From positions 2,051,035-2,115,034 of the forward strand of contig NZ_CP156660.1 of assembly GCF_039851975.1 (NCBI RefSeq): a stretch of 64,000 bases of DNA, read 5' to 3'. The position numbers and the translations under genes were made by a program. The first letter of the stretch is position 1. The number at the start of each line of letters is the position of its first letter. The DNA comes from Desulfoscipio sp. XC116. Its GTDB lineage: Bacteria; Bacillota; Desulfotomaculia; Desulfotomaculales; Desulfallaceae. This document shows, in pieces, positions 1 to 64,000 of the stretch. Under the pieces are notes generated by a model. It ran no database searches. It saw only the letters and a program-made list of their open reading frames with translations, and had not been told where the DNA came from.

Positions 1-29
1 TTCAGTATCGACAGTGCCGCTATGTCCAT
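1..29 (-). CDS. YjfB-family putative motility protein, copy 1 (5' end only)
   Basis: Only the first nine codons lie in the window (MDIAALSIL), and the gene runs off the left edge. They are identical to the starts of the two complete copies at 3396-3599 and 7329-7532. The spacing to the upstream 82-residue gene (58 bases) matches the other copies, so this is the third member of the repeated cassette. Whether it is intact cannot be seen. Confidence 0.75.
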
Positions 30-87
30 TCGTAGTCACCCCCCCATTAACAGTGATTTATATGTGCTGTAATCTAAAGCAATTGTT

Positions 88-336
88 TTATTGATAATCT
101 AACCAAAACACCCTGGTTTGCTTGTCCAGTTCGGCAACTTCCTTGTGCAGTTTCTGTAGCTTTGCGTTAATTTTCAGCGTTTCCATCGGGAGCAATTCGT
201 TTTCCGTGGCGAATACCGCCAGTTCTTTCATCTTATTTAGCTTATTCTCGATCTCATCCAAGGCCTTCGTTCGATACTTGACCCATTCCAGCTGCTGCCG
301 AAGATAATCCTCGTTGATAATTGTCAGTTTTATCAC
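88..336 (-). CDS. 82-residue helical protein of the repeated yjfB cassette, copy 1
   Basis: I do not recognise a named family. The protein is short, charged and predicted helical, with leucine/isoleucine spacing suggestive of a coiled coil (LDEIENKLNKMKELA, then LHKEVAELDKQTRVFW near the C-terminus). There is no signal peptide or membrane segment. Two close paralogues lie at 3657-3905 and 7589-7837, each followed by a yjfB gene. The start is GTG in all three copies (GGAGTGATAAAA). Because a Shine-Dalgarno-like GGAG abuts that GTG, the CTG three codons later is a possible alternative start. A flagellin 3' remnant lies just upstream, which together with YjfB suggests a motility link; this is inference. 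Confidence 0.65.
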   Translation of the reverse strand: MIKLTIINEDYLRQQLEWVKYRTKALDEIENKLNKMKELAVFATENELLPMETLKINAKLQKLHKEVAELDKQTRVFWLDYQ

Positions 337-430
337 TCCAATGCTGCAAGGTTATACCGACAAATCAATTAAACTTATGCTAAAAACTATTGTCATGTTG
401 TTTCAAGAGCCGAAGGAGATTTTCGGCTTG

Positions 431-526
431 CTAATTAGCATGAACAAAAATAGCCTGTGCAACTTGCTGGAGAATATTGTATTTAGTCAGCGCCATCAGT
501 TCTTTCATCCCTAATCCCGGATTCGA
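431..526 (-). pseudogene. flagellin C-terminal remnant
   Basis: The minus-strand reading MKELMALTKYNILQQVAQA aligns with the end of the intact flagellin at 17250-19058 (MAKEMMEFTKMNILSQAAQA), and the stop follows at HAN. Just upstream, a shifted frame reads RIRD, the motif that precedes this helix in flagellins (ESRIRD in the intact gene), so the remnant also carries frameshifts. Everything 5' of about position 526 is missing and is replaced by unrelated plus-strand antitoxin sequence. It is a dead 3' fragment of a former second flagellin gene that sat upstream of the 82-residue/yjfB cassette. Confidence 0.7.
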
Positions 527-673
527 GTCGGCGGTTTCCCGTTCGAAGTGGCGATCAATACGCCGAACGCTGTGATCAACGCCGCTATGCAGGAAGCCGA
601 ACGATTTGCCCACGACCTTAACGCAAAACGCTATAGCGATGTAGAGAAAGCGCTGGAGGAGCTTAAGAGATGA
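515..673 (+). pseudogene. RelB/DinJ-type antitoxin remnant
   Basis: A plus-strand frame opens after a stop at 512-514 and reads GGFPFEVAINTPNAVINAAM followed by a basic helix and a C-terminal LEELKR, ending at TGA 671-673. From memory this resembles the C-terminal half of RelB/DinJ-family antitoxins. There is no start codon or N-terminal ribbon-helix-helix segment, so the gene is 5'-truncated. Its ATGA stop/start overlap with the following fragment is the usual antitoxin-toxin arrangement. The homology is from recognition only. Confidence 0.5.
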
Positions 674-735
674 GACTGGACATTGTTTGGTCAACACAAT
701 TCAAGAGCTATCCAAAGTTTACTTTAATCACTTAA
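670..735 (+). pseudogene. YafQ/RelE-type toxin remnant (N-terminal 21 codons)
   Basis: It starts at ATG overlapping the antitoxin stop (ATGA) and reads MRLDIVWSTQFK, similar to the opening of YafQ/RelE-superfamily mRNA interferases, then diverges and stops at 733-735 after 21 residues. A complete toxin would be about 90 residues, so this is inactive. Together with the preceding fragment it is a dead type II toxin-antitoxin operon. Confidence 0.4.
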
Positions 736-752
736 ATCCTCCCCAAAGAATA

Positions 753-1199
753 CTAAAACTTAGCTCTTAATTTTCTCCATAATCCTGATCCGACCATCTG
801 ATCCGCCACGGCTAATACAGACTTGATAACCTCGAGTACATCTCCTTCACCGGCCCAGTGTCTCCTAACTACTTCGGGATTTGTGTTATTAATAACTGAG
901 TTTAAGACATAAGCAGTTAGAGCAATATCATCCACATACCCTGCAGGGCCAACAATGCCTTCGGGAATTAAATCTAAAGGGGATATAAAGTAAACAATAG
1001 CTCCTACCAATTTAGCTTTATCCGTTACAAGTACATCTTTGTCAATGGCTAGTTTGCAAAGTAAGTGAAAGAAATCCGGGGCAAGCAAAATATATTCAGC
1101 CCATTTGTTATCAGAGCCATTTTTTGTTTTTAGCCAATCTTTAATTTTAGATCTCATATTCCGATAAAAATCTTCTTGTTTTGCAGTCATAATCATCAC
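753..1199 (-). CDS. DUF1232 (YkvA-like) protein
   Basis: It encodes 148 residues. The central segment GAIVYFISPLDLIPEGIVGP followed by GYVDDIALTAYVL is the DUF1232 signature, a short hydrophobic helix-turn with a conserved D-x-I-P. The N-terminal 55 residues are basic and charged. The molecular role of the family is unknown; members often associate with the membrane. The start could be any of the Met residues in MMIMTAKQ. It stands alone, with gaps on both sides, in a rearranged region. Confidence 0.8.
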   Translation of the reverse strand: MMIMTAKQEDFYRNMRSKIKDWLKTKNGSDNKWAEYILLAPDFFHLLCKLAIDKDVLVTDKAKLVGAIVYFISPLDLIPEGIVGPAGYVDDIALTAYVLNSVINNTNPEVVRRHWAGEGDVLEVIKSVLAVADQMVGSGLWRKLRAKF

Positions 1200-1489
1200 C
1201 TTAAGTAAAAAAATATCTGTTTATGTTTCATATTCTACGGCTGACGGCAATTTCCTCTAATGCCACAATATTATGGTTGATTATCGTAACTTAAACCTTC
1301 ATAAAAACAAGAGGGTTATTAATTCATAAAACAGTTCTTGATATGACTATCGCCAGAACTATCCTCTACTATTATCTCAATGTGATTTAATGACAACAAG
1401 TTAAAGAATTGATTACCGAGAATTATTTCCATGCCCCCTGCCACGAGAACCGTGCCCGTGGTTGCTGCCCCGCATTCGGGTACCAGTAC
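1200..1489. other. AT-rich intergenic stretch with one short palindrome
   Basis: No convincing gene is seen. The only structure is the palindromic element at about 1443-1463 (CCACGAGAACCGTGCCCGTGG), one of the ACCGTCCC-type repeats found elsewhere in the window. Confidence 0.5.
1443..1463. repeat. short palindromic ACCGT(C/G)CC repeat, copy 1
   Basis: CCACG and CGTGG arms flank the core AGAACCGTGCC. It is related to the elements at 1990-2009, 2300-2330, 4490-4528 and 40678-40790. Confidence 0.5.
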
Positions 1490-1948
1490 CTACATATAGT
1501 AGCGTTTTATAACAAGGTTATAGATTTCATCAATAAGATTATAGGCCCATCTTAAGTCAGAGTTGTCTTTTACTATTGCTTGCTGTTTCCAGTTACCAGG
1601 CTGCAAGCCTGGTGGTGGTTTCAATAATACATGTAACTTTGAATCTTCAGTCAATTGAGGATAGTCCTCATCGTGTACTGCAATATAGACACAACTATGT
1701 TGTGGAGCAGGTTCAACTTTGAAGAATATTACCTTTTTGTTAAAGCCATAGTTGACATACCAACTTCCAGTAGCATGCTTTAGTTGTGGATATTCTTTCT
1801 TAATTTTGTTAGTTAGATTATCAAACACTAACATAGCTCTGATTGGTAAATTAATCCGTAATGCATTCAAATTTGCATCGTCAGTACCAAATTTAATCCT
1901 TCCTGCCCGCGACATTCTATCGTCTCCTTCCAATATACAATAAACCAC
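1490..1948 (-). CDS. unknown protein, 152 residues
   Basis: I do not recognise the family. It is a mixed alpha/beta soluble protein rich in aromatic residues (WYVNYGF, WAYNLID), with no signal peptide or membrane segment. The alternative start at the Met of MSRAGRIKFG (141 residues) is plausible because this reads as a natural N-terminus, while the upstream 11 codons are weakly supported. It has no operon partner: repeat elements flank it on both sides. Confidence 0.55.
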   Translation of the reverse strand: MVYCILEGDDRMSRAGRIKFGTDDANLNALRINLPIRAMLVFDNLTNKIKKEYPQLKHATGSWYVNYGFNKKVIFFKVEPAPQHSCVYIAVHDEDYPQLTEDSKLHVLLKPPPGLQPGNWKQQAIVKDNSDLRWAYNLIDEIYNLVIKRYYM

Positions 1949-1989
1949 GGTATGTGCTTATAAGCAAATCTTTAGTTTATAGTAATCTG

Positions 1990-2009
1990 TCACAGGAACC
2001 GTCCCTGTG
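1990..2009. repeat. short palindromic ACCGTCCC repeat, copy 2
   Basis: CACAGG and CCTGTG form a perfect 6-bp inverted repeat around AACCGTC. It resembles REP-like elements that are common between genes in Desulfotomaculum-type genomes; that comparison is from memory. Confidence 0.55.
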
Positions 2010-2012
2010 GTC

Positions 2013-2285
2013 GTGTCAGCATGTTCCAGGCCTTCTAGGCAGGTTTCCAGTAGTTGAATTATTCGCCTCATTATGTCAATATGCTTGTCCACTATATGTT
2101 CCTCATTTCAATAAAGATATTAGATTACAAGAGTATTTTAGGATGCTTTGTTTATGTATATTAGGATAGCAAAAAGCAATTTATGCTAATGTTTTAATTC
2201 GAGCATTCTTGTTTTGAGCTCCATAATTTAGTTTGTTAATGCATTACCCAAGTGAATGATTGTCCTTCTTTGGGAAGCTTTTTGG
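2013..2285 (-). pseudogene. decayed duplicate of the 5' part and upstream region of the 122-residue gene at 8017-8385
   Basis: Side by side, 2017-2280 matches about 8299-8560 with many substitutions. Both carry minus-strand ATGAGGAACATA at the start codon, the shared text GCATGTTCCAG in the coding part, and shared upstream text (GTATATT, GCTAATGTTTTAA, CTTTGGGAA). In this copy the fifth codon is a stop (MRNI*), and the gene is cut off after about 30 codons. It shows that the accessory block around 8 kb was duplicated and one copy is being lost. Confidence 0.65.
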
Positions 2286-2299
2286 TTTATAGCAACCTA

Positions 2300-2330
2300 C
2301 CACAAGAACCGTCCCCGTGGATAGTGCCCG
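2300..2330. repeat. short palindromic ACCGTCCC repeat, copy 3
   Basis: CCACAAGAACCGTCCCCGTGG is followed by a partial second CCCGTGG. It is the same family as copies 1 and 2, and lies 50-100 bases upstream of the mntA promoter. Confidence 0.5.
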
Positions 2331-2376
2331 TGGATACGTGGATAATGGCGAACAGCAATATTAGAAAAATAGTCAA

Positions 2377-2406
2377 TTGCCCCCACGCATCTCCCTATGG
2401 TATAAT
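2377..2406 (+). promoter_or_regulatory. sigma-A promoter for mntA-hepT
   Basis: TTGCCC (2377-2382) and TATAAT (2401-2406) are separated by 18 bases, with an extended -10 TGG directly before TATAAT. It lies 84 bases before the chosen mntA ATG. Confidence 0.6.
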
Positions 2407-2489
2407 AAGGTAAATAGCTATCCTGTGAGGTAATAAGTTTGAAACCGCCCTTTTGTACCTTGAACGAAGCGAGAGGACTAGAAATAATA

Positions 2490-2921
2490 ATGAATGTTAC
2501 CTTTACTGAAGAAATAAAAAATATTATAGACACCGTAATTACATACTTTGCCGATAAAGAAAATGTATTGGCTGTATATCTTTTCGGTTCGGCGGCCAAA
2601 AAACTGATGCGAAAAAACAGTGATATTGATATCGCCGTGTTATTGGACAAAAAGTTAAATGATAAAATAGAGCGTCTTGACTTTATCTTGACCAGCGCTA
2701 TGGAACTGGAAAAGAAAACAAGTCGGCCGTTTGATGTGGTGGATGTTACCGCAGCTCCTCCGGCACTTCAGCATCAAATACTCAAAACAGCTCAATTATT
2801 AGTGGAAAATGACCGGTCGTCTCGTATAAATTTTGAAGTTGATTCACGCCGAAAATACTATGATTTGCTGCCACTTTACCAAGCACGGGACAGAAATGTA
2901 TTACAAAAATTCAGGAGGTAA
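2490..2921 (+). CDS. mntA: MntA-type nucleotidyltransferase antitoxin (HEPN/MNT system)
   Basis: A minimal nucleotidyltransferase of 143 residues. The hallmark GSX10DXD is complete: G33-S34, then D45-I-D47 (FGSAAKKLM, then SDIDIAVLL). In characterised HepT/MntA pairs this enzyme transfers AMP to the HEPN toxin and silences it. The hepT gene follows immediately, with its RBS overlapping the mntA stop region. I chose ATG 2490 because it gives the usual family length. TTG 2439, with GTGAGG eight bases upstream, would add 17 residues and cannot be excluded. A truncated duplicate of this gene lies at 4119-4348. Confidence 0.85.
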   Translation: MNVTFTEEIKNIIDTVITYFADKENVLAVYLFGSAAKKLMRKNSDIDIAVLLDKKLNDKIERLDFILTSAMELEKKTSRPFDVVDVTAAPPALQHQILKTAQLLVENDRSSRINFEVDSRRKYYDLLPLYQARDRNVLQKFRR

Positions 2922-2925
2922 CAAC

Positions 2926-3354
2926 TTGGTTGAGCAGGAAGTTATAAGGGAAAAACTAAAATACCTTGCTGAATACATTGATGATCTGGAACAAGAACAA
3001 GCAATTTCAATGAACGAATTCATAAATAATAAAAAAGTGCGCCGTTACATAGAAAGAACGCTGCATCTGTCCATAGAATGTTGTCTGGATATAAGCAGCC
3101 ATATCATATCAAGCGAAAGGCTGCGTGAACCTGAAAGCAACAAAGATATTTTTTTAGTCCTGGCAGAGAACGGTTACATCCCCGGCAAGGAGCTTGCCCA
3201 ATTATCAAAAATGGCTCAGTTCCGAAACCTTATTGTCCATAGTTACGCCAAAATTGACCCTGAAATAGTATATATAATTCTCAAACGCAACGTTGCAGAT
3301 TTGAGAAAATTCGCCCAATATATATATGAACGTTTTCTTCAGAATATTCAATAG
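2926..3354 (+). CDS. hepT: HepT-type HEPN ribonuclease toxin
   Basis: 142 residues, all helical, of the DUF86/HepT family. The HEPN catalytic motif RX4HXY is intact: R100-NLIV-H105-S-Y107. Family members are RNases that act on tRNA or mRNA and are inactivated by the partner MntA. The start is TTG at 2926 with AGGAGG at 2913-2918, seven bases upstream. A longer frame from 2833 would overlap mntA and has no RBS. Both toxin and antitoxin look functional here, unlike the other toxin-antitoxin remnants in this region. Confidence 0.85.
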   Translation: MVEQEVIREKLKYLAEYIDDLEQEQAISMNEFINNKKVRRYIERTLHLSIECCLDISSHIISSERLREPESNKDIFLVLAENGYIPGKELAQLSKMAQFRNLIVHSYAKIDPEIVYIILKRNVADLRKFAQYIYERFLQNIQ

Positions 3355-3362
3355 TTGTCAAA

Positions 3363-3390
3363 GATGCCCCAGATAAGTGTCTGAGGCATC
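3363..3390. terminator. bidirectional hairpin terminator between hepT and yjfB copy 2
   Basis: GATGCCCCAGA and TCTGAGGCATC pair over 11 bases with a six-base loop. It lies between the convergent hepT and yjfB stops. The T-tracts on both sides are short (CTT), so efficiency is uncertain. The related hairpin at 7298-7325 has a better T-run. Confidence 0.55.
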
Positions 3391-3395
3391 TTAAG

Positions 3396-3599
3396 CTATA
3401 CTAAAGCATTGATATTATTACCCAGGTGGGGCATTTTAACTTGAGCTGCCGCTCTCCCCTCCGCTGCCTTATCCAGCATTTGATTAATTAGGCTGCCGCT
3501 CTGCTCCGCAGTACCCATGGCTTTTTTCATTATGGCAATACCCACGTCTTGCTGCAGCTGGATTTGGCTTTTCAGTATCGACAGTGCCGCTATGTCCAT
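3396..3599 (-). CDS. YjfB-family putative motility protein, copy 2
   Basis: 67 residues opening with MDIAALSILKSQIQLQQDVG and containing AIMKKAM, the YjfB_motility pattern (short helical proteins named for B. subtilis YjfB). No biochemical function is established for the family. There is no secretion signal. It ends in LGNNINALV. It follows the 82-residue gene by 57 bases, as in copies 1 and 3, and differs from copy 3 at only a few positions, showing recent duplication or gene conversion. Confidence 0.8.
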   Translation of the reverse strand: MDIAALSILKSQIQLQQDVGIAIMKKAMGTAEQSGSLINQMLDKAAEGRAAAQVKMPHLGNNINALV

Positions 3600-3656
3600 T
3601 CGTAGTCACCCCCCATTAACAGTGATTTAGATGTGCTGTAATATATAGCAATTGTT

Positions 3657-3905
3657 TTATTGACAATCTAACCAAAACACTCTGGTTTGCTTGTCCAGTT
3701 CGGCAACTTCCTTGTGCAGTTCCTGTAGCTTTGCGTTAATTTCTAGCGTTTCCATTGGGAGCAATTCGTTTTCCGTGGTGAATACCGCCAGTTCTTTCAT
3801 CTTTTTTAGCTTATTTTCAATTTCGTCCAAGGCTTCCGCTCGATACTTGACCCATTCCAGCTGCTGCCGAAGGTAGTCCTCGTTGATAATTGTCAGTTTT
3901 ATCAC
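3657..3905 (-). CDS. 82-residue helical protein of the repeated yjfB cassette, copy 2
   Basis: It is nearly identical to copies 1 and 3 (for example MIKLTIINEDYLRQQLEWVK). The frame stays open for a further 20 codons upstream, but the start is set at the GTG shared by all three copies, because the extension is not conserved as protein in copy 1 or 3. Function is unknown; the invariant coupling to yjfB suggests the two products act together. Confidence 0.65.
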   Translation of the reverse strand: MIKLTIINEDYLRQQLEWVKYRAEALDEIENKLKKMKELAVFTTENELLPMETLEINAKLQELHKEVAELDKQTRVFWLDCQ

Positions 3906-3969
3906 TCCAATGCTGTAAGGATATACCTGCAGACCAATTAAACTTATGTTAAAAGCTATTGTCATGTTG

Positions 3970-4116
3970 TTTCAAGAGCCACTTTTCTGTATCTGCTACC
4001 TCTAGCTTTTTCTTTAAATCTGCTGACAAAACACCAAATCGCTTAGTTAAAAACTTTATTATCAGCTTTGTTTTTTCATCTTTTCTTCCTGTTTCGTAAG
4101 GCTCTCTGTACAGGGA
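3970..4116 (-). pseudogene. C-terminal fragment of an Rpn/PD-(D/E)XK transposase-nuclease (DUF4351-like)
   Basis: The minus frame reads KTKLIIKFLTKRFGVLSADL, then KKLEVADTEKWL, which resembles the DUF4351 tail at the C-terminus of many Rpn-family recombination-promoting nucleases. Nothing of the nuclease domain remains. At its upstream end it abuts the truncated mntA copy, and at its downstream end it runs into the upstream flank of the yjfB cassette, so both edges are recombination junctions. Confidence 0.5.
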
Positions 4117-4118
4117 AG

Positions 4119-4397
4119 ACATCAATATTGCCGTGTTATTGGACAAAAAATTAAATGATAAAATAGAGCGTCTTGACTTTATCCTGACCAGCGGTATGGA
4201 ACTGGAAAAGAAAACAAGTCGGCCGTTTGATGTGGTGGATATTACTGCAGCCCCTCCGGTACTTCAGCATCAAATACTCAAAACAGCTCAATTATTAGTG
4301 GAAAATGACCGGTCGGCTCGTATAAATTTTGAAGTTGATTCACACTGAAAATACTATAATTTACTGTCACTTTACCAAGCACGGGACAGAAACGTAT
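4119..4397 (+). pseudogene. truncated duplicate of mntA
   Basis: 4119-4397 is almost base-for-base the same as 2629-2903 within mntA. The 5' third, including the GSX10 part of the active site, is gone; the reading starts at DINIAVLLDKK. A base change turns the codon after DSH into a stop (TGA), earlier than in the intact gene. Similarity ends at the GGGACAGAAACGTA stretch, so hepT was not included. This is non-functional as a nucleotidyltransferase. Confidence 0.8.
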
Positions 4398-4488
4398 AGC
4401 CAGTCTGTTAACATTTTGGTCGTCTGTTTCCCTTTTGTATTTTTTTGGAAAAGGCGCAGGTGAAGCAATCCTTGACTTATTTAATGAG

Positions 4489-5432
4489 TCAAGGAACCGT
4501 CCCCCGACTCTCAACCGTCCCCCGACTCTCCAATACCACCGCTTGTGCTTTTTCCAGGGTGTTAACTGTGTAAATACTATCAATGATACGGTTTAGTTCA
4601 ATTAAGCTGGAAATGTTTCTTACCTGTTGCTGCAATTGGTGTGCTGGAGAGCCGAATCTAACTGCCAAGTATTTGCAGATGGAATCCTGGGCTGTTTTTA
4701 TACCCCTTGCTTCTCCCTTGGCTTCTCCTATGGCTTCAGCTTCCGTCCGCTCCTCCTTAACCCACTCTTGGAATATTGGTGATTGCATGATCATTTCCCT
4801 CCTTACGAGTGATAGTACAAGTGAGGTTGAGTATTTACCTCCGGCCATAATTGCCATTAACGCCAATAGATCCAGTTGTAGCGATTCGTCTTTTATTTCC
4901 TGTATGACACTGATACATTCATTTAGTGCCTGCTTCGGGGTTTCTTCTTCGCGGCCTTTCATCAGCGGCAACAGCGGGTATAGTCCAGTAGTTTGGCGTC
5001 GATTACTTTTTGTCTGGGTTCTTCCCAGACCCTGATTACTGCGTAAACGTATTCCAGTAGTCCATAATCCCAACTATCCTGCAGCCGGTACAGTCCGTTA
5101 TCATCTTTACGGTAGAAGAATAGCACCACTTGCCGTATGGGGGGTATTCCCCGGCCGTCTGCCACGGTGGCTTCCCAAATGTCGCTGCGGTAGCGCAGCA
5201 TTCTAACGGGTAGTGCGTTGTCCCGGAAGCCCATAGGCTCCAGGTTCAGCAGGTACGGCTTATGGGGGTCGGTTATTTCCAGTACGCTATCCAGCCGGGA
5301 TTCCTTTGTTGGGGTGTAGTCTGTTTTAAAGTTGGTTACCCATTCATCCCGACAGTCCGGTTGAATGAATTTGGCCCAATCGGCAGGGCGGCGCTGAATT
5401 AGCTTTTTTATGGGTATGTCTATTTGGGGCAT
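4489..5432 (-). pseudogene. Rpn-family recombination-promoting nuclease/putative transposase, frameshifted
   Basis: Two overlapping minus frames make one protein of about 310 residues. The 5' part (5432 to about 4987) opens MPQIDIPIKKLIQRRP and reads to AKLLDY; the 3' part then continues in another frame as GLYPLLPLMKGREEE through to the C-terminus. A single missing base around 4985-4990 (CTACTGGACTATACCC) explains the shift. The C-terminal half has the usual acidic-basic linker (EAIGEAKGEARG) and a helical tail similar to that of the intact gene at 6026-6952. Family members are PD-(D/E)XK endonucleases implicated in RecA-independent recombination. The stop lies inside an ACCGTCCC repeat. Confidence 0.7.
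4490..4528. repeat. tandem ACCGTCCCCCGACTCTC repeat at the end of the rpn pseudogene
   Basis: AACCGTCCCCCGACTCTC occurs twice in tandem (about 4494-4528). It shares the ACCGTCCC core with the other short palindromic elements and has been captured as the last codons of the rpn frame. Confidence 0.5.
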
Positions 5433-6025
5433 CTTGCTTTGGTTTCACCCTTCCCTAATTTTTATTTTAGCACATAACCATTTGTTTTCTAAGTACTGTT
5501 TTATTTTCCTGCCCTGGTTATTTTTGTTTTGGAACGGGTGCAGTGATATTTAGATTGGATTGTACCAAGATGGGTCTTTTTATTGTATCTCACTGCCTAA
5601 TTTAGATTAGGCGGCAAGTGTTTGGGTGGGTAAAATGGGTAAAGATGACGGTAGATATCCGTTAGCCTGTTTGTATTAGTTGGATGGCTAAAGATCAGGT
5701 GTCGCAACGTTTTAATTGTCTTTGGGGCTACATAAGTGTCAAACAAAATACCCCCTTTTTTTAATTGTATTTTGGAAGATAAAACGCCGCGAAATGTAGA
5801 CGATTTGTTTAAACTGCCAGATACGCCGATTATTCAAGGTACCCAGGCAATTAAACAGGGAATGTACGACTTGGATTTATACCGAGATATTGCGAAGGTT
5901 GGTTAATATCGTCTGCAGCATGATGAAGCATAAAACCGAATATATGCCGCCTGTTAAAAAAGCCGAGGAAGAGGCCAGTTAGGCTTCTCCCAGCAGTTTG
6001 CCCGGGGTTACGGTATGCCCATCGT
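5433..6025. other. 593-bp gene-poor gap with short coding remnants
   Basis: No intact gene is seen. The first 340 bases are AT-rich with no recognisable structure. From 5775 to 5906 a plus-strand frame reads like real protein (EDKTPRNVDD, LPDTPIIQGTQAIKQGMYDL) and stops at TAA. The next frame continues with a protein-like tail (MMKHKTEYMPPVKK) to about 5982. I take this as a frameshifted 3' end of a lost gene whose family I cannot name. Confidence 0.4.
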
Positions 6026-6952
6026 TCACTTTGTGGCATTATCTATAATGGCCCCGGCATCTTCCAACGATTCGGCGGTATAAATCTTGTTGATGATCCT
6101 GTCTAAAACATCCAATTTACTGATGGACTTTACTTTTCCCTGTAAGCCCTTTGAGGACTTGCCAAACCTTACATCAAGAAATGTACAAATGGCATCAGCC
6201 CTGCCCTTAGCCTCACCCTTAGCCTCACCTTCAGCCCTTGCACCGGCCAGCATGGAGATTTCATCCCTAACGGCTTTTTCCCTGAGCTCGTATAGCCTGC
6301 GCTCCGTATTGTTCTTTAAGAAGATCTGTTCAATGGTCAATGCTTTCCGAATTCCGGGGTTTCCCATGGCGATTTCCTCCATTTCTTCTCCTTGAATATT
6401 ATTTAAATAAAGCAGCCATTCCTCCAGGTTATTCAAGGGTTTGCGCTTCAACTTGGCAACTTTCCCCAACTCCAGGAAATGAATTTCCAAATCATCGTTC
6501 AACAACTCACCCGTTTGGTCTTCTCTAATATGAAAGGTGTGATGATATTTACCGGTATTCCCCCTAAACCAGTTAAAGCCGAGTATGTTGATGGTGATAG
6601 TTTTTCTGAGATTTATAAAGTTCTCACTACTGCCCAATTGTCCGTGATATAGCCCTGCCCAGTAAAACAGGGTTCTTTTGTCGATGTTGTATTTATTTAC
6701 TACCTGTACTTCTATATTCACTAATGCTCCGGTTGCTGTCTTGGCCAAGATGTCCAGTCTGGCGGCTTTGTCCAGCAAGTATTTGGGGTCCAACTCCCGG
6801 TCTAACAACTCCACTGACGTTAATTCTTGATCCAATGTCGGTTTCAGCACGGCGTTAAGAAAACCGATAAGTGCATCTTTGCCCTCGTCCGAGCCGAATA
6901 TCCTTTTGAACAGGTAATCGTTGGTTCGGTTGATCTTTCTTGATTTCACCAA
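6026..6952 (-). CDS. Rpn-family recombination-promoting nuclease/putative transposase
   Basis: About 308 residues from the chosen start. It opens with RTNDYLFKRIFG, the typical N-terminus of this family. The PD-(D/E)XK core is visible as ARLDILAKT followed by LVNIEVQV (D, then E-x-Q). A low-complexity EAKGEAKGR linker leads to a helical C-terminal tail. The start is taken as TTG 6952 because AGAGGGGGT lies just upstream and because a strong -10 box (6987-6992) would place the transcript start at about 6980, too close to the upstream ATG at 6979 and downstream of that at 7009. It is the only intact one of at least four Rpn pieces in the first 7.2 kb. Confidence 0.85.
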   Translation of the reverse strand: MVKSRKINRTNDYLFKRIFGSDEGKDALIGFLNAVLKPTLDQELTSVELLDRELDPKYLLDKAARLDILAKTATGALVNIEVQVVNKYNIDKRTLFYWAGLYHGQLGSSENFINLRKTITINILGFNWFRGNTGKYHHTFHIREDQTGELLNDDLEIHFLELGKVAKLKRKPLNNLEEWLLYLNNIQGEEMEEIAMGNPGIRKALTIEQIFLKNNTERRLYELREKAVRDEISMLAGARAEGEAKGEAKGRADAICTFLDVRFGKSSKGLQGKVKSISKLDVLDRIINKIYTAESLEDAGAIIDNATK

Positions 6953-6986
6953 GCCTACACCCCCTCTGGCAAGTTCCATTACCCTT

Positions 6987-7015
6987 ATTATACCAGATTT
7001 GAAACGCAAGCTAAA
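6987..7015 (-). promoter_or_regulatory. sigma-A promoter of the intact rpn gene
   Basis: On the minus strand TTTAGC (7010-7015) lies 17 bases from TATAAT (6987-6992), with an extended -10 TGG. It decides the downstream translation start of the nuclease gene. Confidence 0.55.
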
Positions 7016-7297
7016 TATAGAATAACTATGGTGTAGAAATGGAGATGTAGATTGGTTGGCAGATGCAGCTTATGGTTCGGAAACTGAAAAGCAGGGCACT
7101 GGAGACAGTCCGGCAGCAGCATCCAATGATTCGGCAGTGTAAATCTTGTTAACAATAATCCAAGTCCAGGATTCTTCTTGTTGTGCCGGTATAACCTTTC
7201 CATTTCGTGTTCCCCATTTTATCGGTTATAAAGAATTGTTCCTGATTCACCTGTCACAGAAACTGCCTCCCTGGTCATCGACCTTTGGTTGTCAAAA
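7016..7297. other. rearranged gap with transposase and rpn scraps
   Basis: At 7050-7085 a plus frame reads DWLADAAYGSETE, reminiscent of the DDE-transposase motif ADAGYGSE, but only about 14 residues are left. At 7100-7160 the minus strand reads NKIYTAESLDAAAG, matching the C-terminal NKIYTAESLEDAGA of the rpn gene at 6026-6952. At about 7250-7280 there is a degenerate version of the palindromic repeat. No intact gene is seen. Confidence 0.5.
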
Positions 7298-7325
7298 ATG
7301 CCCCAGAAGGTATCTGAGGCATCTT
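7298..7325 (-). terminator. terminator after yjfB copy 3
   Basis: On the minus strand GATGCCTCAGA pairs with TTCTGGGGCAT (one G-T) and is followed by TTTTTGAC. It is the equivalent of the hairpin at 3363-3390. Confidence 0.6.
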
Positions 7326-7328
7326 AAG

Positions 7329-7532
7329 CTACACTAAAGCATTGATATTATTACCCAGGTGGGGCATTTTAACCTGAGCTGCCGTTTTCCCCTCCGCAGC
7401 CTTATCCAGCATTTGATTAACCAGGCTGCCGCCCTGTTCCGCAGTGCTCATGGCTTTTTTCATTATGGCAATGCCCGCGTCCTGCTGCAGCTGGATTTGG
7501 CTTTTCAGTATCGACAATGCCGCTATGTCCAT
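7329..7532 (-). CDS. YjfB-family putative motility protein, copy 3
   Basis: 67 residues, differing from copy 2 at only a handful of positions (for example GMGTAEQSG there, MSTAEQGG here). It has the same MDIAALSILKSQIQLQQD opening and GNNINALV end. The substitutions keep the frame open in both copies, so both are probably maintained by selection or by recent gene conversion. It is followed by the terminator at 7298-7325. Confidence 0.8.
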   Translation of the reverse strand: MDIAALSILKSQIQLQQDAGIAIMKKAMSTAEQGGSLVNQMLDKAAEGKTAAQVKMPHLGNNINALV

Positions 7533-7588
7533 TCGTAGTCACCCCCATTAGCAGTAATCTATATGTGCTGTAATTTAGAGCAGTTGTT

Positions 7589-7837
7589 CTACTGACAATC
7601 TAACCAAAACACCCTGGTTTGCTCGTCCAGTTCGGTAACTTCCTTGTGCAGCTCCTGTAGCTTTGCGTTAATCTCCAGCGTTTCCATCGGAAGCAATTCG
7701 TTTTCCGTGGCGAATACCGCCAGTTCTTTCATCTTTTTTAGCTTATTCTCAATCTCATCCAAAGCCTCCGCTCGATACTTGACCCATTCCAGCTGTTGCC
7801 GAAGGTAGTCCTCGTTGATAATTGTCAGTTTTATCAC
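7589..7837 (-). CDS. 82-residue helical protein of the repeated yjfB cassette, copy 3
   Basis: The third complete copy: GTG start, 82 residues. It is closest to copy 2 and slightly diverged from copy 1 (for example ETLEINAKLQELHKEV here versus ETLKINAKLQKLHKEV there). The conserved region extends about 60 bases upstream of the start in all copies, to around 7900, so any shared promoter would be inside the repeated unit. Confidence 0.65.
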   Translation of the reverse strand: MIKLTIINEDYLRQQLEWVKYRAEALDEIENKLKKMKELAVFATENELLPMETLEINAKLQELHKEVTELDEQTRVFWLDCQ

Positions 7838-8016
7838 TCCAATGCTGTAAGGCTATACCTGCAGACCAATTAAACTTATGTTAAAAGCTATTGTCATGTT
7901 TCTGTGGGCTTTATTAATGCGGTTATATTGTGGTTTATTATCATGATTGTGATCCCTCTTGGAAGTAGATTACACAGCTTTCATTTCACATTAATGAAGT
8001 TCCTCAAGATTACTAA

Positions 8017-8385
8017 TTATGATACCACGTGCGGCAAAAGGCACCGGTTCAGTTCCTTCTGCCATTTCTTGAAGTTTGATAGGATACCAAACTTCATAAA
8101 TTCCATGGCCTTGATGCTATCCCCATGTTCGTAAGCAGACGTAACCAAATCAAAAGAGTTACGGAGGTCTTCAACTATGCGTGCTATTTGATTGATTGTA
8201 AGGTTTTTCATCAATGACTGGAGAAATAGCTCTGCTTGATAGTACCCGTCTACCATGTTATGCAGCATAATTATCCCGTTTTTAAGGGCGCCTTCGTTCA
8301 TCTTTGACTTAGCATGTTCCAGCCCCTCCAGGAAGCTTCCCAGTAATTCAATAAGGTCTTCCTTGTCCATAAATATGTTCCTCAT
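8017..8385 (-). CDS. unknown helical protein, 122 residues
   Basis: Family not recognised. It is all-helical and soluble (DKEDLIELLGSFLEGLEHAK and EDLRNSFDLVTSAYEHGD). It lies downstream of the glycosylation operon and upstream of yjfB cassette copy 3. Its start MRNIFMDKED could also be at Met6. A decayed duplicate of its first 30 codons and upstream DNA lies at 2013-2285, which supports this start and shows the locus has been copied. Confidence 0.6.
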   Translation of the reverse strand: MRNIFMDKEDLIELLGSFLEGLEHAKSKMNEGALKNGIIMLHNMVDGYYQAELFLQSLMKNLTINQIARIVEDLRNSFDLVTSAYEHGDSIKAMEFMKFGILSNFKKWQKELNRCLLPHVVS

Positions 8386-8643
8386 TTTAACAAAGTTAAT
8401 GGATTATAAGAGCATTTAGAATGCGCTATTTTTGTATATTCGGATTACAAATGGATCTTTAGTGCGCTAATGTTTTAACCTAACACTCTTATTTCGAGCC
8501 TTACCCTTTAGCATGTTGATGTGTTAACCTGGCGAGGGTCAAGTTTCCTTTGGGAAAATTTCGGGAAAGCGATAGCCCTTTCGGAATTTCCCCGAGCAAA
8601 TGCATGATTATATGCAACTCCAAATTACCAAAGCGATATCACA

Positions 8644-9771
8644 CTATATAAGCCTTAACTTAATTACATCACATACGGTTGTAACATCGTCTTCAGTTAA
8701 ATAAGGATGCATTGGTAGTGAAAGAACTATATCGCATAGTTCATTGGTCACTTCAAAATCATTTTCATCAAACTCTAAATTTGCAAATGCTCCCTGTCTA
8801 TGCATAGGCTTAATATAATAAATCATGCTTGGGATGCCTTGCTCTTTCAGTTTGGCTTGCAGATCATCACGCTGTTCTTTATTCTTCAGTTTGATAGTGT
8901 ACTGAGCAAAACTCGAATAGAACCCATCCGGTATTACGGGTGTTTCGACAACACCGCCCAGTCTTTTATTGTAATATTGGCATACCCTGTTTACCTCCTC
9001 CAGTTCGTGGTTAATAAATGCTTTTAACTTTATTTGTAATATAGCAGCTTGAATAGTATCCAATCTTGAATTAACACCAATTCTCACATTATCGTATTTA
9101 TTATCGCCCTTGCCGTGAACTTTCAGGGATTTCAAAAGCTGTGCCAACTTGTCATCACTGGTAAACACAGCTCCCCCATCTCCATAACATCCCAACGGTT
9201 TTGCAGGGAAAAATGAAGTAGTTGCTGCGTCGCCAAAGCTGCAAGCTCTTTGTCCATTAATATTGCCACCAAAGCCCTGAGCGCCGTCTTCCAGAATTAA
9301 TAGGTGGTATTTCTTTGCTATTTCTATAATTTCAAAATAGTTTGCGGGAAGACCAAATAAATCAACTGGGACGATAGCCCTGGGGGTTAATTTTCCTTCT
9401 GCTATTATCTTCTGAATTGTTCTCTCCAGTTTTACAGGATCTAAGTTGAAAGTGTCTCGTTCTACATCTACGAATACAGGGGTCGCTCCCTCAAAAGAGA
9501 CAATCTCGCCTGTCGAGAAAAAAGTGAAGTCAGGCACAAAAACGGCATCCCCTTCTTTGATTCCCCAGGCCATAGCCGTAAGCGTCATTGCCTCGGTTCC
9601 GTTGGCACAGGAAATGCAATGCCTAACGCCAACGTATTCGGCCAACTGTGCTTCCAATTCGCTAACCTGTTTACCGCCAATGAAATTTGTATTTGATAAT
9701 ACTTCCTGTATTGCGGAATCAATCTCATCTTTATATCTTTGGTATTGTGTTTTTAAATCTCTAAATTGCAT
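8644..9771 (-). CDS. DegT/DnrJ/EryC1/StrS aminotransferase (WbpE-like)
   Basis: A PLP-dependent nucleotide-sugar aminotransferase, 375 residues, full length for the family. The cofactor lysine is K191 in SFFPAKPLGCYGDGG; the PLP-ring aspartate is D162 in LEDGAQGFG; the N-terminal NANGTEA-like segment reads SCANGTEAM. In the WbpA/B/E/D pathway this enzyme aminates C3 of a UDP-3-keto-GlcNAcA intermediate. Three genes upstream in the same orientation provide the dehydrogenase, oxidoreductase and acyltransferase steps, with gaps of 41-60 bases, so this is the last gene of an operon. Confidence 0.9.
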   Translation of the reverse strand: MQFRDLKTQYQRYKDEIDSAIQEVLSNTNFIGGKQVSELEAQLAEYVGVRHCISCANGTEAMTLTAMAWGIKEGDAVFVPDFTFFSTGEIVSFEGATPVFVDVERDTFNLDPVKLERTIQKIIAEGKLTPRAIVPVDLFGLPANYFEIIEIAKKYHLLILEDGAQGFGGNINGQRACSFGDAATTSFFPAKPLGCYGDGGAVFTSDDKLAQLLKSLKVHGKGDNKYDNVRIGVNSRLDTIQAAILQIKLKAFINHELEEVNRVCQYYNKRLGGVVETPVIPDGFYSSFAQYTIKLKNKEQRDDLQAKLKEQGIPSMIYYIKPMHRQGAFANLEFDENDFEVTNELCDIVLSLPMHPYLTEDDVTTVCDVIKLRLI

Positions 9772-9812
9772 TTTTTATACACCTTCTATATGAACCCAAT
9801 TTATCATGATAG

Positions 9813-10706
9813 CTATTTTATGGATTTTATGAATTTAATAAATCTTTCATGACTTATTGCAAAATTGCCTGATACAGTCGAATTTGATGGTACGTCTTTA
9901 GTAACCACTGACCCTAAAGAAATTCTGCAATTATCGCCAATACTAATACCATTTGAAACAGTTGCATTAACACCCAACCAACAATCCTTACCCACAACTA
10001 CACGTCCTGCCAGTTTAACACCTGCCGTAATAAAGGTACGTCTCCCTATAAAGTTATCATGAGCAATATGCACAAAGTTGTCCAACTTTACATATTTATC
10101 TAATACTGTATCTCCCATAATACCTCGATCAATGCAACAATTGTGCTGGACTTCCACATAGTCACTTATTATTAGACGTCCAGCTGTTTTAACTGGAAAT
10201 ACTGTTTCTCCATTATTAACAAATTGAAATCCACTAGAGCCCACCTGTGTTCCGGAACGAATAATTACATTATTTCCAATTATCGAACCCGGGTGTACTA
10301 CAACCCCTGCTTCAATTAAAACATTATCCCCAATTTGTATACTATCTTCGCCAATTATAGCCTTATCCGAGATTCGGGCTGTATCGGAAATTTTATTTTT
10401 AAAGTGTTTCCAATAAAAGTCTTCTTTTGCTAATTTATTATGTATATCATAAAATGCAATCTTTGGATCTATTGCTATTATCAGACCATATTTAGCTGGT
10501 ATAAGCATACTGTTATAGATCTCTTCTGTGCATATCAATGCAGTAATGCTATTATTCTCAAGGACTGTATCTAAAAATTTTTTATCTGCTAGGAAGCTCA
10601 AAACTTTTTTATTATTACTATATGAGGTAGCTAGACCTAAAGAATCTACCTCACAATCTCGAACAACTTGACACTCTGTTATTTTTTTAATTAATGACAA
10701 AAGCAT
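9813..10706 (-). CDS. LpxD-like left-handed beta-helix N-acyltransferase
   Basis: 297 residues. The N-terminal ~105 residues form an LpxD-type uridine-binding domain (FLADKKFLDTVLE, ITALICTEE). The rest is hexapeptide beta-helix. LpxD landmarks are clear: GSSGFQFVNNG (about 157-167), the CIDRG segment (191-195), and KLDNFVHIAHDNFIG, in which H216 matches the catalytic histidine. LpxD normally makes lipid A, which a Gram-positive lacks. Its place between the aminotransferase and oxidoreductase genes suggests it acylates the 3-amino group of the flagellin sugar, where WbpD (a shorter acetyltransferase) would act. The acyl donor is not predictable from sequence. Confidence 0.8.
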   Translation of the reverse strand: MLLSLIKKITECQVVRDCEVDSLGLATSYSNNKKVLSFLADKKFLDTVLENNSITALICTEEIYNSMLIPAKYGLIIAIDPKIAFYDIHNKLAKEDFYWKHFKNKISDTARISDKAIIGEDSIQIGDNVLIEAGVVVHPGSIIGNNVIIRSGTQVGSSGFQFVNNGETVFPVKTAGRLIISDYVEVQHNCCIDRGIMGDTVLDKYVKLDNFVHIAHDNFIGRRTFITAGVKLAGRVVVGKDCWLGVNATVSNGISIGDNCRISLGSVVTKDVPSNSTVSGNFAISHERFIKFIKSIK

Positions 10707-10760
10707 ATATATTCAACTCACTTCTTTTATGTTCTAGGTTGCGGAAACTATTCTACCTTT

Positions 10761-11720
10761 TCATTCATCCTTAGTTATTAACTTTTGCACAGTCTCCAAT
10801 ACTTTAACTACTTCATGGCCCGTTTTTCCACTAGCAACTTCAATTGTTTTATCCAGATTGTCAATAAAGTACTTCAATTCTTCAGGTAAAGGCATATCTT
10901 TCTTATACTTAATAATTTCATCAGGGTGCTCTATCTTAACTGGTTTTTCATCCACCCAATCAATATGTTTATTATAATAAAGAATGTTCTTATCTAAAGA
11001 AGAATCTTCAAAGACAATCATTCCTTTACTTCCAACTACAACTAATCTTTGTTCTTTGAAAGGATGAAGCCAAGAAACAAAGATATGAGCATGTACATTT
11101 CCGGGGTAGGTAAGGTGAGCCATTGTCACATCATAGATTTTATCTTGTAGAAATTTTGTCCCTCGCGCTTCTATTTTAATAGCAACATGTCCTATGAAAT
11201 AATCCAAAATGGAAATATCATGTGGTGCAAATGACCAAAACACATTTTCCTCAGTTCTAACTGTCCCCAAGTTTAACCTATTAGAATAAATATAGTAGAG
11301 CCGCCCGATTTTACCACTGTCGATGGCTTCTTTAATTTTTTTAATGGCCGGATGAAATAGCAAAAGGTGTCCCACCATTAATCTGGCCTTTGTCTTTTCG
11401 GCAATATCAACAAGTTCCTTTGAATTCTCAGAAGAAAGAACCATTGGCTTTTCTATAAGTACATTAAGTCCGCGTTCCAATAATTTCTTTCCCACTGGAT
11501 AATGGGTCTCAGCAGGTGTGGCTAATATGTAACCATCAAATCCTTGCTCAATTGCATCATCTAATTTAGTAAAAGCTTTCACTGGGTATTGCATAAATAA
11601 TTCATCTAGCCTGTTCTGATTAGTTTCAACGATACCCGCCAAATTACCCATTTGGAAGAGAGTTCTGATATGGTTTTGCCCCCATCGTCCTCCTCCAATT
11701 ACACATATTTTTCTATCCAT
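10761..11720 (-). CDS. Gfo/Idh/MocA-family oxidoreductase (WbpB-like)
   Basis: 319 residues. An N-terminal Rossmann fold (VIGGGRWGQNH, residues 7-17) is followed by the family motif EKP (90-92), then the alpha/beta substrate domain. WbpB-type enzymes oxidise C3 of UDP-GlcNAcA. The assignment to that step rests on the neighbours: nucleotide-sugar dehydrogenase upstream, acyltransferase and aminotransferase downstream. Family membership is secure; the exact substrate is inferred. Confidence 0.85.
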   Translation of the reverse strand: MDRKICVIGGGRWGQNHIRTLFQMGNLAGIVETNQNRLDELFMQYPVKAFTKLDDAIEQGFDGYILATPAETHYPVGKKLLERGLNVLIEKPMVLSSENSKELVDIAEKTKARLMVGHLLLFHPAIKKIKEAIDSGKIGRLYYIYSNRLNLGTVRTEENVFWSFAPHDISILDYFIGHVAIKIEARGTKFLQDKIYDVTMAHLTYPGNVHAHIFVSWLHPFKEQRLVVVGSKGMIVFEDSSLDKNILYYNKHIDWVDEKPVKIEHPDEIIKYKKDMPLPEELKYFIDNLDKTIEVASGKTGHEVVKVLETVQKLITKDE

Positions 11721-11780
11721 TTGATAATTGCCCCTTTATTAATTTTACTGTTTTATAATAAAATAAATATTTGTAGTGTA

Positions 11781-13088
11781 CTATAGCACTTCGATATTTT
11801 CTCTATTTGCTATGTCCTTCATAGCATTTTTGGTATCAAAGATAATTTTAGCGTGTTTTTGCACAAAATCGTAATCGACGTTGGAATGCGCAGTTGTTAT
11901 CATAACCAGATCCGCACTTTCAATCAGCTCTGCGGTCAATGCGGGTTCGCTTTTCATAACTTTTCCTTGCTTACGATACTCGGATGCATAAGGATCAAAG
12001 TACACAACATATGAGCCATTTTTTTTCAACCCTTCGATCACTTTAATAGCAGGACTTTCCCTAAAATCGTCAATGTCCTGCTTATAAGCCACACCAAGCA
12101 CCAACACCTTAGAACCGTTCATCGCCTTCTTAAAGCGATTTAAAATCTTGGCTGCCCGCTCTACACAATACTCCGGCATGCGGTCATTTATTATCATGGA
12201 TGCCTCTATCATAGAGGTATGGAAACCATATTCACGTGCCTTCCAAGACAAATAATAGGGATCCAAAGGGATGCAGTGCCCGCCTAAACCGGGACCGGGG
12301 TAAAACGCCTGAAAACCATATGGTTTAGTTTTGGCTGCATCAATGACTTCCCAAAAGTTTATGTTCATCTTTTCACATAGAATGGCTAGTTCATTGACTA
12401 GACCAATGTTAATATTGCGGTATGTATTTTCCAATATCTTCTCCATCTCAGCGATTGCCGGTGAAGATACGCGGTGGATACATGCAACCAATACGCATTC
12501 ATATAAGGTAGCTGCTATATCAGTACACTTTGGCGTTATCCCACCCACAACTTTAGGAGTATTCTTAGTCTTGTAAATAAGATTCCCCGGATCGACACGT
12601 TCCGGTGAAAAAGCAAGATAAAAATCCTCTCCGCATTTCAAACCGGATGTTTCAAGTATAGGCTTAAGTAGTTCTTCAGTCGTACCCGGATATGTAGTAG
12701 ACTCAAGGACTATCAACATCTCCTTGTGCATATATGGTACGATGCTCTCAGTTGAAGCCTTAACATAGCTAATGTCTGGCTGCTGGTATACGTCTAGCGG
12801 TGTAGGAACACATATACAAACACAGTCTGCTTGGGCAACTTGTGAAAAATCGTTAGTGGCTGAAAGTAAGCCTGAATTGACTAGAGTTGCAAGGTCTTCA
12901 TTTACAACATCACCAATATAGTTTTTCCCAGCGTTAACCATTTCTACTTTTGAATCCTGCACGTCAAATCCTATGGTTTTAAAGCCGGCCTTGGCTTTTT
13001 CGACAGCTAGTGGCAGCCCTACATAGCCTAGACCCACTACGCCAAGGGTTGCTGTTTTATTAAGTATTTTGTTTTTGAGTTCACTCAT
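11781..13088 (-). CDS. UDP-N-acetyl-D-glucosamine 6-dehydrogenase-type nucleotide-sugar dehydrogenase (WbpA-like)
   Basis: 435 residues. NAD-binding GVVGLGYVGLPLAVEKA (16-32), central SPERVDPG (161-168) and catalytic Cys272 in GLGGHCIPLDP. It oxidises C6 of a UDP-hexose to the uronic acid. The GHCIPLDPYY context fits the WbpA/WecC group better than UDP-glucose dehydrogenases. It is the first gene of the four-gene sugar operon. A broken start of a similar gene lies just upstream at 13266-13379. Confidence 0.88.
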   Translation of the reverse strand: MSELKNKILNKTATLGVVGLGYVGLPLAVEKAKAGFKTIGFDVQDSKVEMVNAGKNYIGDVVNEDLATLVNSGLLSATNDFSQVAQADCVCICVPTPLDVYQQPDISYVKASTESIVPYMHKEMLIVLESTTYPGTTEELLKPILETSGLKCGEDFYLAFSPERVDPGNLIYKTKNTPKVVGGITPKCTDIAATLYECVLVACIHRVSSPAIAEMEKILENTYRNINIGLVNELAILCEKMNINFWEVIDAAKTKPYGFQAFYPGPGLGGHCIPLDPYYLSWKAREYGFHTSMIEASMIINDRMPEYCVERAAKILNRFKKAMNGSKVLVLGVAYKQDIDDFRESPAIKVIEGLKKNGSYVVYFDPYASEYRKQGKVMKSEPALTAELIESADLVMITTAHSNVDYDFVQKHAKIIFDTKNAMKDIANRENIEVL

Positions 13089-13265
13089 TGTGTTCTACTC
13101 CGTTTATATTTTCTATAGATATTCCTATAAATGATATCACCAACAATGCTAATAGATAATACATTTTTTAATTGAAACCACGGTCAGGCTTTTTTGATTA
13201 TTTAAGGTTTCCATAACCTTGCCAACCACCTATTACGGTATAGGGGTATAACTTCCCCCGCAAGG

Positions 13266-13379
13266 TCAATAAGTGAAAAGCCCATCATACCCTAACCCTA
13301 AACCAACAACGCAGATTTTGGCTGTATATCTTTTAATTACCTGATTTTTGTATGTATTCATCTGCTTATTCACTTCCAT
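13266..13379 (-). pseudogene. N-terminal scrap of a second nucleotide-sugar dehydrogenase
   Basis: A 37-codon frame (MEVNKQMNTY to GLFTY) contains AKICVVGLGLGYDGL, which looks like the NAD-binding VVGLGYVGLP motif with a small internal duplication and then a stop. The rest of the gene is absent. It lies in the 316-bp gap between the methyltransferase gene and the intact dehydrogenase. It may be a leftover of an earlier dehydrogenase gene at this spot. The match is short, hence the modest confidence. Confidence 0.4.
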
Positions 13380-13404
13380 TTCAAAAAACCACCTTCAAAT
13401 AGCA

Positions 13405-14874
13405 TTATGACATTTTTCTGCAATAATACTCCATCCTACCCATTCCTTCATCAGAGGTACTAATTTCAAGGATTTCAAATCCGCATTCCATTAAATAATT
13501 AGTCAACACATCTTTAGTAAAATACGAAAGATGTGTTACCACATTCCAAAAAACATTTTTGTCCTTTTCCTTTTTACCAAACATACTGTCCAATATTGGC
13601 GTAGCAACTACCAGGATACCATTCTCTTTAATAAATTGATTTATTCTTTTTAAATCCTTTTGGGGTGATCTTAGATGTTCAATCACTTCAAAGAATGTTA
13701 CTACATCATATTGCACCTGGAAATTGCAGGTATATAAATCCTGCTGCAACAATGTTAAACCAAAATTTTCAGCAGCATAAACACAATCATCAGGTGTAAG
13801 TTCCAAGCCATTGGCATCCCAGCCTCTATCCATAGCAGTACCAACAAACACCCCAATTCCTGTGCCAACATCCAAAAGCGTACCTACTCCCCCCCAATGC
13901 CTCTCGATCTTCTCTAATCGTTTATTAGCCATCTTCACTAAAAACTCAAACCTTTGTCCAATATCACCGTAAATTCCACCAGATTTTTCTTTAGCAATGA
14001 TCGAATAATATTGGTTTAAAACCTCTGCTTCCGGCATAGGGTTTGCGTACACTAAACCGCATTTTTGACATTTAACCCATATCCTTATGGGGTTAATCAT
14101 TTCCTTATTGTCTTCTGAAATAGATTGATTGGTTACATTGACTATTTTACAGCCCTGGAATCCACACCCAATACACGACGTTTGATTTTCCCGATAGTTA
14201 CCGATATATTTTGATTGTTTATTTCTGATGTCTGCTAGGGAAGAATCTAGTTCCATGGCTGTTTTATGAAAAGTAAGGGCGTTTTCATAACCACCAATTC
14301 CGTTTGCAGCCACTGCCAGGAAATAATAAATATAAGCAGACTTTGCATCTATTTGATTAATCCAGTAGTTGCAGATAGAAATTACCTGGGCGTAATTTCT
14401 TTTGGAAATACCCTCATTTATGATCTTAATAATCGCTTGGTGTTCTTTTTTGCGAAATCGTTTTTTGATAGCATCATCCGGTTCTTTGAAGTATTGTTTG
14501 ATATTTACTTTCTTTTCCTTAAGTTGTTTGGTTAGAGATTCTTCATTTGAAACTGGATCTATATTGGGAATATTGCTGTTTATATAAGCAGTCTTTTTAG
14601 AAGCATTTAATAAAGACTCCAGCTTCCGAATCGCGTTTTCGACCTCACCGCTTTGCTTATCCGTTTTAATAACATCTTTAGCATCCTTGTAAATGTTTAA
14701 AGCCTTTTGATACTCTAACTTTTGCTCATATACATAGCCTAAATTAAATAATAAATCAAAATGTTTTGAATCCAACTCCAGACCGGCAAGCAACAGTCCT
14801 TCAGCATCCTGCAATTTGTTTTGTACAATTAATATCACTGCCTTTGCCGATAATATATCAAGATCGTTTTCCAC
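13405..14874 (-). CDS. TPR-zinc ribbon-SAM methyltransferase protein (N-terminus possibly frameshifted)
   Basis: 489 residues from GTG 14874. Order: TPR-like helices (about 1-85, FNLGYVYEQKLEYQKALNIY), more helical repeats to about 235, a zinc-ribbon (CIGCGFQGC, then CQKCGLVY), and a class I methyltransferase with motif I LLDVGTGIGVF and the post-motif VVTFFEVIEHL. It is probably a sugar or protein methyltransferase acting with the neighbouring glycosyltransferase. Upstream of 14874 the same frame stays protein-like (GKLLEADDLINGYEKIV) for about 20 codons without a start, then hits stops. A second frame holds a plausible beginning (VLEENNSS). The gene may therefore carry a frameshift near 14920-14935. 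Confidence 0.75.
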   Translation of the reverse strand: MENDLDILSAKAVILIVQNKLQDAEGLLLAGLELDSKHFDLLFNLGYVYEQKLEYQKALNIYKDAKDVIKTDKQSGEVENAIRKLESLLNASKKTAYINSNIPNIDPVSNEESLTKQLKEKKVNIKQYFKEPDDAIKKRFRKKEHQAIIKIINEGISKRNYAQVISICNYWINQIDAKSAYIYYFLAVAANGIGGYENALTFHKTAMELDSSLADIRNKQSKYIGNYRENQTSCIGCGFQGCKIVNVTNQSISEDNKEMINPIRIWVKCQKCGLVYANPMPEAEVLNQYYSIIAKEKSGGIYGDIGQRFEFLVKMANKRLEKIERHWGGVGTLLDVGTGIGVFVGTAMDRGWDANGLELTPDDCVYAAENFGLTLLQQDLYTCNFQVQYDVVTFFEVIEHLRSPQKDLKRINQFIKENGILVVATPILDSMFGKKEKDKNVFWNVVTHLSYFTKDVLTNYLMECGFEILEISTSDEGMGRMEYYCRKMS

Positions 14875-14968
14875 AATTTTTTCATAACCGTTTATTAAAT
14901 CATCTGCCTCCAGTAGTTTGCCATTTTCAAGCTACTATTGTTTTCCTCCAAAACTTTTTCTTCCTCTC

Positions 14969-17089
14969 CTACATTAAGTGCTCGCTACCGGTCCTATCCT
15001 TGGATACCTCAAGCTCCTTTAAGGATATCTTTGACGACAGTATAATTAAGTCAATATCATCAGGCAAAATGCTTTTAGCTTCTTCCAACAGCACTTTGGC
15101 ATCCTGCAACATACCCAAGGCCAACAACCCGGTAATTTTCTCAATTAATTTATCTTTAAGTTCATCGAGCTCCACTTCTGCATGCTCTTGTTTCAATTTG
15201 ACTTCATTTAATAATAATCCAATCCCCCGCTTCATCATGGGGACCTTCTCCAGCGCTTCTTTAAGGCACTTCACGTATTCAAGATCGTTGTTTTTGTACT
15301 GTCTCTCCGCTTTAGACAGATAAAGCAGAAAAACTTCTTCGTCGTTTTTAACTTCATATGGATAATTTCCGCTTAAAAAATGAGGATTGTACAAGTACTC
15401 TACATATTTAATACCCACATTTATGTAACCGTTTAGTATGGTCAGAAACTCATTGTCAGGCAAATCCTGCCGGTTTAGTAAAGACCTCCATAAAAGCTTA
15501 CCGGTTTTAACCGAAGTGAGATCGTTATAATTATTGTATTCATGCAAATAATCTTCAACCTTTTTATAGCAGTCGACGTGATATTTACTGATAAAATTCA
15601 GGTAGGTGTCAATATTTGTCTCGGTAATATTAATAAAGTAGCTCTGTAAAGGTTTTTTAATGGACATAATTATATAGAAAATATCCCCGAAAAAATCAAT
15701 GCATTGATTAAAGTTAAGCCTTTCCGTCAGATCTTTTGTGTATTTATCAACGTCTGTGACATTATGCTCATAATAAGCAAGCCTCAAGCAATTCAAAAGG
15801 TCATAATTTGCGTTTTCATCGTTAAATATTTTATAAACATCGACCCTGTCTTTTTCATCCACAGTTGCAAGCCTGTCCTCCAGCGACGATACAAAAACCG
15901 TGTAAAGTTTATCGGTTTCAGCAAACTGCTTTTGTTGATAATATGTCTTCAAACCATAATAATCCCCCAAAGTAACATAGGAATCTACAATCGCCCTCAT
16001 ATTGTTAAGTATAAAGCCAACGTTGTCTATGTTTTGAACGCACCTGATACACTGCCCGTGATTTGCGTCTCTTTTATAGATCGCAAACAAATCACTGTAC
16101 GCAACCTCCGCCTTGCCAAGAGTGTAAAACAATAAGGATGTGTTTTTGGCGGTCAAATTTTTGACTTTATCAAGTAACCCTAAATATTTTTCATAATTTT
16201 CCCCGGCTTGTTCAAATTGCTTGTTATTATATTGTATCCTGGCCAGGTATAATACCAAATCTATATTTTCAGCGTCAAGAGCGAGGGCCTCCAAAATAAC
16301 CGTGGTGGCTTCATCCGGCTTATTGTTTTGCATTAGGCACCAGACAAGCTGGTTATAAACATAAAGATGATGTTTTTTCGCAGCGGCGTACTGTTTGTTT
16401 AAAAATTCATATGCTTTTCTGGCGTAGTCCAGGGCTTCCAGGTGGTCGCGGTGCATGCCGTAGGTCACCGACAGTTGATAGGTGTAATAGAGACTGTCAG
16501 GGTCTTTTTCCAGCTCGTTTTTGAGAATTTTGCTGGTTCTTTGGAATTTTTTTTCCATTAATTCCTGGTCATCGGACAGATAACCATAGTGCACAATGAG
16601 AGCGTTTAATTTGGCAATGGGTTCCCGTACCATAGGTTGGTTATGAACGGCACCCTTAAAGCAAAATTCCTTGTCCTTTTTAAAAAGCCTAGTAGACAGA
16701 AAGGTGGAAAAATCCTCGGTGTTACTGGATGTGTGAAAATTTCTGATAGTCACGCAGGCTGTTTTAAATTTTTTATATTGGCCGGTTTGAAAGAATTTAA
16801 TAATACCATCGGAATTCTGCAACACTTCATCACCGTCTATGCCAAAAAACCATTCGCCTTTGGAGTAATTTACCGTTATATTTCTAATTTCCGAAAAATC
16901 ATCTCTCCATTCATGAAAATACACCTGATCGGTGTATTTTTTTGCTATTTCAACGGTATTATCAGTGGACCCAGTATCCACTATGATAAGCTCACTTTCA
17001 ACGGCATCCCTTATGGGCTGTAAGCTTTGCAAACATTCGTCCAGATGTTTGGATTCATTCTTTACCATCATGCTGATACTTAGCTTCAT
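14969..17089 (-). CDS. glycosyltransferase family 2 with C-terminal helical repeats
   Basis: 706 residues. The N-terminal GT2 domain starts at once (LSISMMVKNESKHLDECL), with IIVDTGSTDNT (about 35-45) and the metal-binding GIDGDEVL (about 83-90). About 450 residues of TPR-like helices follow (YTYQLSVTYGMHRDHLEALD). Cytoplasmic; no membrane segment. It is the first gene after flagellin and precedes the methyltransferase and the nucleotide-sugar operon, so it is the best candidate for the flagellin O-glycosyltransferase. A strong terminator separates it from hag, so it needs readthrough or its own promoter. Confidence 0.8.
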   Translation of the reverse strand: MKLSISMMVKNESKHLDECLQSLQPIRDAVESELIIVDTGSTDNTVEIAKKYTDQVYFHEWRDDFSEIRNITVNYSKGEWFFGIDGDEVLQNSDGIIKFFQTGQYKKFKTACVTIRNFHTSSNTEDFSTFLSTRLFKKDKEFCFKGAVHNQPMVREPIAKLNALIVHYGYLSDDQELMEKKFQRTSKILKNELEKDPDSLYYTYQLSVTYGMHRDHLEALDYARKAYEFLNKQYAAAKKHHLYVYNQLVWCLMQNNKPDEATTVILEALALDAENIDLVLYLARIQYNNKQFEQAGENYEKYLGLLDKVKNLTAKNTSLLFYTLGKAEVAYSDLFAIYKRDANHGQCIRCVQNIDNVGFILNNMRAIVDSYVTLGDYYGLKTYYQQKQFAETDKLYTVFVSSLEDRLATVDEKDRVDVYKIFNDENANYDLLNCLRLAYYEHNVTDVDKYTKDLTERLNFNQCIDFFGDIFYIIMSIKKPLQSYFINITETNIDTYLNFISKYHVDCYKKVEDYLHEYNNYNDLTSVKTGKLLWRSLLNRQDLPDNEFLTILNGYINVGIKYVEYLYNPHFLSGNYPYEVKNDEEVFLLYLSKAERQYKNNDLEYVKCLKEALEKVPMMKRGIGLLLNEVKLKQEHAEVELDELKDKLIEKITGLLALGMLQDAKVLLEEAKSILPDDIDLIILSSKISLKELEVSKDRTGSEHLM

Positions 17090-17188
17090 GTATTTTCATC
17101 CTTCCAGAAGCAATTTGCTAATACAACATTGGATTCCTTTTATGCAAAACCACTAAGTATAAAAATGATGCTCCATAAAAAGAACAGC

Positions 17189-17228
17189 TTATTAAGGGAG
17201 CAGAGTGGAAACTCTGCTCCCTTAATAA
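17189..17228 (-). terminator. strong rho-independent terminator of hag
   Basis: A perfect 18-bp stem (TTATTAAGGGAGCAGAGT and its complement) with a four-base loop, followed on the minus strand by GCTGTTCTTTTT. It lies 22 bases beyond the flagellin stop. Confidence 0.9.
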
Positions 17229-17249
17229 TTTATTAATTAACTGCTTGAA

Positions 17250-19058
17250 TTACCTTAACAACTGCAGCACGTTCTGGGGTTGCTGGTTGGCTTGGGCCAG
17301 CATGGCCTGAGCCGCCTGGGAAAGAATGTTCATTTTGGTAAATTCCATCATTTCCTTGGCCATGTCCACATCTCGAATGCGGGACTCGGCGGCGGTCAAG
17401 TTTTCAGAGGATGTGCCCAGGTTGTTGATGGTATGCTCCAGACGGTTCTGGTAAGCGCCCAGTTCCGAGCGCATGCCGGAAACATTTTCAATGGCGTTGT
17501 TGATTACTTTCACGGCAGCGCTCGCCGACTCGTGACTGGATACGTCCAGAGCATATTCAACGGTAGTGCTGGTGGTGCCGTTGGTGACGTTTTGCACCTC
17601 GGTGAATCTGGCCCCTTCCACATCAGTATGTTCCAATCCGGCCGCGGTAGCGGATATTCCGAGGGCCAGCGAACGCATATCCTTAATTTCAATAGTCATA
17701 CTCTGCCCCTGGTTGGCGCCGATCTGGAAGGTGGCCCTGAATGTGCCGCCGGAACCGCTCTGGCCGGGTACAAAATCGCCCAGGATCTGGTCAAGGTTGG
17801 CACCCTTGATGCTGAACTCCGGCACTGTTCCATCTGTTACGTCATCACCTGTTGTAGTTGTTGTAAATTGGAAATACGTATTGGTGTCATTAATATTGTT
17901 TGGATTGGTGGCGATGGTTGCCGAAACAGTACTGCCGCCAAATACCGCACTAAAAGCATCATTAAAAGCAGTTACCAGATCGCTTGCGGTTATTTTTCCG
18001 GTCGAAGCAGTGCCAATTTCGGTTCCCAGGGTTATATTTGCCGTCCTGCCGTTGTAGGTGACTGTAAATGTCTTGCCCGCCCAATCATCCCGGTTTAAGT
18101 TGTCCGTTCCTTCTATATCCTTGGAGCCGAATAGGGTCGCTTCTTCAGCTGCTGTCCCAACACCTGTAATTGCTGTTGACGTACTAGCCCCTAGCATAGT
18201 GTTAAATGAAGCGGCTGTTAGGCTGATTGTTGCACCGCCAATTTTAGACTGAATGGAGAATATGCCCGAATCTGAAACGTCAATAGTAGCCACTTCAGCC
18301 AGCGTGACTGTTCTCTCAGTGCCGTCCGCCAACTCGAAAGTAACCGCGGAAGTGATTTTACCCAAAACTTCTTCCAGGGCATCTCTTCTCATAGCATCCG
18401 TGGCATCAGCTCCAGCTTGCCCGGCTGCAGTCTGGTCCCAAAGTGTTTTAAACGCTTCGCCGGTTATTGAAAAACTTACAGCTGTTCCAGTAGCGTCATG
18501 CACCACAAAGGTCATAGTACCGGTTGCGCCGTCAATTACACTATCAGCAAGACTAACCGCAGTAAGGTTTAATATCTTACCACCCTGAGCGGCAACTCCC
18601 TTGGCTTCGGTGCTGGAAAGGCTTACCCCGCTGGCGGAAGCGCCGCCGTCCAGCAACTTCTGGGTGTTGAACTCGGTGGTGTTGCCGATGCGGTTGATTT
18701 CAGAAGTCAACGCATTGATTTCCTTCTGGATCTCGTTGCGGTCAACGCTGACGTTGGTGTCGTTGGCCGCCTGGTCGGCCAGCTCGCGCATGCGCTGCAG
18801 AATGCTGTGGGTCTCATTGAGGTTGCCCTCAGCGGTCTGGATCATGGAAATACCGTCCTGGGCATTGCGCTGGGCCTGGTCAAGACCGCGGATTTGAGCG
18901 CGCATTTTTTCGGAAATGGCCAGACCGGCCGCGTCATCACCGGCGCGGTTGATACGGAGTCCTGAGGATAATTTTTCTAAAGATTTTTGTCCGATAGCGT
19001 TGTTGCCGCTCAACTGACGATAGGTGTTCAGCGCAGCAATGTTGTGATTGATAATCAT
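17250..19058 (-). CDS. hag: flagellin
   Basis: The filament subunit, 602 residues. Conserved D0/D1 ends are intact: MIINHNIAALNTYRQL at the N-terminus, INRAGDDAAGLAISEKMRAQ, and C-terminal MEFTKMNILSQAAQAMLAQA ending in LLR. The middle (about 165-480) is a large, threonine/alanine-rich variable domain, roughly twice the total length of B. subtilis Hag, and so a likely glycosylation surface. The start is ATG 19058 with AAGGAGG nine bases upstream; the longer frame to 19127 has no RBS and its N-terminus is not flagellin-like. It is expressed from a sigma-28-like promoter, with CsrA/FliW control suggested by the leader and by the two genes directly upstream. Confidence 0.96.
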   Translation of the reverse strand: MIINHNIAALNTYRQLSGNNAIGQKSLEKLSSGLRINRAGDDAAGLAISEKMRAQIRGLDQAQRNAQDGISMIQTAEGNLNETHSILQRMRELADQAANDTNVSVDRNEIQKEINALTSEINRIGNTTEFNTQKLLDGGASASGVSLSSTEAKGVAAQGGKILNLTAVSLADSVIDGATGTMTFVVHDATGTAVSFSITGEAFKTLWDQTAAGQAGADATDAMRRDALEEVLGKITSAVTFELADGTERTVTLAEVATIDVSDSGIFSIQSKIGGATISLTAASFNTMLGASTSTAITGVGTAAEEATLFGSKDIEGTDNLNRDDWAGKTFTVTYNGRTANITLGTEIGTASTGKITASDLVTAFNDAFSAVFGGSTVSATIATNPNNINDTNTYFQFTTTTTGDDVTDGTVPEFSIKGANLDQILGDFVPGQSGSGGTFRATFQIGANQGQSMTIEIKDMRSLALGISATAAGLEHTDVEGARFTEVQNVTNGTTSTTVEYALDVSSHESASAAVKVINNAIENVSGMRSELGAYQNRLEHTINNLGTSSENLTAAESRIRDVDMAKEMMEFTKMNILSQAAQAMLAQANQQPQNVLQLLR

Positions 19059-19067
19059 GTTTTCATT

Positions 19068-19096
19068 CCTCCTTGAAATTTTATTTGCATCCATGC
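19068..19096 (-). promoter_or_regulatory. putative CsrA-binding sites in the hag leader
   Basis: Two ANGGA motifs lie in the hag leader: AAGGA within the Shine-Dalgarno (19068-19074), and ATGGA inside the small palindrome GCATGGATGC (19087-19096). Paired sites, one over the SD, are how CsrA blocks hag translation in B. subtilis. An upstream arm pair AATATCC/GGATATT may fold the 5' part of the leader. Confidence 0.5.
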
Positions 19097-19157
19097 GAAA
19101 TTTTAATATCCCTCGGGTGGCCACCACTTGGATATTGGAAAACCTTCCTAACCATAA

Positions 19158-19185
19158 TATTCGTCAAAAATAGCCACATACTTTA
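19158..19185 (-). promoter_or_regulatory. sigma-28 (sigma-D)-like promoter of hag
   Basis: Minus strand TAAA (19182-19185), 16 bases, then GACGAATA (19158-19165). The same -35/-10 pair with a 15-base spacer occurs before flgM. The -10 is close to, not identical with, the GCCGATAT consensus. TAAA overlaps the csrA stop codon. The predicted leader is about 95 bases. Confidence 0.6.
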
Positions 19186-19425
19186 ACGTTTTTCCCCTTG
19201 CCCGGCCAAAAAATCTTTCAGCAGCTCCGCCGCGTTGCCGTCACCGGCCGCGGCGGTGGCGTTTTCCTCCCGCACGGCCTGGTACAGCTCGCTGCGTAAG
19301 ATGGTTACATCCCCGGGCGCGTCGATGCCTATTTTAACGGTATCGTCCTTAACTTCCAGAACGGTAATTTTGATCCGATCCCCCAGCATAATTCCCTGGT
19401 TTCTTTTGCGGGTAAGCACCAGCAT
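19183..19425 (-). CDS. csrA: carbon storage regulator CsrA
   Basis: 80 residues. MLVLTRKRNQGIMLGDRIKI is the canonical CsrA start, and the RNA-binding beta-5 residues are present (DVTILRSELY). A glycine/alanine-rich tail of about 20 residues extends beyond the usual 60-74. It is a homodimeric RNA-binding translational repressor. The gene follows fliW by one base and precedes hag, the classic Firmicute fliW-csrA-hag order in which FliW sequesters CsrA until flagellin is secreted. Confidence 0.96.
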   Translation of the reverse strand: MLVLTRKRNQGIMLGDRIKITVLEVKDDTVKIGIDAPGDVTILRSELYQAVREENATAAAGDGNAAELLKDFLAGQGEKR

Positions 19426-19426
19426 G

Positions 19427-19957
19427 CTACACTCCCCCCTTGCCCGAAACCTTTTTTGCCGTATCGGGCGGGGTGTCCCCGGCAGGCTCGGACACCTTTC
19501 CCGTCCGGTCCCGGCCGGCAGGGGATTTGATTTCCTGAAAAAGATTGTGCCTGGTGGAATAAGGAGAACCGCTCAAAATGACCTGTCTGCCTTTGCGCAG
19601 CCGGGTATTGATGATAATGGGGGCCACCAGATTGGCGGTAGCGGCCGCGGGGTTGTCCGGCGGTACGGTGACGGCGGTCAGCACCAGTGCCTCGGCAGAT
19701 TCTTTTATCTCCAGTTCACCGGCAATTTGATCGGGCACATCACAAGAGTAGCCTTGATAATACTTAAACGGATCGATGATTAACAGAGCCACGGCGGGCT
19801 CGTCCACAGCCTGCAGCCACCGGATGTTTTCCGCACCCTCCACGGGCAGCATAAAAAAACGCCGCAGCCGCTCAAAGCCGGGTATCCCTTTGGGGAATTC
19901 GATAATCATGTTTGCTTCTATTTCCAGTATGCCGAAGCGGGCAGTCCGCACCTTCAT
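19427..19957 (-). CDS. fliW: flagellar assembly factor FliW
   Basis: 177 residues from ATG 19957, preceded by AGAGGAG. The FliW core is clear (FGILEIEANMIIEFPKGIPG, then DPFKYYQGY and the ending motif STRHNLFQ). A 35-residue polar, proline-rich tail after the core is unusual. FliW binds CsrA and flagellin competitively and so couples hag translation to export. An upstream frame extension to 20008 crosses a hairpin and is rejected as coding. Confidence 0.95.
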   Translation of the reverse strand: MKVRTARFGILEIEANMIIEFPKGIPGFERLRRFFMLPVEGAENIRWLQAVDEPAVALLIIDPFKYYQGYSCDVPDQIAGELEIKESAEALVLTAVTVPPDNPAAATANLVAPIIINTRLRKGRQVILSGSPYSTRHNLFQEIKSPAGRDRTGKVSEPAGDTPPDTAKKVSGKGGV

Positions 19958-19988
19958 GACAGCATCTCCTCTAAAAAGGTAAAATTTT

Positions 19989-20010
19989 AGGTGACCCTGC
20001 CAGGTCACCT
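19989..20010 (-). promoter_or_regulatory. hairpin in the fliW leader
   Basis: AGGTGACC and GGTCACCT form a perfect 8-bp stem with a six-base loop, 32 bases before the fliW start. There is no T-run, so it is not an ordinary terminator. It could stabilise or process the polycistronic message. Confidence 0.4.
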
Positions 20011-20043
20011 TTCACTGAAATAATTTTAATTTTTTTAGTTTAT

Positions 20044-20343
20044 CTAAATATACACATCAACATAAGTACCCAACGGTTGTCTTGCCGGCGAATTGTCCGC
20101 AGCCGTCGATGCCTTGGTTTCCATGACCGGCTGCCGGTGTTCGCTAAAATTATCCACTGCCGCACCCCGGTTTGCTTCATTCAAGGGCGGGTGCAGTTCC
20201 TGCCCCGCCTTTTTCCGGCCCTGCAGCGGGTCAAAGGCAATATGGTCGTCCTGCTCCGGTTTGTTGCGGGCGGGGTCGACCTGACGTATTTTTATCGCGT
20301 CTTCAATAATCTGGGATTGTAATCCTCCGGCGCCAATTTTCAT
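20044..20343 (-). CDS. unknown flagellar-locus protein, 99 residues
   Basis: It lies between flgL and fliW, where B. subtilis has yviE (DUF6470), but at 99 residues it is about half that size and I see no clear match. It is hydrophilic, low in aromatics, and probably disordered in the middle (proline, asparagine and glutamate rich). The last residues, GTYVDVYI, form a short beta-like end. The N-terminus MKIGAGGLQSQIIEDAIK looks helical. Gaps of 44 and 86 bases fit operon membership. Confidence 0.6.
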   Translation of the reverse strand: MKIGAGGLQSQIIEDAIKIRQVDPARNKPEQDDHIAFDPLQGRKKAGQELHPPLNEANRGAAVDNFSEHRQPVMETKASTAADNSPARQPLGTYVDVYI

Positions 20344-20387
20344 TGATTACGCCTCCCCATGAAAAATATTCCTATATCCATCATAAA

Positions 20388-21338
20388 CTAGTTTAAAAAA
20401 TTAAGCAAGGAAACTTGCAAGATTTGCGCTCCCGCCGCCATGGAAGCCTGGTATACCAGCCGTTGCTGAGTTAATTCGATGGATACCTTGGCCAGATCGG
20501 CGTCTTCCAGATTGCTGATTACCCGGTTTAAAGTCAATTCCTGATTCCCAAGCTGATCCTTCACTGATTCAAAGTGGTTGGTACGGGCCCCCACCTGCAC
20601 CCGGTAGCGCAGTATATGGTTATGCTGATCATCAAGCTCACCGATGGATTGCTCGACACCTTCAACATTGGCATTCATTAAATTATCCCTTAACCTGATC
20701 AGGGCATCAAACACACCGCCGGTAACTTTTTTTTCGGGATCGGCAGTATCAACGTTCCCAAAAACGCCGAGTTCTTCACCTGTAGGATTGACCGACGGTA
20801 TATCAATCGCATAATTGGCCTGATCCAATATTTCCCGGCTTACCCGTTCAAGATTCCCCTGGTAGGTAATAGTAATGTTATTATCGGCGTCCCTGGTAAA
20901 TTCAAAGGGCGGCCGGCTGTTTTGCGTGCCGGCAAATATATAGACCCCACCCACGGAAGTGTTGGCAATATCCTTCATTTCATCCAATAATTTATCTATT
21001 TGCTCGCCGATAGCTTGCATATCAGATTCGGATAAAGTTCCGTTAACAGCCTGTTCGGCGTAATCCTTGGCTTTTTTTATAATGTTGCCTGTCGTATGCA
21101 ATGCGGTATCCGCTCCATAAAGATAACTCAAACCGTTATCAATATTACGCATATATTGCTCATTTAACTTCACATTTGTTCTAACATTCAGCAGCTGGCT
21201 GATGGCGGTGGAATCGTCGCTGAGCCCGATAATTTTTTTGGTGGTGGACGCCATTTCCTGAGCGCGGGCCATTCTTTGCATACCGTATTGAATATAGTTC
21301 TGGGTGTGGCGGCTTATCATGCCGTTAGTGACTCGCAT
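20388..21338 (-). CDS. flgL: flagellar hook-associated protein FlgL (HAP3)
   Basis: 316 residues. The N-terminus MRVTNGMISRHTQNYIQYGM and GLSDDSTAISQLLNVR are the flagellin-like D0 pattern of FlgL. The C-terminus LTQQRLVYQASMAAGAQILQ is the matching helix. FlgL forms the second hook-filament junction ring. It follows flgK by 46 bases. Confidence 0.95.
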   Translation of the reverse strand: MRVTNGMISRHTQNYIQYGMQRMARAQEMASTTKKIIGLSDDSTAISQLLNVRTNVKLNEQYMRNIDNGLSYLYGADTALHTTGNIIKKAKDYAEQAVNGTLSESDMQAIGEQIDKLLDEMKDIANTSVGGVYIFAGTQNSRPPFEFTRDADNNITITYQGNLERVSREILDQANYAIDIPSVNPTGEELGVFGNVDTADPEKKVTGGVFDALIRLRDNLMNANVEGVEQSIGELDDQHNHILRYRVQVGARTNHFESVKDQLGNQELTLNRVISNLEDADLAKVSIELTQQRLVYQASMAAGAQILQVSLLNFLN

Positions 21339-21384
21339 TGTTATTTCCCCCCTCCGGCGGTTCCTGGCAAAGTATGTATTTAAC

Positions 21385-22875
21385 TTAGGCTGTCCGGTTT
21401 ATCAGGTGATCAAGCAGTTCATCCAGTGTGGTCATTACCCTGGCGGAGGCTTGATACCCATATTGAAATTGCAGCAGCATGGAAAGTTCTTCATCTACGT
21501 TAACTCCCTGGGCGGAATCCCGTACCGATAAAATTTGCTCGTTAATGGCGTACTGGTTGTCCGTCATGTTCATGGCCGTGCTCGAATTGGCACCGATATT
21601 TGTAAGTATGGCGTTGTAGTATTCCGAGAAGGTAGCGCCATCCAGGTCGTAGGTCGCAAAATCTACACCGCCTACCGACACGTTGCCGCCGTCCATACTA
21701 ATGGTAAACCACCTGGCCACATTGAGGGCTTTTTCACCGTCGATGACAGTGGGGTCGGTCATTATTTCCGGATTAACTCTAAAAACATCGTTGGCGTCGC
21801 CCAGAGTGCCCGAAAAAAATTCATCCGTACTAAGCGAATCGGCGTCAAAAGGCGCCTGATCGTTGACCATTTTTTTCAGAGCTTCGGATAAATCGACAAG
21901 ATTAGCCCGGTACTCCTCTACCTTATTCCTGGTCATCTCCAGAGATAAAATGCTTCCCGCCGGAGGTGCGTTATCCGTATAGTTGTCAAGGGAAACTGTG
22001 GAGGAACCCGTAATTGAATTCATGGTCAGTAATATATCATCGTTGGTTTCGTCATACTGAATCGTTGCTACGGGATAATCAGCGTCTTTTTTCTTAAAAT
22101 CAACCTCTTGGCCAAAGATCTGTAATTCAATTTCCCCGCTGTCGTTTTTATTAATTACGTTAAGGGGCACATATTCCGCCAGCTGGTCCAGCAGCAAATC
22201 ACGTTTATCCAATAAATCATTGGGTTGGTTGCCATAGGCATAGACCTTTTTGATGCCTTGCGTTAAATCCCGCACTTGCTTCAAAATGTCGTTTACTACA
22301 TCAACCTGATCCTTCAGCTGCCCTCCGTCTACCTGCAGATTACCGGACCCATCATCTTTTAGCTTAACTATGCTTTCGCTGATATTTCCCAATTGCGAGT
22401 GAGACTCCCGCATCAAGTTGGCCAATTCATCGCCCAACTCGGCCACGGCGGCTTTTACACCCGGATCCTGGGGGCTGTTGTTTAAATCGTGCCAGGCTTC
22501 GAAAAAGTTGGTCATGACATCCCCGATACCGTCGGAGGTGGGCTCGGTGAAAATAGATTCGATACGGGCGTAAAGTTGTTCCTGGGTTGCCCAATAACCG
22601 TAAGCGGATGTGCTTGTGCGCACCTGAGTATCCAGATACTCATTGCGAATGCGTCTGATCATCCTTACTTCCACACCGGTGCCAAGCTGACCGACGGTTA
22701 ATTTGTTAAACGGCACGGGGTTGGTGTAGGGATCGGTGGCCGAGTGTACGGCCTGCTGGCGTGAATAACCGGCCGTTCCGGCGTTGGCTAAGTTGTGCCC
22801 GGTTGTTTCCAGAGAAATTTGATGGGTTTGCAGCGCCCGCCGGGCAAGTTCTATACCAGAAAATGATCCGGGCAT
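21385..22875 (-). CDS. flgK: flagellar hook-associated protein FlgK (HAP1)
   Basis: 496 residues. N-terminal FSGIELARRALQTHQISLET and HNLANAGTAGYSRQ are the rod/hook/HAP signature. The C-terminus MLLQFQYGYQASARVMTTLD is the usual FlgK end. Length is normal. It sits between flgN (its likely chaperone) and flgL. Confidence 0.95.
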   Translation of the reverse strand: MPGSFSGIELARRALQTHQISLETTGHNLANAGTAGYSRQQAVHSATDPYTNPVPFNKLTVGQLGTGVEVRMIRRIRNEYLDTQVRTSTSAYGYWATQEQLYARIESIFTEPTSDGIGDVMTNFFEAWHDLNNSPQDPGVKAAVAELGDELANLMRESHSQLGNISESIVKLKDDGSGNLQVDGGQLKDQVDVVNDILKQVRDLTQGIKKVYAYGNQPNDLLDKRDLLLDQLAEYVPLNVINKNDSGEIELQIFGQEVDFKKKDADYPVATIQYDETNDDILLTMNSITGSSTVSLDNYTDNAPPAGSILSLEMTRNKVEEYRANLVDLSEALKKMVNDQAPFDADSLSTDEFFSGTLGDANDVFRVNPEIMTDPTVIDGEKALNVARWFTISMDGGNVSVGGVDFATYDLDGATFSEYYNAILTNIGANSSTAMNMTDNQYAINEQILSVRDSAQGVNVDEELSMLLQFQYGYQASARVMTTLDELLDHLINRTA

Positions 22876-22994
22876 AATAGTATACCTCGCTTTATATTTT
22901 ATGTATGACTGGATTTGTCTGTTTGCTGTTTGTTAGCGGTTAAGATAACTAATTTAGGTACGCCTATTCCAACATATACATGAAGGATTCTTTA

Positions 22995-23495
22995 TCAAAC
23001 GGACTTATTTAACGTGGTCAGCGTTCGTGTGGGATCCTGCACCCGTCCACTTTCGCCATAAGTAGTGCCACCGTCGGCCTGTTTGAATATATTCGTGATA
23101 GTAGTGTTCATCCGCAGGGCATTGCGGGTTAACAGATTGTTGGTATCGGTCAGCTGCCGCAGTTCATGCAGACGCAACCGCAAGTCCCGGCGCAAATCAA
23201 TAAGCCGTGCGGAAATTTCTCCCGGCGCCCCGGCGGCAATAGCGGTTAAAGTGGCCCCCGGCGCAATGGACTGTGCGTTTTCCAGCCGATTTTGCAGCGT
23301 TTCCCGAGTGTCTTCCAACCGCCGCAGTTCCCCGTTCAATTCGCTCAGTTCGGCAACAGCCTGATTTAACATTTCCATATCGTTGCGGCGCAGAGCGCTG
23401 TTTTGCCAGCCGGTGGCTTTCAATAACTGGCCGGCCAGTTCATGCTCCCGGCGCAGCACTGCTTCCAGTTCTATAAAAAGAGCATCCCTTTCCAT
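22995..23495 (-). CDS. flgN: flagellar export chaperone FlgN
   Basis: 166 residues, almost entirely helical and charged (ELEAVLRREHELAGQLLKA, LIDLRRDLRLRLHELRQ). The fold and position between flgM and flgK identify it; FlgN sequences diverge widely, so identification leans on synteny. It guards FlgK and FlgL before export. Confidence 0.85.
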   Translation of the reverse strand: MERDALFIELEAVLRREHELAGQLLKATGWQNSALRRNDMEMLNQAVAELSELNGELRRLEDTRETLQNRLENAQSIAPGATLTAIAAGAPGEISARLIDLRRDLRLRLHELRQLTDTNNLLTRNALRMNTTITNIFKQADGGTTYGESGRVQDPTRTLTTLNKSV

Positions 23496-23532
23496 GTCGT
23501 TTCTCCTTAACCGGGTAATTTGCCATAAAGCA

Positions 23533-23823
23533 TTATACCTTGGTATCCAAACGTGATTCCCGTATAATCCCTTCGGCTATTTTTTCCGCCGAAGGCGTAT
23601 AGGTGCCGTTTTTAATACGGCTTTTGATTTCCGACACCTGATCCTGACGAACATCGGGCATCTGTTTCAGCGCCGCCCGGTAGGTTTGCAGTTCACGGCC
23701 CACCGAGGAAATTTCAGCTCTGTCCATGCCGGGAGTGCCCCGGTTTTTGCGCATATTTTTATTCTGATCGTTTTGTGATTTGTAAGCATTGATTACACCC
23801 GGTCCACGAGGGGTGACTTTCAT
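23533..23823 (-). CDS. flgM: anti-sigma-28 factor FlgM
   Basis: 96 residues from ATG 23823, which has GGCGGG eight bases upstream. The C-terminal half carries the sigma-binding helices (SEIKSRIKNGTYTPSAEKIA and EGIIRESRLD), typical of FlgM. FlgM holds sigma-28 inactive until it is exported through the completed hook. A sigma-28-like promoter precedes the gene, giving the usual feedback. Confidence 0.93.
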   Translation of the reverse strand: MKVTPRGPGVINAYKSQNDQNKNMRKNRGTPGMDRAEISSVGRELQTYRAALKQMPDVRQDQVSEIKSRIKNGTYTPSAEKIAEGIIRESRLDTKV

Positions 23824-23860
23824 GGCTTGCACCCGCCTTTGTTATCCTTCTTGTTAATAT

Positions 23861-23887
23861 TATTCGTCAGCGGTTAAAAAAACTTTA
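23861..23887 (-). promoter_or_regulatory. sigma-28 (sigma-D)-like promoter of flgM-flgN-flgK-flgL
   Basis: Minus strand TAAA (23884-23887), 15 bases, GACGAATA (23861-23868). It is the same pair as before hag, and the downstream TATT is shared too. It lies in the 175-base gap between cheB and flgM. Confidence 0.6.
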
Positions 23888-23998
23888 GAGTTTTTACAGC
23901 TTTTTGTGCAGTGTTTCCAGCCGCGTTACGCAAAGTTAAAAGTATTTATATCGGCTGTCGCATATTACTCCACCGTTGCCGTACCCGATACCACTGGT

Positions 23999-25294
23999 TT
24001 AAACCAGGCGTACTATTTCTTCCGCAATGCCGTGCAAGGGCAGAATTTTTTCCGCCGCGCCCAAATCGGCGGCGGCTTTGGGCATGCCATATACTACGCT
24101 GGTGCTTTCGTCCTGAGCAATGGTCCGGCCGCCACGCTGTCTGATGGACAGCATGCCCCGGGCGCCGTCTCTGCCCATGCCTGTGAGCAGCACGCCCAGC
24201 GTGCGTCCGCCTACCACGTCGGCCGCCGAGTTCATCACAACATCAACCGAAGGGCGGAATCCGCCGGGTGGTACGGGCTTATTGCCTTTATCCAAAGCAA
24301 CAGTCAACCTGCCGGCATATTTGCGGAAGGTAAGATCATAACCTGCCGGAGCCACCAATACCAAACCGGGCATTACCCGATCGCCCTGCTCGGCGTGTTT
24401 TACTTCCAGCTTGCACTTGCGGTTCAAATGCTCGGCCATGGGGCCGCTGAAGCCCACCGGAATGTGCTGTACTATTACCACCCCGCAGGGCAGGTCGCCG
24501 GGCAGCGCCGGAAGCAGCATCTGCAGCGCCGCCGGTCCGCCGGTGGACGAACCGATAACTACCAGTTCCGTTTGCCCCGCGGAAATTTTTTTAAATCCGG
24601 CGGTTGTTCGCACGGCAGTTGGTCTGGAAGCGATAGGCGGAGTGGGATACGCGGCTGCGCTATTCGAACGGGCAGCTTTGGACGGAATATTTACCGCCGG
24701 TTTGCCGGTTATTTTTGATGCGCTCCTTGTTGTAGCGGCTGTGGATACATCAGCGGACCCGGTTTGTCCATCCGCAGAAGTGCTTGCCGGGGTCGAACCA
24801 TGAGCGGAAGTATCCTTGGCTGACGCAGGCCCGGTTTTACGAAACCGGGCCTGCGTCGATCTTGGTTCTACGGGCGCTGCGAAGCATTTTTTCACTGAGG
24901 CCCGTCTGGCCACTCTGATTTTGCGGGCCAATTCCGCCACCATTTGCTCAGTACCACCTGTTTTTTGCGGTTTGGGCACGAATTCCACCGCACCTGCCGC
25001 CAGCGCTTCCATGGTTACCCGGGCGCCTTCGGTGGTGTGTGCGCTCAGCATCACCACCGGAACGGGGCATTCCTTCATTAACCGCGATACCGTTTGCACC
25101 CCGTTCAAGCCGGGCATCTCCACGTCCATGGTGACCACGTCGGGGTGCAGCGCATGGACTTTTTTTATGGCCTCCTCACCGGAAACAGCGGTGTCAATAA
25201 CCTTTATACCGGCCTGCATGCCCAGAAGACGGGCAATGATCCGGCGCATCAGCGCCGAATCATCCACCACCAGTACATTAATTGGCCGCAGCAT
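23999..25294 (-). CDS. cheB: chemotaxis protein-glutamate methylesterase CheB
   Basis: 431 residues from ATG 25294 (GAGG nine bases upstream), overlapping the cheA 3' end by 17 bases. Receiver domain: VVDDSALMRR, phospho-acceptor in VVTMDVEMPGLNG, lysine in FVPKPQK. A long alanine/serine/threonine-rich linker (about 140-215, longer than usual) leads to the esterase domain with catalytic Ser in VIGSSTGGP, His in VQHIPVGFS and Asp in LTGMGRDGARG. It removes methyl groups from chemoreceptors. No cheR, cheY, cheC or cheD is in the window. Confidence 0.95.
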   Translation of the reverse strand: MLRPINVLVVDDSALMRRIIARLLGMQAGIKVIDTAVSGEEAIKKVHALHPDVVTMDVEMPGLNGVQTVSRLMKECPVPVVMLSAHTTEGARVTMEALAAGAVEFVPKPQKTGGTEQMVAELARKIRVARRASVKKCFAAPVEPRSTQARFRKTGPASAKDTSAHGSTPASTSADGQTGSADVSTAATTRSASKITGKPAVNIPSKAARSNSAAAYPTPPIASRPTAVRTTAGFKKISAGQTELVVIGSSTGGPAALQMLLPALPGDLPCGVVIVQHIPVGFSGPMAEHLNRKCKLEVKHAEQGDRVMPGLVLVAPAGYDLTFRKYAGRLTVALDKGNKPVPPGGFRPSVDVVMNSAADVVGGRTLGVLLTGMGRDGARGMLSIRQRGGRTIAQDESTSVVYGMPKAAADLGAAEKILPLHGIAEEIVRLV

Positions 25295-27467
25295 AAGCGA
25301 AAGCCTCCTCGGAGCCTGCACTGCGCACTAAACTCCGCACGTCAACAATTAACGAAACTTTGCCGTCGCCCAAAATGGCCGCGCCGGAGAGACCCTCCAC
25401 CTGACCAAGGTAGGATCCCAGAGATTTGATAACTATTTCCTGTTCACCGATCAATTTGTCCACTACCAAGCCGAGTTTACGGTCAGCTGATCCGACAATA
25501 ACCACGTAAACTTTCCGACCGTCGTTACTCCCGGTCTCAAGACAGAATATATCTTCCAGGCGTTTTAACGGATGGACCTGCCCGCGAACCACGATCACTT
25601 CGGAATGCCGTACATTTTTAATGTCCGAGCGACTAAGATTTAATGTCTCCACCACGTAAGTCAGCGGGAAAGCATAGGTCATGCCGCCATGCTCCACCAT
25701 AAGAGCCCGGATAATAGCCAGGGTAAGCGGCAGTTTGATGGAAAAACGAGTGCCTTGACCGGGTGTGGTTTGATACTCCACCGTGCCGTTAATATTTTCA
25801 ATCTGGGTGCGTACAATGTCCATGCCCACGCCCCGGCCTGAAATATCACTGACATTACCTTCTTCCACAGTAGAAAAGCCGGACAGAAATATTAAATCCA
25901 GCGCTTCACGATCACCCATGCGCTGAGACTGCTCCTCGCTGATGAGACCCCGCCGAATGGCTTTATCCTTTAGCTTTTGAGCGTCAATACCCCGGCCGTC
26001 GTCCTTCACCGTAATGACGATATGGCTTTCAACGTAGGATGCTTTAAGCTGCAGCAGTCCCCGGGCCGGCTTGCCAAGCCGCTGCCTTTCCTGAGGATCT
26101 TCAATGCCGTGATCAATTGAGTTTCTTAGTAAATGTATTAACGGATCGCCAATTACTTCGATAACATTGCGATCCAGTTCGGTTTCTTTACCGTCAATAA
26201 TAAATTCTATATCTTTGCCTAGTTTATGTGCTATATCTCGCACCATGCGGGGGAAGCGATTGAAAACCTGGGCTACCGGCAGCATACGGGCTTTCATTAT
26301 TTCATCCTGCAAATCGGTGGTAACCTGCCCCAGGTGATTGGATATTTCCAGTATATCGTCTACCAATTCATCCGCACCATGATGGCTCTCAAATACATCC
26401 ACAAACCTTTCCAACCTGGTGCGGTCAATAACCAGCTCTCCCACCAGGTTCATCAATACATCCAGTTTTTCCACATCTACCCTTACTGTTTTAATGGTTT
26501 TCTTTTCAGGCTTGTCTTTTGCTGTCTTGTCGGACAAGTTCTTGAGTAATGAGGCCCCTTGTACAGCCTGATTGCCAACGGGCGAATCCGACTGTTTTAG
26601 CGCATATAATTGTTCCGGCGCCGACTCTCCGTTATGGTATTCTTCCAGGGGCATTTTATTATTCGCTTCGATTAATTTGATGTAAACATCTTTAATTTCC
26701 GCTATTGACAGGGCTAGATTTTTCACCTGGTCCATATCGGACTGGCTGATAATAATCATAGCTATATTATTATCAAAACGACCGGCTTGCAATTCCTCGG
26801 CGGGCGGATTGGTCCTGACTATTTCCCCCGCCTGCTCCAGCGTTTCAAACAGCAGAAAAGCACGTACTTCCTTCATTTGGCAATCAGGTTCAATGCTGAT
26901 TTGCAAACCATAGGCAAAATATCCACGTATCTCGGCTTCCCTGATTACATCTTCGGTAGCTTCGTCTATTTCCAAGTTCAGCCGCGGTGTCTTATCCGCA
27001 GGCCTGCAATCAGGCCCTGACGCCCGGCTGCTGTGCATAGCCCCGGCTGCCGCTTGATTATCGGCTGTATCATTATTTGCATCACAATTGCCGTGACCGG
27101 TTTGCTTTATTTTTGCCAGCACCGGCGCTATATCGGTATTGTTTGTACCGTCGCCTATAATTTCTTCCTTTAAAGCCGTTAGTGTATCCATTGCCTCGAA
27201 GAGTACATCCACCAGTTCCCCGGTAATTTCCAACCGGTTGTTGCGTATTTCATCAAACAAGCTTTCTATCTGGTGGGTTAACTCGGTCATTTTATCGTAA
27301 CCCATGATAGCTGAGGAGCCTTTAATGGTGTGGGCGGCCCGGAAAATCTCCTGAATCACTTCGGGCGTCACTTGCTGCTGCTCCAATAAAAGTATATTAT
27401 CGTTGATTATTTGTAATTTTTCTTCCAGTTCTTCCTGAAAAATAGCAATTTCAGCGTCGCTGAACAA
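25278..27467 (-). CDS. cheA: chemotaxis histidine kinase CheA
   Basis: 729 residues. The P1 domain has the phosphorylated His46 in FRAAHTIKGSSA. A P2-like region lies around 175-265. The dimerisation domain starts near 320 (VDVEKLDVLMNLVGELVI). The ATPase domain has the N-box HLLRNSIDHGIEDP, DDGRGID and GRGVGMDIVR. The P5 CheW-like end reads LGDGKVSLIVDV. It phosphorylates CheY/CheB in response to receptors. cheW is 22 bases upstream. Confidence 0.96.
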   Translation of the reverse strand: MFSDAEIAIFQEELEEKLQIINDNILLLEQQQVTPEVIQEIFRAAHTIKGSSAIMGYDKMTELTHQIESLFDEIRNNRLEITGELVDVLFEAMDTLTALKEEIIGDGTNNTDIAPVLAKIKQTGHGNCDANNDTADNQAAAGAMHSSRASGPDCRPADKTPRLNLEIDEATEDVIREAEIRGYFAYGLQISIEPDCQMKEVRAFLLFETLEQAGEIVRTNPPAEELQAGRFDNNIAMIIISQSDMDQVKNLALSIAEIKDVYIKLIEANNKMPLEEYHNGESAPEQLYALKQSDSPVGNQAVQGASLLKNLSDKTAKDKPEKKTIKTVRVDVEKLDVLMNLVGELVIDRTRLERFVDVFESHHGADELVDDILEISNHLGQVTTDLQDEIMKARMLPVAQVFNRFPRMVRDIAHKLGKDIEFIIDGKETELDRNVIEVIGDPLIHLLRNSIDHGIEDPQERQRLGKPARGLLQLKASYVESHIVITVKDDGRGIDAQKLKDKAIRRGLISEEQSQRMGDREALDLIFLSGFSTVEEGNVSDISGRGVGMDIVRTQIENINGTVEYQTTPGQGTRFSIKLPLTLAIIRALMVEHGGMTYAFPLTYVVETLNLSRSDIKNVRHSEVIVVRGQVHPLKRLEDIFCLETGSNDGRKVYVVIVGSADRKLGLVVDKLIGEQEIVIKSLGSYLGQVEGLSGAAILGDGKVSLIVDVRSLVRSAGSEEAFAYAAAN

Positions 27468-27489
27468 AAGATCACCTCCTAATGTTGTG

Positions 27490-27975
27490 TCATGCCAACT
27501 GCTCCATATCTTTTAATTCTCGCATATCCCTTTTGGACATTAATTTATTTAAGTTTACCAGTACGATTAGCTTTTCACCATCCAAAATAATGCCCTGCAA
27601 ATACTGCTGGTTCTGCGAAATAGCGGCTGGAGCGGGTTTAATCATATCCGGGCTGATTTTTCTTACTTCATATACCGCGTCAACAATTAAAGCAAATTTA
27701 TTATGCTCTGTCTCAACGACAATCATCCGGCTGTTGTCGGTTCTTTCCAGCGCTCCGGCACTGAATAACACGTTCAAATTTACAGCGGGCACTACCTGCC
27801 CCCGGATATTGATCACTCCTTCAACATAAGCGGGCGCCTGGGGTATGGGAGTGATTTTTTCCAGGCGGATAATCTCATAGACAGATGCTATGTCGATGCC
27901 CCAAAACTGGTCGGACACAGAAAAAACCACTATCTGCAAATCAGTCGTCACGCTGGTTTCAGCGGCCAAATACAA
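27490..27975 (-). CDS. cheW: chemotaxis coupling protein CheW
   Basis: 161 residues with the CheW fold: QIVVFSVSDQFWGIDIASVY, then INIRGQVVPAVNL and QGIILDGEKLIVLVNLNKL. It joins CheA to chemoreceptors. It lies in the mot-che operon between motA and cheA. No methyl-accepting receptor gene is in the window. Confidence 0.95.
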   Translation of the reverse strand: MYLAAETSVTTDLQIVVFSVSDQFWGIDIASVYEIIRLEKITPIPQAPAYVEGVINIRGQVVPAVNLNVLFSAGALERTDNSRMIVVETEHNKFALIVDAVYEVRKISPDMIKPAPAAISQNQQYLQGIILDGEKLIVLVNLNKLMSKRDMRELKDMEQLA

Positions 27976-28062
27976 CGCCTCCCTAAATATTAAAAATATG
28001 TATAGTCACTGTGCGTAATGGTCATGTGCTTAATAAAATAATACAATATGTATTTTACTTCT

Positions 28063-28845
28063 TTATTCCTCCATAACCTCCTCGTCTTGCGTCTTACGCA
28101 TCGAGGGATTGAGATAGGCCAGAAGCCTTTCCTGGATTAATATGGGGTTATAGCCCGCCTGCAAGGATACTACTCCTTCCATCATGAGTTCTTTGATTAA
28201 TATTTCCTTCTTGCTAATATTGGATAATTTTGCCGCCAGGGGCAGCCATAGGACATTGGCGCTGCCCACACCATAGAGAGTGGCCATAAAAGCAACAGCA
28301 ATGGCCGGGCCCAGACTATCCGGGTCGCTCATGCTGCCCAGCACATGCACCAGTCCCATCACCGTACCGATGATACCCATCGTAGGAGCATATCCGCCCG
28401 CCACCTCAAATATTTTGCTGCCAATGTTGTGGCGTTCCTCAATAGTATATATCTCCACTTCCAGAATGTTCTTGACCAGTTCCGGGTCGGTACCGTCAAT
28501 AACCAGCTGCAAGCCCCTTTTCAAGTAGGGGTCATTGACTTGAGGAAGGCGATTTTCCAGAAACAACAAGCCCTCCCGCCGGGCCTCTTCGGCCATGCCA
28601 ACGATCTCTTGAATAGTTCCGGCGGGGTCCTGGGGTTTATTAAACATGGCCAGTTTAAGCAGCGTAGGCAGTGCCTTGAGATCCTTGGGAGCAAAGCTGA
28701 ATATGGTAGCTCCCATGGTGCCGCCGAAAACAATCAATGCCGCGCTGGGCTGTATCAGCGCTCCGATGTGTCCCCCCTCCAATAGAAAACCAACAAGCAG
28801 TGACGCCATACCTAGAATAAAGCCGACTATGGTTGCTAGATCCAT
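28063..28845 (-). CDS. motA: flagellar motor stator protein MotA
   Basis: 260 residues with four membrane segments: residues 1-50 (VGFILGMASLLVGFLLEGG and VFGGTMGATIFSF), and the pair near 150-210 (GIIGTVMGLVHVLG and GVGSANVLWLPLAAKL). Charged loop residues that touch FliG lie between them. The order motB then motA in transcription is the reverse of the usual. Whether the ion is H+ or Na+ is not decided here. Confidence 0.93.
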   Translation of the reverse strand: MDLATIVGFILGMASLLVGFLLEGGHIGALIQPSAALIVFGGTMGATIFSFAPKDLKALPTLLKLAMFNKPQDPAGTIQEIVGMAEEARREGLLFLENRLPQVNDPYLKRGLQLVIDGTDPELVKNILEVEIYTIEERHNIGSKIFEVAGGYAPTMGIIGTVMGLVHVLGSMSDPDSLGPAIAVAFMATLYGVGSANVLWLPLAAKLSNISKKEILIKELMMEGVVSLQAGYNPILIQERLLAYLNPSMRKTQDEEVMEE

Positions 28846-28874
28846 ACTTTACCTTCCTTTTTTAAGATGATCAA

Positions 28875-29669
28875 TTAATCAATTCCATTCTGCTCCGCCG
28901 GCGGCAGTGCGACCCCCGGTTCTGCTTCCGCAAACTTGCTGCTGAGGATAATCAGGTTCACTCTGCGATTCAGCTGCCTGTTCGCGGGATTGTCATTGGG
29001 CACCCGGGGCCGGTATTCGCCATATGCCGTGGCGGATAGCTTTTGCGGCTGAAAACCGTGCATGTGTATAAACTCCTGTACCACGTTGGTGGCCCGGGCT
29101 GACGCCAGTTCCCAATTGGAGGGGAACTGGGCCGTGTTAATGGGTAAGTCATCCGTGTGCCCTTCCACACGGATATAATTAGGAGTATTCTCCAATATAG
29201 GCGCCACCTGGCTTAATATCCGCCTGGCCTCTCCGGTCAGCTGAGAAGAGCCCAGATCGAAGAGTACCTCATTCTGAAAACTAAGTACGATGCCCCGCTC
29301 TTCCCTGGTTACCGAAACACTTGTCTGCAGACCGTTTTCATTGATGTATTCTTCCAGTTGTTCTTTTAAATCGGCCATCCGGGCATTTTCCAATTCAATA
29401 TCCTTCATCATATCCGACATTTGATCCGAAGGAGCGCCGGGAATTACTTGCGGACCGGGGCTGTCCATAACCATCCCCCCCGCACCGAAAACCGCGGCCA
29501 GGGATTCAGCCATTGTTTCAAATTTGGCGGCATCTATTTTACTTAAGGTGTACATGACAATAAAAAAAATCAGCAGCAAAGTGATCATGTCTGCATAGGT
29601 AACCAGCCAACGGTCGCGACTACCCTCGGATTCATTGTTGTGTCTGCGCTTTCTTGCCACTCGGGTCAA
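28875..29669 (-). CDS. motB: flagellar motor stator protein MotB
   Basis: 264 residues. A basic N-terminus, then one membrane helix with the ion-binding aspartate in WLVTYADMITLLLIFFIVMY, a plug-like stretch, and a C-terminal OmpA-type peptidoglycan-binding domain (VEGHTDDLPIN, then NWELASARATNVV). It forms the stator with MotA, 29 bases downstream. A good sigma-A promoter lies just upstream. Confidence 0.95.
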   Translation of the reverse strand: MTRVARKRRHNNESEGSRDRWLVTYADMITLLLIFFIVMYTLSKIDAAKFETMAESLAAVFGAGGMVMDSPGPQVIPGAPSDQMSDMMKDIELENARMADLKEQLEEYINENGLQTSVSVTREERGIVLSFQNEVLFDLGSSQLTGEARRILSQVAPILENTPNYIRVEGHTDDLPINTAQFPSNWELASARATNVVQEFIHMHGFQPQKLSATAYGEYRPRVPNDNPANRQLNRRVNLIILSSKFAEAEPGVALPPAEQNGID

Positions 29670-29725
29670 CTCCTAAGCCCGTTATATTAATTTACATTTC
29701 CGGCCATAAATTTCCTACATATTAT

Positions 29726-29754
29726 ACTATATTACGCTATTTTTTTCTGGTCAA
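29726..29754 (-). promoter_or_regulatory. sigma-A promoter of motB-motA-cheW-cheA-cheB
   Basis: Minus strand TTGACC (29749-29754), 17 bases, TATAGT (29726-29731). The -35 overlaps the stop of the DUF342 gene. It gives the motor/chemotaxis genes expression independent of sigma-28. Confidence 0.65.
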
Positions 29755-31232
29755 TGCAAAATTAATTCACCTTTTTCATTAACTCTGGCCAGCACCATGC
29801 TATTCTCCTGGTTTATTTTGCAAACGCAGGAACCGATTTGCAAAACAGTGCCGACATATACCCGCCTGGCTTTAATCTGACAGCCCTTTTCGGTGCGGAC
29901 CGTCGTGGTTATGCCCATGGGGCCGCCGATTTCACCCGCGTTAACTCCGTTCTGGGCATACATATCACCACCCCGGAATACACCCTTTATAGTGATGGTG
30001 CCCAGGGAATTCAACCTGGAATTAAATCCCCCCTGCCCGGTTATTTTAATATCGCCGGTGGCTTCAATTTCTGAATTCCAAACACTGTTGGCGACGACAT
30101 GGGCGGATTCGTCACTTAAAGAGTCCAACAGCGCCAGCGCGGATGCTATGCTGTTTAGCACCTCGTCCAGGTTTTGCAAGGCCAGAACTTTAAATCCACT
30201 AACCCTGTTCAGTGCCTGAATTGCATCTTGTACTTCTTCGGGTGGCTTTTGCTTTTGTTTGTTAACTAATCCAGCCAGACCGCGCACCTGTCTGCCTATA
30301 TAGTTAAACTTTTTATCCAGCAAGGTCATGGCAACCTGCCCGTATTGGATATTGGGCCTGTTTTGCCTCAGTTTGCCCATTAGCTGCAAGGTTGTGGCAT
30401 TCAGGCTGTTAATGCTCTGTTCAATTTTCCGCAATTCTTTTTCCACCGCGCTTAATGAAACCGTGGAACCACCGGCCACAATCTTCCCGGCGGTAATCAC
30501 CTTCATCACTTCCAAGCTGCCTTTAACTTTTACATTTGATCGTGATATAAATCCCTGTACCCTTAGATTGCCTTGCACATCCACAATCATATTTTCCATA
30601 ATATTGCCGGTTATGACAACATCACCGTGAAAACGCAAGTTTCCCGATTTAATATCCACATCGCCCTCGTGCTGGTAGACGGCATCCACACCGACAATGA
30701 CGTTAGCCCCTTTTTTTTGTGCCCAGGGGCGGCCTTTAATTTTACTGGATACCGTCATACCGTCATTGGACAAAACCGTTCCTTTGGCGGCCCGAAGGGT
30801 CAGTTCCATAACTTTGCGCGCGGGAATGACCTGTCCGGTCACCATGCGGCCGTCTTTCCCCTTGACCGCCGGATGATAAACGGCTAACACGGTATTGGCA
30901 GTTACGGATGGAACATCAAAAACCTCTCTAAAGTCAACGTTTTGCTGATCTTGTTCGTTCGACCTAACCACCCGGGAACTAAAAAGATATTGCATATAAC
31001 CATCCTTGCCTTCTATGGAAGGCGTGCCTGTGGCAAACAAAAATGTACCTTCATTCGGAGATTTGATCAGATCATCCAATACCTGCTGATCAATCCCATA
31101 CTTTACCCCTTTATCCCGCACCAGTTTGTCAATCAGCTCTTTATTGACTGATTCAGGTTCCCTGACGGTAAAAAATGCTTTCATTTTATCGTCGGTAATA
31201 ATAAGCAAAACATCATTTACCTCATCGCTCAA
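29751..31232 (-). CDS. DUF342 (FapA-family) protein
   Basis: 493 residues. The C-terminal two thirds are DUF342: repeated beta-helix-like segments (GDVDIKSGNLRFHGDVVITG, MIVDVQGNLRVQGFISRSNV, AEIGGPMG-like AGEIGGPMGITTTV). A helical coiled-coil insertion of about 110 residues (about 275-395) separates the two halves of the helix. Family members occur with flagellar genes in many Firmicutes; the function is not settled. It lies at the head of the motor/chemotaxis cluster, ending where the motB promoter begins. Confidence 0.85.
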   Translation of the reverse strand: MSDEVNDVLLIITDDKMKAFFTVREPESVNKELIDKLVRDKGVKYGIDQQVLDDLIKSPNEGTFLFATGTPSIEGKDGYMQYLFSSRVVRSNEQDQQNVDFREVFDVPSVTANTVLAVYHPAVKGKDGRMVTGQVIPARKVMELTLRAAKGTVLSNDGMTVSSKIKGRPWAQKKGANVIVGVDAVYQHEGDVDIKSGNLRFHGDVVITGNIMENMIVDVQGNLRVQGFISRSNVKVKGSLEVMKVITAGKIVAGGSTVSLSAVEKELRKIEQSINSLNATTLQLMGKLRQNRPNIQYGQVAMTLLDKKFNYIGRQVRGLAGLVNKQKQKPPEEVQDAIQALNRVSGFKVLALQNLDEVLNSIASALALLDSLSDESAHVVANSVWNSEIEATGDIKITGQGGFNSRLNSLGTITIKGVFRGGDMYAQNGVNAGEIGGPMGITTTVRTEKGCQIKARRVYVGTVLQIGSCVCKINQENSMVLARVNEKGELILH

Positions 31233-31461
31233 AAAATCACCCCTCTGTATATAACTAGTAGTACATGCAATAGTTTAATTTTTCTGCAAATACTGTAAAA
31301 ATCCTGCAAAGACACTGGTGTAATGGTTTTTTTTGCAATTAAATTAACATGTTCTTAATTCCTTTTTAACATAAGTTAAGTTTCTGTAAAACAGGACAAC
31401 TGCATGTCAAAGTGCTGTAAAATAAAATTAAATAAAAATCTTCTTTAAGGAGGAGCCTCAA

Positions 31462-31947
31462 ATGTTCAGGTGGATCGAATATCTGGATAATGCGGGAAAT
31501 ATCAGTGCCATGTTTGCCAAAAAAGAGTTTCAAGAACAGGTAACAGCCCATTGCCGACCGGTACAAGTGGAACTGCATTTTCCAGCGAACGGCGCCAGCC
31601 ATGAAATAATGCCCTTCATCAATCAATTAAAGGATGTGCGTGAAAGCATATCTCTTGAATTGCGAAATCAGATGGAGATATCCATACTGCTGGCCGTCTT
31701 ATATAAATGTATCGGCAACACTAAAGCAGGACTTGAGGAAATGGGAAACGCTCTGGATTATTTAAATATTTTAATAGAGACCAAACGCCGGAGCCTGAAC
31801 AGGTTAACAAATATACAGACCATGGCGCCACAGGGCTCACCCGTATTTGACGAAAGAATATCCGCACTGTTAAAAGAAAAAAAAGTACTCGAAGAAAAGA
31901 GGGGGTCAGGCTTTAACTTTATTAAACTAACCACGACATCCGCATAA
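31462..31947 (+). CDS. unknown protein, 161 residues
   Basis: No family recognised. AAGGAGGAG precedes ATG 31462, so translation is well supported. It is largely helical (ISLELRNQMEISILLAVLYK), ending in a basic coiled-coil-like part and a TTTSA tail. No membrane segment. It is divergent from the DUF342 gene and convergent with the aarF-like gene, so it is a single-gene unit. The 230-bp upstream gap is very AT-rich with repeated CTG(T/C)AAA words. Confidence 0.65.
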   Translation: MFRWIEYLDNAGNISAMFAKKEFQEQVTAHCRPVQVELHFPANGASHEIMPFINQLKDVRESISLELRNQMEISILLAVLYKCIGNTKAGLEEMGNALDYLNILIETKRRSLNRLTNIQTMAPQGSPVFDERISALLKEKKVLEEKRGSGFNFIKLTTTSA

Positions 31948-32129
31948 TTCTATAAAAATTAGTATTCATGGTACGGGACGGTAGTACGCGCACAACGCAT
32001 GTTCGACCGGATTGTCCGGGTGGTTGCTTCTAAGTTTGAAAGATACCTTGGGTGCGTTGCATTTCATGTTGTTGTTAAAGCGACAATCTTCAATATAACA
32101 AATGACCCTGTTCATAACAGTACCCTCTT

Positions 32130-33794
32130 TCAATAGAATTTGGACCTAATGATCATCGCCAGCAACCAGAACCCCAATAACCCGGCAAATACAAAACCCA
32201 TTTCCGCCAGGGGGACCCCCCAAAAAGTAATCCGCTCTCTGATCAACCATGAAGAACTAATCACCATGGCCCCGACAATAATACTGTAAACCAAGCGGTT
32301 TACCATAGTGTTTAGTTTTATCAGGGCCCGTCCCAAATCCGGATTCTCGGTTTTAACTTTGATCTCTCCCCCGGTTAAAAGTTCAATGATTCTACCTAAT
32401 TGTCCGGGCAGACGGGTAAAAAGAATATGGTAATCGTTAATATTATCCCAGAAGAGCTTTCTTATACTTTCCGGGCTGAACCGGCGCCGCAGCAACTTCT
32501 GCCCCAGCGGTTCAATTACTTGTACAATGCTGATTCGGGGATCCAGGCGAGCGGCAATACCTTCGGTAATAATTAAAGCTTTAATCATCATATTTAGTTC
32601 AATAGGCACTCTGATGCGGTGGCGGTAAGCCAGATTCATGATATCCCCCAGCGATTCCGCGGCGCTGACTTGTCCCAGCGGAATCTGGTAGTATTTTTCC
32701 CGCAAGTGCTCGATATCTCTGCGCAGTTGGTACATATTTACATGCACGGGCAGTGCCTCAAGACTCATCACTGCCCGTAAAATCTCCGTGGAATTTTTGT
32801 TGATTAAGCCAAATACAAGTTTAATTACTTTATCGCGCAATTCCTGTTCCAAATACCCCATCATGCCGAAATCCAAAAAAGCCAATCGCCCGCCCGGCAG
32901 CGCCAGTACATTGCCAGGGTGCGGGTCGGCATGAAAAAAGCCATCCATCAGTATCTGTTTTAGCATGGTCTCTACCAGCCGGCGGGCAATCTCCGTCATG
33001 TCATAACCCGCGGCCGCCAGCTTGCTGTTATCCGTTATTTTAATGCCGTTTATAAACTCCATAGTCAGCACTCTTTTGGTTGTGTAATCCCAGTATATGG
33101 CAGGGATAACTATATATTGTTCACCGGCAAAATTACGGGCCAGCGTTTCAGCATGCCTGGCTTCCAGCATAAAATCCAATTCTTCCTGGAGGATATGCTC
33201 AAACTCTTCCACCATTTCAGTGAATTTATATATTTTCCCCCAGACGGTATGTCTTTCCGCCAGGCCGGCCAGATCATATAATATTTCCATGTCTACTTCC
33301 ACATTGGCCCGGATGCCCGGACGCTGCACCTTCACTGCCACCCGGCGGCCATTGATTAAACGCGCTTCATGAACCTGTCCGATGGACGCGGCGGCCAGCG
33401 GCATGGGATTAAAATGGCTGAATATTTGAGACTGCGTCTGACCCAGCTCTAATTCCAGCAGTTCGCTGATGTCCGCAAAAGGCACCGGAGGTACTTTATC
33501 CTGCAATTTTTCCAGCTCTTTGATATATGCGGCGGTAAATATATCCGAGCGCGTGGAGAGCAGCTGGCCAAGTTTGATAAAGGTTGGCCCCAACTCCTCC
33601 AGTACCATACGCATGCGTATCGCTATGGTTTCCTCGGGAGCGTTTTTTTCCTCGGCGGATAGCCGCCTTGGAGGGGAGAATTCCGCCAATCCAAGGCTGT
33701 TCAGCAAAAAGCCAAAGCCATGCTTAACCAGCACATTGGCTATTTCCCGGTAACGCCGAAAATGCTTATACCGTTTTTGCAATTGCAGACGCAA
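32130..33794 (-). CDS. UbiB/AarF/ABC1-family protein kinase-like protein
   Basis: 554 residues. KxGQ motif LGQLLSTRSDIF, the A-rich AAASIGQVHEA loop that replaces the P-loop, the lysine in VAVKVQRPG, DGFFHADPHPGNVL and the DFG-like LDFGMMG. Two C-terminal membrane helices (VGAMVISSSWLI, GFVFAGLLGFWLLAMII) anchor it. The family supports quinone and lipid homeostasis. It stands alone here, so no pathway can be inferred from neighbours. Confidence 0.92.
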   Translation of the reverse strand: MRLQLQKRYKHFRRYREIANVLVKHGFGFLLNSLGLAEFSPPRRLSAEEKNAPEETIAIRMRMVLEELGPTFIKLGQLLSTRSDIFTAAYIKELEKLQDKVPPVPFADISELLELELGQTQSQIFSHFNPMPLAAASIGQVHEARLINGRRVAVKVQRPGIRANVEVDMEILYDLAGLAERHTVWGKIYKFTEMVEEFEHILQEELDFMLEARHAETLARNFAGEQYIVIPAIYWDYTTKRVLTMEFINGIKITDNSKLAAAGYDMTEIARRLVETMLKQILMDGFFHADPHPGNVLALPGGRLAFLDFGMMGYLEQELRDKVIKLVFGLINKNSTEILRAVMSLEALPVHVNMYQLRRDIEHLREKYYQIPLGQVSAAESLGDIMNLAYRHRIRVPIELNMMIKALIITEGIAARLDPRISIVQVIEPLGQKLLRRRFSPESIRKLFWDNINDYHILFTRLPGQLGRIIELLTGGEIKVKTENPDLGRALIKLNTMVNRLVYSIIVGAMVISSSWLIRERITFWGVPLAEMGFVFAGLLGFWLLAMIIRSKFY

Positions 33795-34129
33795 AAAATC
33801 ACCCCCACCAAGGCTCTTAGTTAATAGAATGCCTGCATTTGCAAATCACATACGAATTTATGTCCGACGCCGGGTAATGCCATTGCCGGGTAATGCCATT
33901 GCGAGCGTAAGCGAAGCAATCCCAGACTCCGGAGCAGGCCCTCAAAGAAATGGCAACTGTAAAGTAGAGATTGCTTCGTCGCTTGCTTCTCGCAATGACA
34001 TACTTTCAAGCGCCGCAGGTTTTATTCAATGACGGACTTATGCTTTGTTCTCATCTTTTTATGGCGCCGCGTTTAACAGAATAGATATGTGATTTAGCTG
34101 CCTAAAAAACAGGGCTGCTTTATATATCT
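33795..34129. repeat. intergenic gap holding composite dispersed repeat, copy 1
   Basis: No gene. About 33872-34035 carries an inverted pair: GCGAGCGTAAGCGAAGCAATC (as GCGAGCGTAAGCGAAGCAAT) on the left, and GATTGCTTCGTCGCTTGC then CTCGCAATGACA on the right, followed by a reverse-orientation CGCCGCAGGTTTTATTCAATGACGGACTT unit (split across 34012-34035). The left arm is preceded by a tandem GGGTAATGCCATTG. Related copies lie at 39165-39412 and 46785-47030. Confidence 0.7.
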
Positions 34130-35257
34130 TCAGCTGCTATTGGTACCGGTTAATATTTCATTTATTAAAGACTCGCTGTTCAGAAACTCGGCAAATGATA
34201 ATTTTATAAACTGCACGGTATCGGTTAAAGCGAGGTAATTATACTTCAGAGTTTTTGACTTACTGTTGTTAACCACTATTATCTGCTGGTTACGGGACAA
34301 ACTTTTTTTAAATAAAGCTTTGAAATGCACATCAGCATCGGGAAATGAATAGCCCACGAATACTACCTTTTGACATGACCTGATTTCACGCATTGCTTCA
34401 CTAAGTATTTGCGAAATAATCGGGTGGGATATTTTCTTGATATGTGACGGTGGAATAATTAAGGTTTCAAATTCTGAGCTGTCAATAGGGCAGTAGTGCC
34501 AGCCTTTAGCAAATCTGCCGGTATCATTGCCGGCGTTCTTGGCAATATCCTCACCCGTATGTTCGTCAAACAGATCTATCTTGGTATCACGGGGAGTAAG
34601 TAAAACCTGCTTGCAGCAATGGCAATATTTCCAGTTTAAACTGCCGTGGCCTTTCATGATTTTAACGGCGCCTGGTTTAAGATGCCGCTCCATTGAGGGT
34701 TTTTTCCGGTCCAGGTCTTCGTTCATAAGGTGAATGCAGTAATTAATACAATCTGCATCAGGGTACATGAAGCTAAAAGCATTTTCCAGCAAAGTATCAT
34801 AGTTTAAAGTGAGTATGGCTATGTTTGGGTTATATTTACCGATGGTTTTCCAGAAAGAGCGGTATGTTTTTCCCTGTTCGTTCGATTTTACGCTAATAAC
34901 GTAATGAATAATTTTTATTAGTCCTTCTTTAACAGCACGAATTTTTGCATTGGGATATTGGGCGCTTAAATGCTCATCCTGGCTTATAAAGTAATCTAAA
35001 AAGCCGAATACAGTTTCCAGTGTGGGATATATCCTGGCCTGTGCATCCCAGGCAAAGTTATGCGCTATAAATTCCGTTACCATTTGCCCGATTGGTGAGT
35101 TTTGTATATCGGGAAGCTCACCGGACATGATTAACGGCAATATATCCGCCTGCAAGGGGGCACCATCGGCATAGGAGGCTCCGGCGCCAAATACAAAAAC
35201 CACATCCCTGCCGCCGGAGCGTTTGGTATATTCTTGGCTGTTTGTTTGCACATACAT
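34130..35257 (-). CDS. SIR2-like domain protein
   Basis: 375 residues. The NAD-fold opens with VVFVFGAGASYADGAPL (about 19-35); ILTLNYDTLLENAF (about 150-163) carries the N-x-D of SIR2-like proteins. GHGSLNW supplies the catalytic-type histidine, and a C-x-C-C cluster (KYCHCCKQV) plus HYCPID may bind zinc. VVFVGYSFPDADVHF is the C-terminal Rossmann segment. SIR2-like proteins of this type are often NAD-consuming effectors of phage-defence systems, but no partner gene (such as a HerA ATPase or an Argonaute) is adjacent. The start ATG has AGGTGAT before it. Confidence 0.8.
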   Translation of the reverse strand: MYVQTNSQEYTKRSGGRDVVFVFGAGASYADGAPLQADILPLIMSGELPDIQNSPIGQMVTEFIAHNFAWDAQARIYPTLETVFGFLDYFISQDEHLSAQYPNAKIRAVKEGLIKIIHYVISVKSNEQGKTYRSFWKTIGKYNPNIAILTLNYDTLLENAFSFMYPDADCINYCIHLMNEDLDRKKPSMERHLKPGAVKIMKGHGSLNWKYCHCCKQVLLTPRDTKIDLFDEHTGEDIAKNAGNDTGRFAKGWHYCPIDSSEFETLIIPPSHIKKISHPIISQILSEAMREIRSCQKVVFVGYSFPDADVHFKALFKKSLSRNQQIIVVNNSKSKTLKYNYLALTDTVQFIKLSFAEFLNSESLINEILTGTNSS

Positions 35258-35664
35258 GAATAGATCACCTGTAATAGCTGCCGGCTGATTTGTTTAATGG
35301 CGCATTTAAAAGAAACCACCAAGCCTTAGCCGGTGGTTTTATATATAGAATTGTTTCAAATTATCGGTTCATTTATACCAGATTAAAGTTTTCCATTACA
35401 TTCTCAAGGGAAAACAGTATCATCAATTGCCGGATATTAAAGACTAACCGCCCAAAAGTGGAGCGTCACATAATATAGATAAAGCGTAAGCACTGAAGAA
35501 GCCGTTATGCGGAATATTATTGAAAGAAAAAGACAGTTGGCAGTTGCTAACGAAAAAAGGTAGCAGAAAACGCAACGGAATGGTTAGCTCTTTAACTAAC
35601 TAAAATAGGGCTTTCACTTAGTGCCTAACCCTGGAGTTACTTTTAGCAAGCCATAGCTTGGTAC
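35258..35664. other. 407-bp intergenic gap
   Basis: No gene is supported. A hairpin ACCACC...GGTGGT with a following T-rich stretch (about 35318-35342) could act as a terminator in either direction. The remainder is AT-rich without a recognisable repeat. Confidence 0.4.
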
Positions 35665-36078
35665 TTATCGAATTGCTTTTTCCTCTTGAACATCAAGGCG
35701 CTTGCCAATGTTTTTGACATCACCCCAAATAGAATCTAGTTGAGTAAAAATCTTCTTGTGCGTTGCACGGTTGATAGCCCTTAAATCGTTAACAGCGGCC
35801 TCAATAGCAACCTGGCCTTGCCTTAATTCTAACTGACCAGCTTCCAGTTTTTCCTGGCCCCGTCTTAGATCCTGTACTTCTTGCTTTAATTCTTGTTGAC
35901 CTTGTCTTAAGTCGGTCTGGGCAGCTTCCAGTTTTTTCTGACCTTGTCTTAAGTCGGCCTGGCCAGCTTCCAGAGTGTCAAGGCGGGTATTAACTTGCTG
36001 CAATTCCTGATGGATAGGTTTTAACTCCCCCTGAATAACGGCGCGAAGCATATCAAACAATTCATTATTGTTCGGCAT
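35665..36078 (-). CDS. coiled-coil protein with LRQGQ repeats
   Basis: 137 residues, a single long coiled coil. A seven/eleven-residue pattern repeats about eight times (LEAGQADLRQGQKKLEAAQT, then related versions) from about residue 32 to 95. A short N-terminal helix (NNELFDMLRAVIQG) and C-terminal amphipathic helix flank it. No family function known. The internal repeats in the DNA (about 33 bases) make it prone to length change. Confidence 0.65.
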   Translation of the reverse strand: MPNNNELFDMLRAVIQGELKPIHQELQQVNTRLDTLEAGQADLRQGQKKLEAAQTDLRQGQQELKQEVQDLRRGQEKLEAGQLELRQGQVAIEAAVNDLRAINRATHKKIFTQLDSIWGDVKNIGKRLDVQEEKAIR

Positions 36079-36243
36079 AATAATTCTCCCTTCCGTTTAT
36101 TACTGATTCGGTTTTTCCGATAGTCTTCCTGCCTTTGGAAAGAGAAAAAATTATATTTAAGCTAAGTCCATCTGGTGGATTAATAAAAAACAAAAAACAC
36201 AGTAAATAAAATCCGGCCAGAACCAAAACCCACAAAACATAAA

Positions 36244-36275
36244 AAACCCTCTATCCTGTATGGATAAAGGGTTTT
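36244..36275 (-). terminator. terminator after tRNA-Val
   Basis: Minus strand AACCCTTTATCC pairs with GGATAGAGGGTT around ATACA, then TTTTTT. It starts four bases after the tRNA CCA. Confidence 0.8.
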
Positions 36276-36278
36276 CTT

Positions 36279-36353
36279 TGGTGGGGCTAACTGGTTTCGA
36301 ACCAGTGGCCTCTTGAATGTGAGTCAAGCGCTCTCCCGCTGAGCTATAGCCCC
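36279..36353 (-). tRNA. tRNA-Val(CAC)
   Basis: A 75-base cloverleaf. Acceptor GGGGCTA/TAGCCCC, D-arm GCTC...GAGC, anticodon stem CTTGA/TCAAG with loop CTCACAT (anticodon CAC, reading GUG), T-arm ACTGG-TTCGAAA-CCAGT, and encoded CCA. U33 and the TTCGA core are conserved. It is a single gene between the coiled-coil gene and the DUF362 gene, with its own terminator. Confidence 0.93.
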
Positions 36354-36545
36354 ATTTATTGACGAAGTTAAGTATACCACACCTTTTTAGCATATGCAAT
36401 ATTAAAAATAATATTGCTGTTCCTTAGCTCTTGCAAGCTAAGTTATTCACCGTTCAATAAGGACCTTTATATTACTCGATAGCCACATGTAGCGATATTT
36501 TTTCAATTATGGTAAAATGTTAACTTAATAGAGGAGGGGGTTACT

Positions 36546-37652
36546 GTGTCACAGTTTTCGGAGGTTTATTTTACTGACTTACGCACCAACAGTAAGGAAA
36601 ACTTGCTTAAAAAATTAGCCAAGTTATGCAACCGGGCAGGTTTAAAGGAAGTTATCAAGCCCAATGAACTGGTGGCACTGAAAGTCCACTTCGGCGAAAA
36701 GGGTAATTTAGCTTATATCCGCCCGCAATTTGTACGTCAAATTGTTGATAAAGTCAGAGAATACGGCGGCAAGCCATTTATTACCGATGCCAACACATTG
36801 TATGTGGGTTCCAGGGCTAATGCGGTAGATCACTTGGAAACCGCCATTCAAAACGGATTTGATTTTGCGGTAGTCAATGCGCCACTGATTATTGCCGACG
36901 GTTTAAACGGCAAAGATTATGTTAATGTACCCATTGAAGGAAATCATTTTAAAGAAGTTAAAATAGGTAGTGCGGCCTACCACGCGGGGGCTATCATATC
37001 CGTAACTCATTTTAAAGGTCATGAATTGACCGGTTTTGGCGGCGCATTGAAAAACCTGGGCATGGGTTTGGGCTGCCGCAGCGGCAAACAAATGATGCAT
37101 TCCGACGTTTTGCCCAGCGTTGTTGCTGAAAAGTGTCTGGCTTGCGGTTTGTGTGCCAGGTGGTGTCCGGCAGCCGCCATCAATATTGAGGAGCACGCCG
37201 CTATTGACGAGAATCTATGCTGGGGTTGCGGCGAGTGTACCGTTACCTGTCCCGAAGGGGCGATAAAAATTAGCTGGAAGACCCAACCCAATAACGTACA
37301 GGAAAAGATTGTGGAATACACTATGGGTGTTTTAAAAAATAAAGAACATAAGGCTGTTCATATTTCTTTTATTATGAACGTTTCCCCGGAATGCGATTGC
37401 TGTTCCTATAACGATGCTCCAATAGTACGGGATATTGGCATTGCGGCTTCCCGCGATCCCGTGGCCCTGGACCAGGCCTGCGTTGATCTGGTTAACAATG
37501 AAGCTGCGCTTAGCGGCTCCCGTCTGGGGGACAATCTGCATGCCGAGGATAAGTTCGGTGCGCTGCATAAGGGCATTGATTGGTCTGTACAGCTGGCTTA
37601 TGGTGAAAAAATGGGACTTGGCTGTAGAAATTATCAGTTAGTAAGAATTTAA
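36546..37652 (+). CDS. DUF362 protein with 2x[4Fe-4S] ferredoxin domain
   Basis: 368 residues. N-terminal DUF362 (VALKVHFGEKGNLAYIRP, FITDANTLYVGSR, SVTHFKGHELTGFGGALKN). The ferredoxin insert carries two clusters: CLACGLCARWCP and CWGCGECTVTCP (about 198-240). It is probably an iron-sulfur oxidoreductase or cluster carrier; no substrate is known. The start is GTG 36546 with GAGGAGGGGG upstream; an extended -10 (TGGTAAAAT) lies about 40 bases before it. A terminator follows at 37739. Confidence 0.88.
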   Translation: MSQFSEVYFTDLRTNSKENLLKKLAKLCNRAGLKEVIKPNELVALKVHFGEKGNLAYIRPQFVRQIVDKVREYGGKPFITDANTLYVGSRANAVDHLETAIQNGFDFAVVNAPLIIADGLNGKDYVNVPIEGNHFKEVKIGSAAYHAGAIISVTHFKGHELTGFGGALKNLGMGLGCRSGKQMMHSDVLPSVVAEKCLACGLCARWCPAAAINIEEHAAIDENLCWGCGECTVTCPEGAIKISWKTQPNNVQEKIVEYTMGVLKNKEHKAVHISFIMNVSPECDCCSYNDAPIVRDIGIAASRDPVALDQACVDLVNNEAALSGSRLGDNLHAEDKFGALHKGIDWSVQLAYGEKMGLGCRNYQLVRI

Positions 37653-37738
37653 CGGACGACATTATGTGACCCAACAAAGTTACCCTTTAAACAACATGAA
37701 CTTTTTCAAAAGCCCGCTCGCTTATCTCAGCCATCAAA

Positions 37739-37763
37739 AAACCGCCCCCAAAAGGCGGTTTTT
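37739..37763 (+). terminator. terminator of the DUF362 gene
   Basis: AAACCGCC and GGCGGTTT pair with a seven-base loop, followed by TTATC. It is also usable from the minus strand (A-run on the left). Confidence 0.8.
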
Positions 37764-37879
37764 ATCATTGCACATGTCTCATATATCTTCATTTCTTGCC
37801 ATGCAAAGGCTAAATTACATTTTCACCTTTACTACATGGTACGTCATTTAGATGGTACATCATTAAACAGCATGTTTGT

Positions 37880-38701
37880 CTAATACGTAAAGGTAAATGC
37901 ATCCATAACCTTGCTTACCGGGCGTGATTGTAAGAATTTATTCGGTACCCACGATTCAAAAAAGTAAAGAGCGCCATTAGAGGGATCCCAGCCGTTCAGC
38001 GCATCCCGGGCGGCTTTTTTCCCCGACTCACTGGCCGGCTTATTAATCCAGCCGTTTAGTACCGGCTCAAACTGGTATTTTCCAGCTTGATCAACTTGGT
38101 ATACTACGCCCGGGATGGAATTGGGGAACGAAGCACTGTCCACCCGGTTTAAAACAGTAGCACCAACAGCCACCTGGGTAACGTAGGATTCCGAATCCGC
38201 CTCGGCGGTAATAATGCGGGCCAGCAAATCAAAATCTCCCGTCTTAAAGTTCGGGCCGCCCCGGCTCACGTTAAAGTTATTGCTGGGAGCACCGGTCCCC
38301 GGCGATGCATTGCCGCTGATATTCTGCGATTTATATTGGGGTATGTACAATACTTGTCCCGGATATATTAATTCGCTTTTTAGTTGATTAATTTCCTTAA
38401 TGCTGCTGCTGCTAACGCCGAATTTTTTACCGATCAGGTACAAGGTATCCCCTTTTTGGGCCGCATACCGAGTCGGTATATTCAACTGCTGTCCGGTGTA
38501 AATAGCGTTGGACCATAAATTATTATTATAGCGCAAGGCATACTGGCTGACATTATACCACTGGCTGATCTTATAGATAGAATCACCTTTGTCTACCGCA
38601 TGCACCTGTGCCATACCCATAGCCGGAAACAGCAATACCAGTATCGGTAATAATAGAAAACAAACGAATCTCCCTTTTGACATCTTAAAATTTTTTTCCA
38701 T
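37880..38701 (-). CDS. LysM-LysM-cell wall hydrolase (SleB-like)
   Basis: 273 residues. A basic start then a hydrophobic signal peptide (CFLLLPILVLLFPAMGMAQ). Two LysM domains (about 33-78 and 80-125: VDKGDSIYKISQWYNVS, AQKGDTLYLIGKKFGVS) are followed by a Hydrolase_2/SleB domain (about 155-273: LLARIITAEADSESYVTQVA, with the likely catalytic Glu in TAEAD). It is secreted and binds peptidoglycan; a spore-cortex-lytic role is possible, as for SleB/CwlJ, but vegetative action cannot be excluded. AGGAGG lies 13 bases before ATG. Confidence 0.88.
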   Translation of the reverse strand: MEKNFKMSKGRFVCFLLLPILVLLFPAMGMAQVHAVDKGDSIYKISQWYNVSQYALRYNNNLWSNAIYTGQQLNIPTRYAAQKGDTLYLIGKKFGVSSSSIKEINQLKSELIYPGQVLYIPQYKSQNISGNASPGTGAPSNNFNVSRGGPNFKTGDFDLLARIITAEADSESYVTQVAVGATVLNRVDSASFPNSIPGVVYQVDQAGKYQFEPVLNGWINKPASESGKKAARDALNGWDPSNGALYFFESWVPNKFLQSRPVSKVMDAFTFTY

Positions 38702-38794
38702 ATGCCTGTAACATTACCTCCTTGTCCAAGTTGTCGGCTTAATTATATAAGGCTGCCGTTATTTGGCCAAGCAGTAAATTATGGCATAACAGGG

Positions 38795-39130
38795 TTAGTT
38801 TAGCTTCTTAGCCCGTTCACCGTACATTTTTTCATTGATGTGCTCTACTAAAAACATGGTCGAGAAAACGTGATAAATCCTTATGACTACGCTTTCTACG
38901 GCCCCCTCCATTGTGGTTAAGGGTTCTTCAAGCACCGGTCGAAAGCCGAATTTATTTTCCAATACTTGCATAAATGATGCAACGATTTTTTCGCGTGTTT
39001 CTTCGCTGCCCACACCGGACCAGGGCATGTAGGCATCGACAAAATTCATTTTGGCGCACCGCTCCAATTCATCAATGAACCAAGCCTTGAATTGATCAAA
39101 GGTTGGACGTTTTTTATTAAAGCTTTCCAT
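38795..39130 (-). CDS. unknown protein, 111 residues
   Basis: No family recognised. It is a soluble, mostly helical protein (FDQFKAWFIDELERCAK, AVESVVIRIYHVFSTMFLVE) with no signal peptide. It follows nothing closely; the sleB-like gene is 93 bases downstream, so the two could be co-transcribed. Confidence 0.6.
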   Translation of the reverse strand: MESFNKKRPTFDQFKAWFIDELERCAKMNFVDAYMPWSGVGSEETREKIVASFMQVLENKFGFRPVLEEPLTTMEGAVESVVIRIYHVFSTMFLVEHINEKMYGERAKKLN

Positions 39131-39149
39131 TTATACAACCTCACTCGCT

Positions 39150-39420
39150 CGTTTTAATGAATAATTTTGGAGACTTCAACCCCTTGTCATGGCTATGAAT
39201 ACAACCTGTGATGCTTGAAGTCCATCATTACTATAAATATAACCTACGACGCCTGAAGCCCGTCATCGTTATGAATATAACCCGCAATGTTTAAAGTTTG
39301 TCATTGCGGGGAGTGAAGCGACGAAGCAATCTCCGTTTTACAGCCCGTATTCCTTTGGGAACCTGCTTCGGAGTCTGAGATTGCTTCGCTGCGTTCGCAA
39401 TGACATACTTTTTGGCCTTT
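39150..39420. repeat. composite dispersed repeat, copy 2
   Basis: Three or four degenerate tandem units of about 45 bases (TGAAGTCC, then ATCATT, TATGAATATAACC) run from about 39165 to 39300. They are followed by an inverted pair: GTCATTGCGGGGAGTGAAGC with GACGAAGCAATCTCC, and GAGATTGCTTCGCTGCGTTC with GCAATGACAT. It is the largest tandem array of the 45-base unit in the window. Confidence 0.7.
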
Positions 39421-39426
39421 CAACTT

Positions 39427-40641
39427 TTAACACCCGATACCGAGGAACCTGCGCATTAACGAAGGACCGTCCGGCAGTATGATACCGGTGGCGGCGGCAG
39501 ATGATTCGCTGTAGATTTGGCTGTGCTCCGCACTTGCAACGCCGCCGCCCGCCAGCACATAGGGTACCGGCTCGGCGGTATGTGTACGGAGGCTCAGCGG
39601 AGTCGGGTGATCGGGCAGCAGCATGACCCGGTATGCGGGTAAATCAGTTAAACCGCCCAGCAATAGACCCAGCACCTGGCTGTCTATTTGCTCAATTGCT
39701 TTCACTTTGATCTCTGTATCTCCCTGGTGCCCGGCTTCGTCCGGAGCCTCAATATGCACGTAAACAAAGTCCGCCCCGTCGTGCAGCGCGGCCAATGCGG
39801 CTTCTGCCTTGCCTTTAAAATTAGTATGAATATTGCCTGTGGCGCCGGGCACTTTTATCACCTGCAGACCGGCGCAGATACCAATGCCCATAATCAGGTC
39901 CACAGCGGAAATAACGGCCCCCTCCAGGTGATATAAATCTTTAAACAGCGGCAGTTGGGGTCTCTTGCCCTGACCCCACAGCCATACTGAATTGGCCGGG
40001 TTTAGCCCTCTGTCCACTCGGGACCTGTTCACCGGATGCTCCTTTAGCACAGCATAGCTTTGTTTCATTATCTCAAGCAGCGTATCCGCGCCTGCACCAT
40101 CGGGCAAATAGTCTTTCACAACCCGGCCTGATATATCATGAGGCGGCGTTAAAACGGCTTTTTCCGGACCCTGCCGCCAGACCATTAAGTGACGGTAACT
40201 AATACCGGGATAAAAGCGTTTATCTCCGACACCCAGCTTTAATTGTACGGTTTCAATCAGCTCGCGGGCCTCCTCGCTGGTTATCTCACCGGCACTGTAA
40301 TCAAGCATCTGCTTAATAGCGTAATCAGGCTCATCCGACAGTGTCACCAGGTTACAGCGAAAGGCCGTATCATCATCGTCCAGCTCTACACCCATACTGA
40401 CCGCTTCCAGCGGTGAACGCCCGGTGTAATACTTCTCCGGTGCATAACCCATTACCGATAGATTAGCCACATCACTGCCCGGAGCAAACCCGTCCGGTAC
40501 GGTTTTCACCAGCCCGGTTTCTCCGCATGCGGCCAAGCTGTCCATATGGGGAGTTTTCGCATACTGCAACGGCGTTTGGTTATCCAACTCAGGACGGGGG
40601 TAATCAGCCATTCCATCGCCCAAAACCACTATATACTTCAT
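39427..40641 (-). CDS. apgM: cofactor-independent phosphoglycerate mutase, archaeal type
   Basis: 404 residues from ATG 40641. Alkaline-phosphatase-fold metalloenzyme: MKYIVVLGDGMADYP at the start (metal Asp in GDGMAD), the nucleophile region PGSDVANLSVMGY, and the C-terminal metal ligands HIEAPDEAGHQGD and LLPDHPTPL. It interconverts 3- and 2-phosphoglycerate. It is the last gene after hom-thrB-lysC in the same direction, though a 232-base gap with repeats lies between. Confidence 0.92.
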   Translation of the reverse strand: MKYIVVLGDGMADYPRPELDNQTPLQYAKTPHMDSLAACGETGLVKTVPDGFAPGSDVANLSVMGYAPEKYYTGRSPLEAVSMGVELDDDDTAFRCNLVTLSDEPDYAIKQMLDYSAGEITSEEARELIETVQLKLGVGDKRFYPGISYRHLMVWRQGPEKAVLTPPHDISGRVVKDYLPDGAGADTLLEIMKQSYAVLKEHPVNRSRVDRGLNPANSVWLWGQGKRPQLPLFKDLYHLEGAVISAVDLIMGIGICAGLQVIKVPGATGNIHTNFKGKAEAALAALHDGADFVYVHIEAPDEAGHQGDTEIKVKAIEQIDSQVLGLLLGGLTDLPAYRVMLLPDHPTPLSLRTHTAEPVPYVLAGGGVASAEHSQIYSESSAAATGIILPDGPSLMRRFLGIGC

Positions 40642-40677
40642 AATATACCTGGTTTTTGAACGCCAAAGAAACGCCAA

Positions 40678-40790
40678 GGGGACGGTTCTATTGGCGAATT
40701 ACCATTGGCAACTAGCACGGGAAGCACCACGGGGACGGTTTATGTGAGCCGACCCTGCGGCTCTGCCACCAGAACCGTCTTCTTGGCTCA
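40678..40790. repeat. cluster of GGGGACGGTT/AACCGTC palindromic repeats
   Basis: GGGGACGGTTCTATTGGCG, CACGGGGACGGTTTATGTGA and, inverted, CACCAGAACCGTCTTCTTGG lie within 110 bases. The core (GGACGGTT) is the complement of that in the 1.4-4.5 kb elements. It fills the apgM-lysC gap. Confidence 0.6.
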
Positions 40791-40873
40791 CCCTTGGTTC
40801 ATAACCAGGATTTCGCTCCTTTCGGTTTAATTTATCTGCCCCGGAAGCAGATACTGTGACAGGGATGCCTTGG

Positions 40874-42097
40874 TTAGTTTTGCCCAACGCTGTCCAGGGC
40901 AAATTTTTTATGCAGCGTTTTAACCGCCTGCTCGGCCTCATTGTTTTTAACGATGCAGGATATCTTGATATCCGAAGTGGAGATCATGTCAATATTTATA
41001 TCCGCGTCCGCCAAAGCTCCGAAAGTCATGGCCGCTATGCCGGGATTGCTGTTCATACCGGCTCCGACCACTGAAACCATGGCCACATCGGCGTCATGAG
41101 TGTAACCCTGAGCCCCCACCACTTTTATAGTTTCCTCAATGGTCTCCAAGGATCTGCGCAAGTCATCCTGCGTCACTGTGAATGATATATCATTGACACC
41201 GTCGCGCATGGAACTCTGCACAATCATATCCACGCTGATGTTATTGTCGGCCAGGTTCTTAAATATCATATAGGCAATGCCCGGTTGATCGGGCACTCCG
41301 AAAATACCCAGTTTGGCAACGTTTTTGGTATATGTAACACCGGTAATAATCATATTCTTTTCCATATCGGTTTCCTCCTTCACAATGGTGCCCGGATGGT
41401 TGTTGAAGCTGCACCGGACATGCAGCGGTATGTTGTAAAGCTTGGCGCATTCCACCGCCCGTGGATGCAGCACCGCCGCGCCCAGGTGGGCCAGCTCCAG
41501 CATTTCATCATAAGTAATGGTGTCCAGTTTGCAGGCCTCGGGCACTACCCTGGGGTCGGTGGTATAGACACCATCCACATCAGTAAAAATTTCGCACAGA
41601 TCAGCTTGCAAAGCAGCGGACAGCACCACAGCGGTGGTATCCGAGCCGCCCCTGCCCAATGTGGTTATATCTCCATATTCGTTCAGTCCCTGGAAACCGG
41701 CCACTATCAATATCTTACCCTTCGCCAGTTCAGCCCGCATGCGAGTGTTATCCACAGCAGTTATACGGGACTTGGAATAATATACGTCTGTTTTTATACC
41801 GGCCTGCGGCCCGGTAAGGGATACCGCTTCGACACCCAGGTTTTTAATAGCCATAGCCAAGAGGGCAATGGATACCTGTTCCCCAGTGGATAACAGCATA
41901 TCCATTTCACGGGGAGACGGGCTATCGGTTATTTGCCGGGACAAATCTATCAAATCATCGGTAGAGTCGCCCATAGCCGACACGACCACCACCATTTGAT
42001 TGCCCTGGCGGTACTGTTCCACTACCCGCCTGGCTACATTTTTAATGCGTGAGGCATCCCCCACCGAAGTGCCGCCGAATTTTTGCACAATCATCAT
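40874..42097 (-). CDS. lysC: aspartate kinase
   Basis: 407 residues from ATG 42097, which has AAGGGGTGG upstream; GTG 42106 is too close to that RBS. Kinase domain: MIVQKFGGTSVGD, then GGSDTTAVVLSA; C-terminal tandem ACT domains (LGIFGVPDQPGIAYMIFKNL, ADVAMVSVVGAGMNSNPG) for feedback control by lysine/threonine. First step of the aspartate family pathway. An internal beta-subunit start, as in B. subtilis, is conceivable at Met near VKEETDMEKNM, but is unproven. Confidence 0.95.
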   Translation of the reverse strand: MMIVQKFGGTSVGDASRIKNVARRVVEQYRQGNQMVVVVSAMGDSTDDLIDLSRQITDSPSPREMDMLLSTGEQVSIALLAMAIKNLGVEAVSLTGPQAGIKTDVYYSKSRITAVDNTRMRAELAKGKILIVAGFQGLNEYGDITTLGRGGSDTTAVVLSAALQADLCEIFTDVDGVYTTDPRVVPEACKLDTITYDEMLELAHLGAAVLHPRAVECAKLYNIPLHVRCSFNNHPGTIVKEETDMEKNMIITGVTYTKNVAKLGIFGVPDQPGIAYMIFKNLADNNISVDMIVQSSMRDGVNDISFTVTQDDLRRSLETIEETIKVVGAQGYTHDADVAMVSVVGAGMNSNPGIAAMTFGALADADINIDMISTSDIKISCIVKNNEAEQAVKTLHKKFALDSVGQN

Positions 42098-42109
42098 ATT
42101 ATCCACCCC

Positions 42110-43012
42110 TTATATTACTTCCAGTGCTCTTGCTCCCACCGGGCTGGGCGCCAGTATCAATGAACGGGCGTTGACGCCGCTTTCCCGAAAGGTTTCTTTC
42201 ATCACTTCCGCAATTAATTCCTGATTATTATCGGCCAGGGCGACTATAGCAGGCCCGGCTCCGCTTAAGGCCACACCCCGGGCTCCGGCCAGCCGGGCCG
42301 CTGATACCACTTTTTTAAAACCGGGGATCAACCCCGCGCGAAAAGCTTGGTGCAGCTTATCTTCCATAGCCGTGCCCAACACGGATAAATCCCCCTTTTG
42401 CAGCGCAGCCACCAACAATGCCGCGCGGCCAATATTGAACACGGCATCCCGCATGGTCACCATGTGCGGCAGAGCCTCCCTGCTGTCCCTGGTGCTCATG
42501 GCAAAATCGGGCACAGCCACTACCGCGTTGAGCCCCGCCGGCAAATCTATCTTGGTCCAGGTTATTTCAGCCTCTACCGAGGCATATATCACTAACCCGC
42601 CCAACAGAGCCGGTGCAATATTATCCGGATGCCCTTCCATGGAACAGGCGAGCGCAAGCATTTCCCGTTTGCTTAAATTGGCGCCGCTCAATCTATTGGC
42701 GGCAATGATGCCTCCGATAACCGCGGAGGCGCTGCTGCCCAATCCCCGGCCCACCGGTATGCCGTTTACCAGCCGGATACGCAGCCCGGCCGGTGCATAA
42801 CCGGTCCGGTCAAATACCCGCTTGGCTGCCTGGTAAACCAGATTGTTCTCGTTGCGCGGCAAATCAGCCGCACCCTCACCCTCTATCTCAACTACCAGGC
42901 CGCGGGTAATTTTATAAAATTCAACTATATTATACAGTTCCAGCGCCATGCCCAGGCAGTCAAAGCCCGGACCCAAGTTAGCGGTGGTGGCCGGCACCTG
43001 AACTCTAATCAC
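42110..43012 (-). CDS. thrB: homoserine kinase
   Basis: About 300 residues, GHMP-kinase family. PATTANLGPGFDCLGMAL near the N-terminus; the ATP loop GIPVGRGLGSSASAVIGG; the C-terminal GVALSGAGPAIVAL. It phosphorylates homoserine for threonine synthesis. I prefer GTG 43012, because GGAGG lies 11 bases upstream; the earlier GTG 43024 would overlap the hom stop and its RBS. No thrC is in the window. Confidence 0.94.
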   Translation of the reverse strand: MIRVQVPATTANLGPGFDCLGMALELYNIVEFYKITRGLVVEIEGEGAADLPRNENNLVYQAAKRVFDRTGYAPAGLRIRLVNGIPVGRGLGSSASAVIGGIIAANRLSGANLSKREMLALACSMEGHPDNIAPALLGGLVIYASVEAEITWTKIDLPAGLNAVVAVPDFAMSTRDSREALPHMVTMRDAVFNIGRAALLVAALQKGDLSVLGTAMEDKLHQAFRAGLIPGFKKVVSAARLAGARGVALSGAGPAIVALADNNQELIAEVMKETFRESGVNARSLILAPSPVGARALEVI

Positions 43013-43016
43013 AGGT

Positions 43017-44309
43017 TTAATCACCCTCCACGCGGATTATATTGGCTACCGCATTAACCGAAGATAGATGCTTGATAATTTCCAAAGCATCCTGCATATT
43101 TTTTTCCAGCACCTTGTGAGTAACCAGTACAATTTCGGCCTTATTGCCGTCGGTTTGCTTTTGCAGCACCGAAGCCAGGCTGACTTCCTTGTCTCCGAAA
43201 GCGTAGGCTATGGAGGCCAGCACCCCGGGCTTGTCGGTTACATCCAAGCGAACGTAATATTTACACTCCGTGGTCCCCATGTCTTTAACAGGCTTATTTT
43301 CATAGCAAGTGCAAGAGATAATACCCGGTACATTGCGCAGCAAATCACGGGCGGCGTCCATAATATCGCCCGTCACGGCGCTGGCTGTGGGCATTTCCCC
43401 GGCTCCCCGACCGTAAAACATTGTATCTCCCACAGCGTCCCCGGTAACAAAAATAGCGTTATACACATCGTTTACCGAAGCCAGGGGATGATCGCGCGGT
43501 ATCAGAGTGGGATGCACCCGCACCTCTATACCTTCCCCGGTTTCCTTGGCAATACCTAATAGTTTAACAATGTAATTAAGCTCGCTGGCATAGGCAATGT
43601 CTGCGGCGGTTACTTTGGTAATGCCCTCAACATATACATCATCCAGAACGATGCGCGAGTTAAAGGCAATGGAAGCCAAAATGGCCAGCTTGCGGGCCGC
43701 GTCGTAACCTTCGATATCCGCGGCAGGGTCAGCCTCGGCATAACCCTTAGCCTGAGCTTCCTTGAGCACATCGGCAAAATCCGATCCTTCTTCGGTCATT
43801 TTGGTTAACATATAATTAGTGGTACCGTTTATGATACCAATAATTTGCGTAATGCGGTTGGCAGCCAGACACTGCTTAAGCGGCCTGATAATAGGTATGC
43901 CGCCGGCCACACTGGCCTCAAACAACAGGTCGGCATTATTGGCCTCGGACAGAGCAAACAGCTGCTTACCGTGTACAGCAATCATATCCTTGTTAGCGGT
44001 AACTACGCTTTTGCCGTTTTCCAGCGCCCGGCTGACATAATCCAGCGTGGGTTCTATACCGCCCATCACTTCCACAACTATTTTTATCTCCGGATCGTCA
44101 ATAATATCCTCTATTTTGGTAGTCAGCTTGGCCGGGTCAATATCAATACCACGGTGTCTGGCAATATCCCGCACCAACATTTTACTGATTTCCACCCCGG
44201 CTCCGACCTTGCGCCTGATATTGTCCGCATTGCCGGTAATAATGCGGTATACCCCCCGGCCCACCGTGCCCAACCCCAACAGGCCAATCTTTATATTTTC
44301 ACCCGACAT
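43017..44309 (-). CDS. hom: homoserine dehydrogenase
   Basis: 430 residues from ATG 44309 with GAAAGGGG upstream. NAD(P)-binding KIGLLGLGTVGRGVYRI, the family signature AKGYAEADPAADIEGYDAA, and a C-terminal ACT domain (VRLDVTDKPGVLASIAYAFG). It makes homoserine from aspartate semialdehyde. It sits between the ACT-domain gene and thrB in a threonine operon. Confidence 0.95.
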   Translation of the reverse strand: MSGENIKIGLLGLGTVGRGVYRIITGNADNIRRKVGAGVEISKMLVRDIARHRGIDIDPAKLTTKIEDIIDDPEIKIVVEVMGGIEPTLDYVSRALENGKSVVTANKDMIAVHGKQLFALSEANNADLLFEASVAGGIPIIRPLKQCLAANRITQIIGIINGTTNYMLTKMTEEGSDFADVLKEAQAKGYAEADPAADIEGYDAARKLAILASIAFNSRIVLDDVYVEGITKVTAADIAYASELNYIVKLLGIAKETGEGIEVRVHPTLIPRDHPLASVNDVYNAIFVTGDAVGDTMFYGRGAGEMPTASAVTGDIMDAARDLLRNVPGIISCTCYENKPVKDMGTTECKYYVRLDVTDKPGVLASIAYAFGDKEVSLASVLQKQTDGNKAEIVLVTHKVLEKNMQDALEIIKHLSSVNAVANIIRVEGD

Positions 44310-44393
44310 AATTAAAGCCCCTTTCCTGTGATGTTGCAAGTCCCTGTACGACATTATTTATGATTTCAACCTTTCAAACCCAATACCACAATA

Positions 44394-44837
44394 CTACGCG
44401 CCCAGCAGCTTGGCTGTTTTAACTCCCAGGGTATTGCGCAGCATTTTAAGCATGTTTTCAACATCGGATTTTAAATTAGCTGTTTCAATGGTTACGGTGG
44501 CTATAGCCACACCCTGCTGGGGAATATTCTGGTTAATAGTGACGATATTACCCCCTACCGCAGCAATGCTGTTAAGCACTGCGGATAAAACGCCGGAGCG
44601 ATGTTCCAGCAACATTTCCAGGATAACTGTTTGATCCCGGTTCCAGCGGTAAAATGGATATACTTTATCTTTATACTTGTAAAAAGCACTGCGGCTCAAC
44701 TGCACCCTTTCTACCGCTTCATTAACTGTGGCTGCCTCACCGCTCATCAACAGTTCCTTAGCCTGAACCGTTTTATAAAAGGCCTCGGGAAGAATATCCT
44801 CCTGCACTAAAAAAAATCGCGGCTCCTTGCCCGCCAC
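44394..44837 (-). CDS. pheB: ACT-domain protein (UPF0735/PheB type)
   Basis: 147 residues. A short N-terminal helical region with a DNA-binding-like helix-turn (NEAVERVQLSRSAFYKYKD) and a C-terminal ACT domain (QTVILEMLLEHRSGVLSAVL, VATVTIET). Family members sit upstream of hom in many Firmicutes. It is probably an amino-acid-sensing regulator of this operon; regulation has not been shown. Confidence 0.88.
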   Translation of the reverse strand: MAGKEPRFFLVQEDILPEAFYKTVQAKELLMSGEAATVNEAVERVQLSRSAFYKYKDKVYPFYRWNRDQTVILEMLLEHRSGVLSAVLNSIAAVGGNIVTINQNIPQQGVAIATVTIETANLKSDVENMLKMLRNTLGVKTAKLLGA

Positions 44838-45032
44838 TAATTCACACCTCCGTCAGGCAAGTAGGGAAGGCTCTTGCCTTACTTGCCTTCGATTAAATTA
44901 CGATCGCCCATTGCACAAGTACGACACTCACGCATTATATGTCGTCCATGCCATAAGGATATATTTCCATGTACGGTAGACATTATATCATCATTTATTT
45001 CTTTTAGCAACAGTTAGTATCTTGGCCCAACC

Positions 45033-45060
45033 CAAAAAAAACCGGTCTTCCGACCGGTTA
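45033..45060 (-). terminator. terminator of spoIVA
   Basis: Minus strand AACCGGTCGGAAGACCGGTT (8-bp stem) followed by eight T. It begins at the spoIVA stop codon. Confidence 0.88.
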
Positions 45061-46539
45061 AATGATAATACATATAAGTCCGCCACTGCCTTCGTTAACA
45101 ATACGCTTAACAGTTTCCTGCAGCTTGGTCTGAGCGTTCTCGGGCATCCTTTGCAGTTTATTTTGAATACCTTCCCGCACCAGATCACTAACTGATTTAC
45201 CAAATATCTCAGACTCCCAAATTTTTTGTGGATTTTCCTCAAATTCATTCAGCATGTACCGCACCAGTTCTTCGCATTGCCTTTCGGTACCAATGATGGG
45301 AGTTATTTCAGTGTTTATATTGGCCCGAATCATGTGAATGGATGGGGCACTTGCCTTTAGTTTAACTCCGAACCGGCTGCCCTGCCTGATTAGCTCCGGT
45401 TCCTCCAACTGCATATCGTCAATGCCCGGTGTTACCATACCGTAGCCGGTTTCCTTAAGTTCCATAATGGCCGGGGCCACTTTGTCGTATTCCCGTTTGG
45501 CAACGGCCAGTTCCTTAACCAGGCGGAACAAATGGTGATCGCCATCCAATTGAAAGCCGGATTCTTCCGAGAGTACCCGGTAAAATAAATCAGGCTTGGA
45601 GCTGATTTCAATAGCGGCGGTACCCGTGCCCAGCTCCAGGTTGCTTAAATTAACCGTCTGCACCATGTCATATTCGCCCAGCTTTTCTACAGCTCCGTCA
45701 ATATCCCTAAGGCGCCGCACCAACTGCATGGTGTCCTGCACCGCCGTGTCGAATTTTTCTTTCAGCCAGTGTCTCTGTTCCAGCTCTTCCACCCACAGAG
45801 GCATAGCTATGGAGACCTCATTGACCGGGAATTCAAACAGGGCTTTTTCCATAATCAGCAATATGTCGGGCTGGAGCATCTCCGCACAATTTATCGGGAT
45901 AACCGGTACATCGTATTTTTCCGAAAGTTCGTCGGCCAATTGAATAGTATCTTCACTTTCGGGCTCGGTACTGTTTAAGATTATAATAAAAGGTCTGCTG
46001 ATATCTTTTAACTCCTGTACCACTCTTTCCTCGGCAGCGACAAAGTTTTCCCTTTGTATATCAGTTGTGGTACCGTCGGTGGTGATTACCAGACCAATAG
46101 TGGAGTGCTCGCTGATAACCTTTCTGGTACCCGTTTCCGCGGCTTCCTCAAAGGGAACAGGCTCATCGAACCAGGGGGTGGAAACCATACGCGGGTTGCC
46201 TTCCTCATCCTCATAGCCCAGAGCCCCTTCCACCCGGTACCCTACACAGTCAACCAGCCGAACCTTAACTTTAAGATTGTCGCTTATCTCAATTTCCACA
46301 GCCTCGTTGGGCACAAATTTGGGCTCGGTGGTCATAATAGTTTTGCCTGCCCCGCTCTGGGGGAGCTCATCCTTGGCCCTTTCCCGTTCGTATTCATTTT
46401 CAATGTTAGGTATGACCATAAGATCCATAAACCGTTTAATAAAAGTTGATTTGCCTGTGCGCACGCCGCCGCTAACACCCAGGTAAATATCTCCCTCGGT
46501 GCGTTCCGCAATATCGCGGAAAATATCAAACTTTTCCAT
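45058..46539 (-). CDS. spoIVA: stage IV sporulation protein A (SpoIVA)
   Basis: 493 residues. An N-terminal GTPase-like ATPase domain with Walker A GGVRTGKSTFIKRF (24-37), then TTEPKFVPNEAVEI and LVDCVGYRVEGALGYEDEEG. Long helical middle and a C-terminal polymerisation region ending in GLICIII. It forms the basement layer of the spore coat, using ATP. AAGGAGGGAG precedes ATG. No sigma-E promoter stands out. Confidence 0.96.
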   Translation of the reverse strand: MEKFDIFRDIAERTEGDIYLGVSGGVRTGKSTFIKRFMDLMVIPNIENEYERERAKDELPQSGAGKTIMTTEPKFVPNEAVEIEISDNLKVKVRLVDCVGYRVEGALGYEDEEGNPRMVSTPWFDEPVPFEEAAETGTRKVISEHSTIGLVITTDGTTTDIQRENFVAAEERVVQELKDISRPFIIILNSTEPESEDTIQLADELSEKYDVPVIPINCAEMLQPDILLIMEKALFEFPVNEVSIAMPLWVEELEQRHWLKEKFDTAVQDTMQLVRRLRDIDGAVEKLGEYDMVQTVNLSNLELGTGTAAIEISSKPDLFYRVLSEESGFQLDGDHHLFRLVKELAVAKREYDKVAPAIMELKETGYGMVTPGIDDMQLEEPELIRQGSRFGVKLKASAPSIHMIRANINTEITPIIGTERQCEELVRYMLNEFEENPQKIWESEIFGKSVSDLVREGIQNKLQRMPENAQTKLQETVKRIVNEGSGGLICIII

Positions 46540-46784
46540 GAACGCACTCCCTCCTTATACAAAATTTATATAATTAATAAAACGTTATCAGATTAGCATC
46601 CCCCCTACCGGTAGGAAAAACGGTATATAAAGGCCATCGGCCAGCCTAGTCCATGAGCAGTTTTTTCCAATGGCATACATTAACATTATATATATATGAT
46701 TAGTCACCGTGTTTATTACTGTTTAGTCTAAAATGCGCCATTAAAATTGTTCCAAGGTTTGGGCGTCTACAGCCAGTAGGAAAT

Positions 46785-47030
46785 GCGACTGTCATTACGA
46801 GCGCAGCGAAGCAATCCCGGACTGAGTAAGATCATTGCGAGCGTAAGCAAAGCAATCCCAGACTGGGTAATGTCATTACGAGCGTAAGCGAAGTAATCCC
46901 AGACTCCAAAGCAGGCCCCCAAAGAAACGCAGGCTGTAAAGCGAAGATTGTTTCGTCGCTTCGCTCTTCACAATGGCGGACTTCCAGCGTTGCAGGTTAT
47001 ATATTCATAGCAATGACAGACTAACAGTAT
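46785..47030. repeat. composite dispersed repeat, copy 3
   Basis: Three tandem copies of a GTCATTACGAGCG(T/C)A(A/G)GCGAAG-type arm about 45 bases apart (46796, 46831, 46870), an AAAGCAGGCCCCCAAAGAAA spacer like that of copy 1, the inverse arm GATTGTTTCGTCGCTTCGCT, then GCGTTGCAGGTTATATATTC and AGCAATGACAGAC. It shares both the palindromic part and the 45-base part with copies 1 and 2. Confidence 0.7.
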
Positions 47031-47127
47031 TTTTATAAAAATCTGCCCCTGAAAACCCACGGGCTTGTCCCGAAGGAGGTTCACCTTTCTATGTTACCTT
47101 CTTTTAGCGGCATGAATATCAAATAGA

Positions 47128-47153
47128 AAAACCCGGCTTAGCGCCGGGTTAAT
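47128..47153 (-). terminator. hairpin terminator downstream of the carbonic-anhydrase-like gene
   Basis: Minus strand AACCCGGC-GCTAA-GCCGGGTT followed by TTTCTATTTG. It lies 270 bases beyond the stop at 47423, so the transcript would have a long 3' end, or the hairpin belongs to something else. Confidence 0.55.
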
Positions 47154-47422
47154 TTCTTTAAGGTCGATACTAAAACAGCTTGACTTTTTTAAGTGTACCG
47201 CAAAAACGTAGTGAATTTGATATAGTAACTATTTTACCGCTACCGGCTATTTTTGTTAATTGCACCGCAGTCAGAATATAAGCTTGATATAGTAATCTAT
47301 ATAATGTCACAGCGATAGCCGAAAATTACATTTTCACAAATGTTAAATCACCGCTAATTCCTAATAATTCCGATACATTGCTTCAAAAGTAATCTGTAAG
47401 ACCGTCTAAACAGTTATTCCCT

Positions 47423-47962
47423 TTACTTTTCTTCCGAGCCCACAATTCCCGTACCTTCATCTAAATATGCCTTCATCAAATGCTTATAAGCTTGAGCGCT
47501 TTGCCGCACCCACCACAGCGCATTGCCCGTCAGCTCTTTTTTAATTTGGGCCGGCGCACCTGCGACCAAGTGCCCGGGAGGAATCCGCATACCGTCGGTA
47601 ACCACGGCTCCGGCCGCAATCATTGACTGGGCGCCAATCACTGCGTTATCTAAAATAACCGCGTTCATACCGACTACGGCGCCATCCTCAACGATACAAT
47701 TATGCAGTACCGCACCGTGGGCCACGGTGACGTTGGCACCGATTGCCGCTTGGCCGCCGGGTTGAACATGCACCACCACGTTGTCCTGCACGCTGGAGTT
47801 CTGACCAACCTTGATATGGCCGAAGTCACCGCGCAGCACAGCGCCAAACCAGATGCTGGCCCCTTCCTCCACCACCACGTCGCCAATCAGCGTAGCAGTA
47901 GGTGCGACAAAGGCACCTTTAGCAATTTGCGGACGTTTTCCTTTAAACTCCACTATCTGCAT
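47423..47962 (-). CDS. gamma-carbonic-anhydrase family protein
   Basis: 179 residues of left-handed beta-helix: FVAPTATLIGDVVVEEGASI, FGAVLRGDFGHIKVGQNSSV, QDNVVVHVQPGGQAAIGANV, VAHGAVLHNCIVEDGAVVGM. Zinc-type histidines are in VVHVQ and VAHGAVLH. The family (YrdA/PaaY/Cam-like) includes true carbonic anhydrases and proteins of unknown activity, so the enzyme activity is not assured. Confidence 0.88.
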   Translation of the reverse strand: MQIVEFKGKRPQIAKGAFVAPTATLIGDVVVEEGASIWFGAVLRGDFGHIKVGQNSSVQDNVVVHVQPGGQAAIGANVTVAHGAVLHNCIVEDGAVVGMNAVILDNAVIGAQSMIAAGAVVTDGMRIPPGHLVAGAPAQIKKELTGNALWWVRQSAQAYKHLMKAYLDEGTGIVGSEEK

Positions 47963-47990
47963 ATTTGCACCACCTTCCTAACCAAGCGGT

Positions 47991-48049
47991 GGTGCCGGGT
48001 GTGGGGTGTTGAAAGATTGAAAATCTTTCAACCCCCCACACCCGGCACC
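47991..48049. repeat. near-perfect 28-bp-arm palindrome after gpsA
   Basis: Arms 47991-48018 and 48022-48049 are complementary with one mismatch and a three-base loop (GAA). The 3' end of gpsA (about 48058-48076) repeats part of the right arm (ATCTTTCAACACCCGGCAC), so the gpsA stop codon is itself embedded in this repeated text. There is no T-run. Confidence 0.8.
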
Positions 48050-48062
48050 GCGGCATCATCTT

Positions 48063-49154
48063 TCAACACCCGGCACTATTGTCGGTACCGTCGCGCTCGA
48101 TCCACCATTTGACGTTGGAGAGGGCTACTTCTTCTACTTCCCTGGTTTTTACCCGGGTCATCAGGTTATTGACCGCGGATTGGGGGGGAACGTCGTGAAA
48201 TAGCACCCGGTACATTTGCTCAGTGATGGGCATTTCAATACCCCAGGCAGCGGCAAGGCCGTGCGCGGCCCGGGTGGTGCGCACTCCTTCTACAACCATG
48301 TTGACTTCCTCCAGTGCCTGCTGCAGTGTTTTACCCCGCCCGATGGCTATACCGGCGCGGCGGTTGCGGCTGTGCCGGCTGGTGCAGGTAACGATTAAAT
48401 CACCAAGACCGGCCAGTCCGGCAAAAGTCAGTGGATTGGCGTGCATGGCCAGCCCCAGCCTGGTAATCTCCGCCAGTCCCCTGGTCATCAGCGCGGCTTT
48501 GGAATTATCGCTTCCGCTAAGACCGTCCACAATACCGGTGCCCAGGGCGATAACGTTTTTCAACGCCCCGCCTAATTCCACACCTAGTATATCCGGATTG
48601 GTATAAACCCGTAAATTATCCCGCATAAATAAATCCTGAACCAGTACGGCCGTATGCGGAGAAGCGGAAGCCACCACCACGGCGGTGGGCATTTGCAGGG
48701 CTACCTCTTCAGCGTGACTGGGGCCGGAAAGTACGGCATAATTTTCTGCCCTGTGCGGACCCGCCTCACCGGCAAACACTTCGGAAAGCCTGAGCAAGGT
48801 GTCTTCTTCAATGCCTTTGGCAGTGTTTACTATATGTGCCCCGGCCCGGATAAAAGGCAATGCTTCTCTTGCCACCGATCTGAAAGTGTGCGAGGGTACA
48901 CTGAAAACAACACATTGAGCACCCGCCAGCGCTTGTTCCAGATCTGCCGTAATTTGAATGTTACCGGGTAAAAAAACACCGGGCAAGTAGCGCTTGTTTT
49001 CCCGGCATGTTTCGATTTCCTTCACGTGTTCCAAGCGTCTGGCCCATAATTTTACCGTACAGCCCGCACAGCCGTCCCCGGCCAGGTGATGAGCCAAAGC
49101 AGTGCCCCAACTGCCCGCTCCCAACACGGCTATCTGTTCACAACCTACTGCCAC
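48063..49154 (-). CDS. gpsA: glycerol-3-phosphate dehydrogenase [NAD(P)+]
   Basis: 363 residues. [17 protein letters not shown] at the N-terminus, [11 protein letters not shown], and the catalytic lysine in [15 protein letters not shown]. About 25 residues longer at the C-terminus than typical ([18 protein letters not shown]); the last codons fall in the repeated palindromic text, so the extension may come from a repeat insertion that moved the stop. It makes sn-glycerol-3-phosphate for phospholipids. It follows plsY by one base. Confidence 0.94.
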
Positions 49155-49155
49155 A

Positions 49156-49746
49156 TTATTGCCTCCTGCCCTTCCCCACCTTATATTCGGTACCTGATAA
49201 AATCCTTTTTATGTTGGAACGATGCTTGTAAATAACAAATACCATTAATATAATACCAAAGATAATATATAACCTATCCATATCTAAAATGATCATGGCA
49301 ACAGGTACGGATATAGCCGCCGTCATAGAGCTTAAAGATACAAATCGGCTGATGCCCAGAGTGGTTAAAAGCACCACCAGCGCCACCAGTGTAGCCAGCG
49401 GAGATATGGCCAGCAATACACCCGCACCGGTAGCCACAATTTTACCGCCTCTAAAACGCAAAAACAGCGACCAGCTGTGTCCGCACAGCGCCCCGAAAGC
49501 AGCCAGCAGTTCAGTTTCAACACCGCCGCAGCAGCGTCCTGTCAGCACGGCGGCCACTCCCTTGGCCATATCCAGTCCCAGCACCAGAAGACCGTACCCG
49601 GGACCCATATTGCGCCACACATTGGTAGCGCCGATGTTGCCGCTGCCATGCTCCATTATATTTATGCCTTTGGTCCTGGCCACCAGCACGCCCACAGGTA
49701 TTGAACCAATCAGGTAGCTAATCACAACGGCCAGCAATGTATACAT
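49156..49746 (-). CDS. plsY: glycerol-3-phosphate acyltransferase PlsY
   Basis: 196 residues, about five membrane helices ([49 protein letters not shown]). PlsY motifs: [35 protein letters not shown] and [11 protein letters not shown]. It acylates glycerol-3-phosphate using acyl-phosphate. It is in an operon with der and gpsA. Confidence 0.95.
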
Positions 49747-49757
49747 AATTCCACTCC

Positions 49758-51068
49758 TTATCTTTTGCGCATGACCAGCTTAATGGGAGTACCCTCAAAG
49801 CCATATGCCGAACGCAGCTGGTTTTCTAGATAACGCAGATAAGAAAAATGCATTAATTCCGGCTCATTAACAAACAAAATAAAGGTGGGTGGTTTCACTC
49901 CCGCCTGGGTGGCATAAAAGATTTTCAGGTGCCTGCCCCGGTCCTGAGGCGGGGCATTATGCAAAGTGGCTTCCCGCAATAGCTGGTTTAAATCGGCGGT
50001 GGCAATACGCATGTTTTGCTGCTCGCTTACGTAATCCACCAACTCCAGCACCCGGTGCACCCGCTGGTGAGTCAGAGCGCTGACGAACAACACCGGGGCG
50101 TACTGCATAAAACCCAACCCGTCACGCAGTTTTTCAATATACCGGTTGGCCGTATGATCGTCTTTTTCAACCAAATCCCATTTGTTAACCACTAAAATCG
50201 AGGCTCGTCCTTTTTCGTGGGCATAACCGGCAATCCTTTTATCCTGGTCGGTCAATTGTTCCACCGCGTCAATCAGCATGAGTACTATATCACTGCGATC
50301 AATGGCCCGCAGCGCGCGAATTACACTGTATTTTTCCGTGGACAAGCCAATCTTGCTGCGCCGCCTGATACCCGCGGTATCAATTATAGAGTATTTATTA
50401 TCCCCCCGGGTAATGTATGAATCAATAGCATCCCTGGTGGTGCCCGGTATATTACTGACAATGACCCTTTCCTCGCCCAATATGGCATTAACCAGCGATG
50501 ATTTGCCGACATTGGGTCGGCCGATAACGGCAATTTTAATTACATCCTCATCCGCTTCATCTTCTTCGGGTGGAGGCAGCTCCTGCACCAGCTTGTCCAA
50601 CAAGTCGCCGGTGTTTAATCCCTCGGCGGCTGAAACGGGCAAAGGTTCGCCCAGGCCCAGGCGATAAAAATCATACAGATCGTGGGCTTTATCAAAATGT
50701 TCTACTTTATTGGCTGCCAAAATCACAGGTTTTTCCGAACGGCGCAAAACCTTGGCCACATCTTCGTCAGTTCCGTTTAACCCGGCTCGCGTATCCACTA
50801 CAAAAAGCACTAGATCAGCTTCTTCTATAGCCAGCTCGGCCTGTTTGCGAATATGTGATATAAGCTCGCCTTCGTCCTGATAATCCAGTCCGCCGGTATC
50901 AACCAGAGTAAACCAGCGGTTATTCCACTCGGCATCCTGGTAAAGGCGATCCCGGGTAACGCCGGGTACTCCCTCCACTATCGCCACCCGCCCGCCCACA
51001 ATGCGGTTGAACAGGGTTGACTTACCTACGTTGGGACGCCCCACTATAGCCACTATCGGTTTTGCCAC
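49758..51068 (-). CDS. der: ribosome-assembly GTPase Der (EngA)
   Basis: 436 residues from GTG 51068, preceded by GGAGAGAGG. Two tandem G domains: first [20 protein letters not shown] with DTGGLDY, second [20 protein letters not shown] with [13 protein letters not shown] and NKWDLVEKD. The C-terminal KH-like domain ends in VMRKR. It acts in 50S subunit maturation. Confidence 0.96.
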
Positions 51069-51139
51069 AAATACACCTCTCTCCAAGGGGTAACTTTTTA
51101 TAGCTAATAATTTATCCTGAGACTAAATTCAGCGCAAAA

Positions 51140-52450
51140 TCAGCACAGCCCCAGCGTATGCACCAGTTCATCCGGGCCATCCACCGGGCTAACCGGTACT
51201 TTTAGCCTGCTGGACAGTTCCTCCAATGTAATATTATCTAAAAACACATGGTCACCATCCCGCAGCGTAACGGCGGGAATAAACAATCGATCACCCAAAT
51301 CGCGCCCGGCCAGACCTGCTAATAAATCCTGTCCTGTAAGCAAACCGGCCACGGTAGCAGTTTTACCAAAAAATACATTTTCCAGAACATGTAGTTCAAC
51401 CTGCAGCCCGTCAATCCGATTAAGCCCGGCAACCACCGGTGCCAGCACCGGCCCGGCCAGTTTGCCGGTTACCAGGGAACAGTTCACCGGGTACTCAATG
51501 CGTTCGGGCAGCTTTCCGGCCGACTGCCGCCATTCATCCATAAAAAGGCGCACCAATCCAACACCGTTTTCGGTTTGGGGAAAGCCGCCGTAGTTTTCCG
51601 CCGGGGGAACAGGTATCCCGGCAAGCAGGTAAAACTCATCACTGGCAAAAACCAGCGGATATTTATATTCAGAAGCAAATACTTTTTGCCACCGTTGTAC
51701 TTCCTGCAGCACGTTCCGAGCCTCCGGCTCGTTATAGGAACGCAAGCTGAAAAGCCCCCGGCGGTGAGCGGTTAAACCCACGGGAACCACAGCCAGAGAG
51801 CGCACCGCCGGCCAAAGCTCACCCATATCGCTAATGGTGCGACTTAGTTCCGCACCGTCATTAATACCCGGGCACAGCACCACCTGGGTATGCATCCGGA
51901 TACCGGCTTCGGCCAGATAACGCAGCTGGTCCATGACTTGCGCCGCCCGGGGATTGCCCATCATTTGCCGGCGCAGGGCCGGGTTTGTGGTGTGTACGGA
52001 TATGTATAACGGGCTCAGCCGCATTTGGGCTATGCGTTCCAGCTCGGGCGGTCCGATATTGGTCAAGGTGATAAAATTGCCCTGGGCAAAGGACAGCCGG
52101 TAATCATCATCTTTAATATACAGTGTTGGACGCATTTGCCGGGGCATTTGATCTACAAAACAAAATATACATTTATTGCCGCACCGGCGGGTTGATCCCC
52201 AGCCACCGTCCTGAAAAGCCAAACCCAGGCTTTCATCATAATCCTTCTCTATCTCAAGCAGCCAGTGCTCTTCATTATACTTTTGCACCAGCACTTGCAG
52301 ATTCTCGTCGGCAATTAAATACTGATAGTCAAGGATGTCCGTTATCTCCTGCCCGTTAATCTGCAATAGCATGTCCCCGGGCTGGAGTCTTAGTTCATCG
52401 GCTATGCTGTTGTCGGCCACTGATGTAATTATTAAACCACGGTCCCGCAT
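51140..52450 (-). CDS. DUF512 radical-SAM-like iron-sulfur protein
   Basis: 436 residues from ATG 52450 (GGGGAGGG upstream). An N-terminal PDZ-like segment (LRLQPGDMLLQINGQEITDI) is followed by a radical-SAM-type C-x3-C-x2-C (RCGNKCIFCFVDQMP), then the DUF512 C-terminal domain. The family is widespread in Clostridia and cyanobacteria, typically next to der; its reaction is not known. The same linkage is seen here (71 bases from der). Confidence 0.9.
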   Translation of the reverse strand: MRDRGLIITSVADNSIADELRLQPGDMLLQINGQEITDILDYQYLIADENLQVLVQKYNEEHWLLEIEKDYDESLGLAFQDGGWGSTRRCGNKCIFCFVDQMPRQMRPTLYIKDDDYRLSFAQGNFITLTNIGPPELERIAQMRLSPLYISVHTTNPALRRQMMGNPRAAQVMDQLRYLAEAGIRMHTQVVLCPGINDGAELSRTISDMGELWPAVRSLAVVPVGLTAHRRGLFSLRSYNEPEARNVLQEVQRWQKVFASEYKYPLVFASDEFYLLAGIPVPPAENYGGFPQTENGVGLVRLFMDEWRQSAGKLPERIEYPVNCSLVTGKLAGPVLAPVVAGLNRIDGLQVELHVLENVFFGKTATVAGLLTGQDLLAGLAGRDLGDRLFIPAVTLRDGDHVFLDNITLEELSSRLKVPVSPVDGPDELVHTLGLC

Positions 52451-52543
52451 GGGGACCCTCCCCTCATGCAACATTCTTGTTACATTATCCGACAGCTGCC
52501 ATATTTAGTCAAGGTTAATGCTGAATTTACTGTACCAAACCAT

Positions 52544-52969
52544 TTAAAGCCCGGCACCGAGCTCCCGGTATATGCTTACAATATGACGATGCACCAGCGA
52601 TAAGCCCACACCCTTTAATCCCGGGATTTTAGCCAACCATACGCCGGCCTTCGCCGATAAAGTTCCGCGGCATTTAATGTACACCAGCTCATAATTGTCA
52701 ATATGCATCAGGTCCAGAAAACTGTTCACCGCCCGCCCAACCATATCACCGTTGCCCGGAGACCACAGTGCCAGACAGCTTTCACCTTGTTCGCCACGCC
52801 CCAAATTATATACGGTGGCATCCCCCCGGCCCAATCCGCTCCGGGCCAGCACATGGCCCAATTCACACAGCTGGGGCGCTCGATGAGCGGGGAGCTCACC
52901 GCTGCGGATAGCGGCCGCCAGTACAGCATAAGGAAATCCAGTGTCATTATAGAATATTATTTTTTTCAC
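52544..52969 (-). CDS. DUF3189 protein, first of a tandem pair
   Basis: 141 residues. It opens IIFYNDTGFPYAVLAAAI, and contains VYNLGRGEQGESCLALWSPG and a C-terminal helix ending in YRELGAGL. It resembles the adjacent DUF3189 paralogue in layout (beta-strand plus H/T-rich start, then ELVYIKCRGTL versus YKLVNVMHKVN). Conserved in spore-forming Clostridia; function unknown. The gap to the next gene upstream is one base. Confidence 0.8.
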   Translation of the reverse strand: MKKIIFYNDTGFPYAVLAAAIRSGELPAHRAPQLCELGHVLARSGLGRGDATVYNLGRGEQGESCLALWSPGNGDMVGRAVNSFLDLMHIDNYELVYIKCRGTLSAKAGVWLAKIPGLKGVGLSLVHRHIVSIYRELGAGL

Positions 52970-52970
52970 T

Positions 52971-53432
52971 CTATCGCTTAGCCCCCGCTTTCACCCTGCG
53001 CACCAGGTTTATAATATCTCCGAACGCATGGATGGTGCCCCAGGCAACCAGCGGCCGTCCCGGGTAAATCCATTTAAACCGGCGGGACATGAAGCCCCCC
53101 AGCCGCATACTCCAGTTCACCTTGTGCATTACGTTGACCAGCTTGTACTCCTGCGGCGGTATATCAAATTGCCCGGCCAGGCCGTAGATAATATTTTTCA
53201 GTATCCGCGGTGATCCCCGCCGGCCGACAAAATAAATTTCATTGCCTTGCCCGTCTATCCCCATCAAAGTAATATGGCCATGATCATGACTGTCCCGGTC
53301 ATCAAAAAAAGGAATAGCCAGTAAATCCTTGGCTTGGAGATCGAAGGGCAGCATACCCAAATGAAAAGCAGCGGCTGTAACCGATGAATGAGTGCCGCCG
53401 AAACAATGGTAAATTATTTTCAAAGTCATCAC
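52971..53432 (-). CDS. DUF3189 protein, second of a tandem pair
   Basis: 153 residues. IIYHCFGGTHSSVTAAAFHL at the start is the family's typical beginning; PFFDDRDSHDHGHITLMG follows with clustered His/Asp that could bind metal; a helical C-terminus ends in basic residues. It is translationally close to its neighbours on both sides (1 and 2 bases), implying one transcript with the YIEGIA pair. Confidence 0.85.
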   Translation of the reverse strand: MMTLKIIYHCFGGTHSSVTAAAFHLGMLPFDLQAKDLLAIPFFDDRDSHDHGHITLMGIDGQGNEIYFVGRRGSPRILKNIIYGLAGQFDIPPQEYKLVNVMHKVNWSMRLGGFMSRRFKWIYPGRPLVAWGTIHAFGDIINLVRRVKAGAKR

Positions 53433-53434
53433 CT

Positions 53435-53623
53435 TTAATGTCGGACTATAAAATAACAGCTATTTTCCAGGTCATGCACCATAGCATCCAATGTTTTAGC
53501 CAGAAACAGAGCGGTTTTTTCCTTTTCCTCTTCACTGTCGGCGATAAATATTGGCACAGCACCGGTTACTTTGCTTTTATCAGTGGTCACCACAGCCAGT
53601 ATTTCCTTCGCTTCTTCGCCCAA
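53435..53623 (-). CDS. capping complex subunit for YIEGIA
   Basis: 62 residues. EILAVVTTDKSKVTGAVPIF and a helical C-terminus (AKTLDAMVHDLENSCYFIV). This small protein accompanies YIEGIA genes in spore-forming Clostridia; I recognise it by context and length as well as sequence. Presumed to bind the YIEGIA membrane protein. Confidence 0.75.
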   Translation of the reverse strand: MGEEAKEILAVVTTDKSKVTGAVPIFIADSEEEKEKTALFLAKTLDAMVHDLENSCYFIVRH

Positions 53624-53685
53624 GTATCTTGCCCCCTTTATCGTGAATCAACCTCATCTTAGCCCCCGCACCGCAATGATTTTCC

Positions 53686-54576
53686 TTAATCGGCGGCTAA
53701 TCGCCCGGCCTGAGTTTTCAGCGGCTTAACGCGGGCACTCTCCAGCAGCGGTGTTCTTTGCACGGCCATAATCAGCGATTCCATATCCTTTTCAATAGGC
53801 ATTATGTATAAAGCCACAGCGCCGGTATCGGGGTTTTTCCGGGCCAGCGGAGTAAATTCCGGTATATCCACTTCTTTTTTACTCCCCATAATCAATGCCG
53901 CGGTATGAGTGATGGCCATGCGCTGGCCCATATCATGCAAAGTAGCCCTGGCATTATCATCTTTGGGCTTAATCAGCACACCCAGCGCCTCCCGCTTTAT
54001 TTTTTGGCGCATTTTGGATAAACCCACCGACATTATATCAATCTCATTAACACATAATAGCGATCCTTTAAAATGGACCCGGGCGGGAACTACTTTACAT
54101 ATATTCCCAATGTTCTTACCGGTCATAAAAGTTTTACTGAACAGCACCAGCAACAGCGCCATTGCCGCGGCAGCCCAAATGCCGGCCAGCACCGCCGCGA
54201 TACTGGTAAAAAAAGCGGTAGCCATTACCAAATAGTTACGCGCTTCAAAAGTACGGGCAATGCCTTCAATATAATCCTTGCCGCGCTTTTCCAAGCGGGT
54301 CTCCTCCAGATTCTCCAGGGTCAGTCTTTCTATATTGCGAATTTCGCGAAACTGCTGGGCAGCCAAAGCTAAAAAGGTAAAGGCGGTGAAATCCTTATTC
54401 ATTAGCGCGGGTACGGCCACCGCACCCAAAGATGAAGCAATGGCCCCCAAGGAGAGATGCGTAATATAGCCATGTGGATAACCGGGATACTGACGATAAT
54501 CCAACTTTAACAGCAGCATCCGGGTCAACGTGCCCGCCAGAGTGCCGGCCAATATAATTATTATATATTCTTCCAA
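53686..54576 (-). CDS. YIEGIA-family membrane protein
   Basis: 296 residues. The motif that names the family is intact at about 102-107 (KDYIEGIARTFEARNYL). Membrane helices at about 4-22, 40-72 and 118-148 (the last ALLLVLFSKTF). The C-terminal half is a soluble domain with basic patches. Restricted, as far as I know, to spore-formers; function undescribed. It begins a compact operon with its small partner and two DUF3189 genes. Confidence 0.85.
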   Translation of the reverse strand: MEEYIIIILAGTLAGTLTRMLLLKLDYRQYPGYPHGYITHLSLGAIASSLGAVAVPALMNKDFTAFTFLALAAQQFREIRNIERLTLENLEETRLEKRGKDYIEGIARTFEARNYLVMATAFFTSIAAVLAGIWAAAAMALLLVLFSKTFMTGKNIGNICKVVPARVHFKGSLLCVNEIDIMSVGLSKMRQKIKREALGVLIKPKDDNARATLHDMGQRMAITHTAALIMGSKKEVDIPEFTPLARKNPDTGAVALYIMPIEKDMESLIMAVQRTPLLESARVKPLKTQAGRLAAD

Positions 54577-54788
54577 ACAAGATCATACCTTTCCTTGTTT
54601 CACACTAACTATCGCTGCCGTGAGGATTATAATCGCTGCCGCTGCAATTGCGTCTTAACATTAAATTGGGCGTATCACTTCGACCGGCGAGCATGATACG
54701 CCCAATTGCAATTTTAATTTAGCAGTATTAAGTACTTCACTTGATCCGCGTCAGCAAGGCTATTATCAATTTTACGCCCCATACCCCG

Positions 54789-56060
54789 CTAGTCGTTTCT
54801 GACATTATCGCGGTTATCCCTAAATGCATCATTGGCATCTTCACTGCATGTCTTCTTCACCTGGCTTTCACCCGGGGAAGGGTTGTTATTAGTCCTTTTT
54901 CTCATCGGTGCCATAAAACCGGCAAATTCCCTGCCCCAGTAACCGCTCAACCGCTTGCGGGCATTTTGCCAGCTCCCCGAGCTGATCAGCAAAAATGCGC
55001 CCCCGCCCAGTACGGCAATACCGACTATCCAGGCTAAAGTTCTCCAACCGGCCGGTGAATTGGCCGCGGGACCGGAGTATCCGCCGGGAGTTTGAGCAAC
55101 CCCGCCCAATCCCAAAAGTCCGGGCAGCGCATCGGCAAACAAGGTTGCACCGTTTTCAGCGGCGTTCTTGGAATTGGTATGGGTGCCCACTTCAATCAAC
55201 ATAGCCGTTGACATCATATCCTGGTTGTAATTACCCTTGGCAATAAATATTTCCTTTACCAGCCCCGGGTGCACTTTATTGGCATAAGCCATGGCTTTCT
55301 TGGCAAATTCCATATTAGAATGCATTTTGGGGTTCTGTCTGCCCACAACCAATCGAACCTGGGTAGCGTCTTTACCGGCAATGTTTTTGCTGTAGTAATT
55401 GGGGTCGGGTATCCCATCCCGGTGCACATCAATTACCGCCACGGGGTTTTTCTTCATCAGGTTGGCCGCAGTACGCCGGGAACGATAATAAGCGTTGCTG
55501 TCCCGGGGCTCATGGGGCGTTTTGTCATGCAGCACATTGACGCCCTTCTTCTTTAATTCCGCGGCCATGGCATCCCCCACATCAAATATGCCGCCATGAT
55601 AGGGTATGCTTTCAGTACCGTCGGTAGGCACATAAGACTCGGCGCTGTGCGTGTGATACAGGGCCAACGGCCTCTTTTTCCAGTCCTGTTGACCTGCCAC
55701 GGGTACGGTAATGTTTTCGTATTCTTCCATATAGCCCAGCAGTTCCCGGTCCATACCGGTAAACTCAGCCTGAGCATTAAAACCGTCCACCGTTTTAATT
55801 TTATAATGATGCCCGCTGCCGGTGATCAACTCATCGCCTACCGAAACAGAACGAGACATTTGGCTGAGCAGCTTATTGCCGCTATCGGTTATTTTATATA
55901 CCAGACCGTCCCGGTGGTCGGATTCCATGGCGTTATTCCAAAGATCGCTTGGTGACCAGGCGGGAGACATGGAGCGATATGTTGCGAAATAAGCCAGCAA
56001 TGAAACGCCCAGCACTAAAAATCCGGCTCCCAAAGCAATTCTTAATCGCCGCTTTTGCAC
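54789..56060 (-). CDS. spoIIP: stage II sporulation protein P (SpoIIP)
   Basis: 423 residues. An N-terminal membrane helix (about 6-25), then the amidase/endopeptidase domain: ALYHTHSAESYVP (metal His), AVIDVHRDGIPDP, and the catalytic Glu in LIEVGTHTNSKNAA. After the domain there is a proline/glycine linker, a second hydrophobic helix (LAWIVGIAVLGGGAFLLIS) and an asparagine/aspartate-rich tail. The C-terminal helix is not in B. subtilis SpoIIP. It degrades septal peptidoglycan during engulfment with SpoIID. Confidence 0.94.
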   Translation of the reverse strand: MQKRRLRIALGAGFLVLGVSLLAYFATYRSMSPAWSPSDLWNNAMESDHRDGLVYKITDSGNKLLSQMSRSVSVGDELITGSGHHYKIKTVDGFNAQAEFTGMDRELLGYMEEYENITVPVAGQQDWKKRPLALYHTHSAESYVPTDGTESIPYHGGIFDVGDAMAAELKKKGVNVLHDKTPHEPRDSNAYYRSRRTAANLMKKNPVAVIDVHRDGIPDPNYYSKNIAGKDATQVRLVVGRQNPKMHSNMEFAKKAMAYANKVHPGLVKEIFIAKGNYNQDMMSTAMLIEVGTHTNSKNAAENGATLFADALPGLLGLGGVAQTPGGYSGPAANSPAGWRTLAWIVGIAVLGGGAFLLISSGSWQNARKRLSGYWGREFAGFMAPMRKRTNNNPSPGESQVKKTCSEDANDAFRDNRDNVRND

Positions 56061-56062
56061 CG

Positions 56063-56800
56063 TTATTCCCCCTCCCTGTTATCTGTGCGATCAGGTTTTT
56101 TTTCTGTAGGACCCGGTTTGCGCAGACCCTCCATTAATTCCGCCGACCGCCCCTGTGAAGCCGGGCCGCCCTGCAGTCTTTCCCGGGTTTCCCCAATTAT
56201 CTCCGCCAGCAAGACAGCCACTATACCGGCCAGTACGATACCGTCAAACGCACCGGCCCCGCCAATGGCCACCGTACCGGCGGGTGCGCCGGTATAAACC
56301 AGCCAGACCAGATAGGCCAAATCCACCAGCACCAGCCCCAGAGTGGCGGCAATAAAGGCGCTGCGGCGCGAACGGCCCGCTATGTAAGCCACCAAACCGC
56401 CGATAATGGGATAAACCCACAATGCGTCCAAATAGCCAAAGAAGCGCCCGCCCGGCTCCACATCACCGCGTCCGAGCAGATAGCCCACCCCGTAAATCAC
56501 GGCCCCGGTAATAAGGGCTGCTATAAGCGCCCTTCCCCATTCCTTGGATGTTCCGGCCCGGCTGAGCAGGTAGCCGGCCACACCAAGTGGAACCAGTGCC
56601 CCGCCTACATTGACCGACACATCATAGCGGCCTGTACTAAGAGGGATATCGATAAAGCTTCCCACAGCCAGCAAGGCGATAATCCCCAGAGCTGCCCGAT
56701 CGGAAAGACGCATTCTGTCCAGCACGCGCTGGGCCAAGCCGAAATAAATCAAAATGGAGACCACAATTAGTACTATAATGCCAATGGGTAATTGCGTCAT
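56063..56800 (-). CDS. DUF1614 integral membrane protein
   Basis: 245 residues with about seven hydrophobic helices (IGIIVLIVVSILIYFGL, ALIAALITGAVIYGVGYLLG, GIVLAGIVAVLLAEIIG). VYPIIGGLVAY and GGAGAFDGIVLAGI are family-like. Function unknown. It is two bases upstream of spoIIP, so translational coupling is likely and a sporulation link possible. Confidence 0.85.
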   Translation of the reverse strand: MTQLPIGIIVLIVVSILIYFGLAQRVLDRMRLSDRAALGIIALLAVGSFIDIPLSTGRYDVSVNVGGALVPLGVAGYLLSRAGTSKEWGRALIAALITGAVIYGVGYLLGRGDVEPGGRFFGYLDALWVYPIIGGLVAYIAGRSRRSAFIAATLGLVLVDLAYLVWLVYTGAPAGTVAIGGAGAFDGIVLAGIVAVLLAEIIGETRERLQGGPASQGRSAELMEGLRKPGPTEKKPDRTDNREGE

Positions 56801-56943
56801 TGCACACCCTCCTTAAATAAATGATAACTCTTAAAATTATGCTTCCCCGGAGAAAGGAAAATATGTGTGCCAGGTATTCCTTTGATTCGACACAATAACG
56901 CAATATATCCGAATTTGCCTTATATCGAGATCGGCTTGCGCGC

Positions 56944-56975
56944 AAAAAAAAGAGGCTGTGTCAGCCTCCTTTTTG
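56944..56975 (-). terminator. terminator of ispH-rpsA
   Basis: Minus strand GAGGCTG-ACA-CAGCCTC followed by eight T. It lies about 60 bases beyond the stop at 57035. Confidence 0.88.
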
Positions 56976-57034
56976 CAAACTTAATTTTAACAGGTACCGA
57001 TAAATACATACACTAAAGTCACATTATCTTAACC

Positions 57035-59125
57035 TTATTCCTTATTCTCAAAAATATCGCCTACCAAGTCGCCAATAGTCACAGTGCCGCCGTCATTGGC
57101 CGGCGGTATTTCTTGTTTTTTAGGCTGGTATTCCCTTGGGCCGGGCTTGCTTGGTTTTTCCCGGTCCACTTCCCTGATGGACAAACGGATACGTTTCTCT
57201 TCTGAATCCACGCTAAGTACCTTGACCCTAATTTCCTCATTTTCAGCTACAACTTCATCAGGGGTGGCCACATGCCGGTCAGCCAAATGAGATATGTGTA
57301 CCAAGCCTTCCACGCCAGGCTCCAGCTGTACAAAGGCACCAAAGGGAGCCAAACGCACCACCTTGGCGTTGATCACACTGCCCACGGGATACTTTTCTTC
57401 AACATTGTCCCAGGGATTAGCCAGTACTTGCTTCAAGCCCAGGGAAACTTTTTCGTTCTCCCGGTCTACCCGCAGCACTTTAACATCCAGTTCATCGCCC
57501 ACTTGTACTACTTCGGAGGGATGATTGATGCGATACCAGGCCATTTCTGAAATATGCAGCAGGCCGTCAACACCACCGATATCCACAAAGGCGCCAAAAT
57601 TAGTCAGGCGGCGAACAACACCCTTGACCACCTGGCCCTCTTCCAGATTGGCCAGCAGTTCTTCACGATTACGGGCGTATTCTTCCTCAAGAACAGCTTT
57701 ACGGGAAAGGATAACCTTTCTTCTGGCCCGATTGAGTTCAATTACTTTAGCGTCTATTTCCATATTCAGATACTTGCTCAGGTCCTCTACATAACCCCTA
57801 TCCACCAGTGATGCGGGTAAAAACGCACGCACGCCCACATCCACCAGCAAGCCGCCTTTGACAACTTCACGAACTGAGCCGGAAACCAGCTGGCCCTCAT
57901 TCATATTCTCTTCCAGCCGTGCCCAGGCTTCCTCAGCATCGGCCTTCTCCTTGGAAAGAATTACCCGGCCTTCATTGTCTTCTGATTTTAGCACATACAC
58001 TTTTATTTCATCGCCCACTTTTACTACATCCTGTGGGGAGTCTACACTGAAATTGGATAGTTCCCTGACAGGAATAACCCCTTCCGACTTGGCCCCTACA
58101 TCAACCAGTACTTCGTCCTGGTTGACCTGAACGACCACGCCGGTGACGATATCGCCGTTTCTGAGGTTCTTAACCTCAACAGCATCTTCCATTTCCTGTT
58201 TCATGTCCTCCTGCGGCTCGGCTTCAACCGCCGATTGATCCTCAACCTGTGTTTCCATTACTTCTTCTTTGTTGGTTTCTTCAAAATCCATCATTCGACA
58301 ACAAACCTCCTCTATAATCCAGCCGGGTGTAGACGCGCCTGCCGTAACCCCCACTGTACGGAGCCCTTTCAGCCACGCAAAATCTATTTCTTCGGCTGTT
58401 TCTACCCAATACACCGGTTTTCCGGCAGTACGGCAAATTTGAGCCAGTTTAGCTGTATTGGCACTGTTTCTGCCTCCCAGCACCAGTACGGCGTCCACCT
58501 GCTGCGCAAGTTTTAGAGCTTCTTTCTGCCTTTCGGCCGTGGCCGAGCAGATAGTATTGCACACTTTCACCCGGCTTCCGCTGTCCTTTAAAACTTTAAC
58601 CACAGCGTCAAAATTATCCTGCCGCTGGGTTGTCTGGGCCACAACACCTACCTGGGTAAATTTCCCCAACTTTTTGGCCTGCTCGGCATCGGCTACCACT
58701 ATAGCCCTGCCGCCCGACCAGCCTACAATGCCCTGTACTTCAGGATGCCGGGGATCACCCACCACTACCACGGGTATAGCTTGCCGCACCAGGTCATGTA
58801 CCGTCTGCTGTACTTTACGCACGAACGGGCAAGTGGCATCAACCAGATCAAGCCCTTTTTGTTCGGCACGGCGCAGCACTTCAGGCACCACACCATGGGA
58901 ACGAATGATTACGGTTCCCGGCCCCTCAATTTCATCCACATTGTTTACCGAGCCAATACCCTCATGGGCCAGTGCCCCGATAACCTGATCATTATGAATT
59001 AAAGGGCCCAGTGTATACACCGGTCCGTCTCTGTCATGCAAGCTTTTACGGGCCATTTCCACAGCCCTTTTCACGCCAAAGCAAAAACCCGCTTTGGCGG
59101 CAACTTTTACCTTCATCACCTTCAC
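57035..59125 (-). CDS. ispH: fused HMBPP reductase (IspH) and ribosomal protein S1
   Basis: 696 residues. IspH domain about 1-285, with the three [4Fe-4S] cysteines in AGFCFGVKRA, DATCPFVRK and CNTICSATAER. An acidic linker (about 285-315) is followed by four S1 repeats (NGDIVTGVVVQVNQDEVLV, EGQLVSGSVREVVKGGLLV, EGQVVKGVVRRLTNFGAFV, VGSVINAKVVRLAPFGAFV), then a basic-proline tail. The fusion is known in several Clostridia. The start could be GTG 59125 or ATG 59116; both lie just before the first conserved strand. It joins isoprenoid synthesis (last MEP step) to translation. Confidence 0.95.
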   Translation of the reverse strand: MKVMKVKVAAKAGFCFGVKRAVEMARKSLHDRDGPVYTLGPLIHNDQVIGALAHEGIGSVNNVDEIEGPGTVIIRSHGVVPEVLRRAEQKGLDLVDATCPFVRKVQQTVHDLVRQAIPVVVVGDPRHPEVQGIVGWSGGRAIVVADAEQAKKLGKFTQVGVVAQTTQRQDNFDAVVKVLKDSGSRVKVCNTICSATAERQKEALKLAQQVDAVLVLGGRNSANTAKLAQICRTAGKPVYWVETAEEIDFAWLKGLRTVGVTAGASTPGWIIEEVCCRMMDFEETNKEEVMETQVEDQSAVEAEPQEDMKQEMEDAVEVKNLRNGDIVTGVVVQVNQDEVLVDVGAKSEGVIPVRELSNFSVDSPQDVVKVGDEIKVYVLKSEDNEGRVILSKEKADAEEAWARLEENMNEGQLVSGSVREVVKGGLLVDVGVRAFLPASLVDRGYVEDLSKYLNMEIDAKVIELNRARRKVILSRKAVLEEEYARNREELLANLEEGQVVKGVVRRLTNFGAFVDIGGVDGLLHISEMAWYRINHPSEVVQVGDELDVKVLRVDRENEKVSLGLKQVLANPWDNVEEKYPVGSVINAKVVRLAPFGAFVQLEPGVEGLVHISHLADRHVATPDEVVAENEEIRVKVLSVDSEEKRIRLSIREVDREKPSKPGPREYQPKKQEIPPANDGGTVTIGDLVGDIFENKE

Positions 59126-59165
59126 CGCAGCTTTACCAGATTATAAATAAAAAAACTTACCCGCA

Positions 59166-59756
59166 CTATCTATCGATAACCGTCAGCAAACGGTTTATTT
59201 CCGCCATCAACTCCCGGCTGACATGTTCCATTTCCGTCCTGGACACCTTCCGTTGGTTTTGGGTATTAAAATACATTGGCTTGCCGATATTTACCTTAAC
59301 CCTTCCCCAGTACCCTTTAGTCCCGCTGACAGCTACCGGCAGCAATGGCACCCCACCTTTTAAGGCCAACATGGCGGCGCCTAAATGGGGGTTTAACGTT
59401 TCACCGGTCTTACTGCGGGTACCCTCCGGGAAGATGCCCACCACTTTTCCGGCGCCAAGTAATTCCAATGCTCGCCGTATGGATGAACGATCAGTACCTT
59501 CACGCTGTACGGGAAAGGCGCCAAGGTTGTTAATAAATGAACCAAGTATAGCAATGTTGAATAACTCCGCTTTGGCCATAAAAAAAATTTTTCTACTTAA
59601 TGAACAGCCTATAACCAGCGGGTCCCAGTAACTGATATGATTGGCCACCACTATTATACCCCGGCCGGGCGGCAACCGGGAATCGCCAAAAACTTTCAAC
59701 CGGCGCGCCAGCTTAAGGAATACCAGGCAGATTACCTTACTTATCTTATAAAGCAT
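59166..59756 (-). CDS. plsC: 1-acyl-sn-glycerol-3-phosphate acyltransferase
   Basis: 196 residues from ATG 59756, which overlaps the cmk stop (TAATG) and has GGGAGG upstream. An N-terminal hydrophobic stretch (KVICLVFLKLA), motif I VANHISYWDPLVIG (H-x4-D), and FPEGTRSKTGE. It makes phosphatidic acid, following PlsY in the pathway. Confidence 0.94.
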   Translation of the reverse strand: MLYKISKVICLVFLKLARRLKVFGDSRLPPGRGIIVVANHISYWDPLVIGCSLSRKIFFMAKAELFNIAILGSFINNLGAFPVQREGTDRSSIRRALELLGAGKVVGIFPEGTRSKTGETLNPHLGAAMLALKGGVPLLPVAVSGTKGYWGRVKVNIGKPMYFNTQNQRKVSRTEMEHVSRELMAEINRLLTVIDR

Positions 59757-60433
59757 TAACCGGACCTCCCGGAAACCCTGGCTACAATTACACCAACCAC
59801 CTGTTCCACGGTCATGCCGGTACAATCGATTACTTCAGCATCAACGGCAGGTTTTAAAGGCGCTACTGTTCGCTTGGAATCTATGTCATCCCGTCGGGCT
59901 ATATCCTCATAAACTTCTGCATAAGTCTCCGTAAAGCCGCGCTGCATGAGCTCGGCACAGCGACGCCGGGCCCGCTCCTCCACAGAGGCGGTGAGGAAAA
60001 ACTTCATCTCGGCATCCGGCAAAACTTGAGTGCCGATATCCCTTCCTTCCATTACCACGCCACCTCCGGCACCCATTTCCTTCTGCAACTGCGTCATTTT
60101 TCGCCTTACACCCGGTATCCGTGAAACCAGTGAAACGTTGTTTGAAACCTGCGGAGACCTGATTTGACTTGTTACATCCATGCCATTTAAAAAAACGCAG
60201 GTATTGCCGCCTCCGTCAACCCGCAGCGCTAAATCCACGGTTTCGGCTGTCCGGGTAAGATTTATTGCATCATTCATATCTATTTTATCCATTAAGGCCT
60301 GTAATGTTACAGCTCTATACATGGCGCCGGTATCTATATATATGTAGCTCAGCCTTTCAGCCACCAGTTTGGCGACCGTGCTTTTACCGGCCCCGGCCGG
60401 GCCGTCAATGGCAATATTCGCTAAACCGCCCAT
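59756..60433 (-). CDS. cmk: cytidylate kinase
   Basis: 225 residues from ATG 60433 with GAGAGG upstream; the longer frame to 60553 runs into aroA's end and is not coding. P-loop ANIAIDGPAGAGKSTVAKLV, then YIDTGAMYRAVTLQ and EGRDIGTQVLPDA. It phosphorylates CMP/dCMP. In the aroA-cmk-plsC-ispH/rpsA order found in many Firmicutes. Confidence 0.96.
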   Translation of the reverse strand: MGGLANIAIDGPAGAGKSTVAKLVAERLSYIYIDTGAMYRAVTLQALMDKIDMNDAINLTRTAETVDLALRVDGGGNTCVFLNGMDVTSQIRSPQVSNNVSLVSRIPGVRRKMTQLQKEMGAGGGVVMEGRDIGTQVLPDAEMKFFLTASVEERARRRCAELMQRGFTETYAEVYEDIARRDDIDSKRTVAPLKPAVDAEVIDCTGMTVEQVVGVIVARVSGRSG

Positions 60434-60542
60434 TGTGTACCTCTCTAAAGAAAACGAATACCCAATTATTTCGACATGCTGATGGAATATCCTCTTTAAT
60501 ATAAAAAATAAACCTGAAAAAGGTGATTTCCATCCAGGTTTA

Positions 60543-61829
60543 TTATTGCACACTTATAGAATTTAATGTATCAAAAAAAGTAGGGAAGGATATTTTTATA
60601 CATTCTGCCGCTTTTATCCTGGTTATTCCCCCGGCCTTCAGACCTGCCACAGCCGCAGCCATAGCCATGCGGTGATCGCCGCAGCTATCACATACCGCCC
60701 CCTGCAAAGATGGCCCGCCCCGAATAACAAAACCGTCCTCCCGCTCGGCAATGTCGGCGCCCAATTGGCCAAGCAGTTTCACCACGGCGGCAATCCGGTC
60801 GGTTTCCTTGTAGCGCAGCTCGGCGGCGTCACGCACTACCGTTTCACCTTCCGCCATCGCGGCGGCCACGGCCAGTGCGGGCAATTCATCAATAAGGCGG
60901 GGAATGATAGGCCCGCCTATCTCGGTGCCTGTCAGACGGCTGCCGCGCACCCTGATATCCGCTACAGGTTCGCCGCCAACCTGCCGCTCATTTGATATTT
61001 TCAGATCGGCACCCATTTTCAAGAGTACCTTCAGCGCACCCGCACGGGTGGGATTGATACCTACATTGCGCACCACCAGTTCCGCATCGGGCACCACAGC
61101 ACCGGCTACCAGTAAAAATATCGCCGATGATATATCACCGGGTACAATAACCTTTCGCCCCCGCAAGCTTGCTCTTCCCCAAACCGATACCTGCCTGTCC
61201 CGCACTTCTACACGGGCGCCGAAATAACTTAGCATCCGCTCAGTGTGGTCCCTGGAAGCGGCCGGTTCAATTATCGTAGTCGGGCCATCCGCAAAAAGCC
61301 CGGCCAGCAAAACAGCGGATTTAATCTGGGCGCTGGCTACCGGTGATCTGTATGTTATAGCATTGAGACCGCCTCCTGTGACGGCCATAGGGGCATAAGC
61401 ATTGCCGCCCCTGGCCGCAATCCGGGCCCCCATGGCCGTCAGCGGCTGCATAACCCTCTGCATGGGGCGTCGGCGCAACGATGCATCACCGGTAAGTACC
61501 GAGAAAAACGGGCAGCCGGCCAATATTCCCGCCATCAGACGCATGGTGGTACCCGAATTGCCCGCGTCCAGCACATCAATCGGCTCCCGCAGCGCCTCAA
61601 CCCCACCGCCGCGTACCACAACCCGTTCTTTTTCTATATGTACGTCCACCCCTAAAGAGCGCATTACACTTATGGTGGACAGACAGTCCTCGCCGAATAA
61701 AAAGTTTTCAATTTCAGTCTCTCCGTCTGCCAGCGCACCCAGCATCACTGCCCGGTGAGATATGGATTTATCGCCGGGCACCCGCACATCACCATGCAGC
61801 GCACGCACCGGCTTTATATCAATTTCCAC
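60543..61829 (-). CDS. aroA: 3-phosphoshikimate 1-carboxyvinyltransferase (EPSP synthase)
   Basis: 428 residues. VPGDKSISHRAVMLGALADG near the N-terminus, LDAGNSGTTMRLMAGILAG, and C-terminal RYKETDRIAAVVKLL plus CGDHRMAMAAAVAGL. Length typical. Shikimate pathway step six; between tyrA and cmk. Confidence 0.96.
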   Translation of the reverse strand: MEIDIKPVRALHGDVRVPGDKSISHRAVMLGALADGETEIENFLFGEDCLSTISVMRSLGVDVHIEKERVVVRGGGVEALREPIDVLDAGNSGTTMRLMAGILAGCPFFSVLTGDASLRRRPMQRVMQPLTAMGARIAARGGNAYAPMAVTGGGLNAITYRSPVASAQIKSAVLLAGLFADGPTTIIEPAASRDHTERMLSYFGARVEVRDRQVSVWGRASLRGRKVIVPGDISSAIFLLVAGAVVPDAELVVRNVGINPTRAGALKVLLKMGADLKISNERQVGGEPVADIRVRGSRLTGTEIGGPIIPRLIDELPALAVAAAMAEGETVVRDAAELRYKETDRIAAVVKLLGQLGADIAEREDGFVIRGGPSLQGAVCDSCGDHRMAMAAAVAGLKAGGITRIKAAECIKISFPTFFDTLNSISVQ

Positions 61830-61883
61830 TGGTCATCGCTCCTTGTCACAATTCTCATTTACCCAAAGCCATAACTTCATTCG

Positions 61884-62975
61884 CTACACCTTGCGGCGGC
61901 ATTTAATCCCCTTGCTTTGGAACAACTCCATGGCCCGGTCCTGTTCGTCCAAAGCGGCAAAGCCAACCCTAATGGTGCCCCCGTATCCTTCCCGGGCACG
62001 AAGTATTTCAATTTCCGCTATGTTAATGCCCGCATTGCCCAGCATCCCGGCCAACCCGGCAATGATGCCGGGCCGGTCGGGCACTGTAACGACGATCTCA
62101 TAAATATAAGGCAGGTAACCTTTCGGTCTTATGGGCAGTTTTTTTCTAACCGCACCGGCATCGGATAATAGCTGCATTATTCTCTCGGCATCCCGCCGGC
62201 GCAGGGCGTACTCCATTTCATCCATAGCATCGCGTAAATAAGCCAGCGCCCGCAGCACCTGCTCGCTGTTGGATAAAAAAATATCCCGCCACATGACAGG
62301 GCTGCCTGCGGCAATCCGGGTGGTATCCCGAAAGCCTCCCGCGGCCAGCGCCATGGCCTTGTCTCCCACAGGCATGCCCGCTACCGCCGCCACCAGTGAT
62401 ACGGCCATGAAATGCGGCAGGTGACTGATAGCCGCCGTAACCAGATCATGTTCCCGGGGCGGCATTTCCATAACCACAGCGCCTATGGCACGTACCAAAC
62501 AACGCATAGTTTCCAGTGCGCCGTTAGCGGTTTCGGGTGTGGGAGTCAGCAAATAAAAAGCGTTTTCAAACAGATAAGGGTCGGCACCGCTAAAACCCGC
62601 TGTTTCGGCACCGGTCATGGGATGCCCGCCCACAAACCGGCCGCCGATAATCTTTTCAGCTTGCTTTACTACATCCTTTTTGGTGCTGCCGACATCCGTC
62701 ACCACAGCACCGGGTTTCAGAAACTGCTTTATGTCTTTTAACAAAACCGGAGTTGCCCCCACCGGCGCAGCCAGGATAACCAGATCGGCATCGGACACGG
62801 CCTCGGGCAACGGAGCGACCCGGTGTACGGCTCCGGCCGCGCAAGCCATGGCCAGATTGTCCTGATCTAAATCCGTACCGCAGATATGACCCGCCAATTG
62901 CCGTTCATTAAGCGCCAGTCCCAGTGAGCCGCCGATCAAACCCACGCCGATGATGGCGCAGCGATCTATGAGCAT
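61884..62975 (-). CDS. tyrA: prephenate dehydrogenase
   Basis: 363 residues. CAIIGVGLIGGSLGLALNER at the start, the catalytic His region GGRFVGGHPMTGAETAG, HLPHFMAVSLVAA, and a C-terminal ACT domain (IVVTVPDRPGIIAGLAGMLG). Makes 4-hydroxyphenylpyruvate for tyrosine; the ACT domain suggests feedback control. Its start overlaps the DAHP synthase stop by ten bases. Confidence 0.94.
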   Translation of the reverse strand: MLIDRCAIIGVGLIGGSLGLALNERQLAGHICGTDLDQDNLAMACAAGAVHRVAPLPEAVSDADLVILAAPVGATPVLLKDIKQFLKPGAVVTDVGSTKKDVVKQAEKIIGGRFVGGHPMTGAETAGFSGADPYLFENAFYLLTPTPETANGALETMRCLVRAIGAVVMEMPPREHDLVTAAISHLPHFMAVSLVAAVAGMPVGDKAMALAAGGFRDTTRIAAGSPVMWRDIFLSNSEQVLRALAYLRDAMDEMEYALRRRDAERIMQLLSDAGAVRKKLPIRPKGYLPYIYEIVVTVPDRPGIIAGLAGMLGNAGINIAEIEILRAREGYGGTIRVGFAALDEQDRAMELFQSKGIKCRRKV

Positions 62976-63997
62976 GACAAATGTCCTACTTGCCGGCCCA
63001 TTAACCTGGCAATGCCATCCAGCTGCCGCATCAGCAGCCGGAAATTGGCCGGGTTTAAAGACTGGGGACCGTCACACAGGGCCTCCGCCGGATTGGGATG
63101 CACTTCCACCAGTAAGCCGTCCGCTCCCGCTGCTATAGCGGCCCGGGACATAGGTTCTACAAACCGCCATTTTCCAATGGCATGACTGGGATCCACAATT
63201 ACCGGCAAATGACTTAAATACTTAATTACCGGTACGGCGGTAAGGTCCAGTGTATTCCTGGTATAATTATCAAAGGTACGTATGCCCCGCTCGCAAAGAA
63301 TCACGTCGCGATTGCCCTCGGCCAATATATACTCCGCCGCCAGCAGCCATTCTTCTATGGTCGCCGAGGAACCTCGTTTCAGTAATACCGGTTTGCCGGC
63401 CCGGGCCACTTCCCGCAATAAAAAGAAATTTTGCATATTGCGGGTGCCGATTTGCAGAATATCAGCATACTCGGCTACCAATTCCACTGTACGAGGATCC
63501 ATTACCTCGGTAACAATGCACAGACCGGTGCGCTCCCGGGCTTCGGCCAGCATTTCCAGCCCCCGTTCTTCCAAACCCTGAAAAGAGTAAGGCGAAGTGC
63601 GGGGCTTGAAGGCGCCGCCCCGCAAAAGGGTGGCCCCGGCCTCCTTAACTATTTGGGCCGACTGCAGTAATTGTTCCCGGCTTTCTACCGCGCAGGGACC
63701 GGCCATTACATGGATGGTATCTCCGCCAATGGCCAATCCCCCTACATTTACCACTGTAGGTTCATCTATATAGGCCCGACTGGCCATTTTGTAAGGTTGT
63801 AGAATGGGTACCACCTTTTCCACACCTGGCAAAGCCTCCAAAGACATATCACCCAACCTGGTTTTATCACCGATAGCCCCAATGATAGTCCTCTCCACAC
63901 CCTGTGAGAGATGGATTTGAAATCCCGCGCTTTCCAGTTTCTTTAACACGTTGTCTATATCGTGGCCGACAGCATTGTGATTCATCACAACGATCAT
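62966..63997 (-). CDS. aroF: 3-deoxy-7-phosphoheptulonate (DAHP) synthase, type I-beta
   Basis: 343 residues. An N-terminal ferredoxin-like regulatory domain (about 1-70, MNHNAVGHDIDNVLKKLESA), then the TIM barrel: VMAGPCAVESREQLLQ, LLRGGAFKPRTSPYSFQGLE, VLLKRGSSATIEEWLLAAEY and VDPSHAIGKW. First step of the shikimate pathway; it begins the aro-tyr operon in this window. The ATG is three bases from the window edge, so the RBS is not visible. Confidence 0.95.
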   Translation of the reverse strand: MIVVMNHNAVGHDIDNVLKKLESAGFQIHLSQGVERTIIGAIGDKTRLGDMSLEALPGVEKVVPILQPYKMASRAYIDEPTVVNVGGLAIGGDTIHVMAGPCAVESREQLLQSAQIVKEAGATLLRGGAFKPRTSPYSFQGLEERGLEMLAEARERTGLCIVTEVMDPRTVELVAEYADILQIGTRNMQNFFLLREVARAGKPVLLKRGSSATIEEWLLAAEYILAEGNRDVILCERGIRTFDNYTRNTLDLTAVPVIKYLSHLPVIVDPSHAIGKWRFVEPMSRAAIAAGADGLLVEVHPNPAEALCDGPQSLNPANFRLLMRQLDGIARLMGRQVGHLSCS

Positions 63998-64000
63998 TAT

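Follow-up and report, generated by a model that had tools for sequence, protein, structure and literature searches.

The window analysed in this work is a stretch of 64,000 nt from Desulfoscipio sp. XC116 (NZ_CP156660.1), and all positions are counted within it. The cluster under study is composed of four genes on the minus strand, in the order YIEGIA, cap, DUF3189-A and DUF3189-B, separated by 62, 2 and 1 bases respectively. Family assignments were made by judging Pfam bit scores against the curated cut-offs; YIEGIA in addition shows the motif of that name in its translation, and the cap gene, identified by its profile, adjoins it. No NCBIfam match above cut-off was obtained for YIEGIA, cap or either DUF3189 protein. 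Upstream are found spoIIP and DUF1614, and downstream of DUF3189-B the gene for the radical SAM protein DUF512, followed by Der, PlsY and GpsA, the last three named from their translations. An earlier note, made from the letters of this DNA, had described the four packed genes, the membrane protein with a family-defining motif and its small partner, and the neighbouring spoIIP and DUF1614, all of which the open reading frame coordinates and Pfam matches confirm (Table 1). It had also described two paralogues with His/Asp-rich starts; both proteins do match PF11385, but the starts are better given as YHC[YF]GGxHSS in DUF3189-A, decayed to YNDTGFPYA in DUF3189-B. Absent from that note were the start of the unit at DUF1614 and the degenerate state of the second DUF3189 copy.

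Table 1. Genes and predicted signals of the cluster and its borders (positions in the window).
Feature	Position	Strand	Evidence
Predicted forespore-type operon promoter	56867-56837	-	ACATA, 14 bases, GGGAAGCATA; matrix score 21.3 bits
DUF1614 membrane protein, first gene of unit	56063-56800	-	PF07758 49.9 bits (cut-off 23.9); hydrophobic stretches (hydropathy)
SpoIIP, engulfment wall hydrolase	54789-56060	-	PF07454 199.3 bits (cut-off 24.4); TIGR02867 177.6 (cut-off 123.15)
Hairpin, 14-base inverted repeat in spoIIP-YIEGIA gap	54664-54707	-	RNA fold z -4.21; arms GGGCGTATCA/TGATACGCCC
YIEGIA membrane protein (YphB family)	53686-54576	-	PF14045 414.7 bits (cut-off 27); model pLDDT 86
YIEGIA_cap, 62-residue partner	53435-53623	-	PF21835 94.7 bits (cut-off 24.1)
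DUF3189-A, canonical copy with C-x-G-x-x-H-S-S site	52971-53432	-	PF11385 180.9 bits (cut-off 23.2); model pLDDT 92
DUF3189-B, degenerate copy without the site	52544-52969	-	PF11385 36.5 bits (cut-off 23.2); tree and site count
Sigma-A-like promoter of next unit (DUF512-Der-PlsY-GpsA), 3' operon border	52484-52512	-	TTGACT-17-GATAAT, 10/12; equally frequent in shuffles

A scan with a YIEGIA alignment, taking one genome per species, returned at least 563 relatives, and the best 80 loci were kept, a sample biased towards close relatives. Cap is present in all 80 of these best loci, SpoIIP in 73 and DUF1614 in 70 (several contigs stop before the gene), and DUF3189 in 59, as two copies in 44 and as a single copy in 15, with some contigs again stopping short. 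The most frequent order among them is S1-DUF1614-spoIIP-YIEGIA-cap-DUF3189-DUF3189-DUF512-Der-PlsY-GpsA, and conservation of this arrangement exceeds chance. Median gaps, based on script-estimated gene starts, are 12 bases for spoIIP-YIEGIA (n=73), 13 for YIEGIA-cap (n=79), 17 for cap-DUF3189 (n=59) and -4 between the two DUF3189 genes (n=43), and 84 bases before DUF512 (n=52). The spoIIP-YIEGIA gap of the window, at 212 bases versus the median of 12, contains a hairpin whose two arms recur in two relatives (L064 and L068), with one arm in a third (L063), and which occupies one place in the genome; Rfam found nothing across 48-60 kb of the window. Given this long, hairpin-bearing gap, read-through into YIEGIA, and with it co-transcription of the unit in the window, is an assumption.

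In a consensus scan of the 150 bases upstream of nine genes, DUF1614 alone is preceded by a strong sigma-F-type signal (z 13.9), and DUF512, where the next unit begins, alone by a strong sigma-A signal (z 15.2 across 67 loci). A gapped matrix was trained on the DUF1614 upstream regions of 64 loci. The consensus, GCATA, about 14 bases and GGGAANNCTA, is found in the window and in 61 of the 64 relatives, where its matrix form reads tGCATAa, a gap of mostly 12-13 bases, then.GGGaAa.cTAa; in 60 of these 61 loci the -10 element starts 42-72 bases ahead of the DUF1614 domain. Apart from the promoter listed for the window, no place in the 64 kb scores above 16 with the matrix. Scores above 8 bits are reached by 95% of DUF1614 upstream regions, 28% of those of S1, 0-8% of those of the other eight genes and 4-8% of shuffles, and in the upstream regions of the relatives the matrix found no forespore-type signal ahead of spoIIP, YIEGIA, cap or DUF3189. 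A second set, drawn from 40 genomes of the order, comprised 30 DUF1614 loci: 20 of the 22 DUF1614 genes adjoining spoIIP score above 14, the two failures (L279 and L280) belonging to one family, and none of the eight DUF1614 genes without spoIIP exceeds 8. With the window and four loci sharing training sequence removed, 15/17 new loci are above 14.

A promoter of forespore type ahead of DUF1614 is therefore well supported by the sequence comparison. It looks more like a sigma-F than a sigma-E promoter, and the GG before the -10 element would favour sigma-F over sigma-G as well. As controls we scored spoIIR, a sigma-F gene, and the SASP genes, in general sigma-G genes, together with LMW-phosphatase genes, of which 1/25 scored above 8. 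Since the matrix recognises only 4/30 spoIIR genes, about the level of shuffles, and 10/30 SASP genes above 8 (including that of the window's own genome, L241, 15.5 bits), the preference for sigma-F over sigma-G is not proven. In several spoIIR loci a related site of the GTTTA...GGGTAAAACTA type can be made out by eye some 150 bases upstream. A strict form of the promoter pattern has one match in the genome versus two for the reversed control, so that this pattern by itself is not enough to define a regulon.

Candidate promoters also occur at displaced parts of the cluster. In two genomes a DUF3189 pair located directly behind S1 carries its own matching promoter (L310 and L330, 18.7 and 18.8 bits); these are the two strong sites among ten DUF3189 loci with no spoIIP or YIEGIA in front, the others being one weak site (L148, 9.5) and seven loci with none. 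Among eleven YIEGIA genes without spoIIP directly upstream, three (L298, L311 and L312) carry a candidate site of 8.2-11.2, a score reached by 0/50 shuffles.

The phylogenetic profile was drawn from 159 Bacillota genomes with completeness of at least 90%, with SpoIVA as the proxy for sporulation (140 positive and 19 negative); several of the 19 negative genomes share one family, and the Fisher tests given below ignore kinship. The genes are nearly restricted to SpoIVA-positive genomes: DUF3189 is present in 104/140 of these versus 0/19 of the negative ones, and YIEGIA with cap in 74/140 versus 1/19; for the one SpoIVA-negative carrier, G072, a contamination of 5% is listed. The 75 of 159 genomes that have YIEGIA are exactly those that have cap, and the same four have two copies of each. 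In 14 named control genomes YIEGIA and cap matched in B. subtilis only and DUF3189 in none. This distribution, together with the forespore-type promoter in 61/64 loci, supports a role in sporulation, as proposed in the earlier note from conservation among spore formers; that note had counted commonness in non-sporulating lineages as the contrary sign, and in genome content no such commonness is seen. The four genes might instead be housekeeping membrane genes hitch-hiking beside spoIIP and the Der-GpsA block, considering that the downstream DUF512-Der-PlsY-GpsA unit, with its sigma-A-type signal, is conserved beside the cluster. The restriction to SpoIVA-positive genomes and the forespore-type promoter, which is also found at the displaced DUF3189 pairs L310 and L330, make this very unlikely.

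The earlier note had also proposed that the proteins form one membrane complex in sporulation, and of this the sporulation part stands better than the single complex. Taken in full, the proposal would be that a DUF3189 heterodimer docks on YIEGIA-cap, so that all four proteins make up one stable complex in the forespore membrane. The tight packing, DUF3189 behind cap in 59 of the best 80 loci, and the associated presence of DUF3189 and YIEGIA (Fisher P 1e-4 in the 159 genomes, 0.02 within the SpoIVA-positive ones, kinship ignored) would all fit. However, 43 genomes carry DUF3189 without YIEGIA and 14 the reverse, against 61 with both; DUF3189 lies behind spoIIP without YIEGIA in four loci (L146, L147, L149 and L151); and in one genome (G023) YIEGIA-cap and DUF3189 are at separate places (L309 and L310), the latter with its own promoter as in L330. 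We consider a single complex unlikely, and better supported is the reading of YIEGIA-cap and DUF3189 as two modules of one regulon, not necessarily of one complex.

The two DUF3189 genes of a pair are as a rule unequal. Canonical copies were defined by the presence of Cys10, His15 and Ser17, and 44 pairs were sorted in this way (43 loci and the window; L077 was dropped, its first copy being masked). Exactly one member is canonical in 40/44 pairs, the first copy only in 33 and the second only in 7, both are canonical in 4 (L120, L123, L126 and L138) and neither in none, and the single DUF3189 genes are all canonical (15/15). Five residues unused in the sorting, Gly12, Asp44, Gly112, Arg117 and Arg126, reach 98% conservation among canonical copies, and non-canonical copies keep Gly112 in 54%, Arg117 in 44% and Arg126 in 20%; both kinds of copy retain Gly58 and Asp60. 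The tree, built from few columns and with long branches, needs seven changes of state, at least two of them forced by well-supported branches, so the canonical site was probably lost more than once. Among 13 stretches chosen for long frames or for missing YIEGIA, four (L143-L146) have both DUF3189 domains in one frame, the second match being partial in L143 and L144. An asymmetry of one canonical copy per pair is what is usually seen where an enzyme is joined by a pseudo-enzyme, and suggests that the DUF3189 pair is of this kind. There is also a stand-alone class of DUF3189 with Asp for Cys10 (six loci: L148, L152, L314, L315, L321 and L335), the diverse neighbours of which gave no functional clue (17 neighbours scanned). 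A single-sequence DUF3189 scan of genome contigs gave no match.

The model of DUF3189, a confident one, shows an alpha/beta fold with a conserved loop behind strand 1; the low molecular weight (LMW) protein tyrosine phosphatases (PF01451) likewise have a conserved Cys loop after strand 1. Foldseek returned no match for the model at E <=0.001, and the DUF3189 profile found only chance-level matches among PDB sequences (best E 0.77). The ten best VIA-align rows include 5got, 4etn, 5pnt, 5jnt, 5kqm and 2cwd, LMW phosphatases or relatives, with Z 5.1-5.3, at a level typical of common arrangements, where Ras-like GTPase folds tie with them (Z up to 5.4); of these structures, 4etn is presumably YwlE and 2cwd a member of the LMW phosphatase family. 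In profile comparison LMW phosphatases rank first of ten families, with a score of 21.1 and a probability of 3.5%, and the score was equalled by 1/100 block shuffles. The alignment places C-x-G-x-x-H-S-S of DUF3189 on C-x-G-N-x-C-R-S of the phosphatases with the loop in register. The catalytic Arg of the phosphatase C-x5-R loop is replaced in DUF3189, where position 16 of canonical copies is Ser (97%) or Thr (3%), and PF01451 is absent from the seven Pfam families matched by 42 DUF3189 members at E up to 10, a search in which the HMMER filters drop most weak matches. With the catalytic Arg missing and no Pfam match, membership in the LMW phosphatases is not claimed, and the statistically weak likeness of fold and loop serves only as a lead.

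The loss of that Arg to Ser or Thr and the replacement of Cys10 by Asp in the six stand-alone loci could also mean that DUF3189 is not an enzyme: its conserved Cys or Asp, His and Arg would then bind a small ligand or a metal, and the pair would act as a sensor or adaptor. We think this reading less likely than not. The near-invariance of Gly12, Asp44, Arg117 and Arg126 in canonical copies and their loss in most of the others is what would be expected of an active site, although a ligand site fits too. The bolder enzymatic proposal, that DUF3189 constitutes a new class of spore-specific cysteine enzymes, working as an active/pseudo heterodimer in the forespore and controlling a SpoIIP, DUF1614 and YIEGIA-cap membrane machine by removal of phosphate or thioester groups, is in our opinion rather a long shot. 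If true, forespore-side chemistry would regulate engulfment in clostridia-like bacteria, an input with no counterpart in B. subtilis.

In the YIEGIA model, long helices extend to residue 149, and there are short strands and a C-terminal domain of alpha/beta type; hydropathy gives membrane stretches at 3-26, 37-61 and 112-154. Foldseek found no match for it at E <=0.001, and the best PDB sequence match of the profile was at chance level (E 0.83). Seven of 50 VIA-align rows are MscS/MSL channels, several collinear over the whole YIEGIA model (Z 5.5-7.0), which would agree with an MscS-like channel in the spore membrane, with cap as gate or plug, for the traffic of ions or small molecules. We regard such a channel as quite doubtful: the full-length MscS rows have an rmsd of 21-31 and their Z values are within the range of common arrangements, the hhalign score with MscS (18.2) is below that of the PlsY control (23.75), and the profile score of 15.8 compares with shuffles that have a median of 14.6 and reach 23.7. 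Profile alignment by hhalign, with scores not above the controls, gave no support for placing YIEGIA in the MscS family; in a Pfam scan of 45 YIEGIA members MscS is not among the matches listed (25 of 38 families).

We favour, with somewhat more confidence than doubt, the view that the four genes form the 3' part of a forespore operon of six, DUF1614-spoIIP-YIEGIA-cap-DUF3189-DUF3189, whose expression and biochemical functions we infer as follows. Sigma-F RNA polymerase would transcribe the operon in the forespore shortly after the asymmetric division. SpoIIP, DUF1614 and YIEGIA would be placed in the forespore membrane, later the spore inner membrane, and cap would bind YIEGIA at its C-terminal alpha/beta domain, on the cytoplasmic side. 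DUF3189-A may be a cysteine-dependent enzyme whose Rossmann-like fold would resemble that of LMW phosphatases, with DUF3189-B as a regulatory partner lacking activity; together they would act in the forespore cytoplasm, perhaps removing a phosphate or acyl group, and support engulfment or the new spore membrane. The tie to the DMP engulfment machinery (SpoIID, SpoIIP and SpoIIM) is the predicted operon shared with spoIIP. A C-terminal membrane helix of SpoIIP was considered as a further link to DUF3189 and rejected, the helix being present in 93/95 SpoIIP proteins with or without DUF3189. Counting against the six-gene operon and its mechanism are the poor recognition of spoIIR by the matrix, the long hairpin-bearing gap before YIEGIA, the Asp class at Cys10, the 4/44 doubly canonical pairs, the statistical weakness of the LMW-phosphatase likeness, and, as reported below, the dispensability of yphB in B. 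subtilis and the control of spoIIP in C. acetobutylicum and by sigE in C. difficile. With its conserved residues, and with a partner from which the site has been lost repeatedly, DUF3189-A lends itself to direct testing.

Most of what is known about engulfment and the early formation of the spore membrane comes from B. subtilis. Its YphB, for which SeaA is a newer name, belongs to the same YIEGIA family as the protein of the window, and in both the cap gene is adjacent; unlike the window, B. subtilis has no DUF3189 match. At a locus with the order YphA-YIEGIA-cap (L155) the gene ahead of YIEGIA is YphA, where the unit of the window has DUF1614; YphA was considered as a divergent DUF1614, and no relation was detectable by profile. 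The earlier note had called the cluster undescribed, which does not wholly hold for YIEGIA: the pertinent part of PMC12017682 reports YphB as sigma-F-regulated and non-essential, and, for spores of B. pumilus, that pulsed light depletes a YIEGIA protein more than any other membrane protein. In B. cereus a YIEGIA protein is named among uncharacterised spore inner membrane proteins (excerpt of PMC8624511). For DUF3189 the description stands, as a full-text literature search found no paper on it, nor was a description of these co-encoded proteins as a set found in the literature. Should the six-gene forespore operon prove correct, SpoIIP, the wall hydrolase of engulfment, would be produced alongside this protein set in the forespore of many clostridia-like spore formers.

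A further precedent is a passage by Makarova and colleagues (PMC5898192), in which SpoIIP and yphB are placed beside a six-helix membrane family (arCOG02159) and a membrane-remodelling complex is suggested; from the context we read this family as DUF1614. Cap, DUF3189, the promoter and the operon borders are not mentioned in that passage. SpoIIP is expected in the forespore membrane (relevant lines of PMC6221140). On the control of spoIIP, PMC3789822 reports the following: in C. acetobutylicum the gene is not under sigma-F control, in C. difficile gpr-spoIIP-CD2468 belongs to the sigma-F regulon, and C. difficile spoIIP is also down 10-fold in a sigE mutant. As in the predicted unit of the window, spoIIP of C. 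difficile is in a sigma-F unit with an uncharacterised gene behind it, but other partners, gpr and CD2468, are named for that operon.

The inverted repeat between spoIIP and YIEGIA, which occurs at a single place in the genome, may represent a hairpin or an operator and is listed here as a candidate for either. Its GGGCGTATCA arms are also present in two loci of relatives (L064 and L068), with one arm found in a third (L063), and the loops of the window, L064 and L068 are not alike despite the common arms. The SpoIIP protein encoded upstream of the repeat has its second hydrophobic segment close to the C-terminus (residues 339-365), as have 93 of the 95 related SpoIIP proteins examined.

Features of the window and additional loci in other genomes
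Feature	Position or locus	Remarks
Inverted repeat	54664-54707	spoIIP-YIEGIA gap; perfect, 14-base arms, 16-base loop
spoIIP	54789-56060	
IspH and S1-like gene	57035-59125	single reading frame, 696 residues
Additional YIEGIA-cap pairs	L153, L306, L307, L308	genomes G137, G036, G075, G108

The gene at 57035-59125 joins IspH and ribosomal protein S1-like domains, names which were assigned by reading the translation. When the S1 upstream regions of relatives (n=51) were scored with the forespore matrix, trained on DUF1614 upstream regions, 28% exceeded 8 bits, versus 7.5% of shuffles. The DUF1614 genes of eight further loci (L266-L273) form another class with much higher Pfam scores; they have no adjacent spoIIP, and no forespore-type promoter was found before them.

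A complete S1-DUF1614-spoIIP-YIEGIA-cap-DUF3189 block is present in L115, from a MAG carrying the Desulfovibrio label; the bin is probably mislabelled or mixed. A stand-alone class of DUF3189 genes, in which Asp replaces the conserved Cys10 (L148, L152, L314, L315, L321 and L335), is not located at the spoIIP locus and has diverse neighbours. Four genomes carry an additional YIEGIA-cap pair, also apart from the spoIIP locus.
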